NCBI RefSeq assembly: GCF_003855155.1 | Contig: NZ_CP034073.1 | Coordinates: 3,782,001-3,846,000, forward strand | DNA: 64,000 bases | Source: Shewanella psychromarinicola | GTDB taxonomy: Bacteria; Pseudomonadota; Gammaproteobacteria; Enterobacterales; Shewanellaceae | Direction of reading: 5' to 3' | Part shown: piece after piece, positions 1 through 64,000 of the stretch | Layout of the letters: every line of letters begins with the position of its first letter | Numbering within the stretch: position 1 is the first letter of the stretch | Program-made: the position numbers and the translations under genes | The notes under the pieces: generated by a model | Seen by the model: only the letters and a program-made list of their open reading frames with translations | Told to the model about the DNA's origin: nothing | Database searches by the model: none

Positions 1-193
1 CAGTCCAAAACGCATCAGTAAGCTTCACCTAAATCAATGTCAATACAGCACAATAAAGGCTAGTTTAATGCAGTTATAGAAACAAAAAAGTTGCGTGTCG
101 CACAAAAAACTCATCTACAATTTGCTCAATCTATAACAAGGATTACACTGTATTTATAATCAATTAACTTATGCTTAAATAACTTATAGCCAA

Positions 194-790
194 ATGCCGA
201 ATTTAAACAATATTTTTATGGTTGATGATGACCTCGCGATCCTTGATTCAATGCAATTTATGCTTTTGCAATACGGTTTCAACTTACAAATATACCCATC
301 AGCTAATCAATTCCTTGCCAATAGTGATATATCTCAGCCAGGCTGTCTTATTGTTGACAGTAAAATGCCGGAAATCACCGGCCAAGAATTGCAACAAACA
401 CTCGTCAAAGGTAAAAGTCCGTTAGGGATTATTTTTCTGACCGGCCATGGTGATCTGCCGATGGCGGTTCAGGCATTTAGACAAGGTGCCTGTGATTTTT
501 TTCAAAAACCGGTAAAAGGAATAGAGCTTGTTAGTGCAATAGAGAAAGCATTAGCTACTAGCAAATACACATTTGAAGCAATGCAATTAAGGCAACGTTA
601 CAGCACCCTAACCGAAAGAGAAAATCAGGTGCTACATCTATTAATTGATGGAAAAACCAATAAGAAAATGGCAGATATTCTGTTTGTATCGTTGCGAACC
701 ATAGAGGTTCACCGTTCAAAAATAATTAAAAAGCTCCAGGTACGTAATGCAGCTGAGTTAGCCAAATTCAGTCCCTTACTTGTTGACTAG
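194..790 (+). CDS. FixJ/NarL-type response regulator
   Basis: A 198-residue two-domain response regulator. Residues 1-120 form a receiver domain, with an acidic pair in VDDD near the N-terminus, the likely phospho-acceptor Asp in VDSKMPE (about 56), Thr in LTGHGD and Lys in FQKP. Residues 135-198 are a LuxR-type helix-turn-helix (LTERENQVL, then SLRTIEVHRSKIIKKL). The GHGD and FQKP signatures are those of the FixJ/TtrR branch, which usually pairs with a PAS-containing sensor kinase. No kinase is visible, so it may lie left of the window. The gene sits alone upstream of the peroxiredoxin operon, separated by a long regulatory gap. Its target is unknown; control of a redox or respiratory system is only an inference from the subfamily. 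Confidence 0.85.
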   Translation: MPNLNNIFMVDDDLAILDSMQFMLLQYGFNLQIYPSANQFLANSDISQPGCLIVDSKMPEITGQELQQTLVKGKSPLGIIFLTGHGDLPMAVQAFRQGACDFFQKPVKGIELVSAIEKALATSKYTFEAMQLRQRYSTLTERENQVLHLLIDGKTNKKMADILFVSLRTIEVHRSKIIKKLQVRNAAELAKFSPLLVD

Positions 791-986
791 CAAATTTCAT
801 TGATTATTTAGTGGTTACTTAACTGGATATTTAAGCTGCACTACTAAAGGTTATTTGTTCTACGTGAATAATCGATAACGCAACACAAGCAAACCAACAG
901 CGCTATTAAATCAAGTTTTTGGATAATATGAGATAACGTTACAAACGTCCTTGTATAACCCTGTCGACTTAATTAAATTATATTCA

Positions 987-1025
987 ATAGCATCAGCAAT
1001 ACTTTCTCTCTTTCGCTGATGCTAT
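987..1025 (+). terminator. Hairpin, probable terminator
   Basis: ATAGCATCAGC at 987-997 is a perfect reverse complement of GCTGATGCTAT at 1015-1025. The 17-nt loop is pyrimidine-rich and the downstream tract is only moderately T-rich, so it could be a weak terminator of the upstream response-regulator gene or a protein-binding site. Confidence 0.4.
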
Positions 1026-1230
1026 CTTTAATTCATAAAATGCGATGTTAAGTTACACCAGATGATGTTCTGAGTCGTTTGCACGCTGCCCTAACCTTGT
1101 TCTGGCTCTCTTTAGTGAAGATATTCGCGCATACGCCTTGTTTGTTCATGCCTCAATTCACCACTAATAGCATTTGTAGCAATACTCTTCGACCCACAGC
1201 GACAATTAACACAGTCAGTTTTGTCGCTTA

Positions 1231-1244
1231 TGTCATATTTGACA
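1231..1244. promoter_or_regulatory. Putative upstream activating site for the FisR-like regulator
   Basis: TGTCATATTTGACA is an inverted repeat with 5-bp arms and a 4-bp centre, about 140 bp upstream of the sigma54 promoter at 1371-1387. That is a normal distance for an enhancer-binding protein. A 12/14 match (TGCCATATTTGTCA, minus strand) lies at 6288-6301 beside the regulator gene. The sharing is seen in the sequence; assignment to the regulator at 6380 is inferred. Confidence 0.55.
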
Positions 1245-1370
1245 CAATAAAATGACAATTTATGATTTCCTTAATAAAACTATGACGTTAAAATTAAATA
1301 TAAAAACATTAAACTGTTTATAATCATAAGCTTAATAAGTATTGTTATTTTTATTTTAATCTGACTGATG

Positions 1371-1387
1371 TTGGCCCAGCTATTGCT
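1371..1387 (+). promoter_or_regulatory. Sigma54 (-24/-12) promoter of the prx-pdo operon
   Basis: TTGGCCCAGCTATTGCT matches the sigma54 consensus TTGGCACRNNNNTTGCW at all fixed positions but one. The GG (1373-1374) and GC (1385-1386) dinucleotides have the required 12-bp spacing. Transcription would start near 1397, leaving a leader of about 65 nt. A sigma54 activator is encoded 5 kb downstream. Confidence 0.75.
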
Positions 1388-1461
1388 ATTACTAAGTATG
1401 TTCGCAATCTACTTTATAGATTAGATTTGGATTAACTTAACCACTTTTTTGGAGTAATAAC

Positions 1462-2103
1462 ATGACTGATTCTATTGTTTCTTTTCCACAATTAAACCGA
1501 CCCGCTCCGGCATTTAATACCAAGACCACACATGGCATGCGTTCACTCACTGACTATAAAGGCAAGTGGCTAGTATTGTTCTCTCATCCGGCTGATTTTA
1601 CGCCTGTTTGTACTACAGAGTTTATCGGTTTTGCCCAACGTGCAGAAGAATTTGCCCAGCTTAATACCGAATTATTAGGTTTATCCATCGACAGTATTCA
1701 TTCACACATCGCTTGGGTACGGAATATTGAAGAAAACTTCGGTGTTGAAATTACCTTCCCTATTATTTCCGACTTATCAATGGAAGTGGCTAAAGCCTAC
1801 GGCATGATCCAACCCGGTGCGAGTGATACCGCGGCCGTCCGCGCGACCTTCATTATTGATCCTGAGGGTATTTTACGTGCCATGGTGTATTACCCAATGA
1901 GTAATGGCCGCTCTATCGATGAATTTGTTCGATTAGTCAAAGCATTGCAAACCAGTGACGCCAATGGCGTTGCCACCCCAGAAAACTGGCAGCCTGGTGA
2001 TGACGTGATAGTCCCCCCACCAGCCACCACAGCAGAAGCCAAGGCCCGTTTAAGCCAAGGGTTTAAATACACAGATTGGTACTTTAGTAAAAAGTCGCTT
2101 TAA
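1462..2103 (+). CDS. 1-Cys peroxiredoxin (Prx6-like)
   Basis: A 213-residue AhpC/TSA-family peroxiredoxin. The peroxidatic Cys50 lies in the P-x-x-x-T-x-x-C motif (PADFTPVCTTEF). There is no second cysteine, so it is a 1-Cys enzyme of the Prx6 branch; the long C-terminal extension (GVATPENWQPGDDVI onward) is also typical of that branch. It reduces hydroperoxides in the cytosol through an external thiol. It is preceded by GGAG at 1451-1454 and starts the operon that continues with a persulfide dioxygenase, a TauE exporter and a rhodanese. In that company a role in reducing sulfane-sulfur species or persulfide-derived peroxides is plausible but inferred. Expression should depend on the sigma54 promoter at 1371. 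Confidence 0.92.
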   Translation: MTDSIVSFPQLNRPAPAFNTKTTHGMRSLTDYKGKWLVLFSHPADFTPVCTTEFIGFAQRAEEFAQLNTELLGLSIDSIHSHIAWVRNIEENFGVEITFPIISDLSMEVAKAYGMIQPGASDTAAVRATFIIDPEGILRAMVYYPMSNGRSIDEFVRLVKALQTSDANGVATPENWQPGDDVIVPPPATTAEAKARLSQGFKYTDWYFSKKSL

Positions 2104-2160
2104 GCCTTTACCAGCACAGGGGCGCGAGTCCTTGTGCATCATTTATATAGGAGGTTTGTG

Positions 2161-3030
2161 ATGAATTCGACGTTTAGTGTGCATGAGTTTTTAGATGAAG
2201 ACAGTGAAACATTTACTTATGTCGTAGCCGATAATGCGACCTCATATGCAGTGATTATTGACCCTGTTTTAGATTTTGATTATAAATCGGGCCGCACTGA
2301 TACCCGCAGTGTGCAACGTGTTTTACATTGGATTAACCGCCAGAAATTGACGGTTAAATGGATATTGGAAACCCACGCCCATGCAGACCATTTATCTGCC
2401 GCCAGTTTTCTGCGTGACAAAATAGCGGGCCAAATGGGTATTGGTGAACACATCACTCAAGTACAAGACACCTTTAAAACGATTTTTAATCTAGAGCCAG
2501 GTTTTTTGCCTAATGGCAACCAATTTGACCGGTTATTTAAACATAATGACCGCCTAAAAGTGGGTGATATGACGATTCGCATTATGCACACACCGGGCCA
2601 TACACCAGCCGATCTAGCATATATCGTTAATGAGCAAGCGGCTTTTGTTGGCGACACTATTTTTATGCCTGATGTGGGTACCGCCAGATGCGATTTCCCT
2701 GGTGGTGATGCCAATACCTTATACGATTCAATTCAGACATTATTCAGCCTTCCTGAAACCACCGATATTTATGTGTGTCATGACTACCCGACCGAGGGCC
2801 GTGACCACCAATTTAAAACCCAAGTAAGCCTACAAAAAAAACACAATATCCATGTTAACGACAGCATGAAAAAAGCAGATTTTGTGGCACTTCGTCAACA
2901 ACGAGACGCGACATTAACCATGCCAAGGCTGATATTGCCAGCGATTCAAGTCAACATTCGCGCAGGGCAACTACCAGCGGCTGAAGACAACGGCACTGTG
3001 TATTTAAAAATACCCATTAATATCCTTTAA
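2161..3030 (+). CDS. Persulfide dioxygenase-like MBL-fold hydrolase
   Basis: A 289-residue metallo-beta-lactamase-fold protein. It carries the metal-binding motif H72-A-H74-A-D76-H77, a later MHTPGHTP and VGDTIF, and a C-terminal CHDYP. This arrangement matches the ETHE1/Blh group, whose members oxidise glutathione persulfide to sulfite with a mononuclear iron. I place the start at the ATG at 2161 because AGGAGG lies at 2149-2154 with a 6-nt gap; an upstream GTG (2134) has no such site. It sits between the peroxiredoxin and TauE genes. A paralogue of identical length is encoded at 4299-5168. A general hydrolase role cannot be excluded from sequence alone. Confidence 0.85.
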   Translation: MNSTFSVHEFLDEDSETFTYVVADNATSYAVIIDPVLDFDYKSGRTDTRSVQRVLHWINRQKLTVKWILETHAHADHLSAASFLRDKIAGQMGIGEHITQVQDTFKTIFNLEPGFLPNGNQFDRLFKHNDRLKVGDMTIRIMHTPGHTPADLAYIVNEQAAFVGDTIFMPDVGTARCDFPGGDANTLYDSIQTLFSLPETTDIYVCHDYPTEGRDHQFKTQVSLQKKHNIHVNDSMKKADFVALRQQRDATLTMPRLILPAIQVNIRAGQLPAAEDNGTVYLKIPINIL

Positions 3031-3047
3031 GCCTAAGAGTAATCAAG

Positions 3048-3797
3048 ATGATACAAGCAATCATTGGCGCATTATTAATTGGTTTCGTGTTAAGTGTTTT
3101 AGGCTCTGGAGGCTCAATTCTTACGGTTCCGGTGTTGCTATACCTTATTGGTATGCAAGCCGAGTTAGCCATTGCTTCATCATTATGCATCGTAGGAGCG
3201 ATAAGTTTAATCAGTAGTATTGGTTTTATTAAGCAAAAAAAGGTCTCTTGGCCTCATGTATTTTTATTTGGTTTACCCGGCATGGCGGGTACTTATTTAG
3301 GTGCATGGACCAGCACCTTTGTCACCAGCGACATACAGCTAATGGTGTTTGTCATGCTAATGCTCATTGGCGCCGTCATGATGTGGCGTAATCAATCTAG
3401 CAGGTGTAAAGCGGGTGAACTAAATATCATTAAAATCCTCTCACAAGGTTTAGCTGTCGGTGTCGTGACCGGATTTGTTGGCGTTGGCGGTGGATTTTTA
3501 ATTGTCCCAGCACTGGTTTTGCTCGGTGGTATTGAAATGTGGCTGGCAATAGGCACCAGCTTGGTGATTATTGCCATGAATTCACTGGTGGGCTTTGTTA
3601 AATATTACAGCTTGCTGTCAAACAAAGGACTTGAATTTGATTGGTCGGTTATCGCCATCATGATTGCCGGCGGGCTTGTCGGCAGTATTGCAGGTCAATG
3701 GATAAGCCAATATTTACCCAAAGCCATTTTACAAAAAATATTTGCCGTCTTTTTAGTCATGATGGCGCTATTTATGTTATCAAAATCTATCATTTAA
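3048..3797 (+). CDS. TauE/SafE-family anion exporter
   Basis: A 249-residue integral inner-membrane protein with about eight hydrophobic segments. It has the internal duplication typical of TauE/SafE (DUF81) proteins: a glycine-rich LGSGGSILTVP near residue 20 repeated as VGVGGGFLIVPAL near residue 150. Family members export sulfite, sulfoacetate or related organosulfur anions. Lying 17 bp after a persulfide dioxygenase gene, whose product would be sulfite, it is a good candidate sulfite exporter. The same pairing occurs in BigR/Blh operons of other bacteria. Substrate is inferred from context. Confidence 0.88.
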   Translation: MIQAIIGALLIGFVLSVLGSGGSILTVPVLLYLIGMQAELAIASSLCIVGAISLISSIGFIKQKKVSWPHVFLFGLPGMAGTYLGAWTSTFVTSDIQLMVFVMLMLIGAVMMWRNQSSRCKAGELNIIKILSQGLAVGVVTGFVGVGGGFLIVPALVLLGGIEMWLAIGTSLVIIAMNSLVGFVKYYSLLSNKGLEFDWSVIAIMIAGGLVGSIAGQWISQYLPKAILQKIFAVFLVMMALFMLSKSII

Positions 3798-3812
3798 TAT
3801 CACGAGGTACAC

Positions 3813-4217
3813 ATGAAAACAGCTCAAGAATACATAAGTGAAATCAAAGCGAATATTAGGGAAGTGAGTACTCATGAATTACATACCGCGATGAGTAAAC
3901 CAGATGTGGTGATCATTGATGTTCGTGAGCATGAAGAGTTTCTGACAGGTCACATAGAAGGTGCAATAAATTTTCCTCGTGGCGTATTAGAGATGAAAAT
4001 TCATGAACATCCTTTGGTGAGTCATCACTGTGAATGGGTATTAGCATTAACTGAGTTAGCTCAAAAAGACATATACCTTATTTGCCGTACGGGTGGTCGT
4101 TCAGCACTTGCCGCAGCATCATTACAGAATATGGGCTTTACCAAACCATTGTCTGTCGCTGGTGGCATGATGCAATGGCAACAAGATGAATTTCCGTTAG
4201 TGCCTCATAAGGTATAA
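3813..4217 (+). CDS. Rhodanese-domain sulfurtransferase
   Basis: A 134-residue single-domain rhodanese. It has the signature DVREHEEFLTGHIEGAINFPRG (residues 36-57) and the catalytic loop C91-RTGGR, in which Cys91 would carry the persulfide. It has no signal peptide, so it should act in the cytosol, moving sulfane sulfur to a thiol acceptor such as glutathione and thereby supplying the neighbouring dioxygenase. It is the last gene of the sigma54-controlled operon and follows tauE by 15 bp with a GAGG ribosome site. The next gene lies on the opposite strand. Confidence 0.9.
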   Translation: MKTAQEYISEIKANIREVSTHELHTAMSKPDVVIIDVREHEEFLTGHIEGAINFPRGVLEMKIHEHPLVSHHCEWVLALTELAQKDIYLICRTGGRSALAAASLQNMGFTKPLSVAGGMMQWQQDEFPLVPHKV

Positions 4218-4298
4218 ATGCATCCAACATAAACCAGCATGTTGTGGTTTATTGCTCATTAATCATGACTGATTGCTGATTTCTAATGGCTAATCGAT

Positions 4299-5168
4299 TT
4301 ATGACAACTGGTTAAGCGGTATTTTAAGGTAAGCGTTACCCTTACGGTCTGCTGGTGGCATGTTACCTGCTCGAATATTAATTTGGATTGCCGCTAACAA
4401 TAGATGCGGTATATCAGAATCAATGTGGCGTTGTTGATGTCGCTGAACAAACTCAGCGAGGGTCACTTTACCGCCGACAACGCAGTTATACCTTTTCTGC
4501 GCAATCACTGATGTTTCAAATATATTATCTTGGCGTTTGTATCCAAGGGGATCATGCCCTATAAACACCCGAGTACAATTAGGTAACGCTAATATATTGT
4601 TAATTGAATGATACAAGGTGGTCGTGCTGCTATTGGGGAAATCAGTATTCACAGTACCCCATTCTGGCGTAGATAATGTGTCACCGACAAATATCACATC
4701 TTCAATGAGATAGCTCACACAAGCAGGTGTATGTCCGGGTGTATGCATAATGTGAATAGTTAAATGACCCAATTTAATGAGTTCTTTATCGGTAAACAGT
4801 TGATCAAACTGCTCGCCATTGCACTGAAAGCTCTCATCGAGATTTAGCAATCTTTTAACGGTGTGCTGGACTTGAGTAATGTGCTCACCAATCCCCGTTG
4901 TTCCCCCGCGTTTGGTCTTGATATAACACGCCGCAGACATATGATCGCAATGTGCATGAGTTTCTAAAATCCATTCAATTTCAAATCCATGCTTATCGAT
5001 ATGATCAATGATGTTATCGGCAAAACATGTACTTATAGTACCAGAGGCCATATCGAAGTCTAAAACGGGATCAATAATCGCACTTTGACGAGTAGCAAGA
5101 TCGGTCACCACATAGGTAATAGCATGACTAGTACGATGATAAAAAGGATCAATACGGATTTTACTCAT
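4299..5168 (-). CDS. Second persulfide dioxygenase-like MBL-fold protein
   Basis: A 289-residue paralogue of the protein at 2161-3030, with the metal motif H71-A-H73-C-D75-H76, GIGEHITQVQ, MHTPGHTP, VGDTLS and IGHDP. The alanine before the metal-binding Asp is replaced by Cys, and the late CHDY motif reads GHDP, so the two enzymes may differ in substrate or redox sensitivity. I choose the ATG at 5168 because GGGAG precedes it by nine bases; the longer frame begins in non-conserved sequence. It is transcribed toward the rhodanese gene and lies 267 bp behind the DUF3365 gene on the same strand. I found no sigma54 motif directly upstream, so it may share that gene's promoter. Confidence 0.82.
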   Translation of the reverse strand: MSKIRIDPFYHRTSHAITYVVTDLATRQSAIIDPVLDFDMASGTISTCFADNIIDHIDKHGFEIEWILETHAHCDHMSAACYIKTKRGGTTGIGEHITQVQHTVKRLLNLDESFQCNGEQFDQLFTDKELIKLGHLTIHIMHTPGHTPACVSYLIEDVIFVGDTLSTPEWGTVNTDFPNSSTTTLYHSINNILALPNCTRVFIGHDPLGYKRQDNIFETSVIAQKRYNCVVGGKVTLAEFVQRHQQRHIDSDIPHLLLAAIQINIRAGNMPPADRKGNAYLKIPLNQLS

Positions 5169-5340
5169 AACAATTAACTCCCAACAAAATACCCAATGCA
5201 TTTGTTAGATAAAGTCTCAGATCAATATTAGCAATAATGGTTAACATCATTTTGTAAATGACTGATAAGGAATCGTAAAGGCAGGATAATGTTAACGTAA
5301 ACCACCACCATAAACAGCCCATGGGTCGCTGTGCTGTTTG

Positions 5341-5430
5341 CTTTAGCACCTAGCAGCGAAGCGTCCTAGGCTCTTGCTATAAGCCGCGCAGCGTCCTCGC
5401 TTCTAGGTCTTTCGCTTATATTACTTCAGC
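5341..5430. repeat. GC-rich imperfect repeat between the cytochrome and MBL genes
   Basis: This stretch contains CCTAG...CTAGG ends around an AGCGAAGCGTC core (about 5349-5370), followed by a related CGCAGCGTCCTCGCTTCTAGG. It is more GC-rich than its surroundings and partly self-complementary. It could attenuate or terminate transcription from the DUF3365 gene; the structure is too irregular for a firm call. Confidence 0.35.
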
Positions 5431-5435
5431 TTTGA

Positions 5436-6086
5436 TTACGGCTTTGTTGTTGCTGTAACCGATGCGGCTTGATTATTGATAACCTTTTGTAATGAAAACG
5501 CACCGCGAATATCACCGAGGGCAAAGTTAACTGCTTTATCATTAGGATAGGTTTTGTTAATCAAAGTACTCAGCTCAGGATTAATATTACTACCATGACA
5601 ACCTAAGCATAATTGTTGCGCTGGTATCGCCTTCATATAACGAAACTGTGTTTTGCCATCTTTGACGATAAACTCACTCGCCACAATGGGTTTATCAGCA
5701 GCTTGCTGTCCTGAAGCATTAACACGTTCAAATTGCTGTAATTGTGTTAACTCCCAAGCATCGGGCGTATTGGCTGGATTACGCACTCGCAAACTGGTCC
5801 GGGTAAGTGTCCAGCCCTCTTTTGAGTTTTCTGCTGCAATTGCAGGTGCTACCGCTTGGCACACCGACACTGCGTTGGTTAATCCACCTTGCTTAATGGC
5901 TGTCTTTAAATGACCTTTCAGTGCTTGGCTAAATTCGGCAATTCGTTGATTGGCCTGTTGTTCAAGCACTTGCTGCTCGGTTAATGATTCAGCTTGTCCT
6001 ACCGTCGAGACGCTCATAAGCATGATTAAGCCGGCCATTTGGCTAGCCTTAATCAATGATTGTGTGTGTTTGTGTGTTAAGCGCAT
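5436..6086 (-). CDS. DUF3365 (Tll0287-like) c-type haem protein
   Basis: A 216-residue exported protein. Residues 1-32 form a signal peptide ending near GQAES, and a single c-type haem site C160-LG-C163-H164 lies in the C-terminal third. Around it are SVCQAVAPAIA and LRNPANTPDAWE-like segments, which are hallmarks of DUF3365 domains (PAS-like haem sensors or small cytochromes). It would act in the periplasm, perhaps as an electron carrier or sensor. It is divergent from the FisR-like gene, and the space between carries a sigma54 promoter (6187-6202) and two TGACAAATAT motifs. It is therefore probably a direct target of that regulator and linked to sulfur stress. Confidence 0.82.
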   Translation of the reverse strand: MRLTHKHTQSLIKASQMAGLIMLMSVSTVGQAESLTEQQVLEQQANQRIAEFSQALKGHLKTAIKQGGLTNAVSVCQAVAPAIAAENSKEGWTLTRTSLRVRNPANTPDAWELTQLQQFERVNASGQQAADKPIVASEFIVKDGKTQFRYMKAIPAQQLCLGCHGSNINPELSTLINKTYPNDKAVNFALGDIRGAFSLQKVINNQAASVTATTKP

Positions 6087-6186
6087 TATTGTTATTCCTC
6101 TATTTAAAATCGTTTAATCTCAATGAGTTTTAGGGTTATAAAAAACCTATGACCGAGTCCAATCACAAAACATATAGCAAGATCAA

Positions 6187-6202
6187 TACAAAGCTTGTGC
6201 CA
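6187..6202 (-). promoter_or_regulatory. Sigma54 promoter of the DUF3365 gene
   Basis: Read on the minus strand, TGGCACAAGCTTTGTA matches TGGCACRNNNNTTGCW except for T in place of C at -12. The -24 half is perfect and the spacing correct. It lies about 100 bp upstream of the DUF3365 start and about 90-130 bp from the TGACAAATAT motifs at 6288-6320, the usual enhancer geometry. Confidence 0.65.
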
Positions 6203-6287
6203 TATTACACCGACAAATTTAAAATATATAAAATCAGCCACTTAAAATTCATTGATATTTGCGAGAGGCACATGCTAGGTTATGAAC

Positions 6288-6333
6288 TGACAAATATGGC
6301 ATTGTAGTGACAAATATTGCGCTAATAATGTCA
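6288..6333. promoter_or_regulatory. Repeated putative FisR-like binding sites
   Basis: TGACAAATATGGC (6288-6300) and TGACAAATATTGC (6308-6320) are near-identical and start exactly 20 bp apart, placing them on the same helix face. A TGTCA follows at 6329-6333. The first matches the 14-bp repeat at 1231-1244 at 12 of 14 positions. The sites lie between the DUF3365 and regulator genes, so they could activate the former and autoregulate the latter. Confidence 0.55.
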
Positions 6334-6379
6334 CTTTAGAGATTAACTGATTAATGTGTACAGTAAGCGAGAGTGATAA

Positions 6380-7702
6380 ATGAGTAACACCACTGTTGTG
6401 CAATCAATGATAAACGCGATTGATAAACCGGCAATATTTATTACGCCAGATTATGTTATACATGCGGTTAATCAAGCCTATTTGGAAACGTATAATACAC
6501 AAGTCATATTAGGCCAAAGTAAATGCCATCAGATATCTCATCACAGTAATGAGCCTTGTGATAAACACGGTGAAGAGTGTCCTTTGCAACAATGCCAGAG
6601 TACCGCAAGGGCTGCCAATGCCGTGCATATTCATAGCACTGCACACGGTAAGTCATATTGCGATATTTTAATGAAACCCATTAAAGATAACAGTGGCAAG
6701 GTATTGGGATATCTGGAGGTTTTAGATGCCATTGATTATGCATCAACAGAGTCTAAAAAAGGCACCATGGTCGGTCAATCTGCGCCGTTTAAGCAAATGC
6801 TCAACAGAATTAACCGAGCATCTCAATCCAGTATTGCGGTGCTATTGCAAGGTGAAACCGGTGCAGGTAAAGAACTCGTCGCTAAAGCGGTGCATCAAGC
6901 CAGTAGCCGCAATGATAAACCTTTTGTGGTTATTGAATGTACCGGCCTGAGTGAAAACCTGTTCGAAAGTGAGTTATTTGGTTACGAGAAAGGAGCCTTT
7001 ACCGGGGCAACCACCAGTAAAAAAGGTCTGATTGAGATAGCCCACGGCGGCACGGTATTCTTTGATGAGATTGGCGATGTACCGATGAACATGCAAGTTA
7101 AACTGCTGAGGTTGCTAGAAACCCAATGTTATCGCGCCGTGGGTGGATTAAAACAAAAACGTTCCGACTTTCGATTAGTCAGCGCCAGCCATAAGAATTT
7201 ACTCGATTTGGTTGAAAAAGGTGAATTTAGACGCGATCTGTATTACCGCATTGCCGGATTTCCCATTTACTTACCCTCGTTGCGTGAGCGCCTTGATGAT
7301 ATTCCAGGACTCGTAAATCATTTTATAAAGTACTCTGAATACAAACATAAAAGGTTTTCGGCTAACGCATTAAATCTGCTCAGTCATTATGCATATCCAG
7401 GTAATATTCGCGAACTGAAAAATATTATTGAACAATCGGCACTGATTGCCAACGAAGATATTATCCACAGCAGTGATTTACCTGAAAGCGTTCAACCTAA
7501 CCACACATCGACAGATAACAAAAATACACTAAAAACGGCAACGGAACTCATGTCACTCGATGACGTGGAGTACGCATATCTTTCTCAGGTCTGTCAGCAA
7601 TTTCAAGGATCTCCAGCAGAATTAGCCATTAAGCTTAATATTAGTGTGCGGACCTTATATCGTAAATTACAGCGCTATGAGCTAAAGCTAACAGCGCTGT
7701 AA
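6380..7702 (+). CDS. FisR-like sigma54-dependent persulfide-responsive activator
   Basis: A 440-residue enhancer-binding protein. Residues 1-120 are a PAS-like sensory domain with C49, C60, C67, C72 and C94. The 11- and 7-residue gaps between C49, C60 and C67 equal those of C53, C64 and C71 of Cupriavidus FisR, which senses sulfane sulfur. Residues about 130-360 are the AAA+ domain: Walker A GETGAGKE (158-165), the sigma54-contact motif GAFTGA (205-210) and Walker B FFDE (227-230). The C-terminus (about 395-437) is a Fis-type helix-turn-helix. Its neighbours encode persulfide dioxygenases, a rhodanese and TauE, and two sigma54 promoters lie nearby. Function is inferred from cysteine spacing and context. 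Confidence 0.85.
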
Positions 7703-7728
7703 TGACGTAATATCAACCATAGTTACCA

Positions 7729-8277
7729 TTAATGTTGATGTATTAGTGAATGCTTTTTATTGCAACACGTTTTCATTGTTGCGGTTGCTGTGCCCATTTC
7801 TGATCCGCAGCAACGTTTCTTTGTCGCCATTTCTGATCCACTGCAATGACCATCGTGACTGCCCGCTTCTCCGTCAGCATGATTATGATCACAACAACCA
7901 CCATTCGCTTGTTTAGCAATATGCTTAGATGAAGGGCGTCCCTGACTTGCCTCGGTATACTCCTCACAGTCAGCTAAATTAGCACCGGCAAGATCGTCTA
8001 TTGCTGTACGACCATTTTTAGCATGAAAAACACTCAGTTGCCGACTTAATAATTTAGCTAATAGTTGTTGGCCAATGTTACGTACGATCACGCGATTAGC
8101 GCCATGTGCCAGTATCAAACTGACTAATTGTTGTTTACCCTCACATCCATCTGTTAGTGCAGGATTGGCAAAACGCCCTTTCACTTGACCTTGATCGTCA
8201 ATAAAGAGCACCTCATCAGCTTTGCTAAAATGGCTGGAAATATGTTCGTCTTTCATTGGTATGGCGGTAATCATCAT
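7729..8277 (-). CDS. NifX/NafY-like protein with Cys/His-rich tail
   Basis: A 182-residue protein. Residues 1-105 resemble the dinitrogenase iron-molybdenum cofactor (NifX/NafY/NifB-C) fold: an early MITAIPM strand, HFSKADEVLFID, then a C-terminal KNGRTAIDDL. Residues 125-182 are an unusual tail with CC pairs at 128-129, 156-157 and 171-172, C145 and many histidines, suggesting metal or iron-sulfur binding. There are no nitrogenase genes nearby, so a role in FeMo-cofactor assembly is unlikely; such stand-alone proteins occur widely in non-fixers with unknown function. It converges with the FisR-like gene, 26 bp apart. GAGGAGA precedes two adjacent ATGs (8277 and 8274), either of which may be used. 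Confidence 0.72.
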   Translation of the reverse strand: MMITAIPMKDEHISSHFSKADEVLFIDDQGQVKGRFANPALTDGCEGKQQLVSLILAHGANRVIVRNIGQQLLAKLLSRQLSVFHAKNGRTAIDDLAGANLADCEEYTEASQGRPSSKHIAKQANGGCCDHNHADGEAGSHDGHCSGSEMATKKRCCGSEMGTATATMKTCCNKKHSLIHQH

Positions 8278-8682
8278 TTCTCCTCATGTGCATTTTGCAT
8301 TAACAACGCTTTACCATTAGTTAAGTCGTCCATTAATTTAAAACACACAGATTTAAGTAACTTCAACTCGGGTTAAGAGGTGGGATAAATAGGCTTAACA
8401 TAGCTTTTGGCTGCCCCATTAATAGTTAACTGAATTTTAGCGCTTGGTATAACCAAACTACAGTTAATAGCATATGCTATATATACGCTTATTTATGGCA
8501 TATGCCAGCTTTAATTTAGGGTTTGTGATCTGTTGCACTATTTATATCGACATCAATTATCTAAACATCTGACTGACAATCATTAGTGCCCTTGACCTTA
8601 TTGCGATAAAAATAGCGGGGCGATTATTCGCTCTGTAGTGGCATTAATCATGAAAAACGAATAAAAAAACCAATAAAACCCC
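8278..8682. other. Upstream region of the NifX-like gene with paired palindromes
   Basis: No gene is evident in these 405 bp. The region contains two perfect palindromes (8467-8480 and 8496-8507) and AT-rich promoter-like sequence between them. It also serves as the downstream region of umuC; I found no convincing terminator there. Confidence 0.6.
8467..8507. promoter_or_regulatory. Twin palindromic operator-like sites
   Basis: ATAGCATATGCTAT (8467-8480) is a perfect 14-bp palindrome and TGGCATATGCCA (8496-8507) a perfect 12-bp palindrome. They share the core GCATATGC and their centres are 28 bp apart. They lie about 190-230 bp upstream of the NifX-like gene. Paired palindromes of this kind suggest a dimeric repressor such as an ArsR- or MerR-family protein; none is encoded adjacent. 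Confidence 0.5.
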
Positions 8683-9939
8683 TTAGCATTTTATCTTTGG
8701 CAAGCATTTCCATTGGGTCGAATATTGAGGTGTTAGTAAATCACGGCGCATGGCCCACTTTTGCTCTATCCCTTGTGCGGCCAGAAACACAGTGTCGCGA
8801 CCGTAGCGTTGGTTGATGCCATCTAGCGTGTGCATTAGCGCATGGGTGACCTTAGCGGTATTAAATAAATCAAATTGAAAATGCTTCTCGCTGGCTAAAT
8901 CAACTAGGCCCACGCCTATTTTGTAATAGCGTACTCCTTGACGAAATAGCCTTGGAGCAGCGTGGGTCATAGCTTTGGTGAGCTCAACGCTGCAATGGGT
9001 TGGGCATGGAAAATGTACGATGACTTTATAACTTACTGGCTGTTCGTCATGGGGGGAATTACTCGCAAACAGCAACATGGTTTTACAATGGGAGTCTTGC
9101 TGACGCGCTTTGAGCGCCGCAATACCAACATGCTTACTTAACGCTTGTAATAATGACTCATAATCGGTGATGCGCTCGCCCACACTGCGGGTGGAGAAAA
9201 TTTGCTTTTTATCAGCCCTCGCCTCATCCCATTGTTTACACACTTGGCCGTTAAGCTCGCGCACCGTACGCTCTATTTCAATACTAAACTGCTTTCTCGC
9301 AAGACTGGGCGGCATAGAGGCGAGATCAAATGCGCTGCGAATATTGATTAACGCAAGCTTGTTACTCATCTTCCTGCCAATTCCCCATACTTCTGCAACC
9401 GCCAACTGTTTTAAAATGTCGGTACGTTGCTGCATAGTCTCGATAACGCACACACCTTGGTATCCCTGGATTTTTTTAGCGGCGTGATTAGCAATTTTAG
9501 CCAAGGTCAAGGTTTCGGCTATGCCAACACAAACAGGTAGGCGCGCTTCTTTCCAAACCGCGCGGCGGATTAACTGACCTTGGGTATGCAGGCATTTGAT
9601 CGCGGGATAACAATGCTTAAAAGACAGAAAGCTTTCATCAATCGAATACACATGCTGCTCTGGGGCAAAACGGCCTATTATTGCCATCATCTTTGCCGAT
9701 AAATCGGCATACAATTCATAATTAGATGAGCAAACGATGACATTGCGCTGGGCGCATAAGGCTTTAACTTGAAAATAAGGTAAAAACTTTTGAATGCCAG
9801 CCTCTTTTGCATGTCGATTAGCGGCCACAATACAGCCATCATTATTGCTGAGCACAATCATCGGTCTACCACGCCAATCAGGACGAAACACCTGTTCAGC
9901 ACTGCAATAAAAAGCATTGGCATCGACTAAGGCAAACAT
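8683..9939 (-). CDS. umuC: DNA polymerase V catalytic subunit UmuC
   Basis: A 418-residue Y-family translesion polymerase. It opens with MFALVDANAFYCSAEQVFRP, has NNDGCIVAAN and the catalytic YSIDESF motif, and later the helix-hairpin-helix segment VWGIGRKMSNKL. Length is normal for UmuC. I start at the ATG at 9939, which matches the family N-terminus and follows an AGGT site; a longer frame adds 16 unconserved residues. The start lies 11 bp after umuD, and the two are cotranscribed from the LexA-controlled promoter upstream. It forms Pol V with processed UmuD and replicates past DNA lesions during the SOS response. Confidence 0.95.
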   Translation of the reverse strand: MFALVDANAFYCSAEQVFRPDWRGRPMIVLSNNDGCIVAANRHAKEAGIQKFLPYFQVKALCAQRNVIVCSSNYELYADLSAKMMAIIGRFAPEQHVYSIDESFLSFKHCYPAIKCLHTQGQLIRRAVWKEARLPVCVGIAETLTLAKIANHAAKKIQGYQGVCVIETMQQRTDILKQLAVAEVWGIGRKMSNKLALINIRSAFDLASMPPSLARKQFSIEIERTVRELNGQVCKQWDEARADKKQIFSTRSVGERITDYESLLQALSKHVGIAALKARQQDSHCKTMLLFASNSPHDEQPVSYKVIVHFPCPTHCSVELTKAMTHAAPRLFRQGVRYYKIGVGLVDLASEKHFQFDLFNTAKVTHALMHTLDGINQRYGRDTVFLAAQGIEQKWAMRRDLLTPQYSTQWKCLPKIKC

Positions 9940-9950
9940 TTTACCTACTC

Positions 9951-10358
9951 TTATTTGCTTACAAGCAGTGGGCTTTGACGATGACAACGAATTGAGCGGG
10001 TCACCACGCCTTCAATACTAAAATCATCATAGTCGCAGATGGTCACTGGTAAATATTGCTCATTCGATGACACTAGCATTCGCCGTGGCATGTCGAGAAT
10101 TTTACACACAAATTCACCATTAAAATTAGCCACAATCACATCGCCGCTTTTCGCGGTTTCATGGCGATCGACAATCAATAAATCGCCATCGAAGATCCCC
10201 ACTCCTTGCATCGACTCGCCCTGGGCTAAGCCAAGAAAAGTCGAACTGGGATGCTGGATTAATATCTCATCAAGACTTAAGCCTAATTGAAGGTATTCGG
10301 CTGCAGGGCTTTCAAAGCCAGTAATACCGGCACTCGCTGCAATAGGAATAATGCGCAT
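9951..10358 (-). CDS. umuD: SOS mutagenesis protein UmuD (S24 autopeptidase)
   Basis: A 135-residue LexA/UmuD-type self-cleaving protein. The cleavage site is A10-G11 (AASAGITGF), the catalytic Ser is S49 in GESMQGVGI and the general-base Lys is K86 in GEFVCKI. After RecA-stimulated cleavage the C-terminal fragment joins UmuC to form DNA polymerase V. The ATG at 10358 follows GAGG and matches the family start better than the upstream alternative at 10373. It is the first gene of umuDC, with a perfect LexA box 30 bp upstream. Confidence 0.95.
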   Translation of the reverse strand: MRIIPIAASAGITGFESPAAEYLQLGLSLDEILIQHPSSTFLGLAQGESMQGVGIFDGDLLIVDRHETAKSGDVIVANFNGEFVCKILDMPRRMLVSSNEQYLPVTICDYDDFSIEGVVTRSIRCHRQSPLLVSK

Positions 10359-10387
10359 ATGACAACCTCGCACACTTATAACGTGTA

Positions 10388-10403
10388 CTGTATAAAAACA
10401 CAG
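10388..10403. promoter_or_regulatory. LexA (SOS) box of umuDC
   Basis: CTGTATAAAAACACAG fits the consensus CTGT-N8-ACAG exactly, and the flanking TA on each side extends the symmetry (10386-10405). It lies 30 bp upstream of the umuD start, so umuDC should be induced by DNA damage. Confidence 0.93.
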
Positions 10404-10667
10404 TACATCTTACCGCTAAATTTAGTTGGTGCAAGTTTATTTATTTTTTCTTGCGCCATGCCCTGTGCTTTTCAAGCATTGGAGTGGTTTTTATTGAACT
10501 TTAGACGCCGCTACACGGCAACCTTATCTGTTGTTTATGAAAGAATATGTTCAAGGTCAAAATATAATCAGAGTGATTGGTCTACACTGATCATCAGTAC
10601 AAGAATTAACCTAGTTCGTGTATAGCGTAACCAATAGCATTATTTTTCCCTTTGCTCGGGGTCTAGT
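10404..10667. other. Intergenic region between umuDC and the MCE operon
   Basis: The gap between the divergent umuD and MCE-permease genes holds the LexA box at its left end. Otherwise it holds AT-rich sequence that should carry the promoter of the rightward operon. I see no further gene or structured RNA. Confidence 0.5.
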
Positions 10668-11780
10668 ATGACACTCGCTACATTCCACATTGATATGCAA
10701 GATGATAACTGTTCACTGCATCTTACGGGTGATTGGCAATTGGGCCAAGCGCCACTGGGCGCGGATATTTGCGCTACGCTACCCTCTGTTTGTCATTCCG
10801 TCACATTAATCACCACAGAGTTGTCGCACTGGGACTCAAGTCTCGCCATTGCCTTATTACAATTGTCACGTTGGTGTGAACAACAACAAATCGCCTTAAA
10901 TGTAAAAGACACCCCACAAGGATTACAGCAATTACTACAACTTGCTACCGACGTTCCTGTTTATCAAGCAACCAATGATGCTGCCATTGGCGGATTATTA
11001 GCAGCCTTACGTAGCTGGCTTATTGTGCAAGGTTTACAAGTACACGACGGATTAGTGTTTGTTGGCGAGAGTTCACTGGCATTGGGTCGTTGGTTCAGAG
11101 GCAAAGCCAGTACTCGTCGCAGTGATATCGTGTTTTTTATAGAACAAGCGGGACCTAAAGGACTGGCTATTGTCACCTTAATTAGCCTGCTTGTGGGAAT
11201 GATATTGGCCTATTTAGGCTCGGTACAGCTGCGGCAATTAGGGGCTCAGGTGTATGTTGCAAATTTAGTGGCTATCGGGATGGTGCGTGAAATGGGCGCG
11301 CTCATGACAGGCGTTATCATGGCTGGCAGAACAGGGGCTGCTTATGCTGCGCAATTAGGCACAATGCAGGTCAATGAAGAAATTGATGCTCTGCGCGTAA
11401 TGGGCATTTCGACCATGGAATTCCTGGTTTTACCTCGATTATTGGCATTGATTTTTATTATGCCACTGATGTGTATTTATTCAGATGTGATCGGCATGAT
11501 CGGCGGTGCGATTGTTGCCAATGGCATGGGCGTAAGTTACACCCAATATATTTTGCAAACCCAGATTGCGATCGATTGGGTAGACATTTCCACCGGTTTG
11601 ATAAAAAGCCTCATTTTTGGCTTTCTGATTGCTATAGCGGGTTGTCAGGCAGGCCTTCTTTGCGGTCGAGATTCTAATGCCGTTGGTTTAGCCACCACCA
11701 ACGCTGTGGTTAAGGCGATTGTCTTTCTTGTGGTCTCTGACGCCGCGCTTAATATTTTGTTCGATAAATTAGGGATCTAA
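10668..11780 (+). CDS. MlaE-type permease with N-terminal STAS-like domain
   Basis: A 370-residue inner-membrane permease of an MCE lipid transporter. Residues 1-105 resemble a soluble STAS domain (CSLHLTGDWQLGQAP, then VTLITTELSHWDSSLAIALLQL). From about 150 on is the MlaE fold, with GLAIVTLISLLVGMILAYLG, the coupling segment MVREMGALMTGVIMAGRTGAAYAAQLGTMQVNEE and several transmembrane helices. Stand-alone MlaE is about 260 residues, so here an MlaB-like STAS module is fused. The stop codon overlaps the ATG of the ATPase gene by one base, indicating translational coupling. It would move phospholipids or other lipids between membranes. Confidence 0.9.
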   Translation: MTLATFHIDMQDDNCSLHLTGDWQLGQAPLGADICATLPSVCHSVTLITTELSHWDSSLAIALLQLSRWCEQQQIALNVKDTPQGLQQLLQLATDVPVYQATNDAAIGGLLAALRSWLIVQGLQVHDGLVFVGESSLALGRWFRGKASTRRSDIVFFIEQAGPKGLAIVTLISLLVGMILAYLGSVQLRQLGAQVYVANLVAIGMVREMGALMTGVIMAGRTGAAYAAQLGTMQVNEEIDALRVMGISTMEFLVLPRLLALIFIMPLMCIYSDVIGMIGGAIVANGMGVSYTQYILQTQIAIDWVDISTGLIKSLIFGFLIAIAGCQAGLLCGRDSNAVGLATTNAVVKAIVFLVVSDAALNILFDKLGI

Positions 11781-12547
11781 TGATGCTTGATGATGCCTTT
11801 ATCAGTGTTCGCAATCTTTGTGTCGGTTATGGCACTACCGAAGTGCAACGACAGTTAACCTTCGACATTCACAAGAATGATATCTTTTTTGTCATTGGCG
11901 GAAGTGGTTGCGGCAAAACGACCTTGCTTAAATCAATGGTAGGACTGTTAACTCCGCTCAAGGGCGAAGTACGCTATCAAGGTAAAAACTTTTATGACGC
12001 AGATGAACCGGCGCAAGTGGCTATGCTTAAAGACTGGGGCATTACCTTTCAAACTGGGGCGTTGTTTTCCAGTATGTCACTTGCTGAGAATGTCGCTTTA
12101 CCGCTGCAACTGTATACCGACCTTTCGGAGCGGCAAATCGCTGAAGCCGTGGCCTATAAACTTGCATTAGTTGGCTTAGCCGGGTTCGAGAAATTTTATC
12201 CTGCCGAGTTAAGTGGCGGCATGCACAAACGCGCAGGGTTGGCGCGCGCGATTGCACTGGATCCACAATTGTTGTTTTTTGATGAACCCTCTGCAGGATT
12301 AGACCCCATTAGTTGTATGCGCTTAGATCATTTAATAGTGCAAATCTGCCAAGCACTCGATTCGACCGTGATTATCGTGTCGCACGAGCTGCCCAGTATA
12401 TTGTCAATCGGCACCCGCTGTGTGTATCTGGATAATCAAACCAATACCATGCTCGACTGTGGCGATCCGAGAGAATTAAAACTTAACAGCAGCCAACCTC
12501 GGGTGCGACAATTTCTCAATCGTGCTGACAAAGTGGAGGCATCATGA
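11780..12547 (+). CDS. MlaF-type ABC ATPase
   Basis: A 255-residue ABC ATPase. Walker A is GGSGCGKTT (about 40-48), the signature is LSGGMHKRAGLARAIA, Walker B is LLFFDEPSAGLDP, and the switch His is in VSHELPS. The LSGGM-x-KR signature is typical of MlaF/Mkl ATPases that drive MCE importers or exporters. It starts inside the last codon of the permease gene (ATG at 11780, or the next codon at 11783) and its end overlaps the MCE gene by four bases, so the four genes form one tight operon. Confidence 0.93.
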   Translation: MMLDDAFISVRNLCVGYGTTEVQRQLTFDIHKNDIFFVIGGSGCGKTTLLKSMVGLLTPLKGEVRYQGKNFYDADEPAQVAMLKDWGITFQTGALFSSMSLAENVALPLQLYTDLSERQIAEAVAYKLALVGLAGFEKFYPAELSGGMHKRAGLARAIALDPQLLFFDEPSAGLDPISCMRLDHLIVQICQALDSTVIIVSHELPSILSIGTRCVYLDNQTNTMLDCGDPRELKLNSSQPRVRQFLNRADKVEAS

Positions 12548-13527
12548 GTAAAAGCCAGCGACTTCCTCTTGCGATTGGTGCCTTTATTCTGGGCGCTATT
12601 ATCTTAGTGTTTATTGCACTGTTATTCTTTTCTGGAGGACGGATATTTGCCGAAAAAGCCCCCGTAGTGATGTTTTTCAACAACTCAATCCAAGGGCTTC
12701 AGGTGGGCGCCCCCGTGAAGTTAAAAGGGGTTGTGATCGGTGAAATAAGCGATATCAGTATCGATTTCCCCAATAACAATAGCCAAGGTATTACCGCCGC
12801 TGTTCATGCTAATTTGTTGTTGAAACGCATCAATCTAAAGGGTATTCAAGTGGGCGAAGAGTTTTTCTTCCACGCCATCGATAACGGTTTACGTGCCCAG
12901 TTGAATTATCAGAGTTTATTAACTGGGCTGCTCTATGTTGAGTTAGATTTTTATCCCAGTACTGTGCCTCAGTTTCATGGTGGAAACAACGCCATATTAG
13001 AGCTGCCAACCATAGAAACTGATTTCGAATCCTTGTCAAAAGATTTGCAATCTTTGAACCTTAAAAGCTTAGTCAATAATGTTGATAATTTGGCCCAACA
13101 ACTCAGCGACATAGCTGCCAGCGGACAAATACAACAGGCACTGGAAAGCTTTGACAGTGCGGCTAACGCAGTCAAAAACACCGCTGTTCACATCGATACG
13201 ACTCAGGCTACGTTAGGACAACATAGTGCTGAAGTTCTGGTCAAACTGGATAATCTACTTGTCCAATTGAACCAAGATGAACCTAAGGTTATTCAATCAC
13301 TTGATCACAGTTTGACGGCATTACGCGAGACATTATTAAGCATTAATCAGCTCACATCCCAAGCGGGTAATTCACTTGCTCAAGATTCGCCGCTATTAAT
13401 CAAGTTAGATAACACGCTAGAAGAAATTCACCGCGCCGCGCGATCACTACGCAGTTTGAGCGAAACCTTAGATGAACAGCCTGAGGCCATCATCCGCGGC
13501 AAAAAAACCATACCTTTAGGAGAATAA
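12544..13527 (+). CDS. MCE-domain (MlaD-like) lipid-binding protein
   Basis: A 327-residue protein anchored by one N-terminal transmembrane helix (residues 8-32). It is followed by a single MCE domain (about 38-115, VVMFFNNSIQGLQVGAPVKLKGV) and a long helical region (150-300) rich in Leu, Gln and Asp that should form a coiled, channel-like stalk. It is longer than E. coli MlaD (about 180 residues) and closer to PqiB/Mce proteins with an extended helical tail. It acts in the periplasm as the lipid-carrying subunit of the transporter encoded by the two upstream genes. It overlaps the ATPase gene by ATGA. Confidence 0.9.
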   Translation: MSKSQRLPLAIGAFILGAIILVFIALLFFSGGRIFAEKAPVVMFFNNSIQGLQVGAPVKLKGVVIGEISDISIDFPNNNSQGITAAVHANLLLKRINLKGIQVGEEFFFHAIDNGLRAQLNYQSLLTGLLYVELDFYPSTVPQFHGGNNAILELPTIETDFESLSKDLQSLNLKSLVNNVDNLAQQLSDIAASGQIQQALESFDSAANAVKNTAVHIDTTQATLGQHSAEVLVKLDNLLVQLNQDEPKVIQSLDHSLTALRETLLSINQLTSQAGNSLAQDSPLLIKLDNTLEEIHRAARSLRSLSETLDEQPEAIIRGKKTIPLGE

Positions 13528-13531
13528 CGTC

Positions 13532-14128
13532 ATGAAATTTGGGTCGTGGTCAATTCATTGGGGAGCCTGCCTACTTGCGCTTAGTCTGCTTTTTGGCTGC
13601 CAAAGCTCACCCACGAAACAGTATTTTGTGCTCACGGCTATCCCCAGCCAAATTGAAGCGGGCAGTACACGCTTAGATCGTGATATTGGTATTGGGCCAG
13701 TCGAGATTGCTGAGTATCTTAACTTCACTCAGGTGGTGTACCAGCGGGAAGATGGCAGTTTGCAAAGATTCACCAATAGCTATTGGGCTGAACCACTAGA
13801 CCAAGGCATTAGTCGGGTCATTCGTCTTAACCTTAGCCAAGGCGATCGCAGTCGTAACTTGATATTGTTTCCTTGGCGAGCAGATAACCGTCCTCAATAC
13901 AGCATAAAAATTAAAATCATCAGTCTCAATCGTGATGGCGTCAACGCCAGAATGAATGCTAATTGGGAACTAATAGATATCCCATCAAACCGTCATATAG
14001 AACGACAACATTTTGCGGCGACGACTGAGGCAGGCTCAACAGCCGCTGAATTGGTTAACGCGTACAGCTATTTATTAGCTCAATTGGCTCAGGAAATTGA
14101 TAAATCGCTGCAACGACTGCCTAATTAA
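13532..14128 (+). CDS. ABC-type transport auxiliary lipoprotein (PqiC-like)
   Basis: A 198-residue lipoprotein with signal peptide and lipobox at residues 12-23 (LALSLLFGC), followed by KQYFVLTA and RDIGIGPVEIAEYLNFTQVVY, characteristic of the ABC_trans_aux/PqiC family. Such proteins sit on the inner leaflet of the outer membrane and dock the MCE subunit. It is the last gene of the operon, four bases after the MCE gene. Its presence, and the lack of mlaC/mlaB genes, makes this system closer to Pqi/Let-type transporters than to the classical Mla pathway. Confidence 0.88.
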   Translation: MKFGSWSIHWGACLLALSLLFGCQSSPTKQYFVLTAIPSQIEAGSTRLDRDIGIGPVEIAEYLNFTQVVYQREDGSLQRFTNSYWAEPLDQGISRVIRLNLSQGDRSRNLILFPWRADNRPQYSIKIKIISLNRDGVNARMNANWELIDIPSNRHIERQHFAATTEAGSTAAELVNAYSYLLAQLAQEIDKSLQRLPN

Positions 14129-14464
14129 GCGACCGCATGACGATCTGGTTAACTAAGTTCTGATTAAAAAGTAATAGGCTGTGACAACGTCACTCATTGC
14201 ATGGTATGTAGCCGCTGGATCACCTATGCAACGAAACAAAAGATAACCTGAGGTTAGTTAGCGTTAGCGAGGCACCGATAATATTGTCAGCGCTTATACC
14301 TTATCCATCAGCGTCATCATGCTGGCTATTGAAGCGTGAAAACCATGTTCATATTGCAGTCACTAAAATTTGCTAACAATTCAAATATTGACATTTTTTG
14401 TCAATCTTTCAAGATAACCTGGCAAATAATTCTGTCAACACATTGGCTAAGGAAAACGATAACA
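14129..14464. other. Intergenic region before the M13 peptidase gene
   Basis: No gene is apparent in 336 bp. A small perfect inverted repeat GTGAC-AAC-GTCAC lies at 14181-14193. The reading frame of the following gene is open from 14336, but that stretch lacks a ribosome site and a signal peptide, so I treat it as non-coding leader. Confidence 0.5.
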
Positions 14465-16534
14465 ATGAATAGATCCTTAATTGCGATTGGATTAACAACG
14501 GCACTATTAACGGGTTGTGGCGTATCTGATACAAATAACACTAAACTTGCAACCGTGACCTCACCTGCACCAGCTCAAGCAGAGTTAGGTACTTTTGGGG
14601 TAGACTTAGCCGCGCGTAATGAAGCGGTTAAACCTGGCGATGACTTTTTTATGTATTCAAGTGGCACTTGGTACGACAACTTTGTCATGCCAGCCGACAA
14701 AACCCGTTATGGCGCCTTTAATGCGTTGGCTGAGCGCAGTGAACATCAAGTCAAAGCGATTGTTGACGATATTGCCAGTCGCAGTGACTTAACTGCAGAA
14801 GAGCAATTAATTGCTGATTTTTATCATGCCTATATGGATACCGAGACCATCAATAAGTTAGGTATCACGCCCATTAAAGGTACCTTAGATCAAATTGCCG
14901 CGATAAACTCAACTCAAGACTTAACTAAAGTCTTCGGCGAGGCTTGGCTTACCGGTGCATCATCACCGATTGACGGAGGCATGTGGTTTAACCGTTTAGA
15001 TCCTAATCAATATGAAATGACTCTCGGTGCCGGAGGTTTAGGTTTACCTGACCGTTCATACTACTTAGAAGAGAGTGAGCGCTTTGTGAATATCCGCAAA
15101 GCTTATGTGGATCATATCGCTAAAATGCTGGCTTTTGCTGGCATAAATGACGGCGAAAAACGTGCCCAGGCCATTCTTGTGCTCGAAACTAAAATAGCAC
15201 AAGCCCAATGGCCTAGAGAAAAGCGCCGTGATCGCGACTTAACCTTAAACCAAGTTAAACGCGAAGATCTTGCTCAGCAATACCCAGGATTTGACTGGGA
15301 TTTATACTTTGCGCAAACGGGTTACCAAGTACCACAACTCAATATCTCTGAGCCTGAGCCAGTTAAGGCTATGATTGGCTTGATAAACCAACAGCCATTA
15401 AGCGTATGGCAAGACTATCTGACCTTCCACACCGTCACTAATAACGCAGGGTTACTGTCAGAAGACATTTTCAATACTAACTTTGCTTTTTATGGCAAAG
15501 AATTAACTGGCCAAGAGCAACCTCGTCCTCGCTGGAAACGCGCGGTAGAAGAAATGTCAGGCACCCAATCATTAGGCTTTGCGATTGGTAAAGTGTTTGT
15601 ATCGCGTTATTTCCCTGAGTCGTCTAAAAAGCAAATGGCCGAATTAGTCGAAAACTTACGCACTGCATTGGGTCAGCGTATTGATGGTTTAGAGTGGATG
15701 GGCGATGATACGAAAGTTAATGCTCATGCTAAGCTAGCAGCATTTAACCCTAAAATTGGTTATCCAGATGTATGGCAACAATTTGATGGCTTAACCCTAA
15801 CTAAAAATGATTTAGTGGGTGACATTAAAAATTTACGCCAATACTTCCAAGCCGACAGCGTAGCGAAAGAACTGCAAAAAACCGACCGTAATCGTTGGGG
15901 TATGACCCCGCAAACGGTGAATGCATATTACAACAGCTCATTTAATGAGATTGTGTTTCCTGCGGCTATTTTACAACCACCCTTTTTTGATCCCAACGCA
16001 GATGCCGCGGTTAACTATGGCAGTATTGGTGCAGTAATTGGTCACGAAATGGGTCATGGTTTTGATGATCAAGGCTCTAAGTCAGATGCGAATGGCATTC
16101 AACGTAACTGGTGGACCGATGAAGACCGTGCCGCCTTTGATGCCAAAGCCGATAAGCTTGCTGAGCAATACAGCAAATATGAGCCGATCCCAGAAAACTT
16201 TGTCAACGGACGTAACAGCCTAGGTGAAAACATCGGCGACGTGGGCGGCATCGCAATGGCTTACCATGCTTACAAGTTAAGCTTAAACGGTAAAAAAGCC
16301 CCAGTCATTGATGGCGTTACTGGCGATCAACGCTTCTTTTTAGCCTGGGCTCAAGTGTGGAAAGAAAAGCGCACCGAGCAAAGCATGTTAACTCAGTTAC
16401 GTGCAGGCACCCATGCCCCCGGTCGTTACCGCGCCCTTGCCCCACGTAACCACGATGCGTGGTACAAAGCTTTTGATGTTAAACCAGATGACAAGTTGTA
16501 CTTGCCTGAAGATCAACGGGTACGTATTTGGTAG
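14465..16534 (+). CDS. M13 (neprilysin/PepO-like) metallopeptidase lipoprotein
   Basis: A 689-residue zinc peptidase. From the ATG at 14465 it begins with a lipoprotein signal (MNRSLIAIGLTTALLTGC, lipidated Cys near 18), so it should be tethered in the periplasm or outer membrane. The N-terminal M13 domain starts at FGVDLAARNEAVKPGDDFFMY. The catalytic domain has HEMGH at 527-531 and the third zinc ligand E588 in GENIGDVGG. The C-terminus ends in VRIW, as in many M13 enzymes. It cleaves oligopeptides. The longer frame starting at 14336 would bury the signal peptide and is rejected. It is monocistronic, with a strong terminator at 16601. Confidence 0.95.
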   Translation: MNRSLIAIGLTTALLTGCGVSDTNNTKLATVTSPAPAQAELGTFGVDLAARNEAVKPGDDFFMYSSGTWYDNFVMPADKTRYGAFNALAERSEHQVKAIVDDIASRSDLTAEEQLIADFYHAYMDTETINKLGITPIKGTLDQIAAINSTQDLTKVFGEAWLTGASSPIDGGMWFNRLDPNQYEMTLGAGGLGLPDRSYYLEESERFVNIRKAYVDHIAKMLAFAGINDGEKRAQAILVLETKIAQAQWPREKRRDRDLTLNQVKREDLAQQYPGFDWDLYFAQTGYQVPQLNISEPEPVKAMIGLINQQPLSVWQDYLTFHTVTNNAGLLSEDIFNTNFAFYGKELTGQEQPRPRWKRAVEEMSGTQSLGFAIGKVFVSRYFPESSKKQMAELVENLRTALGQRIDGLEWMGDDTKVNAHAKLAAFNPKIGYPDVWQQFDGLTLTKNDLVGDIKNLRQYFQADSVAKELQKTDRNRWGMTPQTVNAYYNSSFNEIVFPAAILQPPFFDPNADAAVNYGSIGAVIGHEMGHGFDDQGSKSDANGIQRNWWTDEDRAAFDAKADKLAEQYSKYEPIPENFVNGRNSLGENIGDVGGIAMAYHAYKLSLNGKKAPVIDGVTGDQRFFLAWAQVWKEKRTEQSMLTQLRAGTHAPGRYRALAPRNHDAWYKAFDVKPDDKLYLPEDQRVRIW

Positions 16535-16600
16535 TTTGAGTACGTAAATAACTGCAATAACGTGCCTCGGTTGCAACAAGCATCCGTCACAATACAAAAA

Positions 16601-16627
16601 GGCCAGTCAGTTACTGACTGGTCTTTT
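16601..16627 (+). terminator. Rho-independent terminator of the M13 peptidase gene
   Basis: CCAGTCAG (16603-16610) pairs perfectly with CTGACTGG (16614-16621) across a 3-nt loop and is followed by TCTTTTATT. Confidence 0.85.
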
Positions 16628-16725
16628 ATTATCACACTCTGCGCTAATACTTAAACAAATATCAGCAACCTTGTGACTCATGACAGAGGCCAATAAAGGC
16701 CTGGATAAACAGTCAGCTTGATTAA

Positions 16726-18051
16726 TCAGTTGCTGGTAATATCGTTTGCACACTTTACAAGTCGGTGAATAATTTTCTCTTGATAAGCTTTAACCGTAGA
16801 GAAGCTTTGTATTTTCATAAATAAGTCCGAGGCAGTTTCCTTGGATACACCCGTTAAATTAACCCCCTTATACAGTGCTGGTACCGTGTTTTGTTTCATG
16901 GCATTATCTGCAAATATTAAATTTAATTTGACTACACGGGCCAACTCTTCTTGATAGAGAAAAAATTGCCTTAAATGTGTATTCTCTATTTTGGCAGTTT
17001 TGGATCTGTCTATTGTTAAAATCTCGTCAATGAGTCGGTTTAATCTACTACGAAATTTAATCGCTTCATCCATAACCTCAAGCCATTTTATTTCAGTACT
17101 TGATAACAAAGCCAAGAAATACAATGTGCGTGCTTTGTTATAATTAATGAACCCTGGCCACATAACATCTTCACTAGAAATATGAAGTGCTCTATCAAAC
17201 TGGTCACATGCAGATTTTAAATACATGGTCACATCTTCTATAATTGATGGAGATATAGAGCCAATACCTTTCTGTACCAAACTAAGACCGTTAAGTGAGA
17301 GAATATCTATATCTCCCATATTTAGGGACTCTCTAAGCAAGTGCATGCCCTTTTTGTTGTAATACAAACCAAGGTAATTGTGATATATCGTTTTTGTGAC
17401 AGGATTTCGAAGTATAGGTCCACGAACATGGAGAAGATCTGCATGGATATTAAAATTACCATCAGCAACAAAATTCTGATATGAAACGACAGCTTTAAAT
17501 AACTTTATTGTTTCAGTTATTTGAATTGAATTTCCTTTGCTTACCGAATGTAGTATGTCACGTTGCCTATCTACCTCTATTAATATCTTGTCCATACGTT
17601 TTTTATAGAGCTTTTTATCCGTATCAGAAGCATTAAAAACAGCCGGAAATAAAACTATAAGATCAATCATATACTGCAACGTATCCGCAAAAAGCACGGC
17701 AGTACCGGACTCTTTTTTTAACTTATATTCAACTGAATCAAAGAGTTCTTTGTCGAGTGTTTTTTCGTCTTTAGACTTGAATTGATTGATTAACTCAGGA
17801 AGTGAAGTTACATAATTCTCATTATCAAGAATATTACCTTCCATTTTACTTATATTGTTCACACTGTCGATTGATGTATATGTCCTGACAGCTATAAACA
17901 GAGCTAATAGTGCAATGCAGAACCCAACGGTCGATATTGTAAAACTAAGTAAATCTTTGCCTTCTTTTAGATAATATACCCAAACTGCAATACAAGCAGA
18001 AAACATTACTAGTATAAAAATGGTGAAATATATTATTTTTGATGTGCGCAT
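16726..18051 (-). CDS. Hypothetical two-helix membrane protein
   Basis: A 441-residue protein I do not recognise. Residues 7-27 and 36-56 are hydrophobic, giving an N-terminal membrane hairpin. The remaining 380 residues are hydrophilic, rich in Lys, Asp and Ile, mostly helical in character, and probably cytoplasmic. No nuclease, peptidase or nucleotide-binding motif is visible. Codon use is very AT-rich (many ATA and AGA codons), unlike the flanking M13 peptidase gene. The gene stands alone amid repeats and relics, so I regard it as horizontally acquired. The architecture recalls stand-alone membrane-anchored accessory or defence proteins, but no function can be assigned. Confidence 0.75.
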   Translation of the reverse strand: MRTSKIIYFTIFILVMFSACIAVWVYYLKEGKDLLSFTISTVGFCIALLALFIAVRTYTSIDSVNNISKMEGNILDNENYVTSLPELINQFKSKDEKTLDKELFDSVEYKLKKESGTAVLFADTLQYMIDLIVLFPAVFNASDTDKKLYKKRMDKILIEVDRQRDILHSVSKGNSIQITETIKLFKAVVSYQNFVADGNFNIHADLLHVRGPILRNPVTKTIYHNYLGLYYNKKGMHLLRESLNMGDIDILSLNGLSLVQKGIGSISPSIIEDVTMYLKSACDQFDRALHISSEDVMWPGFINYNKARTLYFLALLSSTEIKWLEVMDEAIKFRSRLNRLIDEILTIDRSKTAKIENTHLRQFFLYQEELARVVKLNLIFADNAMKQNTVPALYKGVNLTGVSKETASDLFMKIQSFSTVKAYQEKIIHRLVKCANDITSN

Positions 18052-18487
18052 TTATCTTCCTAATATTGTTAAATTTGTACGTCTACATTGAACTAATGCC
18101 CAACACAGCGGAACGCGATAGCGCGTAAATCCACGAAGCCTTTGCATATAAAATGTCGTTCATCACACACTCTCATTGAGAGTAGGTTGTACCCATTAAT
18201 AGCATTCTGACTTTTCATTGAACCATGATCAGGTACCATCTTGTAGTCACTAAATCATTTTAATAATCTCAACGTCGTTAACGTCTTGTATCCAAAGTCA
18301 ACGAAAACAGGCCTCAAGATAAGAGTTGAACTTATCCATTTTTAAGCAAGGCATGTAACGCATTTATGGACAGAAGTGCGTTTGAGGTATTGATTAACTC
18401 AGCTTACTTGGTATTGGTTTAACTTGATTTATAACGTAGCTTCATTTGAACTTATTGCCTGCAGCATGTGAGCTACAGGACGTAGTA

Positions 18488-18518
18488 AATGTCGCGATCA
18501 CAGGGATGTGAAAGAGTG
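18488..18518 (+). repeat. 31-bp dispersed repeat, copy A
   Basis: The sequence from AATGTCGCGATCACAGGGAT to GAAAGAGTG matches the reverse complement of 33456-33486 at 29 of 31 positions. It is part of a small dispersed intergenic repeat family in this genome. Confidence 0.75.
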
Positions 18519-18610
18519 ATCTTAGTGCAGATGATTAAGCGAGACGCCAGCTCTTGATTTTAAAATTAGCATCCCTGTGGGCTTAACCAAAACATCCCTA
18601 TTTTAGATTC

Positions 18611-18692
18611 TCGCTGACTCATCTACACCTGTAATTTAACTCTCTTCGATTTAGCTGCATAGTTGTCTATAGATGAAAGCTAAATAGGAAAA
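18611..18692 (+). repeat. 82-bp direct repeat, left copy
   Basis: Starting TCGCTGACTCATCTACACC and ending AAATAGGAAAA, it matches 22087-22168 with only four differences over 82 bp, in the same orientation. Read on the minus strand both copies encode a similar tail (LSSIDNYAAKSKR, then V/I, KLQV and a stop), and the differences there are mostly silent or conservative. They could therefore be the 3' ends of two copies of a lost gene, possibly a transposase. Confidence 0.8.
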
Positions 18693-18735
18693 GTATGTCA
18701 ACAAGATATGCGATAACGCCCTATTAGCTAGACAT

Positions 18736-19080
18736 TTAACCCATCTTAAAATCTAATCGAACCGTCATATTTTGTTGAACTACTGCCTTTCCATTTTCTA
18801 CCTTGGGTGCATACTTCCAATTTGAAAGCGCGCTAATTGCAGCTTTATCAAAAGTTTGTTCTGGAACAGATTTTAAAACTTTTATATTTATTGGATCACC
18901 CTTTTCACTTATATCGAAGCTCATTTGAACATAACCTTCTATTTTATTTCGAGCGGCATGAATTGGGTAAGTTGGATTTGCAGTTTCTTTCAGCGCCGCA
19001 TTAGATCTATCGGGCAAAGGTGTTGAAGAGCACGCGGTAATAAAAACTAATGATATAAGCGCTAAAGTAGAATATTTCAT
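18736..19080 (-). CDS. TonB C-terminal-domain lipoprotein
   Basis: A 114-residue lipoprotein with signal peptide and lipobox ending at Cys17 (LVFITAC). The mature part is a TonB/TolA C-terminal domain: NPTYPIHAARNKIEGYVQMSFDISEKGDPINIKVLKSVPEQTFDKAAISALSNWKYAP, with the YP-x-x-A and F-D-I-S-E-x-G features of the family. It lacks the transmembrane anchor and proline-rich stretch of true TonB, so it cannot transduce energy in the usual way and may bind periplasmic partners. It starts about 20 bp from an attC-like hairpin, which is how integron cassette genes are placed. Confidence 0.82.
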   Translation of the reverse strand: MKYSTLALISLVFITACSSTPLPDRSNAALKETANPTYPIHAARNKIEGYVQMSFDISEKGDPINIKVLKSVPEQTFDKAAISALSNWKYAPKVENGKAVVQQNMTVRLDFKMG

Positions 19081-19099
19081 TAAAATCCTTTTTGTGTCG

Positions 19100-19187
19100 T
19101 TAACGCCGCATTAAGCGGACTAGACTTGTTGGTTGTAATGCGTAGCGAAGCAGAACCTAACCAACTGTTTTAGTTCCGTTTAAACTT
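19100..19187. repeat. attC-like imperfect palindrome
   Basis: Positions 19111-19134 (TTAAGCGGACTAGACTTGTT then GGTT) pair with 19159-19183 as a long imperfect stem with one unpaired base, and the end by the TonB-like gene reads TAACGCC, as in Vibrio-type attC sites. The terminal core on the intron side is missing, as if removed by the group II intron beginning at 19191. The core sequences deviate from RYYYAAC/GTTRRRY, so the call is tentative. Confidence 0.45.
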
Positions 19188-19190
19188 TTT

Positions 19191-19615
19191 GTGTACGCCC
19201 AGCATGGGCATGGACTAATGAGGTGATAGTCCTCTGTAGGAAGGTCACCGTTCAATAACATGCTGTTATTAAACGTTAACTACTAGCGAATGGCAAGGGC
19301 TTATCATTGATGATTGGTCTGAAGGAAGCCGCTAGCCATATATTGTAAAGAGGACTAGATGATGAACAAGAATATCATATGAGGCGTAGGCTAGAGGTGA
19401 GTTGGCAGGGTCTGCCCCGCGAAGTAAGGGATATCATCAAACAGAAACGCAAATTTGCCGTTGATGTTGATCTGTCTAAGTTCTTTGACCGAGTTAATCA
19501 TGATCTCTTGATGACTCAACTTAGGATCAAGGTGCAGGATAAGCGTCTTGCCGATGTCATTCGATCATTATTGATCGGTGCAGCGGCCCCATTTACTGAC
19601 ACCAGTCATCCATAA
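19191..19615 (+). mobile_element. Truncated group II intron (5' RNA part and reverse-transcriptase fragment)
   Basis: The sequence starting GTGTACGCCCAGCATGGGCA and the nearby GAGGTGATAGTCCTCTGTAGG resemble the 5' end and domain I of bacterial group II introns. From 19379 an open frame of 78 residues includes FAVDVDLSKFFDRVNHDLLMTQLRIKVQDKRL, the RT-2/RT-3 region of intron-encoded reverse transcriptases. The N-terminal RT blocks (NSYGFRPG region) and everything beyond RT-3, including the catalytic YADD motif, are absent, as are intron domains II-VI. The element is a dead remnant. Its position at the edge of an attC-like hairpin is typical of group IIC-attC introns. Confidence 0.8.
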
Positions 19616-19899
19616 GGTTGCGCATTAATTAATAGTACTTTGACATGCAATGAAGCGAGCGAATCAATAAAAATCGCTATCAATAATCGGAAAGAAAAAA
19701 TCAAACCACGATAATTAATAGATTTGAATTGGCTCAAAGCAGCGGTGAACTCAATGACAGTTGCCAACCTGAAGCGTTGGCACGACTAATTATGACATTA
19801 TTTAAAGGGATGTCGTTACAGGCTGCAGAGGGAGCAACTAAAGATGAGTTGCACCAAATGCTGAAATGGTCGTTGACGGGATCCTCTGTCAGCATGTGA
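19616..19899 (+). pseudogene. TetR-family regulator, C-terminal relic
   Basis: Translation from 19616 gives GCALINSTLTCNEASESIKIAINNRKEKIK, which then needs a frame change near 19700 to continue as TTINRFELAQSSGELND and EALARLIMTLFKGMSLQAAEGATKDELHQML, with a stop at 19897-19899. GC-x-x-x-x-x-x-L-E, the R-R-F-x-x-A-x-x-x-GEL helix and the EALAR-L segment are the ligand-domain pattern of TetR regulators. The DNA-binding N-terminus is gone; the sequence abuts the intron fragment. It may once have controlled the acyl-CoA ligase gene next door. Confidence 0.7.
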
Positions 19900-19982
19900 A
19901 TGAGGTTTAGCCGGATTTGCTCGGCTGCGCCTCATATCTATGCCAAATATGTTGGTTATCCTTAGGACGTCAGTAATAGCGC

Positions 19983-21659
19983 CTATGAATCTCGCAATTC
20001 TCGACGTAAGATCTTGCCAACATTTGATTTTGGCAATTCATCTCTAAATTCAATTATCCTTGGGTTTTTATAACCGGTAAGATATTTTCTACAATGTTTT
20101 TTTATTTCATCAACGGTCACATTACCTTTGCGTACAATAAATAATTTAACTATTTCTCCTGTGGCGTCATCAGGAATGCCAATGGCCGCAGCTTCGATGA
20201 TGTGAGGGTGAAGTGTTGCAACTTCTTCAATTTCAGTTGGAAAAACATTAAATCCCGACACTAGAATCATATCTTTTTTACGGTCTTCAATATAAAAAAC
20301 CCCATCGTCATCCATTCTTCCTATATCGCCAGAGCTTAACCAACCTCCTGCATGCATTACAGTATTGGTTTCGGCTTCTTGTTGCCAATAGCCTTTCATC
20401 ACTTGGGGCCCTCTAATTTGAATTTCACCAATTTGGTTGGGACCTAAAGGTTCATTTTTATCATTAACGATACGGAGTTCAGCGCTGGGTAAAGGGACAC
20501 CAATTGAAGAAATAAATGATTGTTGTTGATGAGTACCTGCAGCGACCACTGGGGAACATTCAGTTAAGCCATAACCTTCTATGACAGGCATTCCAGTGAG
20601 CTCTTGCCAACGATCAGCAATATGTTTCTGCGTCGGCATTCCACCTGCAATAGTAAAACGAGCGTGACTAAAATCTAATTCTTGAAAACCAGCATGATTG
20701 TTTAGACCATTAAAAAGTGTATTTAAACCAAAAACCATTGTGAATGGATATTTACTTAAATCTGCTACGAAACCATCTATATCTCTTGGGTTGGTAATGA
20801 GTAAATTCGTTGCACCGAGAAAGAGCATAAACATCATACTCACTGAGTTGGCAAAAATATGATAAAGCGGAAGTGGGGTTACTGCATATTCCTTATCATA
20901 TAAGGTTCTTGGGCTAAAATGAGCATGAACCTGTAGAACGTTAGAAATAATATTACTATGAGTCAGCATTGCCCCTTTCGCAGGACCCGTCGTTCCACCT
21001 GTATATTGGAGGTATGCTAAATCATCTACTGTTATTTGGGGATCAATAAAGGGAAGTTTCTTGCCTTCGGTTAACGCTCTACGCAGTGAAATAGCGTCGG
21101 GGATATGATATTTTGGCACTATTTTTTTGACATGTTTGATAAGAAAATTAACCAGTGTACGCTTATGTATAGCTAACTCATCGCCGATTTTGGTTAAAAT
21201 AACATGCTTAATGTTAGTCTCATGCAGTATTTGCTGAAGATTATTACCAAAATTTGTGACGGCAACAATAGCACTGGACCCTGAGTCTCGTAATTGATGT
21301 TTTAACTCTCGAGGGGTATAAAGTGGATTAACATTTACAATAATGAGTCCTGCTTTTAATGCACCTAAAATAGTGATGGGATATTGCAATAAATTAGGCA
21401 TCATCAAGGCGATTCGTTCGCCTTTTTTCATTTTTAGTTCAGATTGTAGATAAGCAGCAAAAGCGTTACTTTTACTTTCGAGATCTTGGTAGGATAAGCT
21501 ATGTCCCATATTAATATATGCTGCTTTTTTAGCATACGCACTAAAAGACTCTTTAAACAAATCATTGATATTGTTATACATACTTGAATCTATTGTTGCG
21601 GGCACATCCTCAGGATATTGTTTTAACCACGGTTTATCATTTGTCATTATAGCCATCAT
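19983..21659 (-). CDS. Long-chain fatty acid-CoA ligase (FadD-type)
   Basis: A 558-residue AMP-forming acyl-CoA synthetase. The P-loop-like motif is YTGGTTGPAKGAMLTHSN (about 210-227), followed by EGYGLTECSPV, GEIQIRGPQVMKGYW, the STGD-like SSGDIGRMDDDG, and DRKKDMILVSGFNVFP with the catalytic Lys near the C-terminus (KSNVGKILRR). Length and motifs fit FadD, which activates fatty acids to CoA thioesters at the inner membrane. The start is uncertain: ATGs at 21659, 21656 and 21647 are in frame and none has a strong ribosome site. It is an isolated gene flanked by a TetR relic and repeats, so it may be a second, accessory copy. Confidence 0.9.
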   Translation of the reverse strand: MMAIMTNDKPWLKQYPEDVPATIDSSMYNNINDLFKESFSAYAKKAAYINMGHSLSYQDLESKSNAFAAYLQSELKMKKGERIALMMPNLLQYPITILGALKAGLIIVNVNPLYTPRELKHQLRDSGSSAIVAVTNFGNNLQQILHETNIKHVILTKIGDELAIHKRTLVNFLIKHVKKIVPKYHIPDAISLRRALTEGKKLPFIDPQITVDDLAYLQYTGGTTGPAKGAMLTHSNIISNVLQVHAHFSPRTLYDKEYAVTPLPLYHIFANSVSMMFMLFLGATNLLITNPRDIDGFVADLSKYPFTMVFGLNTLFNGLNNHAGFQELDFSHARFTIAGGMPTQKHIADRWQELTGMPVIEGYGLTECSPVVAAGTHQQQSFISSIGVPLPSAELRIVNDKNEPLGPNQIGEIQIRGPQVMKGYWQQEAETNTVMHAGGWLSSGDIGRMDDDGVFYIEDRKKDMILVSGFNVFPTEIEEVATLHPHIIEAAAIGIPDDATGEIVKLFIVRKGNVTVDEIKKHCRKYLTGYKNPRIIEFRDELPKSNVGKILRRELRDS

Positions 21660-22086
21660 TAATGTTGTTGTTTAAACATCACTATTGTAAATTAATTTAC
21701 CTAATTAGTATAAAAATAATAGGCTGAATTCAATGAATTAACTACTGTTCTAGGGGGTTAGCAGTAGCTAATCTCTCGGAGTGTGACTCGTCCCTGCTTT
21801 TATCGCTTTTCCGCTTCACTCTATCTTTCATCAACAATGAAAAAAGCATTCAGCTACTGCATTATCATGACAGTTTCTACTGTGGCACATGCTTGCTTCA
21901 GGGTTTGTTGCTAAAGAAAGCTTCGTCAGTCAGAAAAAGATTATGGTACCAGAGCGAATAAGGTAAATCCCTGCTAACTTTCTATCATTTTGGGTCTAAA
22001 ACGAGTGACAAAAGGCAAGTAATAAAGCTCAAGTCGAACAGTGATTATTCTTGTAAATTAGCGAGAATAATCTCTGTTTTGGATAC

Positions 22087-22168
22087 TCGTTGACTCATCT
22101 ACACCTGTAATTTAATTCTCTTCGATTTAGCCGCATAGTTGTCTATAGATGAAAGCCAAATAGGAAAA
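22087..22168 (+). repeat. 82-bp direct repeat, right copy
   Basis: This is the second copy of the repeat at 18611-18692, same orientation, four mismatches. Together they bracket 3.4 kb containing the TonB-like gene, the intron and TetR relics and the FadD-type gene. Confidence 0.8.
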
Positions 22169-22305
22169 TCTCAAATCTAATTAGCTGACTTACTTTTGGA
22201 AAGAAACGCGTTAGAGTTCTCAACTTAATCTAGGCTCAAAAGATTACAAAATGTATCCCTAACGTCTAACGCTATGCAGAATATTACTTGACCACAAACA
22301 GTGTA

Positions 22306-22347
22306 AGTGGATAGCGGGGTTAAGGTTTAACCCCAAGTATGCCACTT
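22306..22347. repeat. Compound inverted repeat
   Basis: GGGGTTAA and TTAACCCC form a perfect 8-bp stem with a 3-nt loop, nested within AAGTGG/CCACTT. It lies about 100 bp downstream of macB on that gene's strand, where it may act as a terminator. It lacks a U-tract, so a recombination-site or repeat origin is equally possible. Confidence 0.45.
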
Positions 22348-22448
22348 TGCGTTTAACTCTAGTTGACCTTGTAAATATTTCGACTGTGCGCTATACAATA
22401 GTTCCCGTCTTCATAGAGCCAGTAATTGGGGATCCTATTTACTTAGTG

Positions 22449-24395
22449 TTAGTCTCTTGAGAGTGCATCTACCGGATTTAATTTAGCCGCATTTCGGGCT
22501 GGCAGATAACCAAACACAATACCGATTAAGGTCGAGCAGGCAAAAGCCGCCACAATTGACGTACTCGAATAGATCATCTGAAAACTGCTGCCTGTGTAGG
22601 TGAATATCATGCCGATAAGATAAGCAAGTCCAATCCCCAATGCGCCACCACAAAAACACACCAGCACGGCTTCAATCAAAAACTGACGCATAATATCGGT
22701 TTGCCTGGCACCAACGGCCATACGAATGCCTATTTCGCGCGTTCGCTCTGTTACCGATACCAGCATGATATTCATTACCCCAATCCCGCCAACTAACAAA
22801 GAGATAAACGCGATAGCTGATATCAGTAACGTCATGGTTTCAGATGTTTTTTCAATGCTTTTGCGTATCGTATCTGTATTAATAGTGAAAAAATCAACTT
22901 TGCCGTGGCGCATACTCAATAAGCTAATAATGCCTTGCTCTGCCACATCACTTGATACATTCGCATCTATCCTTACGGTAATATCGTTTACATAATTTTG
23001 CCTAAAAATACGCCCAGACACCGTGGTATACGGCAACCAAACATTCAGTTCATCACTGTTGTCGGACACACTTTCAATTGGCTTTGTTACGCCAATAATA
23101 CGAACAGGAAGACGGCCGAGAAAAATGACGCTACCTAGCGCATTGCCATCAGGAAAAAGTGTCTGATCGGTATTGGCATCAATGACGGCAACCTGTTCTA
23201 GCGTATCGATACTATCATCGGCAAAATATTGTCCCTTAGCAAGCGTATAACCGCGCACGCGAAAATACTCAGTACCCACGCCTTGAATCGATCCTGTGAC
23301 GGTTTCGCTAGCATAACGTATAACAACATTAGCTCTAACGGTTGGGGTAACGCTGTCCACATAGGGCAATATTTTAAGCGCATTGGCATCGTCTGCCGTG
23401 AGCGACTTAACCCGTTCAGAGCGGCGATCTCCTCGCCCTGTGCCTGGTTTTATTTCAATGGTATTGGTGCCCATTGAGGCAATATTATCCAAAATAGATT
23501 GCTGCGAACCAGCACCTAACGCAACGACAGACACCACTGAAGCAATGCCAATAATAATGCCGAGCATCGTAAGAAACGTACGCAAACGATGATTGGACAT
23601 TGCAATTAACGCCATTTTTAACGCTTCAAGGTATCGCGACCAGTTTATCTTCTTATCTGTTCGAGAAGATTGTCTGTCTGCGATTAACGAGCTCGTTTCT
23701 GCTGGGATACGTTTTTGGTTATCGGCAATGATTTCGCCGTCTTTTAGCTCGATGACGCGATCTGCAAACTCAGCAATATGCGGATCGTGTGTCACCAAAA
23801 TAATGGTGTGACCGTCGCGATGCAGTTCTTGAATGAGCTTCATCATTTCTTCGCCGCTATTGCTATCAAGCGCGCCGGTGGGTTCATCGGCCAGAATAAT
23901 ATCGCCACCATTGATTAAAGCTCTGGCCACACTGACACGTTGTTGTTGGCCGCCACTTAGCTGACTTGGTTTATGATCTAAACGATCGCTTAACCCTAGA
24001 CGAGTCAGTAGTTTTTTAGCTTTTTCGTGTCGAGTTTGCGGCCCCTCATTGGCATACAATGCCGGTACTTCTACATTGCCCTGCGCAGTTAAATCTCCCA
24101 AAAGATGATAGCGCTGAAAGATAAACCCAAAATATTCACGTCGCAGTGCGGCTAGTTCATTGTCATCCATACTGGATGTGTCCTGACCATTAATGAAATA
24201 ACTGCCTGCACTGGGTTTATCCAGACAGCCAAGGATGTTCATTAATGTTGATTTACCGGAACCAGACGCGCCGATAATGGCAATCAATTCACCACGACAG
24301 ATTTGCAGGCTAATGTTGTTAAGTACCGTCAGCTCCTGCTCTCCGGCGGTAAAAGAACGACTAACACCTTTAATATTTAATAGAACGTCAGCCAT
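22449..24395 (-). CDS. macB: MacB-type ABC exporter (ATPase fused to permease)
   Basis: A 648-residue fusion. Residues 1-230 are an ABC ATPase (Walker A GASGSGKST near 44, LSGGQQQRVSVARAL, ILADEPTGALDS, VTHDPHIAEFADR). After a linker come the first transmembrane helix (about 275-300), a large MacB periplasmic domain (about 300-520) and three more helices with the FtsX-like segment VGGIGVMNIMLVSVTERTREIGIRMAVGA. Length and order match E. coli MacB, which works with MacA and TolC to expel macrolides, toxins or haem precursors. It lies 3 bp after macA in an operon whose upstream region carries a CusR-type box. Confidence 0.93.
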   Translation of the reverse strand: MADVLLNIKGVSRSFTAGEQELTVLNNISLQICRGELIAIIGASGSGKSTLMNILGCLDKPSAGSYFINGQDTSSMDDNELAALRREYFGFIFQRYHLLGDLTAQGNVEVPALYANEGPQTRHEKAKKLLTRLGLSDRLDHKPSQLSGGQQQRVSVARALINGGDIILADEPTGALDSNSGEEMMKLIQELHRDGHTIILVTHDPHIAEFADRVIELKDGEIIADNQKRIPAETSSLIADRQSSRTDKKINWSRYLEALKMALIAMSNHRLRTFLTMLGIIIGIASVVSVVALGAGSQQSILDNIASMGTNTIEIKPGTGRGDRRSERVKSLTADDANALKILPYVDSVTPTVRANVVIRYASETVTGSIQGVGTEYFRVRGYTLAKGQYFADDSIDTLEQVAVIDANTDQTLFPDGNALGSVIFLGRLPVRIIGVTKPIESVSDNSDELNVWLPYTTVSGRIFRQNYVNDITVRIDANVSSDVAEQGIISLLSMRHGKVDFFTINTDTIRKSIEKTSETMTLLISAIAFISLLVGGIGVMNIMLVSVTERTREIGIRMAVGARQTDIMRQFLIEAVLVCFCGGALGIGLAYLIGMIFTYTGSSFQMIYSSTSIVAAFACSTLIGIVFGYLPARNAAKLNPVDALSRD

Positions 24396-24398
24396 GGG

Positions 24399-25622
24399 TT
24401 ATAACCTCTTTCCTTTACCAAGACCTGGTACACTTTGTCCGAGCATATTGCCCTTAGATAGGCCGGTCATCGAAATCGCGTCGTCATTAGCTGAAGTTTG
24501 ACCAAGCATGATTTGATCACCTTCGTTAAGCCCTGAGAGGATTTGAGCGTAGACTTTATTATTAATGCCCACTTCAACATTGCGATATTCAATGTGGTTG
24601 TCTACTATCACTGGCACTTGATACGAAGCGCTTGGCCCCGTTTTTGTTATCAATATCTGTGATGGGACAAGCAACGTATCTTGCGCATTGGCTAAAATAA
24701 TCGATACCTGCGCTGTCATGCCAAAGCGCAACAGGTTGTCTGGGTTTTCAACATCAAACAGAGCGTTGTAGTAAATCGCTTCATCATCGCCAATCATCAA
24801 TGAGCTGTCGGCGCCGCTAAGCAAAGTTGGCCCTGGTTCAATGGTGCGTAATACACCACGGTACTTTTTCGCTGTCGCGCCCAAAATACTGAAATACACG
24901 TCTTGCCCAGCACTCACATTGATAATGTCAGCTTCAGATACTTGCGCTTTAATCGTCATTACGTCTAATTGCGCAAGCTCAATAATACTGGGGGTGCCTT
25001 GATTGTTATTAACGGTTTGCCCCTCTTCGACCGACACGTAAATCACGGTGCCATCAATAGGTGAACGAATAGTTGTGTAACCTAAATTGAGCTTGGCGTT
25101 ATCGACACTGATGATTGCTTTGTCTTTTTCAGCACTGAGTTCATCAAGCTCAGCCAGATAAACCGCCAATATCGATTCTGCCGAATCAAAATCTGATACC
25201 GACGCAGCGCCATTAACCAGCATCTTCTTATTACGAGCATATTCAGACTGTGCGACTTTTATTTGAGCCTGCTTTGCCCGATATTGCGCATCAATACTTT
25301 GCAGTGATGCTTGGGCTTCTTTAAGGGCATTTTGTTGAGTTAAATTATCGATTTGAGCAATCAAGTCGCCCTGTTTTATATTTTGGCCAACGTTCACGTC
25401 CATTGTTTCGATTAACCCCGATACTTGAGCACCGACACTGACTAATTTAGACGGATAAAGCACGCCATTGGTAAGTACTACTTTTTCGATGTTGCCGCGT
25501 TTAACCACATCGGAGGTAAAGATAGGTTGGTCTTGTTGTGCTTGAGTGTACTTGTATCCTACAACGGCAACGATTGCGCCAAGAGTAAGAAGCAGCAAGG
25601 TGTTTTTAATGTTCTTTTTCAT
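24399..25622 (-). CDS. macA: MacA-type periplasmic adaptor (HlyD family)
   Basis: A 407-residue membrane fusion protein. A single N-terminal transmembrane helix (about 8-25) precedes a lipoyl half-domain (GNIEKVVLTNGVLYPSKLVSVGAQVSGLIETMDVNVGQNIKQGDLIAQID), a coiled-coil hairpin (about 85-165), the second lipoyl half (LGYTTIRSPIDGTVIYVSVEEGQTVN) and beta-barrel and membrane-proximal domains. It links the inner-membrane MacB to an outer-membrane TolC channel; no tolC is nearby. It is followed by macB and preceded by the PEBP-family gene, 67 bp away. Confidence 0.92.
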   Translation of the reverse strand: MKKNIKNTLLLLTLGAIVAVVGYKYTQAQQDQPIFTSDVVKRGNIEKVVLTNGVLYPSKLVSVGAQVSGLIETMDVNVGQNIKQGDLIAQIDNLTQQNALKEAQASLQSIDAQYRAKQAQIKVAQSEYARNKKMLVNGAASVSDFDSAESILAVYLAELDELSAEKDKAIISVDNAKLNLGYTTIRSPIDGTVIYVSVEEGQTVNNNQGTPSIIELAQLDVMTIKAQVSEADIINVSAGQDVYFSILGATAKKYRGVLRTIEPGPTLLSGADSSLMIGDDEAIYYNALFDVENPDNLLRFGMTAQVSIILANAQDTLLVPSQILITKTGPSASYQVPVIVDNHIEYRNVEVGINNKVYAQILSGLNEGDQIMLGQTSANDDAISMTGLSKGNMLGQSVPGLGKGKRL

Positions 25623-25689
25623 GTGGATCTCTTAATGTCTTTTTAGTGACTGAATCTGCGCTAACAATCTTGTAATAACGGCTTTGCGT

Positions 25690-26520
25690 TTACTTACTAT
25701 CAATAACAGCAGAAGTCGTATTCAAAGTGGGTTTACACAATGGCAATGTTGACAGCGGATCCATGCTGTCATTATGTGGCTGTGCTTGTTCCGGATGAGA
25801 TTCTTGCGGATGAGCTTGTGGTGAATGAGCCCGTTGCGGCGTTTGACAGTGTCGCTCAAAGCTCACAGTCAAAGAGTCTGAGTCCAGTATGAAGCCTTGC
25901 ATGCTTTGTCGAAGCGATACTGCTGACACAGAGGCTGATACTGGGGCAGATACTGGGGCTGACACTGGGGCAGACGAATCGATATCTAAAAATTTGGATA
26001 GCGCATACAGATGAAAAGTATACACTTTTTGGCCAGGTCCTTTAGAACATGGCGGTGCATACTCGTTACGATCATTCACAGTATTACTGCCAAATGAACC
26101 AACAGATTGATTTTCTTTACTGCCAGAACCAATACCAGAAGCTTGCGCCGGAATATTGTAAACAATCCAATACCACTTGAGTTCCTCAGGCTGGTTTGGT
26201 TTAGGTGCCTGAGTGTCACCTTGAGGTGGAGTGCCTTTTTTATTGTCAGCCGAGTCAGGCTTTGATGTATTTTGTTCATTGTTGGTCGGGTGTTGATTAG
26301 GCATGTGGTCCATTATCACCACCAATGATTGGGTTCCGTTGGGTACTCCTTGCCAGCCTAATGGCGGTGAAACCCCCTCTCCTTCACAAGTGAATTCAGT
26401 TGGTAATGTACCATTATCGGTAAATGCAGGGCTGGTAAGTTCAAGTGACGCCTTGGCATTAGCGGCCGTTGCGGCTAGCAGCGTCAAAGATAAAATGGAG
26501 ACAATAATGTAGGTTTTCAT
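25690..26520 (-). CDS. YbhB/YbcL-type (PEBP family) secreted protein with unusual insertions
   Basis: A 276-residue exported protein with a signal peptide (residues 1-24). PEBP elements are split by insertions: LTSPAFTDNGTLPTEFTCEGEGVSPPLGWQGVP, then LVVIMDH, a 40-residue Asn/Pro/Gln/Lys-rich insert (about 75-115), ELKWYWIVYNIPAQASGI, and NEYAPPCSKGPGQKVYTFHLYALS. A second insert (about 190-210) is a run of A-P-V-S repeats, and the C-terminus is His/Gln/Pro-rich. Normal YbhB-like proteins are about 160-190 residues. The family binds small anionic or phospholipid ligands. It heads the macAB operon and lies 74 bp downstream of a CusR-type box, so it is likely coregulated with the exporter. Confidence 0.82.
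   Translation of the reverse strand: MKTYIIVSILSLTLLAATAANAKASLELTSPAFTDNGTLPTEFTCEGEGVSPPLGWQGVPNGTQSLVVIMDHMPNQHPTNNEQNTSKPDSADNKKGTPPQGDTQAPKPNQPEELKWYWIVYNIPAQASGIGSGSKENQSVGSFGSNTVNDRNEYAPPCSKGPGQKVYTFHLYALSKFLDIDSSAPVSAPVSAPVSASVSAVSLRQSMQGFILDSDSLTVSFERHCQTPQRAHSPQAHPQESHPEQAQPHNDSMDPLSTLPLCKPTLNTTSAVIDSK
25930..25976. repeat. 12-bp tandem repeat inside the PEBP-family gene
   Basis: Units of the form GCTGATACTGGG and GCAGATACTGGG recur about four times without breaking the frame and encode the A-P-V-S run. Such an in-frame tandem repeat may vary in copy number between strains. Confidence 0.75.
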
Positions 26521-26594
26521 GGCCTAATATCCGTAGCGATTAAGTTAACGATTAATGAGTTAACTTAAGTGTATCGATTAGGCTTCGCTGATGG

Positions 26595-26610
26595 ATGACA
26601 ATGTTGTCAT
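26595..26610. promoter_or_regulatory. CusR-type box upstream of the PEBP-macAB operon
   Basis: ATGACAATGTTGTCAT, followed by TT, matches the core of the E. coli CusR box (ATGACAA-N2-TTGTCAT). It overlaps the stop codon of the sensor kinase gene and lies 74 bp upstream of the PEBP-family start. An identical-pattern site lies upstream of the response regulator gene (28800-28815). Confidence 0.75.
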
Positions 26611-28043
26611 TTAACGATGGGTAACAACAGCCGCATAGTCACAACCTCACTATCACTGGGTTCAAGCGTAAGATCGCCCCCGTGTGCGCGAGCGATTTCT
26701 CTGGCTAAACTTAACCCCAAACCACTGCCAGATATCCCTTGAGTATGTGCAGGTTCTCCGCGGTAAAAACGATCAAAAAGTTTTACCCTGACGTCGTGAG
26801 GTATCGGAAGGCAAAAATTGCTAATCACGACTTCTATAGCAGACTCGTTTTGGCGAGCGTGAATAGTCACACCTTTGTGATGAAGGCTATAACGCATTAC
26901 GTTTACGAGCAGGTTATTTAACAGCTGCTTCAGCAAGACAATATCGCCTTGGATGATTAAACCTTTCTCAATAACACAATCAAGCTCCAGTTCATCCGAC
27001 AACAAGGTCATATCGGCGATCAACTCATCGACTAATTCAGTGATGTTTATCGGCTCAAAATGCAACGCCATAGAGCCAGAATCAGCCTGTGATAGCAGCA
27101 ACAATTTACGGGTAATAGCTGACAAATGCCCCACTTCATCAAGAATGGCATTGAGATCTAATTGCGATGAATTTTCAGACAACACAGCTTGTTCAAGCTT
27201 GCCTCTTAGCACTGTGAGTGGCGTTTTTAGCTCATGGGCGGCATCAGCAGTAAAACGAGAAACTTGTCGAAAGCTGTCTTCTAGGCGATCGAGCATCGTA
27301 TTGTATGCATCAATCAACATTTTGAACTCTTTGTCTTCTTTATGCTCAGGTAAGCGATGACTAAGATCTTTTTGGGTCACCTTATCCATTGCTTTGTGTA
27401 ATCTATTTATTGGTCTAATCGTATTGGTTGCGATAAACCATGCCCCTAGAATACTGAGTAATAGAGAAAAAGGAATAACCACAATCAGCGCCGCCTGCAA
27501 GGTGCTCGTTAACTGGCTAGTGGTAGCGGCAACATCCACAGCGATAAAACTTTGTTGGTTTGAGGCTTGGAGTAAACTGGCTCGCCATTGGTTTTGCTGA
27601 TGTTCAAAAAAGGCAAATTGACAAACAGCGTTGGCTTTATAGTTATCGGTTAACGCTAGTGGCTCAGCGCTCAGCCAATGTAAGCGACTTATAACATCTT
27701 GTACGTCAACACCCGTTGGCGCAGTTAAAAACCCTTGCTCCGCAGAACCTACCGAGAGCATTAATTGGTTCGGTGAACTAACTCGCAACTTGTCTGTTAA
27801 ATCAGTCATTAACCGACTACCAGAAAGCGAAGTGTCGCGTAAATTATTTATATTGGCAGCGGGGTTATTTGTATCAGGCAGTGTACGTTTGGGTATTAAG
27901 CGTTTTGCTTCCATACAAAGGCGAGAATCAAGGTTAGTCAATTCTACAGTCATAATACGCGACCAACTTAAGCTGATAACCAGCGCAAGCACAGCTGTCA
28001 CGGTTAAAATTGATATGGCAAAAATACGAGTACGAAAATACAT
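26607..28043 (-). CDS. CusS-like sensor histidine kinase
   Basis: A 478-residue membrane histidine kinase. Two transmembrane helices (about 8-28 and 185-207) bound a periplasmic domain of some 155 residues. A HAMP segment (NTIRPINRLHKAMDKVTQKDLSHRLP) follows, then the phospho-acceptor box FTADAAHELKTPLTVLRG and an ATPase domain with SGSGLGLSLAREIARAHGG. The H-box spelling and the partner regulator place it near the heavy-metal/QseC-type kinases. It is 9 bp downstream of the response regulator gene. A copper or silver signal would be predicted from the box type, but the periplasmic domain shows no obvious His/Met cluster, so the stimulus is open. Confidence 0.9.
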   Translation of the reverse strand: MYFRTRIFAISILTVTAVLALVISLSWSRIMTVELTNLDSRLCMEAKRLIPKRTLPDTNNPAANINNLRDTSLSGSRLMTDLTDKLRVSSPNQLMLSVGSAEQGFLTAPTGVDVQDVISRLHWLSAEPLALTDNYKANAVCQFAFFEHQQNQWRASLLQASNQQSFIAVDVAATTSQLTSTLQAALIVVIPFSLLLSILGAWFIATNTIRPINRLHKAMDKVTQKDLSHRLPEHKEDKEFKMLIDAYNTMLDRLEDSFRQVSRFTADAAHELKTPLTVLRGKLEQAVLSENSSQLDLNAILDEVGHLSAITRKLLLLSQADSGSMALHFEPINITELVDELIADMTLLSDELELDCVIEKGLIIQGDIVLLKQLLNNLLVNVMRYSLHHKGVTIHARQNESAIEVVISNFCLPIPHDVRVKLFDRFYRGEPAHTQGISGSGLGLSLAREIARAHGGDLTLEPSDSEVVTMRLLLPIVK

Positions 28044-28052
28044 ATTAAAACC

Positions 28053-28736
28053 TTATCGAATGCTCAGGCGATAGCCTGTGCCGCGGACCGACTCAATGGC
28101 ACCGACCATTTTACCCGCCTTCCCTAATGAAGCCATTTTATTGCGGATGCGTTTAATACACACATCAACAACATTGGTACACGGATCAAAATCGTATCCC
28201 CAAACATGCTCCAACAGCTGTCCTCGGGTTAATACTTGGTTAGGCGAACGCATTAAGTGTTCAAGCAAGCTAAATTCGCGACTAGTGAGTTCGACTGATT
28301 GCCCCTGACAATTAATGCTTCGATTAATGCAATCAAGTTGTAATGCGCCTACCTCAACGACATGCTGTTGTGTGCCGCCATGTCGTCGAAGCAAGGCTTG
28401 AATGCGAGCATGCAACTCTTCAACATAAAACGGTTTTGCTAAGTAATCATCAGCGCCCATGTCTAACCCTTGAACGCGGTCACCCAATTCATTACGTGCA
28501 GTAAGCAGAATAATAGGCGTATCGACACCTTGTTGACGCAGCGAACGAAGAATATCCAGCCCATCGCGGCCCGGAAGCATAATGTCAAGAATAATAACAT
28601 CATAGGTATTATTGCTTGCCGCCTGATAACCTTGATTGCCATCGGCACAATGAGTGACCTTGAGATTTTTGGCGCGCAAACCTTCACAGATAAAATCTGC
28701 AATTTTTTGTTCATCTTCGACAAGCAATACTTTCAT
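28053..28736 (-). CDS. CusR/CopR-like OmpR-family response regulator
   Basis: A 227-residue regulator. Its receiver domain has the VEDE acidic pocket, phospho-acceptor Asp51 in VIILDIMLPGRDG, Thr in LLTARNE and Lys in AKPF. A winged-helix DNA-binding domain (about 128-225) has LTSREFSLLEHLMRSPNQVLTR and NVVDVCIKRIRNKM, with VRGTGYRL at the end. These motifs are those of the CusR/CopR/QseB group. The gene is first in a two-gene operon with its kinase. A CusR-type palindrome 64 bp upstream suggests autoregulation, and a second copy precedes PEBP-macAB. Confidence 0.92.
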   Translation of the reverse strand: MKVLLVEDEQKIADFICEGLRAKNLKVTHCADGNQGYQAASNNTYDVIILDIMLPGRDGLDILRSLRQQGVDTPIILLTARNELGDRVQGLDMGADDYLAKPFYVEELHARIQALLRRHGGTQQHVVEVGALQLDCINRSINCQGQSVELTSREFSLLEHLMRSPNQVLTRGQLLEHVWGYDFDPCTNVVDVCIKRIRNKMASLGKAGKMVGAIESVRGTGYRLSIR

Positions 28737-28799
28737 TGAGTTCTATCCTTGGGAAACACTTAAAAGTATCTCACCTGACGCATCGCACCCGCAACCTAT

Positions 28800-28815
28800 A
28801 TGACAACATTGTCAT
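28800..28815. promoter_or_regulatory. CusR-type box upstream of the response regulator gene
   Basis: ATGACAACATTGTCAT, followed by TT, has perfect 7-bp arms with a 2-bp centre, the same layout as the site at 26595-26610 and as the known CusR box core. Confidence 0.75.
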
Positions 28816-29025
28816 TTAAGGGATTAAGTCTGGTCATACAAGAAAAATTAAAGTCAGCCCTATTCAGGGTTTTCTTTTAGGTGCCAAAACAAACTCAATA
28901 AAAATTATAAGTATTAGTAGATGAATTTGTTGATTGATTTTAATTTGACTGCAAAAGCAGAAAAATACTTTCTACCCGTAAAATGGGTCGCCTATTGACT
29001 GGCAAAAATCTCTTATGTTTTAGGT

Positions 29026-29403
29026 TTAAAATGCGTAAAAATATACAGCTAAAAATAACGGAATATATAAAACACACCCAACACCAGCAGCAATGCGCAT
29101 TTTGTTTTTACCCATGAGCTCTGTTGCATAAGCTAATTTAGGTGACCAAAAAATTGCAAAAATAGACCACAAGACACCAATTATTAACCACACTTGCCAA
29201 AACATTGGATTTAAATAAATCTGATCGTTTATATAACCATAAAAAGCAAATAATCCAATCGACATGAAAATTGCATTCGCAGACTCTTCTATTTTGACAC
29301 TTAACTTACTATCGTCTGAGCCTTTAATATAGCCAAGAACCTTAAATGGAAATGGTAAAACTAAAATAACAACAAGTAACCAAAATGATATTTGCCAGAA
29401 CAT
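29026..29403 (-). CDS. Hypothetical four-helix membrane protein, probable gene cassette
   Basis: A 125-residue hydrophobic protein with about four transmembrane segments (residues 5-25, 45-60, 68-88 and 103-123), rich in Trp and Phe. I do not recognise the family. Its start codon lies 20 bp inside the boundary of a well-formed attC site (29423-29482), which is the normal position of the first codon of an integron cassette. I did not find an attC at its own 3' end. No integrase gene is present, so this would be a solitary or degraded cassette. Function unknown. Confidence 0.65.
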   Translation of the reverse strand: MFWQISFWLLVVILVLPFPFKVLGYIKGSDDSKLSVKIEESANAIFMSIGLFAFYGYINDQIYLNPMFWQVWLIIGVLWSIFAIFWSPKLAYATELMGKNKMRIAAGVGCVLYIPLFLAVYFYAF

Positions 29404-29422
29404 GACGATTAATTCTCTTTAA

Positions 29423-29482
29423 ACCTAACGTTTTAGTATTTATGCGTTGTGCTGTTTGCATGGCATAAACCACTTGTTGGAC
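29423..29482. repeat. attC recombination site (integron-type)
   Basis: The 60-bp segment starts with ACCTAAC (RYYYAAC core) and ends with GTTGGAC (GTTRRRY core). Inside, TTTATGC and GCATAAA are perfectly complementary and AGT/ACT extends the stem with bulges between, giving the R''-L''/L'-R' hairpin of an attC. Read from the other strand the cores are GTCCAAC and GTTAGGT, so the site could receive the cassette gene at 29026-29403. No intI is seen in the window. Confidence 0.75.
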
Positions 29483-29503
29483 TTGGCCGATGCCGAGTCC
29501 AGA
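29476..29503. repeat. Strong hairpin beside the attC
   Basis: TGGACTTGGC and GCCGAGTCCA pair (one T-G wobble) with a CGAT loop. It overlaps the outer core of the attC. It could be a terminator lacking a U-tract or a part of the neighbouring recombination unit. Confidence 0.5.
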
Positions 29504-30188
29504 TTAATTGGTACGCTTTATGCTGTAGGAATTTGCTTTTTTGATGCTGGCTCTGGGCTGCAGAGCCGTTTTGAACTGATTATTTGGCTTGAATTGTACA
29601 TGTTTCATTGAAATTCCCTTGTCATTGTGGTGTTCCATCACATCTTTTTTAAGTTTAGCTGATTCAATGAGGATAATATACTCGATTGAGCCAGCATTTG
29701 GCTCCGCGCATCGGCTTAGTTCAACAGCATATTAGCTGGGTTCCCGATAAATATCCTAAGAAGTTCACCAAAATCAACATCAAGCACCGATTGCCAATAA
29801 TGTCAGCCAACAGTACAAAAAAGCACATCTCAGCGTAACCGCTTTGAGTTAATTGTCGCCTATTAACGATGACAGTAACGAGACTAACAGACACGTACAT
29901 ATCAGTTGCCAGAAGCTTAAGCATCAGTTTCACATGACAGATAAAACAGTCTCAAGATGACATTTTATCGCTAATCATCTCAAAAATAGCTGCAACTGTA
30001 ATGATTACATGTAAAACCTTTTATTTTTAAAAACAAAAAAATAAACTTCATACCATCAATTATTAACCATTAAAAACATAGAGTTATACTTTAAGTGCTG
30101 ATTTAGATCTTGTTTAGCAACATCAGCTTTATGTGATGCTGGTCAAATAAATGCTTGATAGTTAGAGCTCTAATCATTAGTATCGTTA

Positions 30189-30208
30189 TCAATTAAGCGT
30201 ACAATTAA
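30189..30208. promoter_or_regulatory. Degraded BetI operator (left copy)
   Basis: TCAATTAAGCGTACAATTAA is the positional equivalent of the intact palindrome at 34660-34679. Changes in the inner half-sites (TTGA to TTAA, TCAA to ACAA) destroy the symmetry, so BetI should no longer bind well here. Confidence 0.6.
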
Positions 30209-30223
30209 CAAACCTTAAGACCA

Positions 30224-31399
30224 ATGATCCCCTATATAGCAAGACCTGTATTGAAAAACGACAGACAACAACAGCTGATTAATGCCACGTTAGTATCTGT
30301 CGAACACCATAGATTACCAAACACCACACGTAATCGCATTAGCGGATTGACGGCAATGTTATCAGGGATAGTCAACCACTATTTCGGTAGCAAACAAGGG
30401 ATAATCCAAGCCAGCCAAAAATTTGTTTCAGATAAATTGATGCAAGCATTACTGACAACAACGTCATGCAAAAACGTCCCCCTTGTAACAAGGCTTTCAA
30501 AGAGTGTGGCAGCTAACCTTACCGAGATACAAGGTTCAAATACCACGACTAAAAATTACGTAAACTTCTGGTCTCAGGCGATAAACGCCTCTAGGCTAGC
30601 AAGCTTGCACAATATTAATAGTCAGCAGTTATACGCCCATCGGTTTTTTTCAGTTAACCCATCATGGCCAACATTAGCTGCCGTCAATGCGACTAAGCAA
30701 ATCGCCGTCATTGCTGGTTTTTGGTTGTCCCGTTCGCTCAACATCAAGCCTTTTACATCATCTGGTGTTATCGATTCTAAAGCGGCTATAGCGAGGCCAG
30801 ATTGGCAGTATCACCACCTACTTGCGGTAATGCACTATGATGGTAAAAATGCTTTTCTCAGGCATGGTTTCCAAGCACATATTGGCCACAATAAGCCCAA
30901 AAACTGTCCGACTGCGACAGTAGTATCAAATGATACTCAGGCTGCGCCTCAAATCCAGTTCAATTATTTATCACACCAAAACCACATTGAAGGCTTTAGC
31001 GCGCAGGTGCACTTAATCCGTGAATTTGTCAATCAAATGAGTGTAGATCAATACCGTTGTGAACCCATTCAAGCTAACTTATCAGCTCAAACGAATGAAG
31101 AGATTGAACGTTTTGTCACAAGCGCGGTTGAACGAGCTGACCAGCCGACTTGCTCGTGCAAAATGAGCGAAGATAACATGATGATTGTCCATTCAGAAAC
31201 CAAAGTTCATGGCATTAATCGCTTACATGTCGTTGATCTGTCTATTTCCCCGACAATCCCTAATGGCCATTTGAGCTCACCGACCATCATGGTCGCCGAG
31301 CAAGGCGCCGAATTTGTTTTAGGTGCACAACCACAGCCCCCGCCACAGTTTGGCCAACGTTACCGTTGCCAACCCATCACAACGATTACAAGCGCTTAA
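30224..31399 (+). pseudogene. Chimeric betI'-'betA remnant (open frame)
   Basis: One uninterrupted 391-codon frame whose first about 175 codons are a diverged BetI (RQQQLINATLVSVEHH, HYFGSKQGII) and whose codons from about 178 are the last third of choline dehydrogenase ([39 protein letters not shown]). The junction at about 30735-30760 corresponds to a 2.6-kb deletion relative to the intact copy. The original betI ATG is now ATA, so translation would need the fortuitous ATG at 30224. Neither half is complete: no FAD-binding part, and many changes in the regulator helices. I consider it a decaying relic, although no stop has yet appeared. Confidence 0.8.
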
Positions 31400-31651
31400 A
31401 TGATCGCTTAACTAACCACAAATTAGTCTATGGGTATCAATAATACACATCGACAATGGGTCGATGGCCAACCGATGTTTTTATAAATGGCCAATGTAGC
31501 CAAGTTCAATCTATCAGGGTTTAACTATCGTCTTCACGATACTTAAGGCTTGAGGGCATATTCGCCTTTAAAAATTGTTCTATGGTATGAGAAAAAGACA
31601 ACAAGGAGCCCACATTTTGTTTATAAATACTATTTACCCAGGAGTTAAGTA

Positions 31652-32869
31652 ATGACTACCTGGTTATCAATAGGCATTTTATTTACTTTTTCCGCTATAG
31701 CATTTGTGATTTATCGTTGGGGTAACATGCGGTGCATTGGTGTCACACCCGTGCATAAATTTACCTTTATTGCCATTTTGTTCACCTCGGGACTTGATGT
31801 TGGCTTAATCATGTTTCCATTAACCGAATTTGCCGGTTATGCTGATTTAGCCGCCAGTCCTGAATATGGATTTAGCAATCCATTGGCAATTGAGTTTGGT
31901 TTTTGGTCCTATTTAATTTGGGCTTTTTACTTTTTAACCAGTTTCTACTTCTGTGTTATTGAACCAAGAGTACAGTTTTTTAAAATTCCGCTGATTAAAT
32001 TTATTAATAACCTAGTAATTATTGGTACGTGTGCCTTTACCGCTTATTTATTATTGACCAATTTACCCTGGTATTTACCGCAATTAGGTGATGGTGAAAG
32101 CATTGTCAGTAGCTTTTACCTTATCGTGTTTATGGTGATTGCCGCCGCAGTGTATTCAAGCACCAGTATTCGCTATGTACGTTATCTCAGTTTAGCCAGT
32201 ACTTGGTTATTCTTTGGTTTAATCGCCCTGATGTGGTCTGGTGCATTTTTAGCAGACGACTCAAGTGTGGGTGAATTCTTTACTACCTTTGCATTAATCG
32301 GTAATTACTTTAGCAATATCAATCGTTTTGTTTTACCCATCAATGATTACCATGAGTTTTACCTATTATGGTGGTTTGCGTGGAGCATTATGATTGGTCA
32401 ATTTACCGCCCGTTTTGTCGGCGGCATGAAAACCTATCAAGTTTTGTTCGCCATGATGGTGTTCCCTTCTATTCCAATCGCAATTTGGTTCACCGTACTG
32501 TACTACTACAGCGCAAACGGCATTGATACATCAGGTTTCTATAATCTGGCCATGGTGATCGTTGGCATCACGTTTGTGATTAATTCACTCGATTCGCTAG
32601 TGCGTTTATACACAGACAACTTAAATATAACGGTTGAACGTTTTGGTAAAGTCCCTTATATGATCGGGAATGTGGTATTGCTGAGTGGTTTAACCTTGTT
32701 GTTTAAACTTGAATTTCTTCAAATACAATGGGTTGGCGCGTTATCTATTGGCCTGATCTTAGGTTGCTTTGGTTTTATCTTAATATCGCATTACCACAAC
32801 GTGGGTAAAATTGAACACTCTCCAAAAGAAAATAAAATTGATTTCACTAAATTTGCATTAGCAAACTAA
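31652..32869 (+). CDS. BCCT-like transporter, left copy
   Basis: A 405-residue inner-membrane protein with about ten transmembrane segments. KFTFIAILFTSGLDVGLIMFPLTEFAGY and the FYLLWWFAWSIMIGQFTARFVGGMKTYQV segment resemble the glycine stretch and Trp box (WWxSWxPFVGxFIARISRG) of betaine/carnitine/choline transporters. It is shorter than usual BCCTs (about 500 residues or more) and the Gly motif reads GLDVGL. AGGAG precedes the ATG. I count about 45 differences from the right copy (38707-39924) over 405 residues, far fewer than in the adjacent chimera, suggesting it remains functional. Likely substrate: choline or betaine, from context. Confidence 0.8.
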   Translation: MTTWLSIGILFTFSAIAFVIYRWGNMRCIGVTPVHKFTFIAILFTSGLDVGLIMFPLTEFAGYADLAASPEYGFSNPLAIEFGFWSYLIWAFYFLTSFYFCVIEPRVQFFKIPLIKFINNLVIIGTCAFTAYLLLTNLPWYLPQLGDGESIVSSFYLIVFMVIAAAVYSSTSIRYVRYLSLASTWLFFGLIALMWSGAFLADDSSVGEFFTTFALIGNYFSNINRFVLPINDYHEFYLLWWFAWSIMIGQFTARFVGGMKTYQVLFAMMVFPSIPIAIWFTVLYYYSANGIDTSGFYNLAMVIVGITFVINSLDSLVRLYTDNLNITVERFGKVPYMIGNVVLLSGLTLLFKLEFLQIQWVGALSIGLILGCFGFILISHYHNVGKIEHSPKENKIDFTKFALAN

Positions 32870-32897
32870 ACCAATATTTATGTTCTAAGGAATAGTA

Positions 32898-33284
32898 ATG
32901 AACAGGACAATAAAAAAGTTTGCCCTATTGATCTTATTTGCTCTACCAACTTCAGTCACTGCAGGAGAGTTAAGCGCCACGATTAATGCAACGTCTGACT
33001 ATACCTTTAATGGTGTTAGCTAAACGGATAATGACCCGGCATTACAAGCCAGCCTAGACCATGCAGCAAATGACGCTTGGTACTTGGGTGCTTGGGCATC
33101 TAATGTTGACTTTGGTAGTGCTGATAACACTTAGTTAGAACTTGATTTTTATGCAGGTAAGTATGCTGAGTTAACTGATAAACTCTCTGTCGATGCGGGT
33201 ATCGCATATTACACTTACCCTGGTGATAATGCCTCTGATGAGTATGACTACCCAGAGATATACACCAATTTACGATTACCTAAG
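32898..33284 (+). pseudogene. TorF-family porin pseudogene (truncated, two stops)
   Basis: It corresponds to the first half of the porin gene at 39953. The ATG at 32898 with AAGGA and the signal-peptide region are intact, but CAA has become TAA at 33021-33023 and TGG has become TAG at 33132-33134. Similarity stops near 33284 (after PEIYT), where unrelated repeat sequence begins. The product cannot be made. Confidence 0.9.
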
Positions 33285-33358
33285 GAGGCGCAAAATATTG
33301 ATTTGTATTAATTGATATTTTGGCCAAATGAAGCCAAATCGAAGAAACATAATACTCG

Positions 33359-33448
33359 GTACACATGCACCTGAGACCGTCGAAAACAGGGACGTTTTCG
33401 CAGATCCCCCATGGATGGGTTTACGGCGGATCTTAGGTGTATGTGTAC
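33359..33448. repeat. 90-bp MITE-like inverted-repeat element
   Basis: GTACACATGCACCTGAGA (33359-33376) and the reverse complement of 33431-33448 (GTACACATACACCTAAGA) match at 16 of 18 positions. Inside lies a second palindrome, CGAAAAC/GTTTTCG (33381-33400). No coding capacity. The layout is that of a small non-autonomous or REP-like element. Confidence 0.75.
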
Positions 33449-33455
33449 TTAAGGT

Positions 33456-33486
33456 CACTCTTTCACATCCATGTGATTGCGACATT
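33456..33486 (-). repeat. 31-bp dispersed repeat, copy B
   Basis: Reverse complement of 18488-18518 with two mismatches. It directly follows the 90-bp element, and the two may belong to one larger intergenic repeat. Confidence 0.75.
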
Positions 33487-33759
33487 CCGTTCATCCTGAA
33501 CATTCCTGCGGCAGGCAATTGATAACATTGAATTAACGCTCTAAAGCAAACTACCAAACATGAAATAGGGTCTGCATTACTCGGACGAAAGTCCAACGAC
33601 CCGTAAACTTTGGCGCATTAATCAGTTACCTGCCTAGCTGAGAAAGGTCAGATTTAACGATGAAATGAGTAACGCCACTTGTTCGGCTTGGTACAGATAA
33701 AAGTAACAATGTTAACCTGGATGAATCAGAGTGATAAAACGGATAATATCTGCCGGCGA

Positions 33760-33966
33760 CTAAAGCCGGATAAAGTACGGTATCGCCACCAAGATAACCC
33801 CCATTATCAGTAAGCTGGTGACACTGGCAACAAAATACGGAAACACACATAACGCCATTCCAATACATAAGGGAACAATCGCTCTTTGACGTTTTCCATA
33901 GACAAAATACCCCATGCCAATGGCGCCAAATAGCACACTCCACATGATCATTGCTGCACTGCCCAT
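33760..33966 (-). CDS. Small two-helix membrane protein
   Basis: A 68-residue protein with two hydrophobic stretches (residues 5-22 and 31-66) separated by GKRQRAIVP. The pattern MWxVLFGAIGMGYFVYGKxQ...VPLxxGxALxxFPYFV is one I associate with a small conserved membrane protein found widely in gammaproteobacteria, function unknown. The ATG at 33966 follows a GAGG site. A longer frame overlapping it in another register (33626-33943) looks spurious. It lies between the two halves of the bet duplication and is unrelated to it. Confidence 0.75.
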   Translation of the reverse strand: MGSAAMIMWSVLFGAIGMGYFVYGKRQRAIVPLCIGMALCVFPYFVASVTSLLIMGVILVAIPYFIRL

Positions 33967-34659
33967 CTGTTTGCCTCTTATCTATTGCCTAGCTATTGCC
34001 TACCTATAATGAATAGATTGGCTAATTTGTTGGATTATTTTGAGCTTTGGATTTGATCCAGTCAATCAGCTAGTCAGATCTTAATGTTAATAGGCTTCCA
34101 ACTAATGCAAATAATGCAATTAATGCAATTAATGCAATTAATGCAATTAATGCACTAAGGCCCATCCGCCTTTTACTATAAGACTCCAGCGTCTAAGAAC
34201 CCTAATGTCATCACAAACAAGCTTGGTAAACTGACCGCGATTCAAATCAACATCAAGCACTGATTGCCAATAATGCTAGCCAACAGTACAAAAAAGCACA
34301 CCTCAGCGTAACCGCTTTGGGTTAATTGTCGCCTATTAACGATGACAGTAACGAGACTAACAGACATGTACAGATCAATCGCCAGAAGCTTAATCATCAG
34401 TTTTACATGACAGATAAAACAGTTTCAAGATGACATTTTATCGCTAATCATCTCAAAAATAGCTGCAACTGTAATGATTACATGTAAAACCTTTTTATTT
34501 TTAACAACAAAATATCAACTTCATATTATCAACTATTAATCATTAAAAACGTAGACTTAAACTTTAAATGCTGATTTAAATCTTGTTTAGCAACATCTGT
34601 TTTATGATCTAGATCAAATAAACGCTTGATACTTAGAGCTCTAATCATTAGTATACTTA
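33967..34659. other. Intergenic region: tandem 9-mers and the leader of betI
   Basis: The left part has a short tandem array (34103-34154). From about 34241 it is the intact-copy equivalent of 29776-30190, the common bet leader. No gene is convincing; the shared small frame on the minus strand is conserved only as DNA. Confidence 0.6.
34103..34154. repeat. 9-bp tandem repeat array
   Basis: TAATGCAAT is repeated in perfect register (34112-34147), flanked by a TAATGCAAA and a partial TAATGCAC unit, for about 5.7 copies. The unit is non-coding here and too short for CRISPR. Confidence 0.9.
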
Positions 34660-34679
34660 TTAATTGAGCGTTCAATTAA
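34660..34679. promoter_or_regulatory. BetI operator
   Basis: TTAATTGAGCGTTCAATTAA is a near-perfect 20-bp palindrome (arms TTAATTGA/TCAATTAA) 31 bp upstream of the betI ATG. It has the ATTGAACGTTCAAT-type core known for BetI. Choline should relieve repression by BetI. Confidence 0.75.
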
Positions 34680-34710
34680 CAATTGTTAATACGGATAACG
34701 GACCCATTTT

Positions 34711-35307
34711 ATGTCAAGACCTATAATGAAAAACGTCAGACAACAACAGCTGATAGATGCCACGTTAATGTCTGTCGAACAACATGGGTTACAGAACACG
34801 ACGATTAATACTATTAGTGGATTAGCCGGAATGTCATCTGGGATCATCAGCCACTATTTTGGTGGAAAACAAGGGTTAATAGAAGCCACGCTAAAATTTC
34901 TGTTAGATGAATTGAAGCAAGCATTACTGGCCAGAACATCAGGCAAAACGTTAACCCCGATAGATCGGCTTTCAATGATTGTGGAAGCTAACTTTACTGA
35001 ATTACAACGTTCAGGCGGCGCGACAAAAACATGGTTAAGCTTCTGGTCCCAAGCGATGCACGATCCTGGACTCGCAAGGTTACAAAACATTAATAGTCAG
35101 CGGTTATACAGCAATCTGCTTTTTTCGTATAAACAACTGTTACCTAACATTGAAGCGGTCAATGCCGCTAAGCAAACTGCGGCAGTGATTGATGGTTTTT
35201 GGTTACGCAGTGCGCTGAGTGCCACCCCAATTGAAGATTTTAAACAAGCCCAAATTTTATCTAAAGCCTTTATAAAGGCTCTGATCGTGCACAACGGAGT
35301 AAATTGA
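34711..35307 (+). CDS. betI: Choline-responsive TetR repressor BetI
   Basis: A 198-residue TetR regulator. The N-terminal helix-turn-helix ([54 protein letters not shown]) and the C-terminal ligand domain with [35 protein letters not shown] match BetI. It represses glycine-betaine synthesis genes when choline is absent. It leads the operon betI-betB-betA, and its last base overlaps the betB start codon. A palindromic operator lies just upstream, consistent with autoregulation. A degenerate copy exists at 30224. Confidence 0.93.
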
Positions 35308-36773
35308 TGTCATCTAGAGTTATTTATCAAAATTATATTCATGGAAAATACCAGTCAAATGGCACTGGTGAAACATTTGAAGTAACAAATCCTGCTACAG
35401 GGGAAGTCAGCTATTTAGTTGAGGTGGCAACTGAGTCTGTGCAACAAGCCGCCATAGACAGCGCTAAAGTCGGTTTTGCGATTTGGTCGGCAATGGCCCC
35501 AATTGAACGTAGCCGCATTTTACTAAAAGCCGTTGCCCTACTTCGTGAACAAAATGATGAACTTGCCGCAGGTGAAGTACTCGATACTGGTAAACCATGG
35601 CAAGAAGCCTCAGTAGTCGATGTCGTTACTGGTGCCGACTCTATCGAGTTCTTTGCAGGTCTCGCCCCCAGTATTGAAGGTAATCAGCAACCTGTCGGCG
35701 CAGATTTTTATTACACTCGCCGTGAGCCATTAGGCATTTGTGCCGGTATTGGCGCATGGAACTACCCACTACAGATAGCTTGTTGGAAAGCCGCCCCTGC
35801 ACTTGCTTGCGGTAATGTGATGATTTTTAAGCCTTCAGAAGAAACCCCTCGCGGCGCAATGCGTTTAGCTGAAATCTTCACTCAAGCTGGCGTGCCGGAT
35901 GGCGTATTTAACGTTGTTCAAGGTGACGGTAGCGTCGGTGAATGGCTAACCACGAGTAAAGATATCGCTAAAGTATCTTTTACTGGCGAAGTGGGAACCG
36001 GTAAAAAGGTCATGGCAGCCGCCGCTGGCTCACTAAAATACGTGACCATGGAGCTGGGCGGTAAGTCGCCATTGATTATCTTTAACGATGCCGACGTTGA
36101 AAATGCAGTATCAGCTGCGATGTTAGCTAATTTTTATACTCAAGGCGAAGTCTGTACTAATGGTACTCGAGTCTTTGTGCAGCAAGATATTTATCCGCAA
36201 TTTATTCAACGCTTAAAAGAACGTACTGAGCAGAACATTATTTGCGGCGATCCAATGGACCCTAACACTAATTTCGGGGCATTGATCTCACGCGACCATC
36301 AACAAAAAGTACTTGACTACATTGATATCGGTAAAAAAGAAGGTGCTACCTTATTAACCGGTGGAACAGCATTACAGCCTGACAATGCCCCTAATGGTTT
36401 CTTTGTTGCCCCGACTATCTTTACTGATTGTACCGATAACATGACCTTGTCTAAAGAAGAAGTGTTTGGGCCGGTAATGTCGGTATTAACCTTTACTGAT
36501 GAAGACGAAGTGATCCGTCGAGCTAATAGCACTCATTTAGGTTTAGCGGCTGGCGTGTTTACTCAAGACATAACCCGTGCTCACAGAGTGATCCACCAAA
36601 TCCAAGCAGGCATTTGTTGGATTAATGCCTATGGCGCCTCCCCTGCAGAAATGCCTGTTGGTGGTTATAAAATGTCGGGGGTTGGCCGTGAAAATGGCGC
36701 TGAAACATTAAAGGCATACACCCAAATCAAAGCTGTTTACGTGGGTATGCAGTCACTTGAAAGCCCATTTTAA
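35307..36773 (+). CDS. betB: Betaine aldehyde dehydrogenase
   Basis: A 488-residue NAD(P)-dependent aldehyde dehydrogenase. It has [22 protein letters not shown], the cofactor loop [11 protein letters not shown], catalytic Glu in [11 protein letters not shown] and catalytic Cys in [11 protein letters not shown], all as in BetB. It oxidises betaine aldehyde to glycine betaine, the second step of osmoprotectant synthesis from choline. The ATG at 35307 follows GGAG and overlaps the betI stop; a TTG one codon earlier is unlikely. No counterpart survives in the left duplicate. Confidence 0.95.
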
Positions 36774-36788
36774 GGAGTGACTAAACTA

Positions 36789-38471
36789 ATGACTCATCAA
36801 TATGATTATATTATTGTCGGCGCCGGTAGCGCAGGTTGTGTATTGGCTAACCGCTTAACTGAGAACCCAGACAATAAAGTATTAATTCTTGAAACCGGTG
36901 GTAGTGACAAGAGCATTTTTATTCAAATGCCAACGGCGCTATCTATCCCAATGAATACTAAAAAGTATGCCTGGCAGTTTGAAACCGAAGCCGAACCGTA
37001 TTTAGATAATCGTCGCATGCATTGCCCTCGCGGCAAAGTATTAGGCGGTTCATCATCGATTAATGGCATGGTTTACGTGCGTGGTCATGCTCGCGATTTT
37101 GACGAGTGGCAACAAAAAGGTGCAAAAGACTGGGATTATGCTCATTGCCTACCTTACTTTAAAAAAGCCGAAACATGGTCTTTTGGTGGTAATGAATATC
37201 GTGGTGATAAAGGCCCATTAGCGGTTAATAACGGCAATGAAATGAAAAACCCTTTATATCAAGCTTTTGTTGATGCAGGTGTCGATGCCGGCTATTTAGC
37301 AACCGATGATTACAATGCCAGTCAGCAAGAAGGTTTTGGTCCAATGCACATGACGGTTAAAAACGGCGTGCGTTGGTCTACGGCAAATGCCTACCTTCGC
37401 CCTGCAATGAAACGCCCTAATTTAACCGTGGTAACTCATGCTTTAGTGCACAAGGTTATCATGCAAGGTAAAACAGCTATCGGCGTTCGTTACGAGTGTA
37501 AAGGTCAGTTGATTGATATTAACTGCAATAAAGAAGTGGTGTTATCGGCCGGTTCAATTGGGTCGCCACATATTTTGCAGTTATCGGGTATTGGCGACGC
37601 CAGCACATTAGCTAGCGCAGGCATTGAGCAAGTACATCAATTACCCGGTGTTGGCCAGAATCTGCAGGATCACTTAGAGTTTTACTTTCAATTTAAGTGC
37701 TTAAAACCCATTTCGCTTAATGGCAAAATTGATCCATTAAACAAACTGTTTATTGGTGCTCGTTGGATTTTAGATAAGTCAGGTTTAGGCGCAACTAACC
37801 ATTTTGAATCTTGTGGCTTTATCCGTTCAAAAGCTGGCTTAGAGTGGCCAGATTTACAGTATCACTTCTTACCTGCTGCAATGCGCTATGACGGTAAAGA
37901 AGCTTTTGCGGGCCATGGTTTCCAAGTTCACATTGGTCACAATAAACCCAAAAGCCGTGGGACTGTCACTGTGGCATCAAATGATCCCAAGGTTGCTCCA
38001 CAAATTCAGTTCAATTATTTATCACACCAAGATGATATTGAAGCTTTTAGAGCTTGTGTTCGCTTAACCCGTGAAATCATCAATCAACCAGGTTTAGATG
38101 AGTATCGTGGTGAAGAAATCCAACCAAGCTTAGCGGTGCAAACCGATGAAGAAATTGATCGTTTTGTTAGAAGCTCAGTAGAAAGCGCATATCACCCTTC
38201 TTGCACATGCAAAATGGGCGAAGATGATATGGCTGTTGTCGATTCAGAAACTAAAGTTCACGGTATTAATGGTTTACGAGTGGTTGACTCGTCAATTTTT
38301 CCGACCATTCCTAATGGTAATTTGAACTCGCCGACCATCATGGTCGCCGAGCGCGCTGCCGATATTATTTTAGGTAACGAGCCGCTCGCGCCAAGTTTGT
38401 CAAACGTGACCATTGCCAAACAGTGGCAAACATCACAACGATTACAAGCCCCCAAACGTCAAGTTGATTAA
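36789..38471 (+). CDS. betA: Choline dehydrogenase
   Basis: A 560-residue GMC-family flavoprotein. The FAD-binding motif [18 protein letters not shown] is at residues 7-24, the GMC signature is [22 protein letters not shown], and the active-site region near the C-terminus contains HPSCTCKMG and [20 protein letters not shown]. It oxidises choline to betaine aldehyde at the inner membrane. I use the ATG at 36789 behind AAGGAG; the GTG at 36777 lies within that site. It follows betB by 15 bp. The last third is duplicated in the left chimera. Confidence 0.94.
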
Positions 38472-38706
38472 CACTAATTAGTCGATGTGTATTCATTAAT
38501 ACACATCGACAACGGGTTGATGGCCAACCTACATTTTTGTAAATGGCCTATTTAGCTAAGTTCAATCTATCAGGGTTTAACTATCGTCAACACGATACTT
38601 AAGGCTTGAGGGTTTTTGCCTTTAAAAATTGTTCTATGGCATAAGAAAACATACAACAAGGAGCCAACATTATGTTCGCACACACCCTTTATTCAGGAGT
38701 CAAATA

Positions 38707-39924
38707 ATGACTACCTGGTTATCAATAGGTATTTTATTTACGTTTATCGCTATCGCATTTGTGATTTATCGTTGGGGTAACATGCAGTGCGTTGGCGTCA
38801 CACCAGTGCGTAAGTTTACTTTTATTGCCATTTTGTTCACATCTGGACTTGATGTGGGTTTAATCATGTTTCCGTTAACTGAATTTGCCGGATATGCAGA
38901 TTTAGCCGCCAGTCCTGAATATGGATTTAGTAATCCGTTAGCGATTGAGTTTGGTTTTTGGGCCTGCTTAATTTGGGCATTTTATTTTCTAACGTGCTTC
39001 TACTTCTGTGTTATTGAACCAAGAGTAAAGTATTTTGAAATTCCATTAATTAAATTTATTAATAACATTGTCATTATTGGCACTTGTGCCTTTACCGCTT
39101 ACTTATTATTAACCAACTTACCCTGGTATTTGCCGCAATTAGGGGATGGTGAAACGATTGTTGGCAGCTTCTACTTAATAGTATTGATGGTCATTGCCGC
39201 CGCAGTGTATTCAAGCACCAGTATTCGCTATGTTCGTTATCTCAGTTTAGGCAGTACATGGTTGTTCCTAGGTTTGATTGCCATTATGTGGTGTGGTGCA
39301 TTTTTATCAGACGACTCAAGTGTGGGTGAGTTCTTTACCACATTTGCATTACTCGGTGACTACTTCGGTAATATCCATAACTTTGTGCTACCGATAAACG
39401 ATTACCATGAATTTTACCTGTTCTGGTGGTTTGCGTGGAGCATTATGATTGGTCAATTTACCGCACGTTTTGTTGGTGGAATGAAAACTTATCAAGTGTT
39501 AATCGCTATGATGGTGTTCCCTTCAATTCCAATTGCCATTTGGTTCACGGTACTTTACTACTACAGCGCAAACGGCATTGACACGTCAGGTTTCTATAAT
39601 CTTGCGATGGTGATTGTTGGCGTAACGTTTGTGATTAACTCACTCGATTCACTGGTACGTTTATACACTGACAACTTAAACCTAACGGTTGAACGTTTTG
39701 GTAAAATACCTTATATCGTCGGTAATGTTGTCGTACTGAGTGGTTTAACCTTGCTATTTAAATTGGATTTCCTACAAATTCAGTTGGTCGGCGCACTGGC
39801 TATTGGCTTGATATTAAGTTGTTTCGTATACATATTAAAATCACACTACCGTAATGTGGGAGATATTGAACGCTCTCCAAAAGAAAATAAAATCGATTTC
39901 ACTAAAATCGAATTAGCAGACTAA
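38707..39924 (+). CDS. BCCT-like transporter, right copy
   Basis: A 405-residue inner-membrane protein with about ten helices, paralogous to 31652-32869. It keeps the same TSGLDVGLIMFPLTEFAGY stretch and the WWFAWSIMIGQFTARFVGGMKTYQV box that recall the Gly motif and Trp box of betaine/choline transporters. The C-terminus after the last helix is short and charged (SPKENKIDF). The ATG at 38707 has AGGAG upstream; a longer frame from 38629 lacks a site. It follows betA after 235 bp of leader also present in the left copy, so it may have its own promoter. Import of choline for BetAB is the likely role, although the family match is remote. Confidence 0.8.
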   Translation: MTTWLSIGILFTFIAIAFVIYRWGNMQCVGVTPVRKFTFIAILFTSGLDVGLIMFPLTEFAGYADLAASPEYGFSNPLAIEFGFWACLIWAFYFLTCFYFCVIEPRVKYFEIPLIKFINNIVIIGTCAFTAYLLLTNLPWYLPQLGDGETIVGSFYLIVLMVIAAAVYSSTSIRYVRYLSLGSTWLFLGLIAIMWCGAFLSDDSSVGEFFTTFALLGDYFGNIHNFVLPINDYHEFYLFWWFAWSIMIGQFTARFVGGMKTYQVLIAMMVFPSIPIAIWFTVLYYYSANGIDTSGFYNLAMVIVGVTFVINSLDSLVRLYTDNLNLTVERFGKIPYIVGNVVVLSGLTLLFKLDFLQIQLVGALAIGLILSCFVYILKSHYRNVGDIERSPKENKIDFTKIELAD

Positions 39925-39949
39925 ACAAATAATAATAATCCAAGGAATA

Positions 39950-40660
39950 ATGATGAATACGACAATAAAAAAGTTAGCTCTATTAAGCTTATTTGCTATA
40001 CCAACTACTGTTATGGCTGGTGAGTTAAGTACCACGGTTAATGCAACGTCTGACTATACCTTTAATGGTGTTAGCCAAACGGATAATGACCCTGCATTAC
40101 AAGCTAGCTTAGATTATGCTGCCAATGACGGTTGGTACGTTGGTGCATGGGCATCAAACGTCGACTTTGGCAGTGCTGATGACACTTGGTTAGAACTTGA
40201 TTTTTATGCAGGTAATTATGTTGAGTTAACTGACCGAGTCTCTGTTGATGCAGGTATCGCATATTACACTTACCATGGTGATAATGCCTCTGATGAATAT
40301 TACTACCCTGAGATATACACCAAATTTGGTTACGGCTCATCGCTTGGTCATACTGAATTGAACTTTTGGTATTCATGGGATTACTTTGGTGTTGATGCTG
40401 ACCATTACATCATGATGGTCGCACATACCTTTACCATTGCAGAAGGTCATGACATTCGTGTAAGCGTTGACCGCTCTACGTCGCAAGACGAAGATAAGTG
40501 GGCATGGGATGGTGACAAGTCTTACAACCATTACCGTGCAGAATACATGACTAGCTGGGAAGGTTTTGACTTCAATGTTGCTGCTGAAGATACCAGCATG
40601 AACAATGATGTAAGCGATTCTCGTGTAGTATTATCTGTATCACGAACTTTCACGCTATAA
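39950..40660 (+). CDS. TorF-family putative outer-membrane porin
   Basis: A 236-residue exported protein. The signal peptide ends at VMAGE (about 24). The mature part opens with LSTTVNATSDYTFNGVSQTDNDPALQASLDYA, the typical start of the TorF/Gcw_chp (TIGR02001) beta-barrel family, and alternates Tyr/Trp-rich strands to a final aromatic VSRTFTL, as in outer-membrane barrels. The second ATG (39953) aligns with the start of the pseudogene copy and may be the true start. It follows the transporter by 25 bp and probably forms the outer-membrane entry for the same substrate. A strong terminator follows. Confidence 0.85.
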   Translation: MMNTTIKKLALLSLFAIPTTVMAGELSTTVNATSDYTFNGVSQTDNDPALQASLDYAANDGWYVGAWASNVDFGSADDTWLELDFYAGNYVELTDRVSVDAGIAYYTYHGDNASDEYYYPEIYTKFGYGSSLGHTELNFWYSWDYFGVDADHYIMMVAHTFTIAEGHDIRVSVDRSTSQDEDKWAWDGDKSYNHYRAEYMTSWEGFDFNVAAEDTSMNNDVSDSRVVLSVSRTFTL

Positions 40661-40681
40661 ACTGTTATAATCAATAATAGC

Positions 40682-40719
40682 AAAACAGAATAATGTCTTT
40701 GACATTATTCTGTTTTTTA
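40682..40719 (+). terminator. Terminator of the bet/porin operon
   Basis: AAAACAGAATAATGTC (40682-40697) pairs perfectly with GACATTATTCTGTTTT (40701-40716) over a TTT loop and runs into a T-tract. Confidence 0.9.
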
Positions 40720-40792
40720 ATATTGAGCATGAGTAATAAGCAAAATTCTTCTCTCGTGCGGGGTCAATTATGAAGAGGAGAATAAGGGGATT

Positions 40793-41278
40793 ATGGAAAA
40801 ATACGAGCAGCTGTTAATTTCATTACGCCGGGTGATCAGAGCCATTGACATACACTCGCGCCAATTAAATAAACTATCCGGTCTAACTGGACCGCAATTA
40901 ATGGTAATACAAAAAGTTGATCAGCTTGAGGCGCCACTGGCTAAAAAAATTGCCCAAGAGATTAATTTAAGTGCAGCCACAGTGACGACCATTATTGACC
41001 GACTCGAAAAGCGTGGATTTGTAATTAGAACGCGCAGTGAAACTGACAAGCGTAAAGTTCACTTATCATTAAGTGAAGCAGGTAAAACACTGTTAAACAG
41101 TGCACCTAAACCATTGCAAGAACATTTTATTATGCGCTATCAGAATCTTGAAGAATGGGAACAAAGCCAATTATTGTCTGCAGTCGAACGTATTGCGACA
41201 ATGATGGATGCCAATGATATTGATGCGGCGCCTGTATTGTACGTCGGCCAAATTCAAGTAGAAGATCAACCTCAATAA
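40793..41278 (+). CDS. MarR-family regulator
   Basis: A 161-residue winged-helix regulator. The MarR core spans residues 20-110: LTGPQLMVIQKVDQ, the recognition helix INLSAATVTTIIDRLEKRGFVIRTRSETDKRKVHLSLSEAGKTLL with the conserved wing D-K-R, and dimerisation helices at both ends. It lies 132 bp after the porin gene, beyond its terminator, and has its own GGGG-containing leader with AGAGGAG. Similar regulators near choline/ectoine genes respond to osmolarity, so it may control the bet cluster, but that is inference from position only. Confidence 0.88.
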   Translation: MEKYEQLLISLRRVIRAIDIHSRQLNKLSGLTGPQLMVIQKVDQLEAPLAKKIAQEINLSAATVTTIIDRLEKRGFVIRTRSETDKRKVHLSLSEAGKTLLNSAPKPLQEHFIMRYQNLEEWEQSQLLSAVERIATMMDANDIDAAPVLYVGQIQVEDQPQ

Positions 41279-42093
41279 GTTCCCCCTTTCTTATCTATAG
41301 CGCGAGAACCATCTTGCGTTATAGGTATTGCAGCTGGCTAGCGTTTAATCTTAATATTTACCCCTTCGGTTGTCATGTGTTGTCATCTTTTTGAAAGCCA
41401 TACTGTTTCAACGTCTGCAGTGCAAATCATAGTAAATATCAGCCTAACACCAAATGCTCGATTAAAGCGAGATGGTCGGCACCATAGTCTAGAGAGAACT
41501 AAGAAAAGTGAATGGCTAATTTCGTGCATCGATCTATGCAGATATATCAACACTCAGCATTAGCCACATATTAGCCACAGAAAGACTCAAGCGCACAAAC
41601 ATTGATATTATTACTACCCAGAATATAAAAGACGTGACGACTTTAACGTTTCAATAAGCTTGCGACTAAAATTGTTACTCACTTTTTCATAAAACCGATT
41701 AGCCAAATACGCTAAATAACTTAACGTTCAAATCACCATCATCAGTATCTCATACTCGCTATTTACACTTTGGTTACAAGGCGCGTTGGGCTAGAAGTCT
41801 CATCAAAATTAACCAATATAAAATTGATGATGTAGGATCGGCTCATTTATCCTTTCTGCTTTACACGCTAATCAGTTAGAAAAATTGCACGATTAAAGCC
41901 TTTAAAGTCAAACTGGAGTCGTTTAGTATGAGATGAGTATGTATTCCTTTGTGCTTATAACAACATGGGAGTGGTAATTGAAAAAAGTCAATATTATCCA
42001 TGTGTTATAGAGAAGCTAGTGAGTCAACTTTTTTTACTGGTTGTGCTTTGGGGTATATTGGTAAATTTTAAAATTACATTTTGGAGAGAATCA
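41279..42093. other. Intergenic region before gldA
   Basis: I see no gene in 815 bp. The following frame is open from 41965, but that stretch has no ribosome site and does not match the family. Sequence is AT-rich without clear repeats or palindromes. Confidence 0.5.
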
Positions 42094-43194
42094 ATGTTAA
42101 CTGTTATGAGAGCCCCATCTCGATATGTTCAAGGTGCTAACGCTATTTTGGAACTGGAAAAACACGTTTCCTCGATAGGCACAAAGTTCTATGTTGTAGC
42201 CGATGAGTTTGTCATGAATATGACCAAGGAAAAAATAGAACAGGCCTTTGGTGGTGATACTTCAAAATTGGTATTTGAAGAATTTAATGGCCAAAGTTCC
42301 ATGACAGAAATTCGTCGTATCGAAGAATTACTTAAGATGAGCGGTTGTGATGCCATTATTGGGATAGGTGGAGGTAGAACATTTGATACCGTTAAGGCGG
42401 TTGGTCATTTTTCTAAAGTCTCAGTAATTATTGTACCAACCATAGCAGCAACTGATGCGCCATGTACTGCATTATCTGTTATTTATAATGATGAAGGAGA
42501 ATTTAGCGAATATCTTTTCTATCCTAAAAATCCTGATGTTGTTCTGGTCGATTCTACCATTATCGCAAAAGCACCCGTACGTTTTCTAGTAGCAGGAATG
42601 GGCGATGCGTTAGGAACCTATTTTGAGGCCAGAACTTGCTTAAATACAAAATCTGCCAACCTTGTTGCTGGTGCGGTATCTCAAGCCGGTTTTGCACTGT
42701 CTAAATTGTGTTATGAAATATTGCGTGATTATGGCTTAAAAGCCAAACTTGCCGTCGAAAATGACGCAGTAACACCTGCGGTTGAAAAAGTGTTGGAAGC
42801 CTGTACTTATCTCAGTGGTGTCGGCGCTGAAAACGGTGGTTTAGCTACGGCTCATTCTATCTATAATGGTTTCACTATTCTTAAGCAGTGTGAAAAGACC
42901 ATGCATGGTGAAATCGTGGCATTTGGCACATTGGTTCAATTGATCCTTGAAGATCAGCCAATGGAAGAAATTGAAAATGTGATCGATTTCTGTTTAACCG
43001 TCGGTTTACCCATTACGTTAAATCAGATTGGTTTAACAGATTACACCAGTGAAGAGTTGATGCGTGTTGCCCAAGCGGCTTGTAAGGAAGGAGAAACGAT
43101 CCACAACACCCAAGGCGGTGTGACCGTTACTGAAGTTTACAATGCTATTGTGACTGCCAATGCGATGGGTGAAGAGTATCTGCAATTAGCTTAA
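42094..43194 (+). CDS. gldA: Glycerol dehydrogenase
   Basis: A 366-residue member of the iron/zinc-dependent alcohol dehydrogenase family. It has the NAD-binding IIGIGGGRTFDTVKAV, PTIAATDAPCTALSVIY and metal ligands in GMGDALGTYFEA, TAHSIYNGF and KTMHGEIVAFG, in GldA order and at GldA length. It oxidises glycerol to dihydroxyacetone. I start at the ATG at 42094, preceded by GGAGAG; the longer frame adds 43 unconserved residues. It is monocistronic with a terminator at 43272. Confidence 0.92.
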   Translation: MLTVMRAPSRYVQGANAILELEKHVSSIGTKFYVVADEFVMNMTKEKIEQAFGGDTSKLVFEEFNGQSSMTEIRRIEELLKMSGCDAIIGIGGGRTFDTVKAVGHFSKVSVIIVPTIAATDAPCTALSVIYNDEGEFSEYLFYPKNPDVVLVDSTIIAKAPVRFLVAGMGDALGTYFEARTCLNTKSANLVAGAVSQAGFALSKLCYEILRDYGLKAKLAVENDAVTPAVEKVLEACTYLSGVGAENGGLATAHSIYNGFTILKQCEKTMHGEIVAFGTLVQLILEDQPMEEIENVIDFCLTVGLPITLNQIGLTDYTSEELMRVAQAACKEGETIHNTQGGVTVTEVYNAIVTANAMGEEYLQLA

Positions 43195-43271
43195 TTTTAT
43201 AAGGTAACTCCCCATCATTATAAACCGGCCGAGATGTTAATCTTTTAATGTTAGGTCCAAATTCCAAACAT

Positions 43272-43304
43272 AAAAAGCCCCAACTCATGTTGAGGCTTTT
43301 TTTT
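43272..43304. terminator. Bidirectional terminator (copy 1)
   Basis: AAAAAGCCCCAAC and GTTGAGGCTTTTTTTT pair with a short loop. It lies after gldA, and the same hairpin recurs at 43440-43471. Confidence 0.85.
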
Positions 43305-43331
43305 ACCACTTTCTATTACTAGAGATTATAA

Positions 43332-43350
43332 TGGTACCCGAGGCCGGACT
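43332..43350 (-). repeat. Remnant of a tRNA-Leu 3' end
   Basis: TGGTACCCGAGGCCGGACT is identical to the 3' end of the intact tRNA-Leu at 43498 (CCA and acceptor/T-arm on the minus strand). It is followed on that strand by a copy of the same terminator. No tRNA body is present. Confidence 0.8.
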
Positions 43351-43439
43351 ATTCTTGATAACAAAGAGTGGCACGCCTGATGCTTAACAAGAGTGAGATG
43401 GATGTTCATCTTTATTCTTTACAACTAAATTCAAGATGT

Positions 43440-43471
43440 AAAAAAGCCCCAACTAATGTTGAGGCTTTTTT
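43440..43471. terminator. Terminator of the tRNA operon (copy 2)
   Basis: AAAAAGCCCCAAC and GTTGAGGCTTTTT form the hairpin, about 27 bp beyond the tRNA-Leu gene on the minus strand; nearly identical to 43272-43304. Confidence 0.85.
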
Positions 43472-43497
43472 ACACCATACTTACGTATGTAAATGAT

Positions 43498-43582
43498 GGT
43501 ACCCGAGGCCGGACTTGAACCGGCACGCTTATTCAGCGAGGGATTTTAAATCCCTTGTGTCTACCGATTCCACCACTCGGGC
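43498..43582 (-). tRNA. tRNA-Leu (UAA)
   Basis: 85 nt with encoded CCA. On the minus strand it starts GCCCGAGTGGTGGAATCGGT, the anticodon loop is TTTAAAA within GGGAT/ATCCC pairing, a class II variable arm is present, and the T-arm GGTTCAAGTCC is intact. Close to E. coli tRNA-Leu(UAA). Confidence 0.96.
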
Positions 43583-43631
43583 AAAGTGTTGTTTTAACCG
43601 TTACTAAAAGTAACCATTAAACGCAATATTG

Positions 43632-43705
43632 TGGAGGCGCAACCCGGAGTCGAACCGAGATAGGCGGATTTGCAATCCGCAGCATAGCCATTCTGCCATC
43701 GCGCC
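43632..43705 (-). tRNA. tRNA-Cys (GCA)
   Basis: 74 nt with encoded CCA. Minus strand begins GGCGCGATGGCAGAATGGC; anticodon GCA lies in CGGATTGCAAATCCG; the T-arm reads GGTTCGACTCC. Middle gene of a Gly-Cys-Leu cluster. Confidence 0.96.
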
Positions 43706-43746
43706 ATGCTTTAACCAATTTCATCTCTATCGGATGAGAAAGAAAT

Positions 43747-43822
43747 TGGAGCGACATATCGGGTTCGAACCGATGACCTATACCTTGGCAAGGTATCGCT
43801 CTACCAACTGAGCTAATGTCGC
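43747..43822 (-). tRNA. tRNA-Gly (GCC)
   Basis: 76 nt with encoded CCA. Minus strand begins GCGACATTAGCTCAGTTGG; anticodon GCC lies in ATACCTTGCCAAGGTAT; T-arm GGTTCGAACCC. First gene of the cluster. Confidence 0.96.
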
Positions 43823-43859
43823 ATATCTAACGCTTTAACGTTTCATTAATACTGCAGAA

Positions 43860-43903
43860 AAGGTATCGGCTTTCAACCTGTATCAACTGAACTAATGTCA
43901 CAT
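43860..43903 (-). repeat. Decayed tRNA-Gly 5' half
   Basis: AAGGTATCG...CAACTGAACTAATGTCACA resembles the anticodon-to-acceptor half of the intact tRNA-Gly (43790-43823) with several substitutions and small insertions. It lies just upstream on the same strand and is followed by a similar CTTTAACG context, so it is a relic of a former tandem copy. Confidence 0.7.
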
Positions 43904-44194
43904 TTGTAACTCTTTAACGCTTAACAGCTAGAGAACGTTTCCCCTGACTGCGGAATGGCATTCTACCGTTTTAGCCCTGATAGTCAATCAATAAAAACAG
44001 ATTTATTGCCACAAAATGACCGTTTGGTGCATAAAACAGCAGTATGATTAAATATATTACAAGGCGCATAAAAAAGCATCTCCAAAGAGATGCTTTATCA
44101 TTAACTTTACGGGTAAGTACTCAATAAACAGACATATTAAGTATAAAGACTTTACTGATCGTCCCCATCACCTAAGGTTGATATTTATAACGTA
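43904..44194. other. Intergenic region between the tRNA cluster and the gap gene
   Basis: It contains the presumed promoter of the leftward tRNA operon and a hairpin near 44070-44095 (AAAGCATCTCC/AGAGATGCTTT) that should terminate the leftward gap gene. No gene is seen. Confidence 0.5.
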
Positions 44195-45631
44195 TTAATT
44201 TTTTGGTAATGACAATGTGGTTAAACCAAGCATTTTTTGCATAACACCAACAACTTGGCAGCTATAGCCAAACTCGTTGTCATACCAAACGTATAAAATA
44301 GCGCGCTTACCTTCAGCAATCGTCGCTTGAGAGTCAACCACACCCGCATAACGTGAACCAACTAAATCGCTAGATACAATTTCAGTTGACTCAGTAAAAT
44401 CAATTTGATTCTGAAGTCCAGACTGTAATGCCACATCTTTTAAGTATTCATTCAGCTCATCACGATTAGTTTCAGATTGTAGATTAACACTGATGATAGC
44501 CATAGATACGTTAGGTGTTGGTACACGGATCGCGTTACCGGTTAACTTACCTGCTAATACAGGCAATGCTTTGGCAACGGCTTTAGCTGCACCCGTTTCA
44601 GTAATAACCATATTCAATGGTGCGCTGCGACCACGACGGTCAGCACTGTGGTAGTTATCGATCAGATTTTGATCGTTAGTATAAGAATGAATGGTTTCTA
44701 CGTGGCCATTCTCAATACCGTATTTATCATTGACCGCTTTTAACACTGGAGTAATGGCGTTAGTGGTACAGCTTGCCGCCGATACAATGGTGTCTTCATC
44801 GAGAATATCATTTTCATTAACACCGAATACGATATTTTTAATCGCACCTTTAGCGGGTGCCGTTAACAATACTTTGGTCGCACCAGGGCTTTTAAGGTGT
44901 AAACCTAAACCGGCTTCATCTTTCCAAATACCGGTGTTATCCACGACTAAAGCATCGTTAATGCCGTACTGAGTGTAATCAACCTGGTCTGGAGAATTAG
45001 CGTAAATGATCTGAATGTAAGTACCGTTGGCAATGAGCGCGTTGTTTTCTTCATCCACTTCAACAGACCCATTAAACGGTCCATGTACTGAATCACGACG
45101 TAATAGACTAGCACGTTTTTCTAAATCGCTCTTTTTCCCACCCCGTAAAACAATGGCACGCAGACGCAATTTATTGCTCTTACCTGTACGTTCAATTAAC
45201 AACCGGGCTAATAAACGGCCGATACGACCAAAACCGTAAAGAACAACATCACGAGGAGGGGTATCATCACCATGATTAACCGCTTCTGACAATTCGTGAG
45301 CCATATAAGCTTCAATACCGCTCGCATCCTTGTTATCACGCCAATAATTAATGGCTAATTTACCGATATCCACTCTGCAATGCTTGATGGCTAATTTGCT
45401 TAGTGCTACAACAAATGGGAAACTTTCACGAAGACGTAACTTTTCACCGACATGACGACGTACTAAACGGTGTGACTTAATGATTTCGATGGTTGATGCG
45501 TTTAGTAATGGTTTACCATATACCATTACTTCAATGCCTTGGTTACGATACAATTTTCCAAGCAACGGTTGCATTGCTTCTGCCATTTCGAAACGTTCTT
45601 GCCAGCTTTGTAAATGTTTATCTGCACTCAT
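44195..45631 (-). CDS. Glyceraldehyde-3-phosphate dehydrogenase, long form
   Basis: A 478-residue GAPDH with an N-terminal extension of about 125 residues (HLQSWQERFEMAEAMQPLLGKLYRNQ onward) ahead of the catalytic fold. The NAD-binding motif is VVLYGFGRIGRLLARLL (about 127-143) and the catalytic Cys lies in SAASCTTNAITP. The extended form is common in Shewanella, Vibrio and Pseudomonas beside a normal-length GapA, and is thought to serve gluconeogenesis or another specialised role. It is divergent from the lipoprotein gene and the normal-length gap gene follows beyond it. A CTACATG/GGATCC leader gives a weak ribosome site. Confidence 0.92.
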   Translation of the reverse strand: MSADKHLQSWQERFEMAEAMQPLLGKLYRNQGIEVMVYGKPLLNASTIEIIKSHRLVRRHVGEKLRLRESFPFVVALSKLAIKHCRVDIGKLAINYWRDNKDASGIEAYMAHELSEAVNHGDDTPPRDVVLYGFGRIGRLLARLLIERTGKSNKLRLRAIVLRGGKKSDLEKRASLLRRDSVHGPFNGSVEVDEENNALIANGTYIQIIYANSPDQVDYTQYGINDALVVDNTGIWKDEAGLGLHLKSPGATKVLLTAPAKGAIKNIVFGVNENDILDEDTIVSAASCTTNAITPVLKAVNDKYGIENGHVETIHSYTNDQNLIDNYHSADRRGRSAPLNMVITETGAAKAVAKALPVLAGKLTGNAIRVPTPNVSMAIISVNLQSETNRDELNEYLKDVALQSGLQNQIDFTESTEIVSSDLVGSRYAGVVDSQATIAEGKRAILYVWYDNEFGYSCQVVGVMQKMLGLTTLSLPKN

Positions 45632-45831
45632 GTAGGGATCCTTTATCTCACTTTTCTATTATTTTCAGAAAGGTTTGAGTAACAATAAGAAAAGACCAAT
45701 AATTTAGTATATTGTATGGGGACTACCCCTGTTGGTCGCCGACATTGTAATAAAATATACGCTATTTCGCTAGTAACAAATTTTCGGTAAATGTGTAATT
45801 TTATTAGACAATTCAGCTCTTGGAGACGTTT

Positions 45832-46662
45832 TTGAACCATAATTTTGTATTAATTACATCATTTACAGTTATTGGGGCATTTTTTGGTCTTTATGGCTGT
45901 GATAATGACCGTAATAGCGACCAAATTTGTAAAAATAATCCTGAACTTTGTAGCGATTTACACGAAGATAGTTGGTGTCGCTTTGAAAAAGCCGACTTAA
46001 TCCGTCATCGATACGCGTTAAAACAAAGTTCATCGCCCACTGGTAAGCAACTGTATCAACAGCTCGTCCATCTAGAAGATTATAGTAAATGCATCGAATT
46101 GGCCGCTGGAGTGCAACATAAACTTAATACCTACCGTACTCGTGATCGCGAGCAAGCATTTGCGGTAAGCACCCAAACACTCGCTGAACTGCAAGAATTT
46201 ACCCGCACTAATAATAATGTGCATTTAGCTTTTTATCGTTGGATGCGTTTCAACGACCAAGCCGGATTCACCATTGTAGAAGAAACCTATAAGCAAGGTA
46301 ACCTCGTCGACAATGAAATTATTACTCAACTAGCCGCCTATTATGTGCGGGTCTCCCCTCGCGACGCTAAATCACTTTATTTGCATTTGTTATCCACATC
46401 AGAGCCAGCCAATGTCGATCCTGATTGGTTTTTAGCATTAGCCTCAATTTACCGCCAACAACAGGATAGTGAAAAAGAGTATCTGTTGACCAGAGCCAAT
46501 TTGTTAATGAGCGAAAACCTTGCCGATGAGGAACAAGTATTAGCCATCATTAATGGTGATCATAAGCGCGCATTAGTTTTAGACCGCCAAGCAGTTGAAT
46601 TAGTATCAACGGTAATGAGCAATAAATTTGCCAATAGTCACAGTGAAACATTATTGAGATAA
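45832..46662 (+). CDS. DUF2989-type lipoprotein
   Basis: A 276-residue lipoprotein. The start is a TTG at 45832 (GGAG at 45822-45825, 6-nt gap), giving a hydrophobic signal ending in LYGC with the lipidated Cys near 23. The mature part has several early cysteines (QICKNNPELCSDLHEDSWC) and a helical, TPR-like body (YYVRVSPRDAKSLYLHLLS, WFLALASIYRQQ). It resembles the DUF2989 family of uncharacterised Shewanella/Vibrio lipoproteins. It lies between two gap genes, divergent from one and codirectional with the other, 230 bp ahead of it. No enzymatic motif is visible. Confidence 0.82.
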   Translation: MNHNFVLITSFTVIGAFFGLYGCDNDRNSDQICKNNPELCSDLHEDSWCRFEKADLIRHRYALKQSSSPTGKQLYQQLVHLEDYSKCIELAAGVQHKLNTYRTRDREQAFAVSTQTLAELQEFTRTNNNVHLAFYRWMRFNDQAGFTIVEETYKQGNLVDNEIITQLAAYYVRVSPRDAKSLYLHLLSTSEPANVDPDWFLALASIYRQQQDSEKEYLLTRANLLMSENLADEEQVLAIINGDHKRALVLDRQAVELVSTVMSNKFANSHSETLLR

Positions 46663-46892
46663 ACGACGATTTTACTGTTTATGTCAGCTTTTGTAGCAAT
46701 AACTATTTATGTAAACTTACAAAAATGTGGTTAATTTATCTTCAAAACGGGCTAAATGTAAAAATAATACGACAATTACATCCTTTATTCGGCATATTTG
46801 GGTGATTTAACTTGATTATTATAGCCAGTTTGGTAATTTTACAACTAGGCGATCCACATGCCACCAAATTATTTTAACTTGAGGGATATGAG

Positions 46893-47903
46893 ATGACTAT
46901 CCGTGTAGCAATTAACGGCTATGGCCGTATCGGTAGAAATGTTTTACGTGCACTGTACGAAAGCGACAAAGATTACCCAATCGAAATCGTAGCATTGAAT
47001 GATTTAGGTGATGCGTCAATTAATGCCCACTTAACTAAGTATGATACTGTACACGGTCGTTTCAACGCTAAAGTTGATCATGACGATGAAGCTATCTACG
47101 TCAATGGCGACAAAATCTTAACTTTCCAAGAACGTGACCCATCAAAGTTACCTTGGGCTGAGTTAAAAATTGATGTTGTTTTTGAATGTACTGGTATCTT
47201 TACTTCTAAAGAATCTGTGCAACCACACCTTACTGCAGGCGCAAAGAAAGTTATTATTTCTGCTCCAGGTAAGAATGTAGATGCAACCATCGTTTATGGT
47301 GTGAATAACGACATATTAACCTCAGACATGACAGTGATTTCAGGTGCATCATGTACGACTAACTGTTTAGCGCCTATGGCTAAGCCGTTAAATGATGAAA
47401 TTGGTATTGAGTCAGGTCTAATGACCACAATCCATTCATACACTAACGATCAACGTTTATCTGACGTGTACCACACAGATTTACGCCGTGCTCGCGCTGC
47501 GGCAATGTCGATGATCCCAACTAAAACCGGTGCAGCTGCTGCAGTAGGCTTAGTGGTTCCTGAGCTTCAAGGCAAATTTGACGGATTAGCGGTACGTGTA
47601 CCAACGATTAATGTGTCTTTAGTTGATTTAACCTTCTTAGCGTCTCGCGACACCACTATTGAAGAAGTTAACGCCATCATCACTCGTGCTTCACTGCAGT
47701 CTCCTATGTCTGAAGTGTTAGCGATTAATGAAGAACCATTAGTGTCTATCGACTTTAACCATAATCCTTTCTCTTCTAATTTCGACGCAACACAAACACG
47801 TGTTAACGGTCGTTTAGTGAAAGTGATGTCATGGTACGACAACGAGTGGGGTTTCAGTAACCGCATGTTAGACAACGCTGTTGCACTAATGAACGCTAAG
47901 TAA
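46893..47903 (+). CDS. gapA: Glyceraldehyde-3-phosphate dehydrogenase
   Basis: A 336-residue GAPDH of standard length. The NAD-binding [17 protein letters not shown] is at residues 4-20, the catalytic Cys in [17 protein letters not shown] (about 155), and the substrate loop [35 protein letters not shown] follows. It interconverts glyceraldehyde 3-phosphate and 1,3-bisphosphoglycerate. GAGGG precedes the ATG and a terminator follows. The [11 protein letters not shown] spelling is seen in the marine-type GapA group that often coexists with the long form encoded at 44195. Confidence 0.94.
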
Positions 47904-47945
47904 TCTACCTTGTAGAGTCGCTTGTTGGATTTGGTTTAGCTTAAG

Positions 47946-47972
47946 AGCCTCGCATTTATTGCGGGGCTTTTT
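47946..47972 (+). terminator. Terminator of gapA
   Basis: AGCCTCGC (47946-47953) pairs with GCGGGGCT (47961-47968) and is followed by TTTTT. Confidence 0.85.
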
Positions 47973-48382
47973 GTTGGCTGTTGGGTAAGCCGTGTACCCT
48001 TTGTGTGTGTGCTGGTGCTGGTGCTGGCAGGATTTTAGCTTCAACGTTACTGAAGTAGGTAACAAAAATGAATGTATCCATTAATGTCTAAAATGCCATC
48101 GCGATTATGTGGTGATGAAATTATAATCGTTACAACAAATTGCCACATAATTGAATCATGGTTATTCGAAGCACAAAATCGAGTCAAAAATTTGTTAGCT
48201 CTTGGTAATTATTATTAATTTAAAAAACAATACCTCTGACTATAACCTCAGCTGAACAATATTTTAATATCAGATATTTGTTGTTACTAAGCATTGGTAT
48301 TATTTTAGATAACTCGATTCTGCTAAATAAAAAGCCGACTTGATGTCGGCTTTCATTTTTCTGTTCACACTAAACTTTGCGC
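47973..48382. other. Intergenic region between gapA and nadA
   Basis: Convergent genes flank this AT-rich stretch. Apart from the two terminators at its ends I see nothing: no open frame, repeat or structured RNA candidate. Confidence 0.5.
48329..48356 (-). terminator. Terminator of nadA
   Basis: AAAGCCGAC and GTCGGCTTT form a stem with a short TTGAT loop; on the minus strand it runs into TTTATTT, 30 bp past the nadA stop. Confidence 0.85.
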
Positions 48383-49450
48383 TTAGGCGTTGCCCTTCAC
48401 TTTCATATTCAATTCTTTGGCAAAATCGAGCATGCGGGTGAGTGGGATGAGTGCTTTGATGCGCAGTTCATCGCTAACAAAGATTTCATGGTCAGTTTTG
48501 TCGGTATCAACCAATGACGCTTCGATAGCGGGTAAACCGTTCATGGCCATCCACGGGCAATGAGCGCAGCTCTTGCAGGTCGCGCCGTTACCACCGGTTG
48601 GAGCCTCGAGTAAGGTTTTACCTGGCGCCGCTTGCTGCATTTTATAAAAAATACCGCGGTCTGTGGCAACAATAAAAGTGTCATTAGGCATTGTTTGCGC
48701 AGCGTTAATGAGCTGGCTGGTAGAGCCAACGGCATCGGCAAGTTCAATCACACTGGCAGGTGATTCTGGATGAACAAGAACGGCTGCTGTTGGATGTTGC
48801 TTTTTAAGCTGGCGTAAGGCTTTGGCTTGAAACTCATCATGCACAATACAATCGCCCTGCCATAACAGCATGTCAGCGCCAGTTTGCTTATTGATGTAAG
48901 CGCCTAAGTGACGGTCTGGTGCCCAGATGATTTTTTTATCTTGGCTGTCTAAGTGCTCAACAATTTCAAGTGCAATACTTGAGGTTACCACCCAATCTGC
49001 ACGGGCTTTTACTGCGGCAGAGGTGTTGGCGTATACCACCACGGTATGATCAGGGTGCGCATCGCAAAACTCACTAAAGAGTTCTATCGGACAACCTAAA
49101 TCTAATGAACAGGTTGCTTCTAACGTTGGCATTAAAATGGTTTTTTCTGGGCTTAAAATTTTTGCGGTTTCGCCCATAAACTTCACCCCTGCGACAATTA
49201 ATGTCTTTGCTGGGTGATCACGACCAAAGCGTGCCATTTCTAGAGAATCAGATACGCAGCCGCCGGTTTCTTCTGCTAAGGCTTGAATTTCAGGGTCGGT
49301 ATAGTAATGGGCCACTAACACCGCATCTTTTTCAATCAGTAACTGCTTAATGTGTGCTTTATATTGTGCTTTTTCAGCGTCAGACAACACGGCAGGTTTA
49401 GGTGGAAACGGATACTCAATAGTTTCAATTTTAGGTGCCGACAAACTCAT
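48383..49450 (-). CDS. nadA: Quinolinate synthase A
   Basis: A 355-residue Nad[33 protein letters not shown] near the N-terminus, [31 protein letters not shown] in the middle and [14 protein letters not shown] near the end carry the cysteines that bind the [4Fe-4S] cluster. It condenses iminoaspartate with dihydroxyacetone phosphate to quinolinate in NAD synthesis. It has its own terminator and lies downstream of, but is separated by a terminator from, the bkd operon on the same strand. The DHAP substrate links it loosely to the neighbouring triose-phosphate enzymes. Confidence 0.95.
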
Positions 49451-49500
49451 ACAGGTTCCAAACGATTGACATTGTCCGGATATTATACAAAATCGTGGTT

Positions 49501-49530
49501 AAAAACAAAAGGACGCGTTAGCGTCCTTTT
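49501..49530 (-). terminator. Terminator of the bkd operon
   Basis: AAAAGGACGC and GCGTCCTTTT (49507-49530) form a perfect 10-bp stem with a GTTA loop, followed on the minus strand by TTTGTTTTT. Confidence 0.88.
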
Positions 49531-49562
49531 AGATAAGGTAGTGTATTAAACACTTAACAGTA

Positions 49563-51224
49563 TTAGCGCATGGCTAAAAGCATTTCTTGCGGTTGTTCTA
49601 GGTAGTGTTTCCATAGATTACAGAAACGGGCAATGGTGCCGCCATCAATGACGCGGTGATCGCCTGACCAACTCACTTGCATGATCTTACGTGCTTCAAC
49701 TTCGCCATTGGCGTTAAAGCGCGGCAATACCTGCAATTTACCCAAAGCCACAATCGCCACTTCAGGTTTGTTGATAATGGGTGTTGCCACCGTACCACCT
49801 AGAGCACCAATGTTAGAAATCGAAATAGTGCCGTCTTTTAAATCTGCTGGTGATACTCGTCCGCTGCGCGCGGCAGTCGTTAAGCGAGTAATATCAGCGG
49901 CGATTTCTAAAATCGATTTACGTTGAACATCTTTGATATTAGGTACAAGTAAACCCACTTTGGAGTCAACGGCCATACCAATGTTATGACGTGACTTGTA
50001 GGTGAGTTCAGTGCAATCGGCATTCACTTGGCTATTTAATATCGGAAATTGGGTAATCGCTAACGACATGGCCTTCATAAAGAAGGGCATCATGGTGAGC
50101 TTCACTTCATCGGTTGAATAACGTTGCTTCATGCTTTCACGCAAAGCCACTAATTCGGTTAAATCAAACTCTTCACAGTAAGTAAAATGCGGGATAGTCG
50201 ATACCGACTCTACCATCATCTTCGCCATGATAGCCTTCACGCCTTTGATGGGCTCGACTCTATCGCTTGCTCCAGCATAGCTAACAGTAGGGCTATTATT
50301 TATTTGACCAGCTTGATTTTCTAATTGACCACCGACTTGACCACTTACTTGATTAGCAGAAGATGACACCGGCGTTGTGCTTACAGCAGCTTGGGTGGAA
50401 CTTGCCCCCTGCTGATGACGTTCAATGTCTTCTTTATAAACACGGCCATTTTTGCCAGTACCCACAACCATAGCAATATTAATGTCTCGCGAGCGGGCCA
50501 TGCGGCGTACCGCCGGACTGGCTAACGCTTTACCTTGTGCAACAGGTTCAAGATTACCTTGTGGCGCAGCAACTTGAGCTTGTTCAGCAACCTCTACCGT
50601 CGCGGACTGAGTATGACTATCCGCTGCCACTTCAATGGCAAATAAAGGCGAGTGAACTTTAGCGAGCTGTCCTTTGCGATAATGCAGTTTGACAATTTTA
50701 CCGGCTTTCATTGCAGGTATTTGCACTAAGGCTTTATCGGTCATCACATCAGCAATAGGCTGATCTTCAACCACCATATCGCCTTCTTTTACTAACCAAT
50801 CAACCAATTCACATTCAACAATACCTTCGCCAATGTCTGGCAATAAGAATTCTTCAATGTTTGATTGGCTGCTTGAGGTGGTAACAACAGCATTACTGTC
50901 GTTAACGCTTGTGTCATTAATGGCCGTGTCGCTAACCGCTGTGACTTCAGCAACCGGCGCGTCAGTGACACTATCGCTCTCTTCACCTTCCATTTCTACT
51001 GCGTACAATGGTTGATGCACAATGGCTATTTCACCTTTAGCGTAGTACAGCTTAGTAATTTTTCCGCCATGGGGCGCTGGAATTTGCACTAACGCTTTAT
51101 CAGTCATTACATCTGCAATCGGCTGATCTTCAGTGACCATATCACCTTCACTGACTAACCAATCAACTAATTCGCATTCCACCACACCTTCGCCGATGTC
51201 GGGTAAAATAAAATCTTTAATCAT
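49563..51224 (-). CDS. bkdB: Branched-chain 2-oxoacid dehydrogenase E2
   Basis: A 553-residue dihydrolipoamide acyltransferase. There are two lipoyl domains (residues 1-80 and about 122-200), each with the lipoylated Lys in VMTDKALVQIPA. A subunit-binding domain follows (SPAVRRMARSRDINIAMVVGTGKNGRVYKEDIERH, about 232-268), then a Gln/Ser/Val-rich linker and the catalytic domain ending in SWSGDHRVIDGGTIARF with the His-Asp active site. It transfers acyl groups from E1 to CoA in valine, leucine and isoleucine breakdown. It lies 9 bp after E1 beta; no E3 gene is adjacent, so E3 must be shared with other complexes. Confidence 0.94.
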   Translation of the reverse strand: MIKDFILPDIGEGVVECELVDWLVSEGDMVTEDQPIADVMTDKALVQIPAPHGGKITKLYYAKGEIAIVHQPLYAVEMEGEESDSVTDAPVAEVTAVSDTAINDTSVNDSNAVVTTSSSQSNIEEFLLPDIGEGIVECELVDWLVKEGDMVVEDQPIADVMTDKALVQIPAMKAGKIVKLHYRKGQLAKVHSPLFAIEVAADSHTQSATVEVAEQAQVAAPQGNLEPVAQGKALASPAVRRMARSRDINIAMVVGTGKNGRVYKEDIERHQQGASSTQAAVSTTPVSSSANQVSGQVGGQLENQAGQINNSPTVSYAGASDRVEPIKGVKAIMAKMMVESVSTIPHFTYCEEFDLTELVALRESMKQRYSTDEVKLTMMPFFMKAMSLAITQFPILNSQVNADCTELTYKSRHNIGMAVDSKVGLLVPNIKDVQRKSILEIAADITRLTTAARSGRVSPADLKDGTISISNIGALGGTVATPIINKPEVAIVALGKLQVLPRFNANGEVEARKIMQVSWSGDHRVIDGGTIARFCNLWKHYLEQPQEMLLAMR

Positions 51225-51233
51225 ATCTTACTC

Positions 51234-52211
51234 CTAATAGGCCACTGTGGCTTTGATGGCTTCGAATGTCTTTAACTCATCTGGCATGTATTCTTTTTCA
51301 TGCACTAATGGATAAGGCGTATCTAATCCGCACACACGGCTGATGGGTGATTCAAGTGATAAGAAGCATTCTTGCTGAATAGTTGCGGCAATTTCACCGG
51401 CAAAACCTCCGGTTAATGGCGCTTCATGGTTAATCAGCAAACGACCCGTTTTGGTCACTGATTTTACAATAGTTTCAACGTCCCATGGCGCTATGGTGCG
51501 TAAGTCGATAATTTCACATGAAATACCTTCTTTCTCGGCACGTTCGCAGGCCTTTTCAACGATGTCCATCTGTGCCCCCCAAGCCAAAACAGTAATATCA
51601 CTGCCCTGTTTAACCACTTGTGCTTTACCTAACTCAATGACGTAGTCGCCAGCTGGCACTTCGCCAACAGAGGCTCGATACAAACGTTTAGGTTCAAAGA
51701 AAATCACTGGGTTTGGATCGCGAATAGAGGCCAATAACAAACCTTTAGCTTGTTCAGGATTACGCGGAATGACCACCTTTAAACCTGGCGTTTGCGTAAA
51801 ATACGCTTCAGGTGATTGGGAGTGGTAATGACCACCTGCGATACCACCACCATAAGGTGTGCGGAAAGTTAACCCACCTACATCGAATTGATTGCCGCTG
51901 CGGTATCTGAATTTTGCTGATTCATTAACGATTTGATCGAATGCAGGAAAGATATAATCAGCAAACTGAATTTCAGCAACCGCGGTCATACCATAAGAGG
52001 CTAAGCCATTAGCAAAACCCGCAATACCTTGTTCAGTCAACGGCGTGTTAAAACAACGGTCGCGCCCAAATAGTTCTTGCAGGCCCGAAGTGGCACGAAA
52101 TACCCCACCGAAGTGACCAACGTCTTCACCAAAAATTACCATGCGCTCGTCGGCAGTCATGGCTATTGATAGCGCCTCATTAATGGCGTGTAACATATTC
52201 ATTTGAGCCAC
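51234..52211 (-). CDS. bkdA2: Branched-chain 2-oxoacid dehydrogenase E1 beta
   Basis: A 325-residue transketolase-like beta subunit. [46 protein letters not shown], then [18 protein letters not shown] and [33 protein letters not shown], follow the E1 beta pattern with the catalytic Glu in TEQG. It pairs with the alpha subunit encoded 3 bp upstream to decarboxylate branched-chain 2-oxo acids with thiamine diphosphate. Confidence 0.94.
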
Positions 52212-52214
52212 GGT

Positions 52215-53393
52215 TTAGAGTCTCCCTGCACTTTTTGGATAGGCTTTTGGATACTTATTGATATGCTCTTTCAACTCTTTCAGCTGCTTTCTCAATGCTG
52301 GAGTGGGTTTATCAAGCACGTCTTCGATGATCTCGTCTAATTTCGGAACAGGTAACTTTTCAGCCACTTTAACCGCGGCGAGGACTTCTTCGCGATAACG
52401 TTCGAACAATTTGGCTTCATCGGCTTCGGTGAGCCAATCTTTATTGATCATCCATAATTTAAAGCGTTTAACTGGATCGTGTTGTTGCCATTTGGCCTCT
52501 TCATCTTTTGAACGATAACCCGATGGATCGTCAGATGAAGAATGCGCACCCAAGCGATACGTCATCGCTTCAATTAATACTGGTGCATTGTGCTCAAGTG
52601 CATAGGCACGAGCTTGTTGAGTTGCCGCTAACACCGCAAGCATGTCATTACCGTCAACACGAATGGTGTGCATACCGTAACCGACTCCACGACTGGCAAT
52701 ACCATTGCCGGAGTATTGTTCTTCCGTTGGTGTTGAAATGGCATAACCATTATTGCGGCAGAAGAAAATCGTCGGCGATTTCAGCACTGCAGCCATGTTT
52801 AAACCAGCATGGAAGTCACCTTCTGACGCGGCGCCTTCACCAAAATAACAAATGGCCACGTTACGTTTACCTTGTAACTTCATACCGTAAGCCACACCTG
52901 TGGCTTGTGGGATTTGGGTTGCCAATGGTGACGAAATCGTTTGGTAATTCAGTTCACGGCTGCCGTAATGAATCGGCATTTGACGACCTTTACCTAAATC
53001 TTTTTCGTTACTGAACATTTGGTTCATAAATTGTTCAGTCGTAAAACCGCGATACCGCAATGATGCGTGTTCACGATATTGAGCCAAAATGACGTCATCT
53101 TTATCTAACGCGGCGGTACTGCCTATAATTGAGGCTTCTTCACCGGTACAGGTCATGTAAAAACTAATACGCCCTTGACGCTGTGCACCCAACATACGCT
53201 CGTCTAATACGCGTGTAAAAATACACGTATCAAAGATTTTATCAGCCAGAGCCTTGTCGATTACCGGTAAAACCGCGTTTTCATACGTGGTGCCATCGGC
53301 TTGCAAAATACGCAAAATGGGGATGTGCAATGACGCTTTGTCTAAGAAGCTGACACGGTGCACTGTTTCATTGGTCAGTGGTGCGTTGCTCAT
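52215..53393 (-). CDS. bkdA1: Branched-chain 2-oxoacid dehydrogenase E1 alpha
   Basis: A 392-residue alpha subunit. The thiamine-diphosphate motif is GEGAASEGDFHAGLNMAAVLKSPTIFFCRNNGYAIST (about 190-226); MPIHYGSRELNYQTISSPLATQIPQATGVAYG and RLGAHSSSDDPSGYRSKDE are typical of the branched-chain type. It is the first gene of the three-gene bkd operon. The flanking region 53394-53549 carries its promoter and the palindromic CGTTAACGT near 53468. Confidence 0.94.
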   Translation of the reverse strand: MSNAPLTNETVHRVSFLDKASLHIPILRILQADGTTYENAVLPVIDKALADKIFDTCIFTRVLDERMLGAQRQGRISFYMTCTGEEASIIGSTAALDKDDVILAQYREHASLRYRGFTTEQFMNQMFSNEKDLGKGRQMPIHYGSRELNYQTISSPLATQIPQATGVAYGMKLQGKRNVAICYFGEGAASEGDFHAGLNMAAVLKSPTIFFCRNNGYAISTPTEEQYSGNGIASRGVGYGMHTIRVDGNDMLAVLAATQQARAYALEHNAPVLIEAMTYRLGAHSSSDDPSGYRSKDEEAKWQQHDPVKRFKLWMINKDWLTEADEAKLFERYREEVLAAVKVAEKLPVPKLDEIIEDVLDKPTPALRKQLKELKEHINKYPKAYPKSAGRL

Positions 53394-53549
53394 ATTATGC
53401 TCTTGTTATTGTTGAACCATGTTCAATATAAACACGGCTCTATTTATACTATGCAAGTAGACATTACGTTAACGTAAACTACCTATCAATACTTACTTTA
53501 ACAGTAAATGCATTTTACTCACGATTAACATGTATATATTGCTTTACGG

Positions 53550-54581
53550 CTATACGATTGACTCATTCGGTGCAGGCACTAAACATAACACTGTACGCTG
53601 CCCTATCGGCACATTCGCATTAGGAAACACAATCGCTTCTTGAGGGTGTTCTACTTTAATCTCTACACCACCTTCGGTTGCTAGCACTTCGCCCTGACTA
53701 AAGGCACTGAAGTTTTCGGCATCACCGGCAAAGCTAAAGGCAAAGTCTTCAACATGCTTATTGATCGAGCGAGACACCTTATATAAGTTGACCTTGGAAG
53801 AGTCGAACTCAACAGGCGCTAACGCAGTTTCGGTGATCAGCTTTTCAAGCATAGTATGAGTTTGAGTAAAACGACTCATGTCATTTTGCCCAAATGGCAT
53901 CACCTTACCTAATTCAACCGTGAAGGCATCTGCTTGAAATTGCTGTGACGAATAATAACTAAACGTCGTTGTGGGTTCATGATGAAACAACATGGTATCG
54001 ACACCACATGTCGCTAAAAACATGATTTGCTCCGCGCTAAAGGCTCGCCCTGGGCGGTATGGATAAATAGCAAATTTTTCATGCTTTGACGCACGGATGG
54101 CGGTATGTAAATCGTAATGTATGCGTTGATGGTCGCTATTGGCGTTAAAAAAGTCGGCGACATGTTGCTCTAATGCTTTGGCGCGGTGACGTTCTGGATG
54201 AGTTAAACCCTCACCTTTTGAGTGCGCACCACTGAACAGACGGTTCATGTTTTCGTCAATAAAACGGGTTTGATTAATGATGGCCGCAGGATTACCTATT
54301 AAGAATAAACACCGCTGTTTAGCGATGATTTTCTCACTCAACAAATCATGAATAAGTTGATTACACATTTCAATTGGCGCGGTTTCATTACCGTGGATAG
54401 CACTGGATAGTACAATGTCTTTGGTCGAATTTTGGCTCGGGGTAAACACAATGACACCCGTGTCGAGTACATCAACATGAGTATGTGTCCCTAACATAAA
54501 ATCAAAACAGCCATCTATTTTGTCGGGATTGGCTAAAGTGTAAGCTAAAAAATCTTGGTCTTTCAGTAGATTAGATAACAC
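53550..54581 (-). CDS. astE: Succinylglutamate desuccinylase
   Basis: A 343-residue zinc deacylase of the AstE/aspartoacylase family. The zinc and catalytic motifs are [18 protein letters not shown] and NEDMNRLFSG-like [12 protein letters not shown], with [19 protein letters not shown] supplying the third ligand. It releases succinate and glutamate in the last step of the arginine succinyltransferase pathway. The start is a GTG at 54581 behind AAGGAG (54588-54593, 6-nt gap); the in-frame ATG at 54629 adds 16 residues and has no site. The other ast genes are not adjacent. Confidence 0.92.
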
Positions 54582-54808
54582 AAACAACTCCTTGTATGCT
54601 TTATTATGCGGCATGATTAAGTTAGCCATTGTGCACCACTTAACATTAATTGCCTGTTTTTATCGGCGGATTCTAACATAGGCAAACATTATTTTATTGG
54701 TGGCATATGTTAGATTTATTTATTAATAAAAGTTTGCTTGCAAAACATCTCAATATTCAACACAATTATAGCCATCTAGACTTCTGTAAATTATTTTAAG
54801 GGTATGTC

Positions 54809-55288
54809 ATGGCGTTAGCAACATTTGGTGCAGGTTGTTTTTGGGGTGTTGAATATTTTTTCCGTGACATTAACGGCGTCAGTAACGTAACTTGTGGCTA
54901 CATGGGTGGCCAAGACAGTGCGACAACATATAAAGAAGTCAAAACCGGTTCAACCGGTCATGCTGAAGTGGTACAAGTTGAATTTGACCCGCAAGTAGTC
55001 AGTTTTGACGATTTATTGGACGTGTTTTGGCAGAACCATAATCCAACCATGTTAAATATGCAGGGCGGCGACATTGGTACCCAATATCGAAGTACTATAT
55101 TTTTCCACAATAAACAGCAAAAGGCCGAAGCTGAAAGCTCTAAGCTGGCGCTAGCGCGCAGTGGTAAATGGGGACAGCGTCATATTGTGACCGAAATTGT
55201 ACCAATACAAACATTTCACATTGCCGAGGAATATCATCAAAATTATTTAGAAAAAAATAATTTACCAACATGTCACTTGGTTTATTAA
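54809..55288 (+). CDS. msrA: Peptide methionine sulfoxide reductase MsrA
   Basis: A 159-residue MsrA. The active site is GAGCFWGVEYFF (Cys10), followed by GYMGGQDSATTYKEVKTGSTGHAEVVQVEFDP and FWQNHNPTMLNMQGGDIGTQYRSTIFFH. A Cys at the C-terminus (NLPTCHLVY) may act as a recycling thiol. It reduces the S-epimer of methionine sulfoxide. It has a TAAGGGT site before the ATG and stands alone. Confidence 0.95.
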   Translation: MALATFGAGCFWGVEYFFRDINGVSNVTCGYMGGQDSATTYKEVKTGSTGHAEVVQVEFDPQVVSFDDLLDVFWQNHNPTMLNMQGGDIGTQYRSTIFFHNKQQKAEAESSKLALARSGKWGQRHIVTEIVPIQTFHIAEEYHQNYLEKNNLPTCHLVY

Positions 55289-55521
55289 TCCCGTTGAGCA
55301 GATATAGGGGCTGTTTATAATTTAAATTTGCCCTGCTTATAACTGAATACAGCTCCATTTATCGGTAAATATTACTTTTTACAATAAGTGATTCGCTTTA
55401 GGCTAGTTCGCTTGCCTAGAACCAGTTATTGACATAATAGATAACCCCAATCGATTTCTTACACTCAACTTCACTTTACCCGCCGTAGTAAATTCCATAC
55501 AATCTCATTCATATTGCTTAG

Positions 55522-56499
<978 letters not shown>

Positions 56500-56516
56500 T
56501 CTACCTCGCTAACGCT

Positions 56517-56547
56517 AAAAAAAGAGCAGCTTCGTTTGCTCTTTTTT
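56517..56547 (+). terminator. Terminator of trxB
   Basis: AAAAGAGCA pairs with TGCTCTTTT across a short loop and is followed by TTATT. Confidence 0.85.
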
Positions 56548-56745
56548 ATTAACTAATAAATGATTTACATCGCTTTATACCCATCAGGCCTCAAGGTGCT
56601 TTATCCGGTACCCGCTCGGATGCCAGATAAAGGTGCCACATTTGTTAATGGTCATTCCCTTGTCACTTGTTGCAACGCAGTTGGCGTTACTCTGTTAGGT
56701 TTATGCCATTAATCTAGATAAATTATAATAAATTAAATGCCTTTT

Positions 56746-57305
56746 TAAACTTCTTTTTGATAAAACACTGCTTCGGTATCACCTAATGGATCTCGATGAA
56801 TACTTTTGTGTTGGAAGGTCATCCCGAGTTTTTTCATGATCGCGATAGACGCTAAGTTTTCTTCTATCGCCACGGCACTGACATGAGTGACCTCATCTAC
56901 TGCACTCACCACGTCCATGACAGCTTGGGCCGCTTCTGTTGCGTAACCTTTGCCCCAACTTATGTGCTTAAATCGTCACCCTAATTCAAGGTTATGCGGC
57001 TGTGCTTGGGTAAAAAAATGCATTGGTCTGACTAACACCCAGCCCAAATAGGCACCGCTTAAGCCATGATTGTCGTTGTCAGCGCACGTTAATGCCTGTA
57101 CCTTCCATAATCCCCAGCCTTTGGCTGGATTTAAATATTGAGCCAATCTGGGGATCATCACCGTATCAATCTGATGTTGAGTGGTTTTGTGTCCTCCATT
57201 TAAAAAATGCATCACCCGTTCGTCTTGGTCGAGTTCAAATAATAATGCGCTGTCATCAAGGGTTATTAATGATAATTGTAATCTAGAGGTATTAGCGACC
57301 AACAT
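56746..57305 (-). pseudogene. GNAT acetyltransferase gene with one in-frame UGA
   Basis: Reading from the ATG at 57305 (GGAG upstream) gives an RimJ/RimL-type acetyltransferase (MLVANTSRLQLSLITLDDSALLFEL, then HNLELG). A TGA at 56976-56978 interrupts it. The frame continues after the stop as RFKHISWGKGYATEAAQAVMD and ends normally at 56746 (VFYQKEV). Similar enzymes have ELGWR or ELGYR here, so the TGA most likely replaced a TGG Trp codon. The acetyl-CoA-binding loop WGKGYATEA is beyond the stop, so the truncated product would be inactive. All other codons look intact, so the mutation or sequencing error is recent. Confidence 0.8.
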
Positions 57306-57450
57306 GTTTTTCTCCTTGGGTTGACACACAAGTTTACACAATGAAACAACAAACAATATACATATCGATTAACATATACCACTGAAAAAACTATTAGCAG
57401 TATGCACAGCAATTTGCTGCAAAAAAATTCGGATATTAAGAGGAAGGATT

Positions 57451-58638
57451 GTGGCGACTAAAAAACAAATCATATTACCAATCATAGTATTAGGAATTGG
57501 AATAGCCGGTTTAGTTGGCTTCTCTGCGTTAAAAAAGCCCCCAGAAGAAAAGCCCGCTGTTGATAACACTCCTTTAGTGTCGGTTGAAGCAATAGAGTAT
57601 AACACGATGACCTTTTCGGTCAGTTCATATGGTGTTGTGGCCGCCAAATACGATACCGAACTCGTGTCGCAAGTAAGTGGTGAAATTATTTATTTAGCCG
57701 ATGCATTCGTCAAAGGCGGCTTTGTTAAAAAAGGCGATATTCTTGCCAAAATAGACCCTAGCGATTATGAAGCAGGCTTATTAGATGCTCAGGCCAATGT
57801 TGCCGCATCCAAAGCTAATATGGTTCAAGAGCGAGCCAATGGCGAAGTTGCCTTACGAGAATGGGCGGAAATTACCAGCAGCAAGCCAACGGCTCTCAGT
57901 TTGCGGAAACCGCAATTAGCCCAAGAGTTAGCAAAGCTAAAAAGTGCTGAAGCAGGCTTATTACGCGCACAACGTGATTTAGAACGTACCGTGATCCGCG
58001 CACCGTATGATGCACTCATTTCCAGTCGAGAAATCGGTTTAGGTGCATACATGACTACGGGCAGTAAAATTGGCCATGTTTACAATACAGATACAGCTGA
58101 GATCCGCTTACCACTAGCCGATAAAGATATGCAATATTTAGACAGCAAAGGCACCCATGCTGAAGTGCAATTAGTGGGCAATTTTGCCGGAAGTAAACAA
58201 GAGTGGACAGGAAAAATTGTCCGCAGTGAAGGCGTGGTAGACAGTAAAAGTCGTATGACCTATTTGGTTGCAGAAATTGACGATCCCTACGGGCTTAACA
58301 CCAATAAGAATGAATTACGTTTTGGCACCTATGTCACCGCTCATATCGAAGGCAGTAATGCCGGTAATGTGACCATTATCCCCCGTCATTTGATAGTAAA
58401 TGGCTTAGTTGCCGTCATGGATGCAGACAAAAAACTGCGTTATAAACCCGTCACAATTATCCGCCAAGAAGGTGCTAATGTGGTTATTTCTGAAGGGCTT
58501 GAATCAGGAATGCAAGTGATAACATCAGCGCTTGATTACCCATTAGAAGGCATGAAACTGGCACTGCCAGAAGATAAGATTCTGCAAAAAGAGTCTGTAG
58601 AAAAAGAGCAAACAGAACTTGCGATGGAAGGTAAATAA
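57451..58638 (+). CDS. RND efflux periplasmic adaptor
   Basis: A 395-residue HlyD/AcrA-type membrane fusion protein. The N-terminal anchor (residues 8-26) is followed by a lipoyl half with VSQVSGEIIYLADAFVKGGFVKKGDILAKID, a coiled-coil hairpin (about 105-175), the second lipoyl half VIRAPYDALISSREIGLGAYMTTGSKIG and a beta-barrel domain. It starts with GTG (57451) behind AGGAAGG. It connects the RND pump encoded 5 bp downstream to an outer-membrane channel not present here. Substrate unknown. Confidence 0.93.
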   Translation: MATKKQIILPIIVLGIGIAGLVGFSALKKPPEEKPAVDNTPLVSVEAIEYNTMTFSVSSYGVVAAKYDTELVSQVSGEIIYLADAFVKGGFVKKGDILAKIDPSDYEAGLLDAQANVAASKANMVQERANGEVALREWAEITSSKPTALSLRKPQLAQELAKLKSAEAGLLRAQRDLERTVIRAPYDALISSREIGLGAYMTTGSKIGHVYNTDTAEIRLPLADKDMQYLDSKGTHAEVQLVGNFAGSKQEWTGKIVRSEGVVDSKSRMTYLVAEIDDPYGLNTNKNELRFGTYVTAHIEGSNAGNVTIIPRHLIVNGLVAVMDADKKLRYKPVTIIRQEGANVVISEGLESGMQVITSALDYPLEGMKLALPEDKILQKESVEKEQTELAMEGK

Positions 58639-58643
58639 TCATC

Positions 58644-61600
58644 ATGGCAGATACTCATAAAGGAATCATCGCCTGGTTTGCTCGCAATAGTGTGGCCGCA
58701 AACTTACTGATGATCATTATCATACTCGGTGGTCTGTTGACCGCCAATACTATTCGAAAGCAGTTCTTCCCTGCCGTTGAAATTAACTGGATTCAATTTA
58801 GCGCTGTTTACCCCGGTACTGCGCCGCAAGAAGTGGAAGAAGGCATTACCATTAAAATTGAACAAGCATTAGAAAGTGTTCAAGGTTTAAAACGAGTTAT
58901 TACCTATTCAAACCGTAATATGGCTCAGGGTTACTTTCAGGTTGAAGACTCATATGACCCACTAGTGGTACTTGATGAAGTCAAGTCTCAAATTGACTCT
59001 ATATCTACTTTCCCTGGCGGCATGGAGCCCCCAAAAGTTGAGCGAATTAAATTCAGGCAAGAGGTAATGTACTTAAGCCTATATGGTGATTTAAATCAAA
59101 AGCAGCTGAAAGACTTGGGCGAGCGGATTAATGATGAAATCATGCAGCTGCCTGGGGTTAACATTAGCGAATACTATAGCGGCTTAAGTTATGAAATTGG
59201 TATTGAAGTTAGTAAAGACCGTTTGCGGGAGTTTGGCATAACCTTTAACGATGTTGCCGATGCGGTTCGCGGCTATTCACGCAATATGTCTGCGGGGCAA
59301 ATTAAAGCTGAAAATGGTTACATTAATTTACGCGTTCAGAATCAAGCCTATGTGGGTTACGAGTTTGAACAACTGCCTTTACTGACCTTAGATGATGGTA
59401 CTAAGATTTTATTGGGCGATATCGCCACCGTAAATGATGGCTTTGAAGAAGGCATCCAATACTCAAAATTTAATGGTAAAAATTCAGTTAGCTTTTTCAT
59501 TGGCGCCGCTAAAAACCAGAGTATTACAGATGTTGCCAAAACCATTAATATTTTTGTCGATAAACAGCAAAATATATTGCCACAAGGCGTAAAACTTGAA
59601 CCTTGGGTCGACATGACTTACTACTTAGACGGTCGTTTGCAATTAATGCTCGACAGCATGAAAACGGGTTCTATATTAGTGTTTATTATGTTGGCACTAT
59701 TCTTACGAGTTCGATTAGCGTTTTGGGTGATGATGGGGCTACCAGTATGTTTCTTAGGCACCTTATTGTTTATGCCAATGGCATTTATTGATGTCACCAT
59801 TAACGTTATCAGCTTGTTTGCCTTTATCTTAGTACTGGGGATCGTGGTCGACGATGCCATTGTTATGGGAGAAAGTGCCCACAGCGAATCAGAAGAACAC
59901 GGCCAAAGTATTGAAAGTGTTATTCGTGGGGTTAAAAAAGTTGCCATGCCAGCGACCTTTGGGGTGCTAACAACAATAGCGGCCTTTTTACCCATAACCC
60001 TTGATGATGGTCCGTCATCAGCATTTGGGCAAGCCATTGGTTTTATTGTTATTTTATGTTTGTTATTTTCGCTAATAGAATCAAAATTAATTTTACCCGC
60101 GCATTTAGCCCACATGAAAAAACCTACCGTGGTTAAACCCGGTTCAAAAAATCCAGTAGATTGGCTGCGTAACGGCGTCAATTTTGTTCAAGGAAAAGTT
60201 GACCGCGGTTTGAGCCGATTTATTAGTTCTATTTATCGCCCTTCCCTTGAATTAGCCGTTGAATATCGTTATGCGGTCATTATGTTGTTCATTAGCTTGA
60301 TCCTGATCGGTGTTGGACTCTATATGGGTGGTGTGGTGCGTTTTATTGGTCAGCCAAAAATCCCCCACGATTTCCCAAGGGTTACGGTTGAAATGAACGT
60401 CGATGCATCAGAACAGTCGACGCTTGCGGCCGCTCTGGCGATTGAGAAAACCTTATATGATGTCGATAAAAAGATAGAGCAACAGTACGGTCAGAAAATG
60501 ATTTCTGACATGCAGGTCGATCTTAAAGGGCAAACAACCGCTGAAGTGATGACAAAATTAGTCGACCCTTCGGTGAGACCGATGGACACTTTCGCATTAG
60601 CTGAATTATGGCGACAAGCCATGCCATTAATTCCAGGTGTAAAATCCTTTAACATCCGCGACAGCCTAATGGGTGGTGGTCGTGAAGACGGCGATATTAG
60701 CTTCAGGCTTGAAAGTAAAGATGAAGCCCAATTAGTTGCCGCTTCACTCGCCCTTAAAGAGAAGCTTAAATCTCTTAAAGGCGTCAGCGATGTCAATGAC
60801 AGCCGTCAGTCAAGTGCAAAGGAAGTGCAGTTCCAATTAAAACCGTTAGCCAACGCATTAGGCTTAACCTTAGCCAATATTGCCTCGCAAGTGGGTAACA
60901 GTTTTTATGGCTTAGAAGCACAGCGTATTATTCGAAATGGTGAAGAGATCAAAGTGATGCTTCGCTATCCAGAAGAACAACGCAATTCAATCGCACTGGT
61001 ACAAGACGTGATGATTAACACCCCACAAGGTGCAGAGTTACCCTTATCTGAAGTGGCGGAAATTAAGGTAGTTCAAGGGGTTAATAGTATTCGCCGCGAA
61101 AACAGTAACCGTACGATTAACGTATGGGGCAATGTTGATGCAGAGCAAACTGAACCGTTTAAATTGGCTAAAGATATCCGTGATAACTTTATGCCAGAAT
61201 TACTGACCAAGTATCCACGAGTACACAGTGAGGTTTCGGGCAGTATTCAAGAGCAATTAGACAGTGCTGACACCCAAATGCGTGACTTTATTTTATCGCT
61301 ATTACTGATTTATAGCTTGTTGGCTATCCCACTGCGCTCATATATACAACCAATTATGATCATGTCAGTTATCCCTTTTGGGATCATAGGCTCCGTCATG
61401 GGACACATCATTTTAGGCATTGATTTAAGCGTCTTATCCATTTTTGGTATTATCGCGGCGGCAGGTGTGGTGGTGAATGATTCGTTAGTGATGGTAGATT
61501 ATGTTAATAATTCCCGAAAAGCAGGCGTCGCCATGAAAGAAGCTGTGCTCAATGCGGGTTGCCGACGCTTTAGGGCAATAATGTTAACTTCATTGACGAC

Positions 61601-61820
61601 ATTTATTGGTTTAGTGCCGATTATGGCTGAGACCAGTATGCAAGCTCAAATGGTGATCCCAATGGCGGTATCATTAGCCTTTGGGGTACTGTTTGCAACA
61701 GTCGTAACCTTGTGCCTCATCCCTTGTCTGTACATTGCTATTGAAGACGGTAAAACAATGATCCGCAAGATCATCAATATTTACGTCCCGGTCCCTTCAT
61801 CAGCAACAACAGCAACCTAG
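58644..61820 (+). CDS. RND-family inner-membrane efflux pump
   Basis: A 1058-residue AcrB/MexF-superfamily permease with 12 predicted helices: one near residues 13-35, a cluster near 335-560 and another near 885-1035. Two large periplasmic loops carry the porter domains. Proton-relay acids are visible in FILVLGIVVDDAIVMGESAHSE in the first membrane cluster. The length and the adaptor gene before it fit a heavy-metal- or drug-type RND pump; the substrate cannot be told. Gene pair ends in a clear terminator. Confidence 0.93.
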   Translation: MADTHKGIIAWFARNSVAANLLMIIIILGGLLTANTIRKQFFPAVEINWIQFSAVYPGTAPQEVEEGITIKIEQALESVQGLKRVITYSNRNMAQGYFQVEDSYDPLVVLDEVKSQIDSISTFPGGMEPPKVERIKFRQEVMYLSLYGDLNQKQLKDLGERINDEIMQLPGVNISEYYSGLSYEIGIEVSKDRLREFGITFNDVADAVRGYSRNMSAGQIKAENGYINLRVQNQAYVGYEFEQLPLLTLDDGTKILLGDIATVNDGFEEGIQYSKFNGKNSVSFFIGAAKNQSITDVAKTINIFVDKQQNILPQGVKLEPWVDMTYYLDGRLQLMLDSMKTGSILVFIMLALFLRVRLAFWVMMGLPVCFLGTLLFMPMAFIDVTINVISLFAFILVLGIVVDDAIVMGESAHSESEEHGQSIESVIRGVKKVAMPATFGVLTTIAAFLPITLDDGPSSAFGQAIGFIVILCLLFSLIESKLILPAHLAHMKKPTVVKPGSKNPVDWLRNGVNFVQGKVDRGLSRFISSIYRPSLELAVEYRYAVIMLFISLILIGVGLYMGGVVRFIGQPKIPHDFPRVTVEMNVDASEQSTLAAALAIEKTLYDVDKKIEQQYGQKMISDMQVDLKGQTTAEVMTKLVDPSVRPMDTFALAELWRQAMPLIPGVKSFNIRDSLMGGGREDGDISFRLESKDEAQLVAASLALKEKLKSLKGVSDVNDSRQSSAKEVQFQLKPLANALGLTLANIASQVGNSFYGLEAQRIIRNGEEIKVMLRYPEEQRNSIALVQDVMINTPQGAELPLSEVAEIKVVQGVNSIRRENSNRTINVWGNVDAEQTEPFKLAKDIRDNFMPELLTKYPRVHSEVSGSIQEQLDSADTQMRDFILSLLLIYSLLAIPLRSYIQPIMIMSVIPFGIIGSVMGHIILGIDLSVLSIFGIIAAAGVVVNDSLVMVDYVNNSRKAGVAMKEAVLNAGCRRFRAIMLTSLTTFIGLVPIMAETSMQAQMVIPMAVSLAFGVLFATVVTLCLIPCLYIAIEDGKTMIRKIINIYVPVPSSATTAT

Positions 61821-61850
61821 CAGTATTAGTTACTTGTAGCAAAAACCATG

Positions 61851-61877
61851 AAAAAGGGCCTTAACTGGCCCTTTTTT
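61851..61877 (+). terminator. Terminator of the RND operon
   Basis: AAAAAGGGCC and GGCCCTTTTTT pair around TTAACT. Confidence 0.88.
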
Positions 61878-62118
61878 ATTACCGCTTTCTATGGCCGTTG
61901 TCTATTATTCTATCTAAGACGAATTTTTAGCTTGAAGCTAAGCCCTGCACACTATTTCATGATGCTTTAATCGATTACTAGAGACAGACTGAGTAATTGG
62001 TTTTATTCACAAAATAACGACCGCGTAAAAATAGTGTCTTTAACGTTATTCCACAAAATATTATGCTAATCTAACCTTAATCACCGTGCTTATTGCCAGC
62101 CAGCTAAGGTCACTTTCT

Positions 62119-64000
62119 ATGAGTCAACGTAGCATTAATGCTCTATTTAAACCCACGTCTGTGGCAGTCATTGGCGCGTCTAACGGCAATAAACGTGCGG
62201 GTAAAGCCATTATGAAAAACCTGCTTTCGGGTGGTTTTTCTGGACCCATTATGCCGGTCACCCCCAAGTACACTGCTGTGATGGGGGTATTGGCTTATCC
62301 CAATATTGAAGCGCTACCCATCAAACCAGATCTCGCCATTATTTGTACTAATGCGCTAAAAGTCCCCAGTATCGTTGAACGTTTAGCGCAATTTGGCTGC
62401 AAAGTGGCCATTATTATGGCCTCAGGCATGGCCTCGCAAACCGACGAGCAAGGCAATAATTTACTTGAAGTCACCAAGCAATATGCTAAACGTTACGGGA
62501 TGCGTTTGTTAGGCCCCAATAGCTTAGGAATGATTTTACCGCCTATAGGTCTCAATGCCAGTTTAGCCCACGCAGGTGCCAACACCGGGAAAATCGCCTT
62601 TGTGTCACAATCTGCCGCCATTTGTACCACGGTACTCGATTGGGCAAACAACAAAGGCATTGGCTTTTCTTCCTTTATTTCATTGGGTGATGCCACCGAT
62701 ATCGACTTTGGTGAATTGCTAGACTATCTAGGCCGTGACAGTAAAACCAGCGCCATCATGTTATATATTGATTCAATAAACGAAAAACGTCACTTTTTAT
62801 CTGCTGCCCGTGCCGCCTCGCGCAATAAACCCATATTTGTGATTAAATCAGGACGCAGCCGTGAAGGTGTAAAAGCCGCCATGCTCCATACTGGGGGGAT
62901 TGGTGGCAACGATGCCGTTTACGAAGCCGCCTTTAGGCGTGCCGGTATGCTAAGGGTTAATGATTTAATCGAATTATTTGCCGCGGTTGAAAGTCTCGCT
63001 CATTCTGCACCCCTAAAAGGCGAACGATTGGTTATTATGAGCAATGGCGGCGGCCCTGCGGTGCTTGCTGCTGATGAGCTGATCATAAAAGGTGGCAAAT
63101 TAGCCCCCTTGTCAGAAAAAACAGTTGCCGAGCTCAACACTATTTTGCCTAGCACCTGGTCACAGCAAAATCCTATCGACATGATTGGTGATGCAGACCA
63201 TCAACGTTATGCTGATACCTTAAATGTGCTGATGAGTAGTAATGAGACTGACACCATTTTAGTGCTGCATTCGCCATCGATATTAGGCGAAAGCGTCGAA
63301 ATAGCCAACAGTATTATCGACATCATTAATAAACACCCCAATCGAAACCGATTAAATATACTCACCAACTGGGGCGGTGAGGACTCAGCTTATCTCGCCC
63401 GCAAACGGTTTACTAAAGCTGGCATTTCGACCTATCGCACCCCTGAAGGGGCTGTAAAAGCATTTATGCATATGGTCGAATACCGTCGTAACCAAAAATT
63501 ACTCCAAGAAGTGCCACAATCGATACCCGATAATATTCCGACTGATAGCCACGCGGCGCGAGCATTATTACAACAGGCCTTAGATAATGGTCAAACCGTA
63601 CTGGAAACCCATCAAGCTGGTGATATTTTACGAGCTTACGGCCTCAATACCATTGAAACATTGTTTGTAAAAGACGTGGATGAAGCCGTCAATGTCGCCA
63701 AGAAAATAGGTTATCCGGTGGCGTTAAAAGTGCAATCACCCGACCTACTCTACAAGTCGGATGTCCACGGTGTGGTATTAAATTTAGCCTCGGATGAAGA
63801 TGTGAGCTATGCCGCCCACTCTATTATTAATCGGGTTCATCAAATTACTCCTAGCGCCAAAATTGACGGTTTGATTATTCAAAAAATGGCCTTAACCGCG
63901 GGGGCACAAGAAATTCGGGTATCCGTGATTAATGATCCGGTATTTGGCCCCGCTATCTGTTTAGGTGAAGGTGGCTCGGATTGGGACCCGACTCGTGATG
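62119..64000 (+). CDS. Pat-type protein acetyltransferase / ADP-forming acyl-CoA synthetase (partial)
   Basis: The first 627 residues of a protein that runs off the window. Residues 1-230 form the CoA-binding and ligase-CoA domains (SVAVIGASNGNKRAGKAIMKNL, LGPNSLGMILP). The next part has the phospho-His motif LHTGGIGGNDAVYEAAFRRAGMLRV. From about 500 an ATP-grasp domain begins (RAYGLNTIETLFVKD, VALKVQSPDLLYKSDVHGVVLNL). This layout is shared by ADP-forming acetate-CoA ligases and by YfiQ/Pat lysine acetyltransferases, which add a C-terminal GNAT domain. The RRAGMLRV and LGEGGSDWDP spellings favour Pat, but the decisive C-terminus is missing. Confidence 0.85.
   Translation, partial: MSQRSINALFKPTSVAVIGASNGNKRAGKAIMKNLLSGGFSGPIMPVTPKYTAVMGVLAYPNIEALPIKPDLAIICTNALKVPSIVERLAQFGCKVAIIMASGMASQTDEQGNNLLEVTKQYAKRYGMRLLGPNSLGMILPPIGLNASLAHAGANTGKIAFVSQSAAICTTVLDWANNKGIGFSSFISLGDATDIDFGELLDYLGRDSKTSAIMLYIDSINEKRHFLSAARAASRNKPIFVIKSGRSREGVKAAMLHTGGIGGNDAVYEAAFRRAGMLRVNDLIELFAAVESLAHSAPLKGERLVIMSNGGGPAVLAADELIIKGGKLAPLSEKTVAELNTILPSTWSQQNPIDMIGDADHQRYADTLNVLMSSNETDTILVLHSPSILGESVEIANSIIDIINKHPNRNRLNILTNWGGEDSAYLARKRFTKAGISTYRTPEGAVKAFMHMVEYRRNQKLLQEVPQSIPDNIPTDSHAARALLQQALDNGQTVLETHQAGDILRAYGLNTIETLFVKDVDEAVNVAKKIGYPVALKVQSPDLLYKSDVHGVVLNLASDEDVSYAAHSIINRVHQITPSAKIDGLIIQKMALTAGAQEIRVSVINDPVFGPAICLGEGGSDWDPTRD

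Follow-up and report, generated by a model that had tools for sequence, protein, structure and literature searches.

This locus raises the question of whether its sigma54-dependent activator is a reactive-sulfur sensor of the FisR type and, if so, what such a sensor would respond to in a genome in which our searches found no sulfide-quinone reductase (SQR) of either type looked for. We analysed the gene within a 64-kb stretch of DNA, referred to as the window, together with its relatives in other genomes. Judged by its sequence, the window regulator is a member of the FisR family, as every testable feature of such a regulator was found in it. The gene and the parts of its product are as follows.

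6380–7702, plus strand: FisR-type sigma54-dependent activator, 440 aa (PAS, AAA+, Fis-type helix-turn-helix)
6416–6721, plus strand: PAS_4 sensor domain, residues 13–114 (PF08448, 26.5 bits, cut-off 23.1)
6524–6580, plus strand: Cys49 (6524–6526), Cys60 (6557–6559) and Cys67 (6578–6580), aligned with FisR C53/C64/C71
6593–6661, plus strand: branch-specific Cys72 (6593–6595) and Cys94 (6659–6661)
6767–7267, plus strand: sigma54 interaction AAA+ domain, residues 130–296 (PF00158, 214.8 bits; GAFTGA)
7556–7678, plus strand: Fis-type helix-turn-helix, residues 393–433 (PF02954, 30 bits, cut-off 22)

The protein has the FisR architecture of a sensor domain, an AAA+ domain with the GAFTGA motif (first residue 205) and a Fis-type helix-turn-helix, and its cysteines are residues 49, 60, 67, 72, 94, 187, 250 and 405. 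A sequence search of solved structures with the sensor domain gave no match, and the closest named relatives of the regulator among the matches listed are from Shewanella. The sequence-only reading of this DNA had proposed that three N-terminal cysteines reproduce the spacing of the FisR sensing residues. The gaps of 11 and 7 residues between Cys49, Cys60 and Cys67 are indeed exact in the ORF at 6380–7702, and in a BLASTP alignment with FisR of Cupriavidus pinatubonensis (43% identity, 190 of 438 columns) the three stand opposite C53, C64 and C71; the misalignment named beforehand as the outcome that would speak against the proposal did not occur. The protein compared here is that of strain HN-2, the strain studied in the literature being JMP134, and its N-terminal cysteines are residues 53, 64 and 71 when counted from the ATG of MDRKAT. 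As this count and the alignment agree, the numbering C53/C64/C71, which the sequence-only reading gave for what we take to be the sensing residues of Cupriavidus FisR, holds. Cys72 and Cys94, which had been listed as two extra cysteines, are real further N-terminal cysteines.

If five cysteines were placed at random in 120 residues, an 11/7 triple would arise with a probability of 0.0036, and the conservation of the trio is stronger evidence than this figure. Among the matches listed (8000 scored), C-x10-C-x6-C lies within the first 130 residues of 120 of 120 homologues. We further aligned 164 proteins from fetched loci, comprising 13 from Shewanella, 59 from Alteromonadaceae, three from other Alteromonadales, eight Shewanella paralogues and 81 of the Cupriavidus type; the labels Shewanella (the window's own genus) and Alteromonadaceae (the family of genome G292) are deduced from named homologues. 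The C49/C60/C67 register holds in this alignment and the trio is present in 164 of 164 proteins, although conservation in the Cupriavidus-type set is biased upward because that set was retrieved partly with a pattern spanning C60 and C67. Position 94 is a cysteine in all 75 Alteromonadales-type proteins and in none of the 89 others (the Cupriavidus-type and paralogue proteins), where it is V or I, and position 72 is a cysteine in 67 of the 75 (five Ser, three Ala) and again in 0 of 89. This distribution indicates that the extra cysteines mark the Alteromonadales branch and are not accidents. A search at E 1e-90 found the regulator itself in 13 of the genus's 129 genomes, leaving 116 without it at that cut-off; it was present in 59 of 295 genomes of the Alteromonadaceae sample at E 1e-120, and in 11 of 295 genomes in an even sample of the order.

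An invariant trio could also be structural. The nearly invariant pattern CxxxSH...PC......CP, with His83 and His85, might bind a metal such as zinc, in which case the cysteines would hold the PAS domain together and would not be a redox sensor. The tetrasulfide cross-link formed in C. pinatubonensis FisR, as described in PMC8469610, argues against such a metal site, which we regard as very unlikely. By analogy with the C. pinatubonensis protein, from which a sulfane-sulfur response of the window regulator would be carried over, reactive-sulfur sensing by the cysteine trio is very probable.

To place the regulator we built a tree of 77 rows, namely the 13 Shewanella proteins, 23 of the 59 from Alteromonadaceae, the three others, the eight paralogues, 22 of the 81 of the Cupriavidus type, and eight other sigma54 activators of this genome as outgroups. 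The 69 FisR-type rows, among which the FisR of Acinetobacter baumannii is not included, fall on one branch with support of 100/100. Support is 98/97 for the branch of the window regulator and 100/99 for the Cupriavidus-type group; it is lower (87/74) where the paralogues attach to the window's branch. The tree program warned of long outgroup branches. Two of the outgroup activators are true NorR proteins (NCBIfam 716 and 766 bits, cut-off 476) and lie outside the FisR branch. NorR identity was rejected for the window regulator both on this ground and by its score of 267.7 bits against the same cut-off, with a match only over residues 122–436. A closer match to NorR, the second outcome that had been named as telling against FisR, was thus not found.

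The regulator had also been said to sit inside a persulfide-oxidation cluster. This is borne out by two genes for persulfide dioxygenase-like (PDO) proteins and by those for TauE, a rhodanese and a peroxiredoxin, though there is no SQR gene. Upstream of the regulator, the window contains the following.

1462–2103, plus strand: peroxiredoxin (AhpC-TSA / 1-cysPrx_C; PRK13189, over cut-off)
2134–3030, plus strand: persulfide dioxygenase-like protein PDO1, MBL fold (Blh model, 368 bits)
3048–3797, plus strand: TauE/SafE sulfite exporter
3813–4217, plus strand: rhodanese
4299–5201, minus strand: persulfide dioxygenase-like protein PDO2, 45% to PDO1
5436–6086, minus strand: stand-alone c-haem protein (Tll0287-like / sCache_heme) with a signal-peptide-like start (PF11845, 91 bits; CLGCH)
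6087–6186, minus strand: leader, where 8 of 13 Shewanella loci have an SQR gene; in the window, no SQR and no readable scar

The PDO1 score is below the cut-off, which was set for a two-domain protein. The listed start of PDO1 is GTG, and the true start is perhaps nine codons later; the protein is 52% identical to the PDO adjoining the FisR of Cupriavidus metallidurans. Linkage to PDO genes, a FisR feature, is present here, as PDO2 and PDO1 lie at most 3.4 kb upstream of the regulator. Linkage to SQR is absent from the window and present in 8 of 13 Shewanella loci, which does not disqualify the window protein as FisR, since this trait belongs to the regulon and not to the regulator. A convergent gene for a NifX/dinitrogenase-cofactor-like protein with a Cys/His-rich tail (7729–8277, minus strand) follows the regulator and is kept beside it in L105 and L106.

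The Shewanella loci bear on the absence of SQR. In eight of the 13, SQR is the first divergent gene, 240–266 bp away, and in the other five this place is taken by the haem gene. Whole-genome searches of the 13 genomes found SQR in those eight and in none of the other five, the window's included, all of which are listed as 100% complete; in the window genome, a Cupriavidus-type SQR query yielded nothing beyond a partial hit of 28 bits. The assignment of the SQR family is secure, as the Alteromonadaceae SQR matches solved sulfide-quinone reductases (3sz0 and others) at 6e-159. Between the promoter and the haem gene of L105 and L168, the leader retains a reading frame for the C-terminal 25 residues of SQR that ends in a stop codon; this coding scar indicates that SQR was deleted there. 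The leaders of the window, L165 and L106 hold no readable scar, and for these we infer loss from position; loss is the simplest explanation of the absence of SQR in the window. The SQR state requires four changes on the regulator tree. By sequence and length, the SQR-less leaders are of three kinds (window and L165; L105 and L168; L106, whose length is uncertain as its match starts inside the haem gene), which suggests about three loss events.

Genes of sulfur respiration lie on the far side of the cluster. A TtrR-like regulator stands at the window start (194–790; 194 bits, below the cut-off of 290) and is the likely partner of a TtrS-like kinase at or before the window edge (363 bits, cut-off 750). 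A thiosulfate-reductase type operon encoding PhsA, an Fe-S subunit and an NrfD-like subunit (L260 7588–13516) begins about 2 kb upstream of the window; its large subunit scores 1364 bits (NCBIfam, cut-off 694) and its nearest solved structure is the thiosulfate reductase 2vpw. The stretches of the 12 other Shewanella loci, not all of which reach far enough to show these genes, contain the TtrSR-like pair in two cases (L165 and L167) and phsA in one (L165). This neighbourhood is not general among Shewanella loci.

Relatives outside the genus show a different set of partners. Among the 59 Alteromonadaceae loci, cydA lies within 8.5 kb of the regulator in 45 and the haem-protein gene in 34, with SQR present in 27 and PDO in 21. 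At least one of SQR, PDO, TauE, DUF442, cydA and the haem gene is near in 57 of 59, the exceptions being L185, where the contig ends beside the gene, and L189, but a strictly sulfur gene (SQR, PDO, TauE or DUF442) is near in only 31. The nearest divergent gene of this set at most 700 bp upstream is SQR in 24 loci and cydA in 16, with the haem gene in this place in 10 and DUF442 in a single locus; in 40 of 59 loci the regulator stands directly opposite SQR or cytochrome bd genes. Cupriavidus-type loci have PDO within 8.5 kb in 76 of 81, SQR in 70 and cydA in 16. The stand-alone haem gene is also near the regulator in 12 of 13 Shewanella loci. In 19 of the 59 Alteromonadaceae loci, a short membrane protein resembling YgaP (PF11127) is encoded at most 8.5 kb away; its gene often comes after the regulator and converges on it, as in L108 (10518–10739) and L109 (8627–8842). 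The SQR gene of L170 (G349) and the cydA gene of L111 (G173) are each read in two frames, through a frameshift or an assembly error.

The occurrence of cydA near 45 of 59 Alteromonadaceae and 16 of 81 Cupriavidus-type regulators, together with a haem neighbour whose family has NO-binding members (PMC12889525, a preprint), would also fit an activator of FisR fold whose true signal is respiratory poisoning by NO, cyanide or loss of electron flow, with cytochrome bd as the core target and the sulfur genes as only part of the response. The invariance of the cysteine trio and the SQR or PDO gene near most Cupriavidus-type loci stand against this. Moreover, the window locus has no cyd genes, a cydC query giving only a weak ABC-transporter match, and the stand-alone haem protein tested in that preprint binds NO only weakly (PMC12889525), which speaks against an NO role for the haem neighbour. 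Cytochrome bd is refractory to H2S according to PMC7315123, and its pairing with the regulator fits a sulfide response. In A. baumannii, sulfide induces cydAB (PMC7315123), and this agrees with the sulfur-circuit and the respiratory-poison readings alike. On balance, we consider respiratory poisoning quite improbable as the signal and prefer reactive sulfur. The recurrent pairing with cytochrome bd suggests that many FisR circuits may couple sulfur removal to a sulfide-resistant oxidase.

If the regulator is a FisR that acts on its neighbours, sigma54 promoters and a common operator are expected before them. The candidate sites are listed below.

1231–1244: operator TGTCATATTTGACA before the peroxiredoxin operon
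1372–1387, plus strand: sigma54-type promoter TGGCCCAGCTATTGCT, 74 bp before the peroxiredoxin start codon
6187–6202, minus strand: sigma54-type promoter TGGCACAAGCTTTGTA, 100 bp before the start codon of the divergent haem protein
6288–6301: operator TGACAAATATGGCA (TGNCA-N4-TGNCA)
6308–6333: further conserved TGACA / TGTCA half-sites

A sigma54 promoter before the target operon, a feature of FisR systems, is thus predicted, and rpoN is present in the genome. All 13 Shewanella loci contain the TGGCACAAGCTTTGTA block, altered in no more than one or two letters; it precedes SQR where SQR exists and the haem gene, the first gene behind it in the window, where SQR is absent. The -12 element of this divergent promoter at 6187–6202 is GT against the consensus GC. 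At the peroxiredoxin promoter, 10 of 11 Shewanella loci, among them the window, score at least 20, and L170 has lost the GG. We examined the 64 divergent regions that have a recognised neighbour at most 700 bp away. A sigma54-like site in the correct direction occurs in 57 of them; only two have one on the other strand, and shuffled sequences gave a mean of 3.3 and a maximum of 9. The score is a weighting of our own, devised with the two window sites already in view; other genomes therefore provide an independent test and the window sites do not. Across the whole window, sites with at most two mismatches number 45 against 41.8 expected by chance, and it is the place and conservation of sigma54-like sites that count, not their frequency in the window.

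We read the operator motif off the Shewanella set and then tested it elsewhere. All 13 Shewanella regions at the regulator contain TGNCA-N4-TGNCA, as do 44 of 59 from Alteromonadaceae and all 8 of the paralogue, against means of 0.1 to 0.4 matches in total for shuffled sequences. Any other spacing from 0 to 12 is present in at most 8 of the 59 Alteromonadaceae regions. Some Shewanella regions have spacings 5 and 6 as well (6 and 7 of 13), and every paralogue region has both spacing 4 and spacing 7 (8 of 8 each). In the Cupriavidus-type regions, spacings 4, 5, 6 and 7 occur in 41, 40, 48 and 41 of 80; as these TGGCA/TGCCA repeats show no preference for 4, the operator differs there. The window holds eight TGNCA-N4-TGNCA sites, and the stricter form TGNCATWTWTGWCA gives exactly two without mismatch, at 1231–1244 and 6288–6301. 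As far as such predictions go, each of the two neighbouring operons is preceded by a conserved sigma54 promoter and by the same operator motif.

Does the regulon extend further? A genome search with the operator pattern TGNCAWWWWTGNCA gave 41 sites against seven for a reversed control, and three of these are the two window promoters and that of the paralogue. We checked 10 of the other 38: nine lie inside predicted ORFs (one of them a doubtful ORF of 68 aa) and one, L257, is intergenic. A sigma54-like site with a score of 19–22 occurs within 350 bp, on either strand, at five of the ten, the strongest being at L255, about 160 bp before the operator site. That half of these places have one means that a single sigma54-like site proves little. 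From the outcome of this search we claim only a local regulon.

The paralogue is the second FisR-type regulator of the genome (about G000:C1:95,750–97,044). It has the trio, is without C72 and C94, and is nearer to Cupriavidus FisR than the window regulator is (47% to C. pinatubonensis FisR against 43%). The gene (L014 7752–9044, plus strand) faces one for a choice-of-anchor O surface protein (4399–7503, minus strand; the pair at G000:C1 about 92,400–97,050), which encodes 1035 aa and scores 454 bits (cut-off 125). In all eight Shewanella genomes with the paralogue, the two genes are separated by a region that carries a strong, conserved sigma54-like site as well as a TGTCA-N4-TGACA operator. 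A literature search for choice-of-anchor O found no paper.

With its trio, its greater identity to FisR and the same type of operator in all eight upstream regions, the paralogue might be the functional sulfane-sulfur sensor, the window protein having diverged to another cue by way of C72 and C94. However, in none of the eight genomes did the stretches fetched around the paralogue contain any of our sulfur query genes, and it faces a surface-protein gene with its own sigma54-like promoter, whereas the sulfur neighbourhood stays with the window gene. Of the 13 genomes with the window gene, eight also carry the paralogue and five lack it at the cut-off used. We consider such an exchange of roles unlikely, and take the window regulator as the sulfane-sulfur sensor in what follows.

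Taken together, the promoter, operator and gene-neighbourhood evidence agree with the sulfane-sulfur-responsive sigma54 circuit put forward in the sequence-only reading and lend it support, the response itself being argued by analogy. To FisR-type activation, through the cysteine trio, of two sigma54 operons with TGNCA-N4-TGNCA operators by a signal that SQR does not make, we assign a probability of about 0.83. The family, the cysteine register, the promoter- and operator-like sites, the gene order and the failure to find SQR are its sequence-derived parts. Under this model, cytoplasmic sulfane sulfur (polysulfide or persulfide) would modify C49/C60/C67 of the PAS domain, probably joining them by di- or polysulfide cross-links of the kind that C. 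pinatubonensis FisR is reported to form. Cross-linking would release the AAA+ domain to open the sigma54 promoters, with the helix-turn-helix bound to the operators. The regulator would drive one operon of peroxiredoxin, PDO1, tauE and rhodanese genes from 1372–1387 and a second, divergent one of haem-protein and PDO2 genes from 6187–6202. Together, the dioxygenases, exporter, rhodanese, peroxiredoxin and haem protein might convert persulfide sulfur to sulfite, which would be exported. As SQR is missing in this lineage, the signal would most likely stem from sulfur respiration (the phsA-type operon) or from outside, and not from SQR-made polysulfide. We infer the persulfide chemistry, the direction of control as activation, the opening of the promoters and the origin of the signal.

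A bolder and doubtful extension, which we offer tentatively, is that the five-cysteine Alteromonadales FisR has been uncoupled from sulfide oxidation. SQR would have been deleted behind its promoter in several Shewanella lineages, and the regulator would sense sulfane sulfur from the cell's own thiosulfate or polysulfide respiration and fire the dioxygenases when oxygen returns. The sister regulator with the same operator would have been redirected to a surface-anchored protein, and C94 with C72 would tune the sensor to that source.

These observations bear on how general the cysteine mechanism is. In the literature we found, FisR experiments come from two bacteria, and the A. baumannii protein reportedly lacks the cysteines, which puts that generality at issue. 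The trio is invariant across the family studied here, and the predicted operator is open to a simple DNA-binding test. Shewanella relatives with and without SQR are a natural experiment on whether FisR needs SQR-made polysulfide.

Of the known systems, C. pinatubonensis FisR, said to be the subject of Li et al. 2017 (Mol Microbiol), is the one with which the window regulator shares its full-length architecture, three cysteines in register, a nearby PDO gene and sigma54-type regulation of neighbouring genes. It is without the N-terminal C72 and C94, and unlike in its system no SQR was found in the window genome. The window operator is the AT-rich TGNCA-N4-TGNCA, whereas the Cupriavidus-type group has TGGCA/TGCCA repeats at several spacings, and the predicted regulated set of the window adds the haem protein and a second PDO. 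NorR is likewise a sigma54 AAA+ activator, but it has a different sensor domain of its own without the trio, and its similarity to the window regulator is confined to the AAA+/C-terminal part. The persulfide-sensing repressors SqrR/BigR and CstR, with ArsR and CsoR folds, are not sigma54 activators. They likewise control PDO, SQR or TauE genes via cysteine chemistry, as PMC7315123 describes. According to the same paper, A. baumannii FisR is a sigma54 activator beside PDO, SQR and TauE genes and is required for their induction by sulfide, and it works without the sensing cysteines, all three of which the window protein has (PMC7315123); the trio is therefore not the only way to sense. Compared to the FisR systems considered here, the one predicted is new in its extra cysteines, its operator, its missing SQR, the frequent pairing with cytochrome bd among its relatives and a second regulator with a different neighbour.
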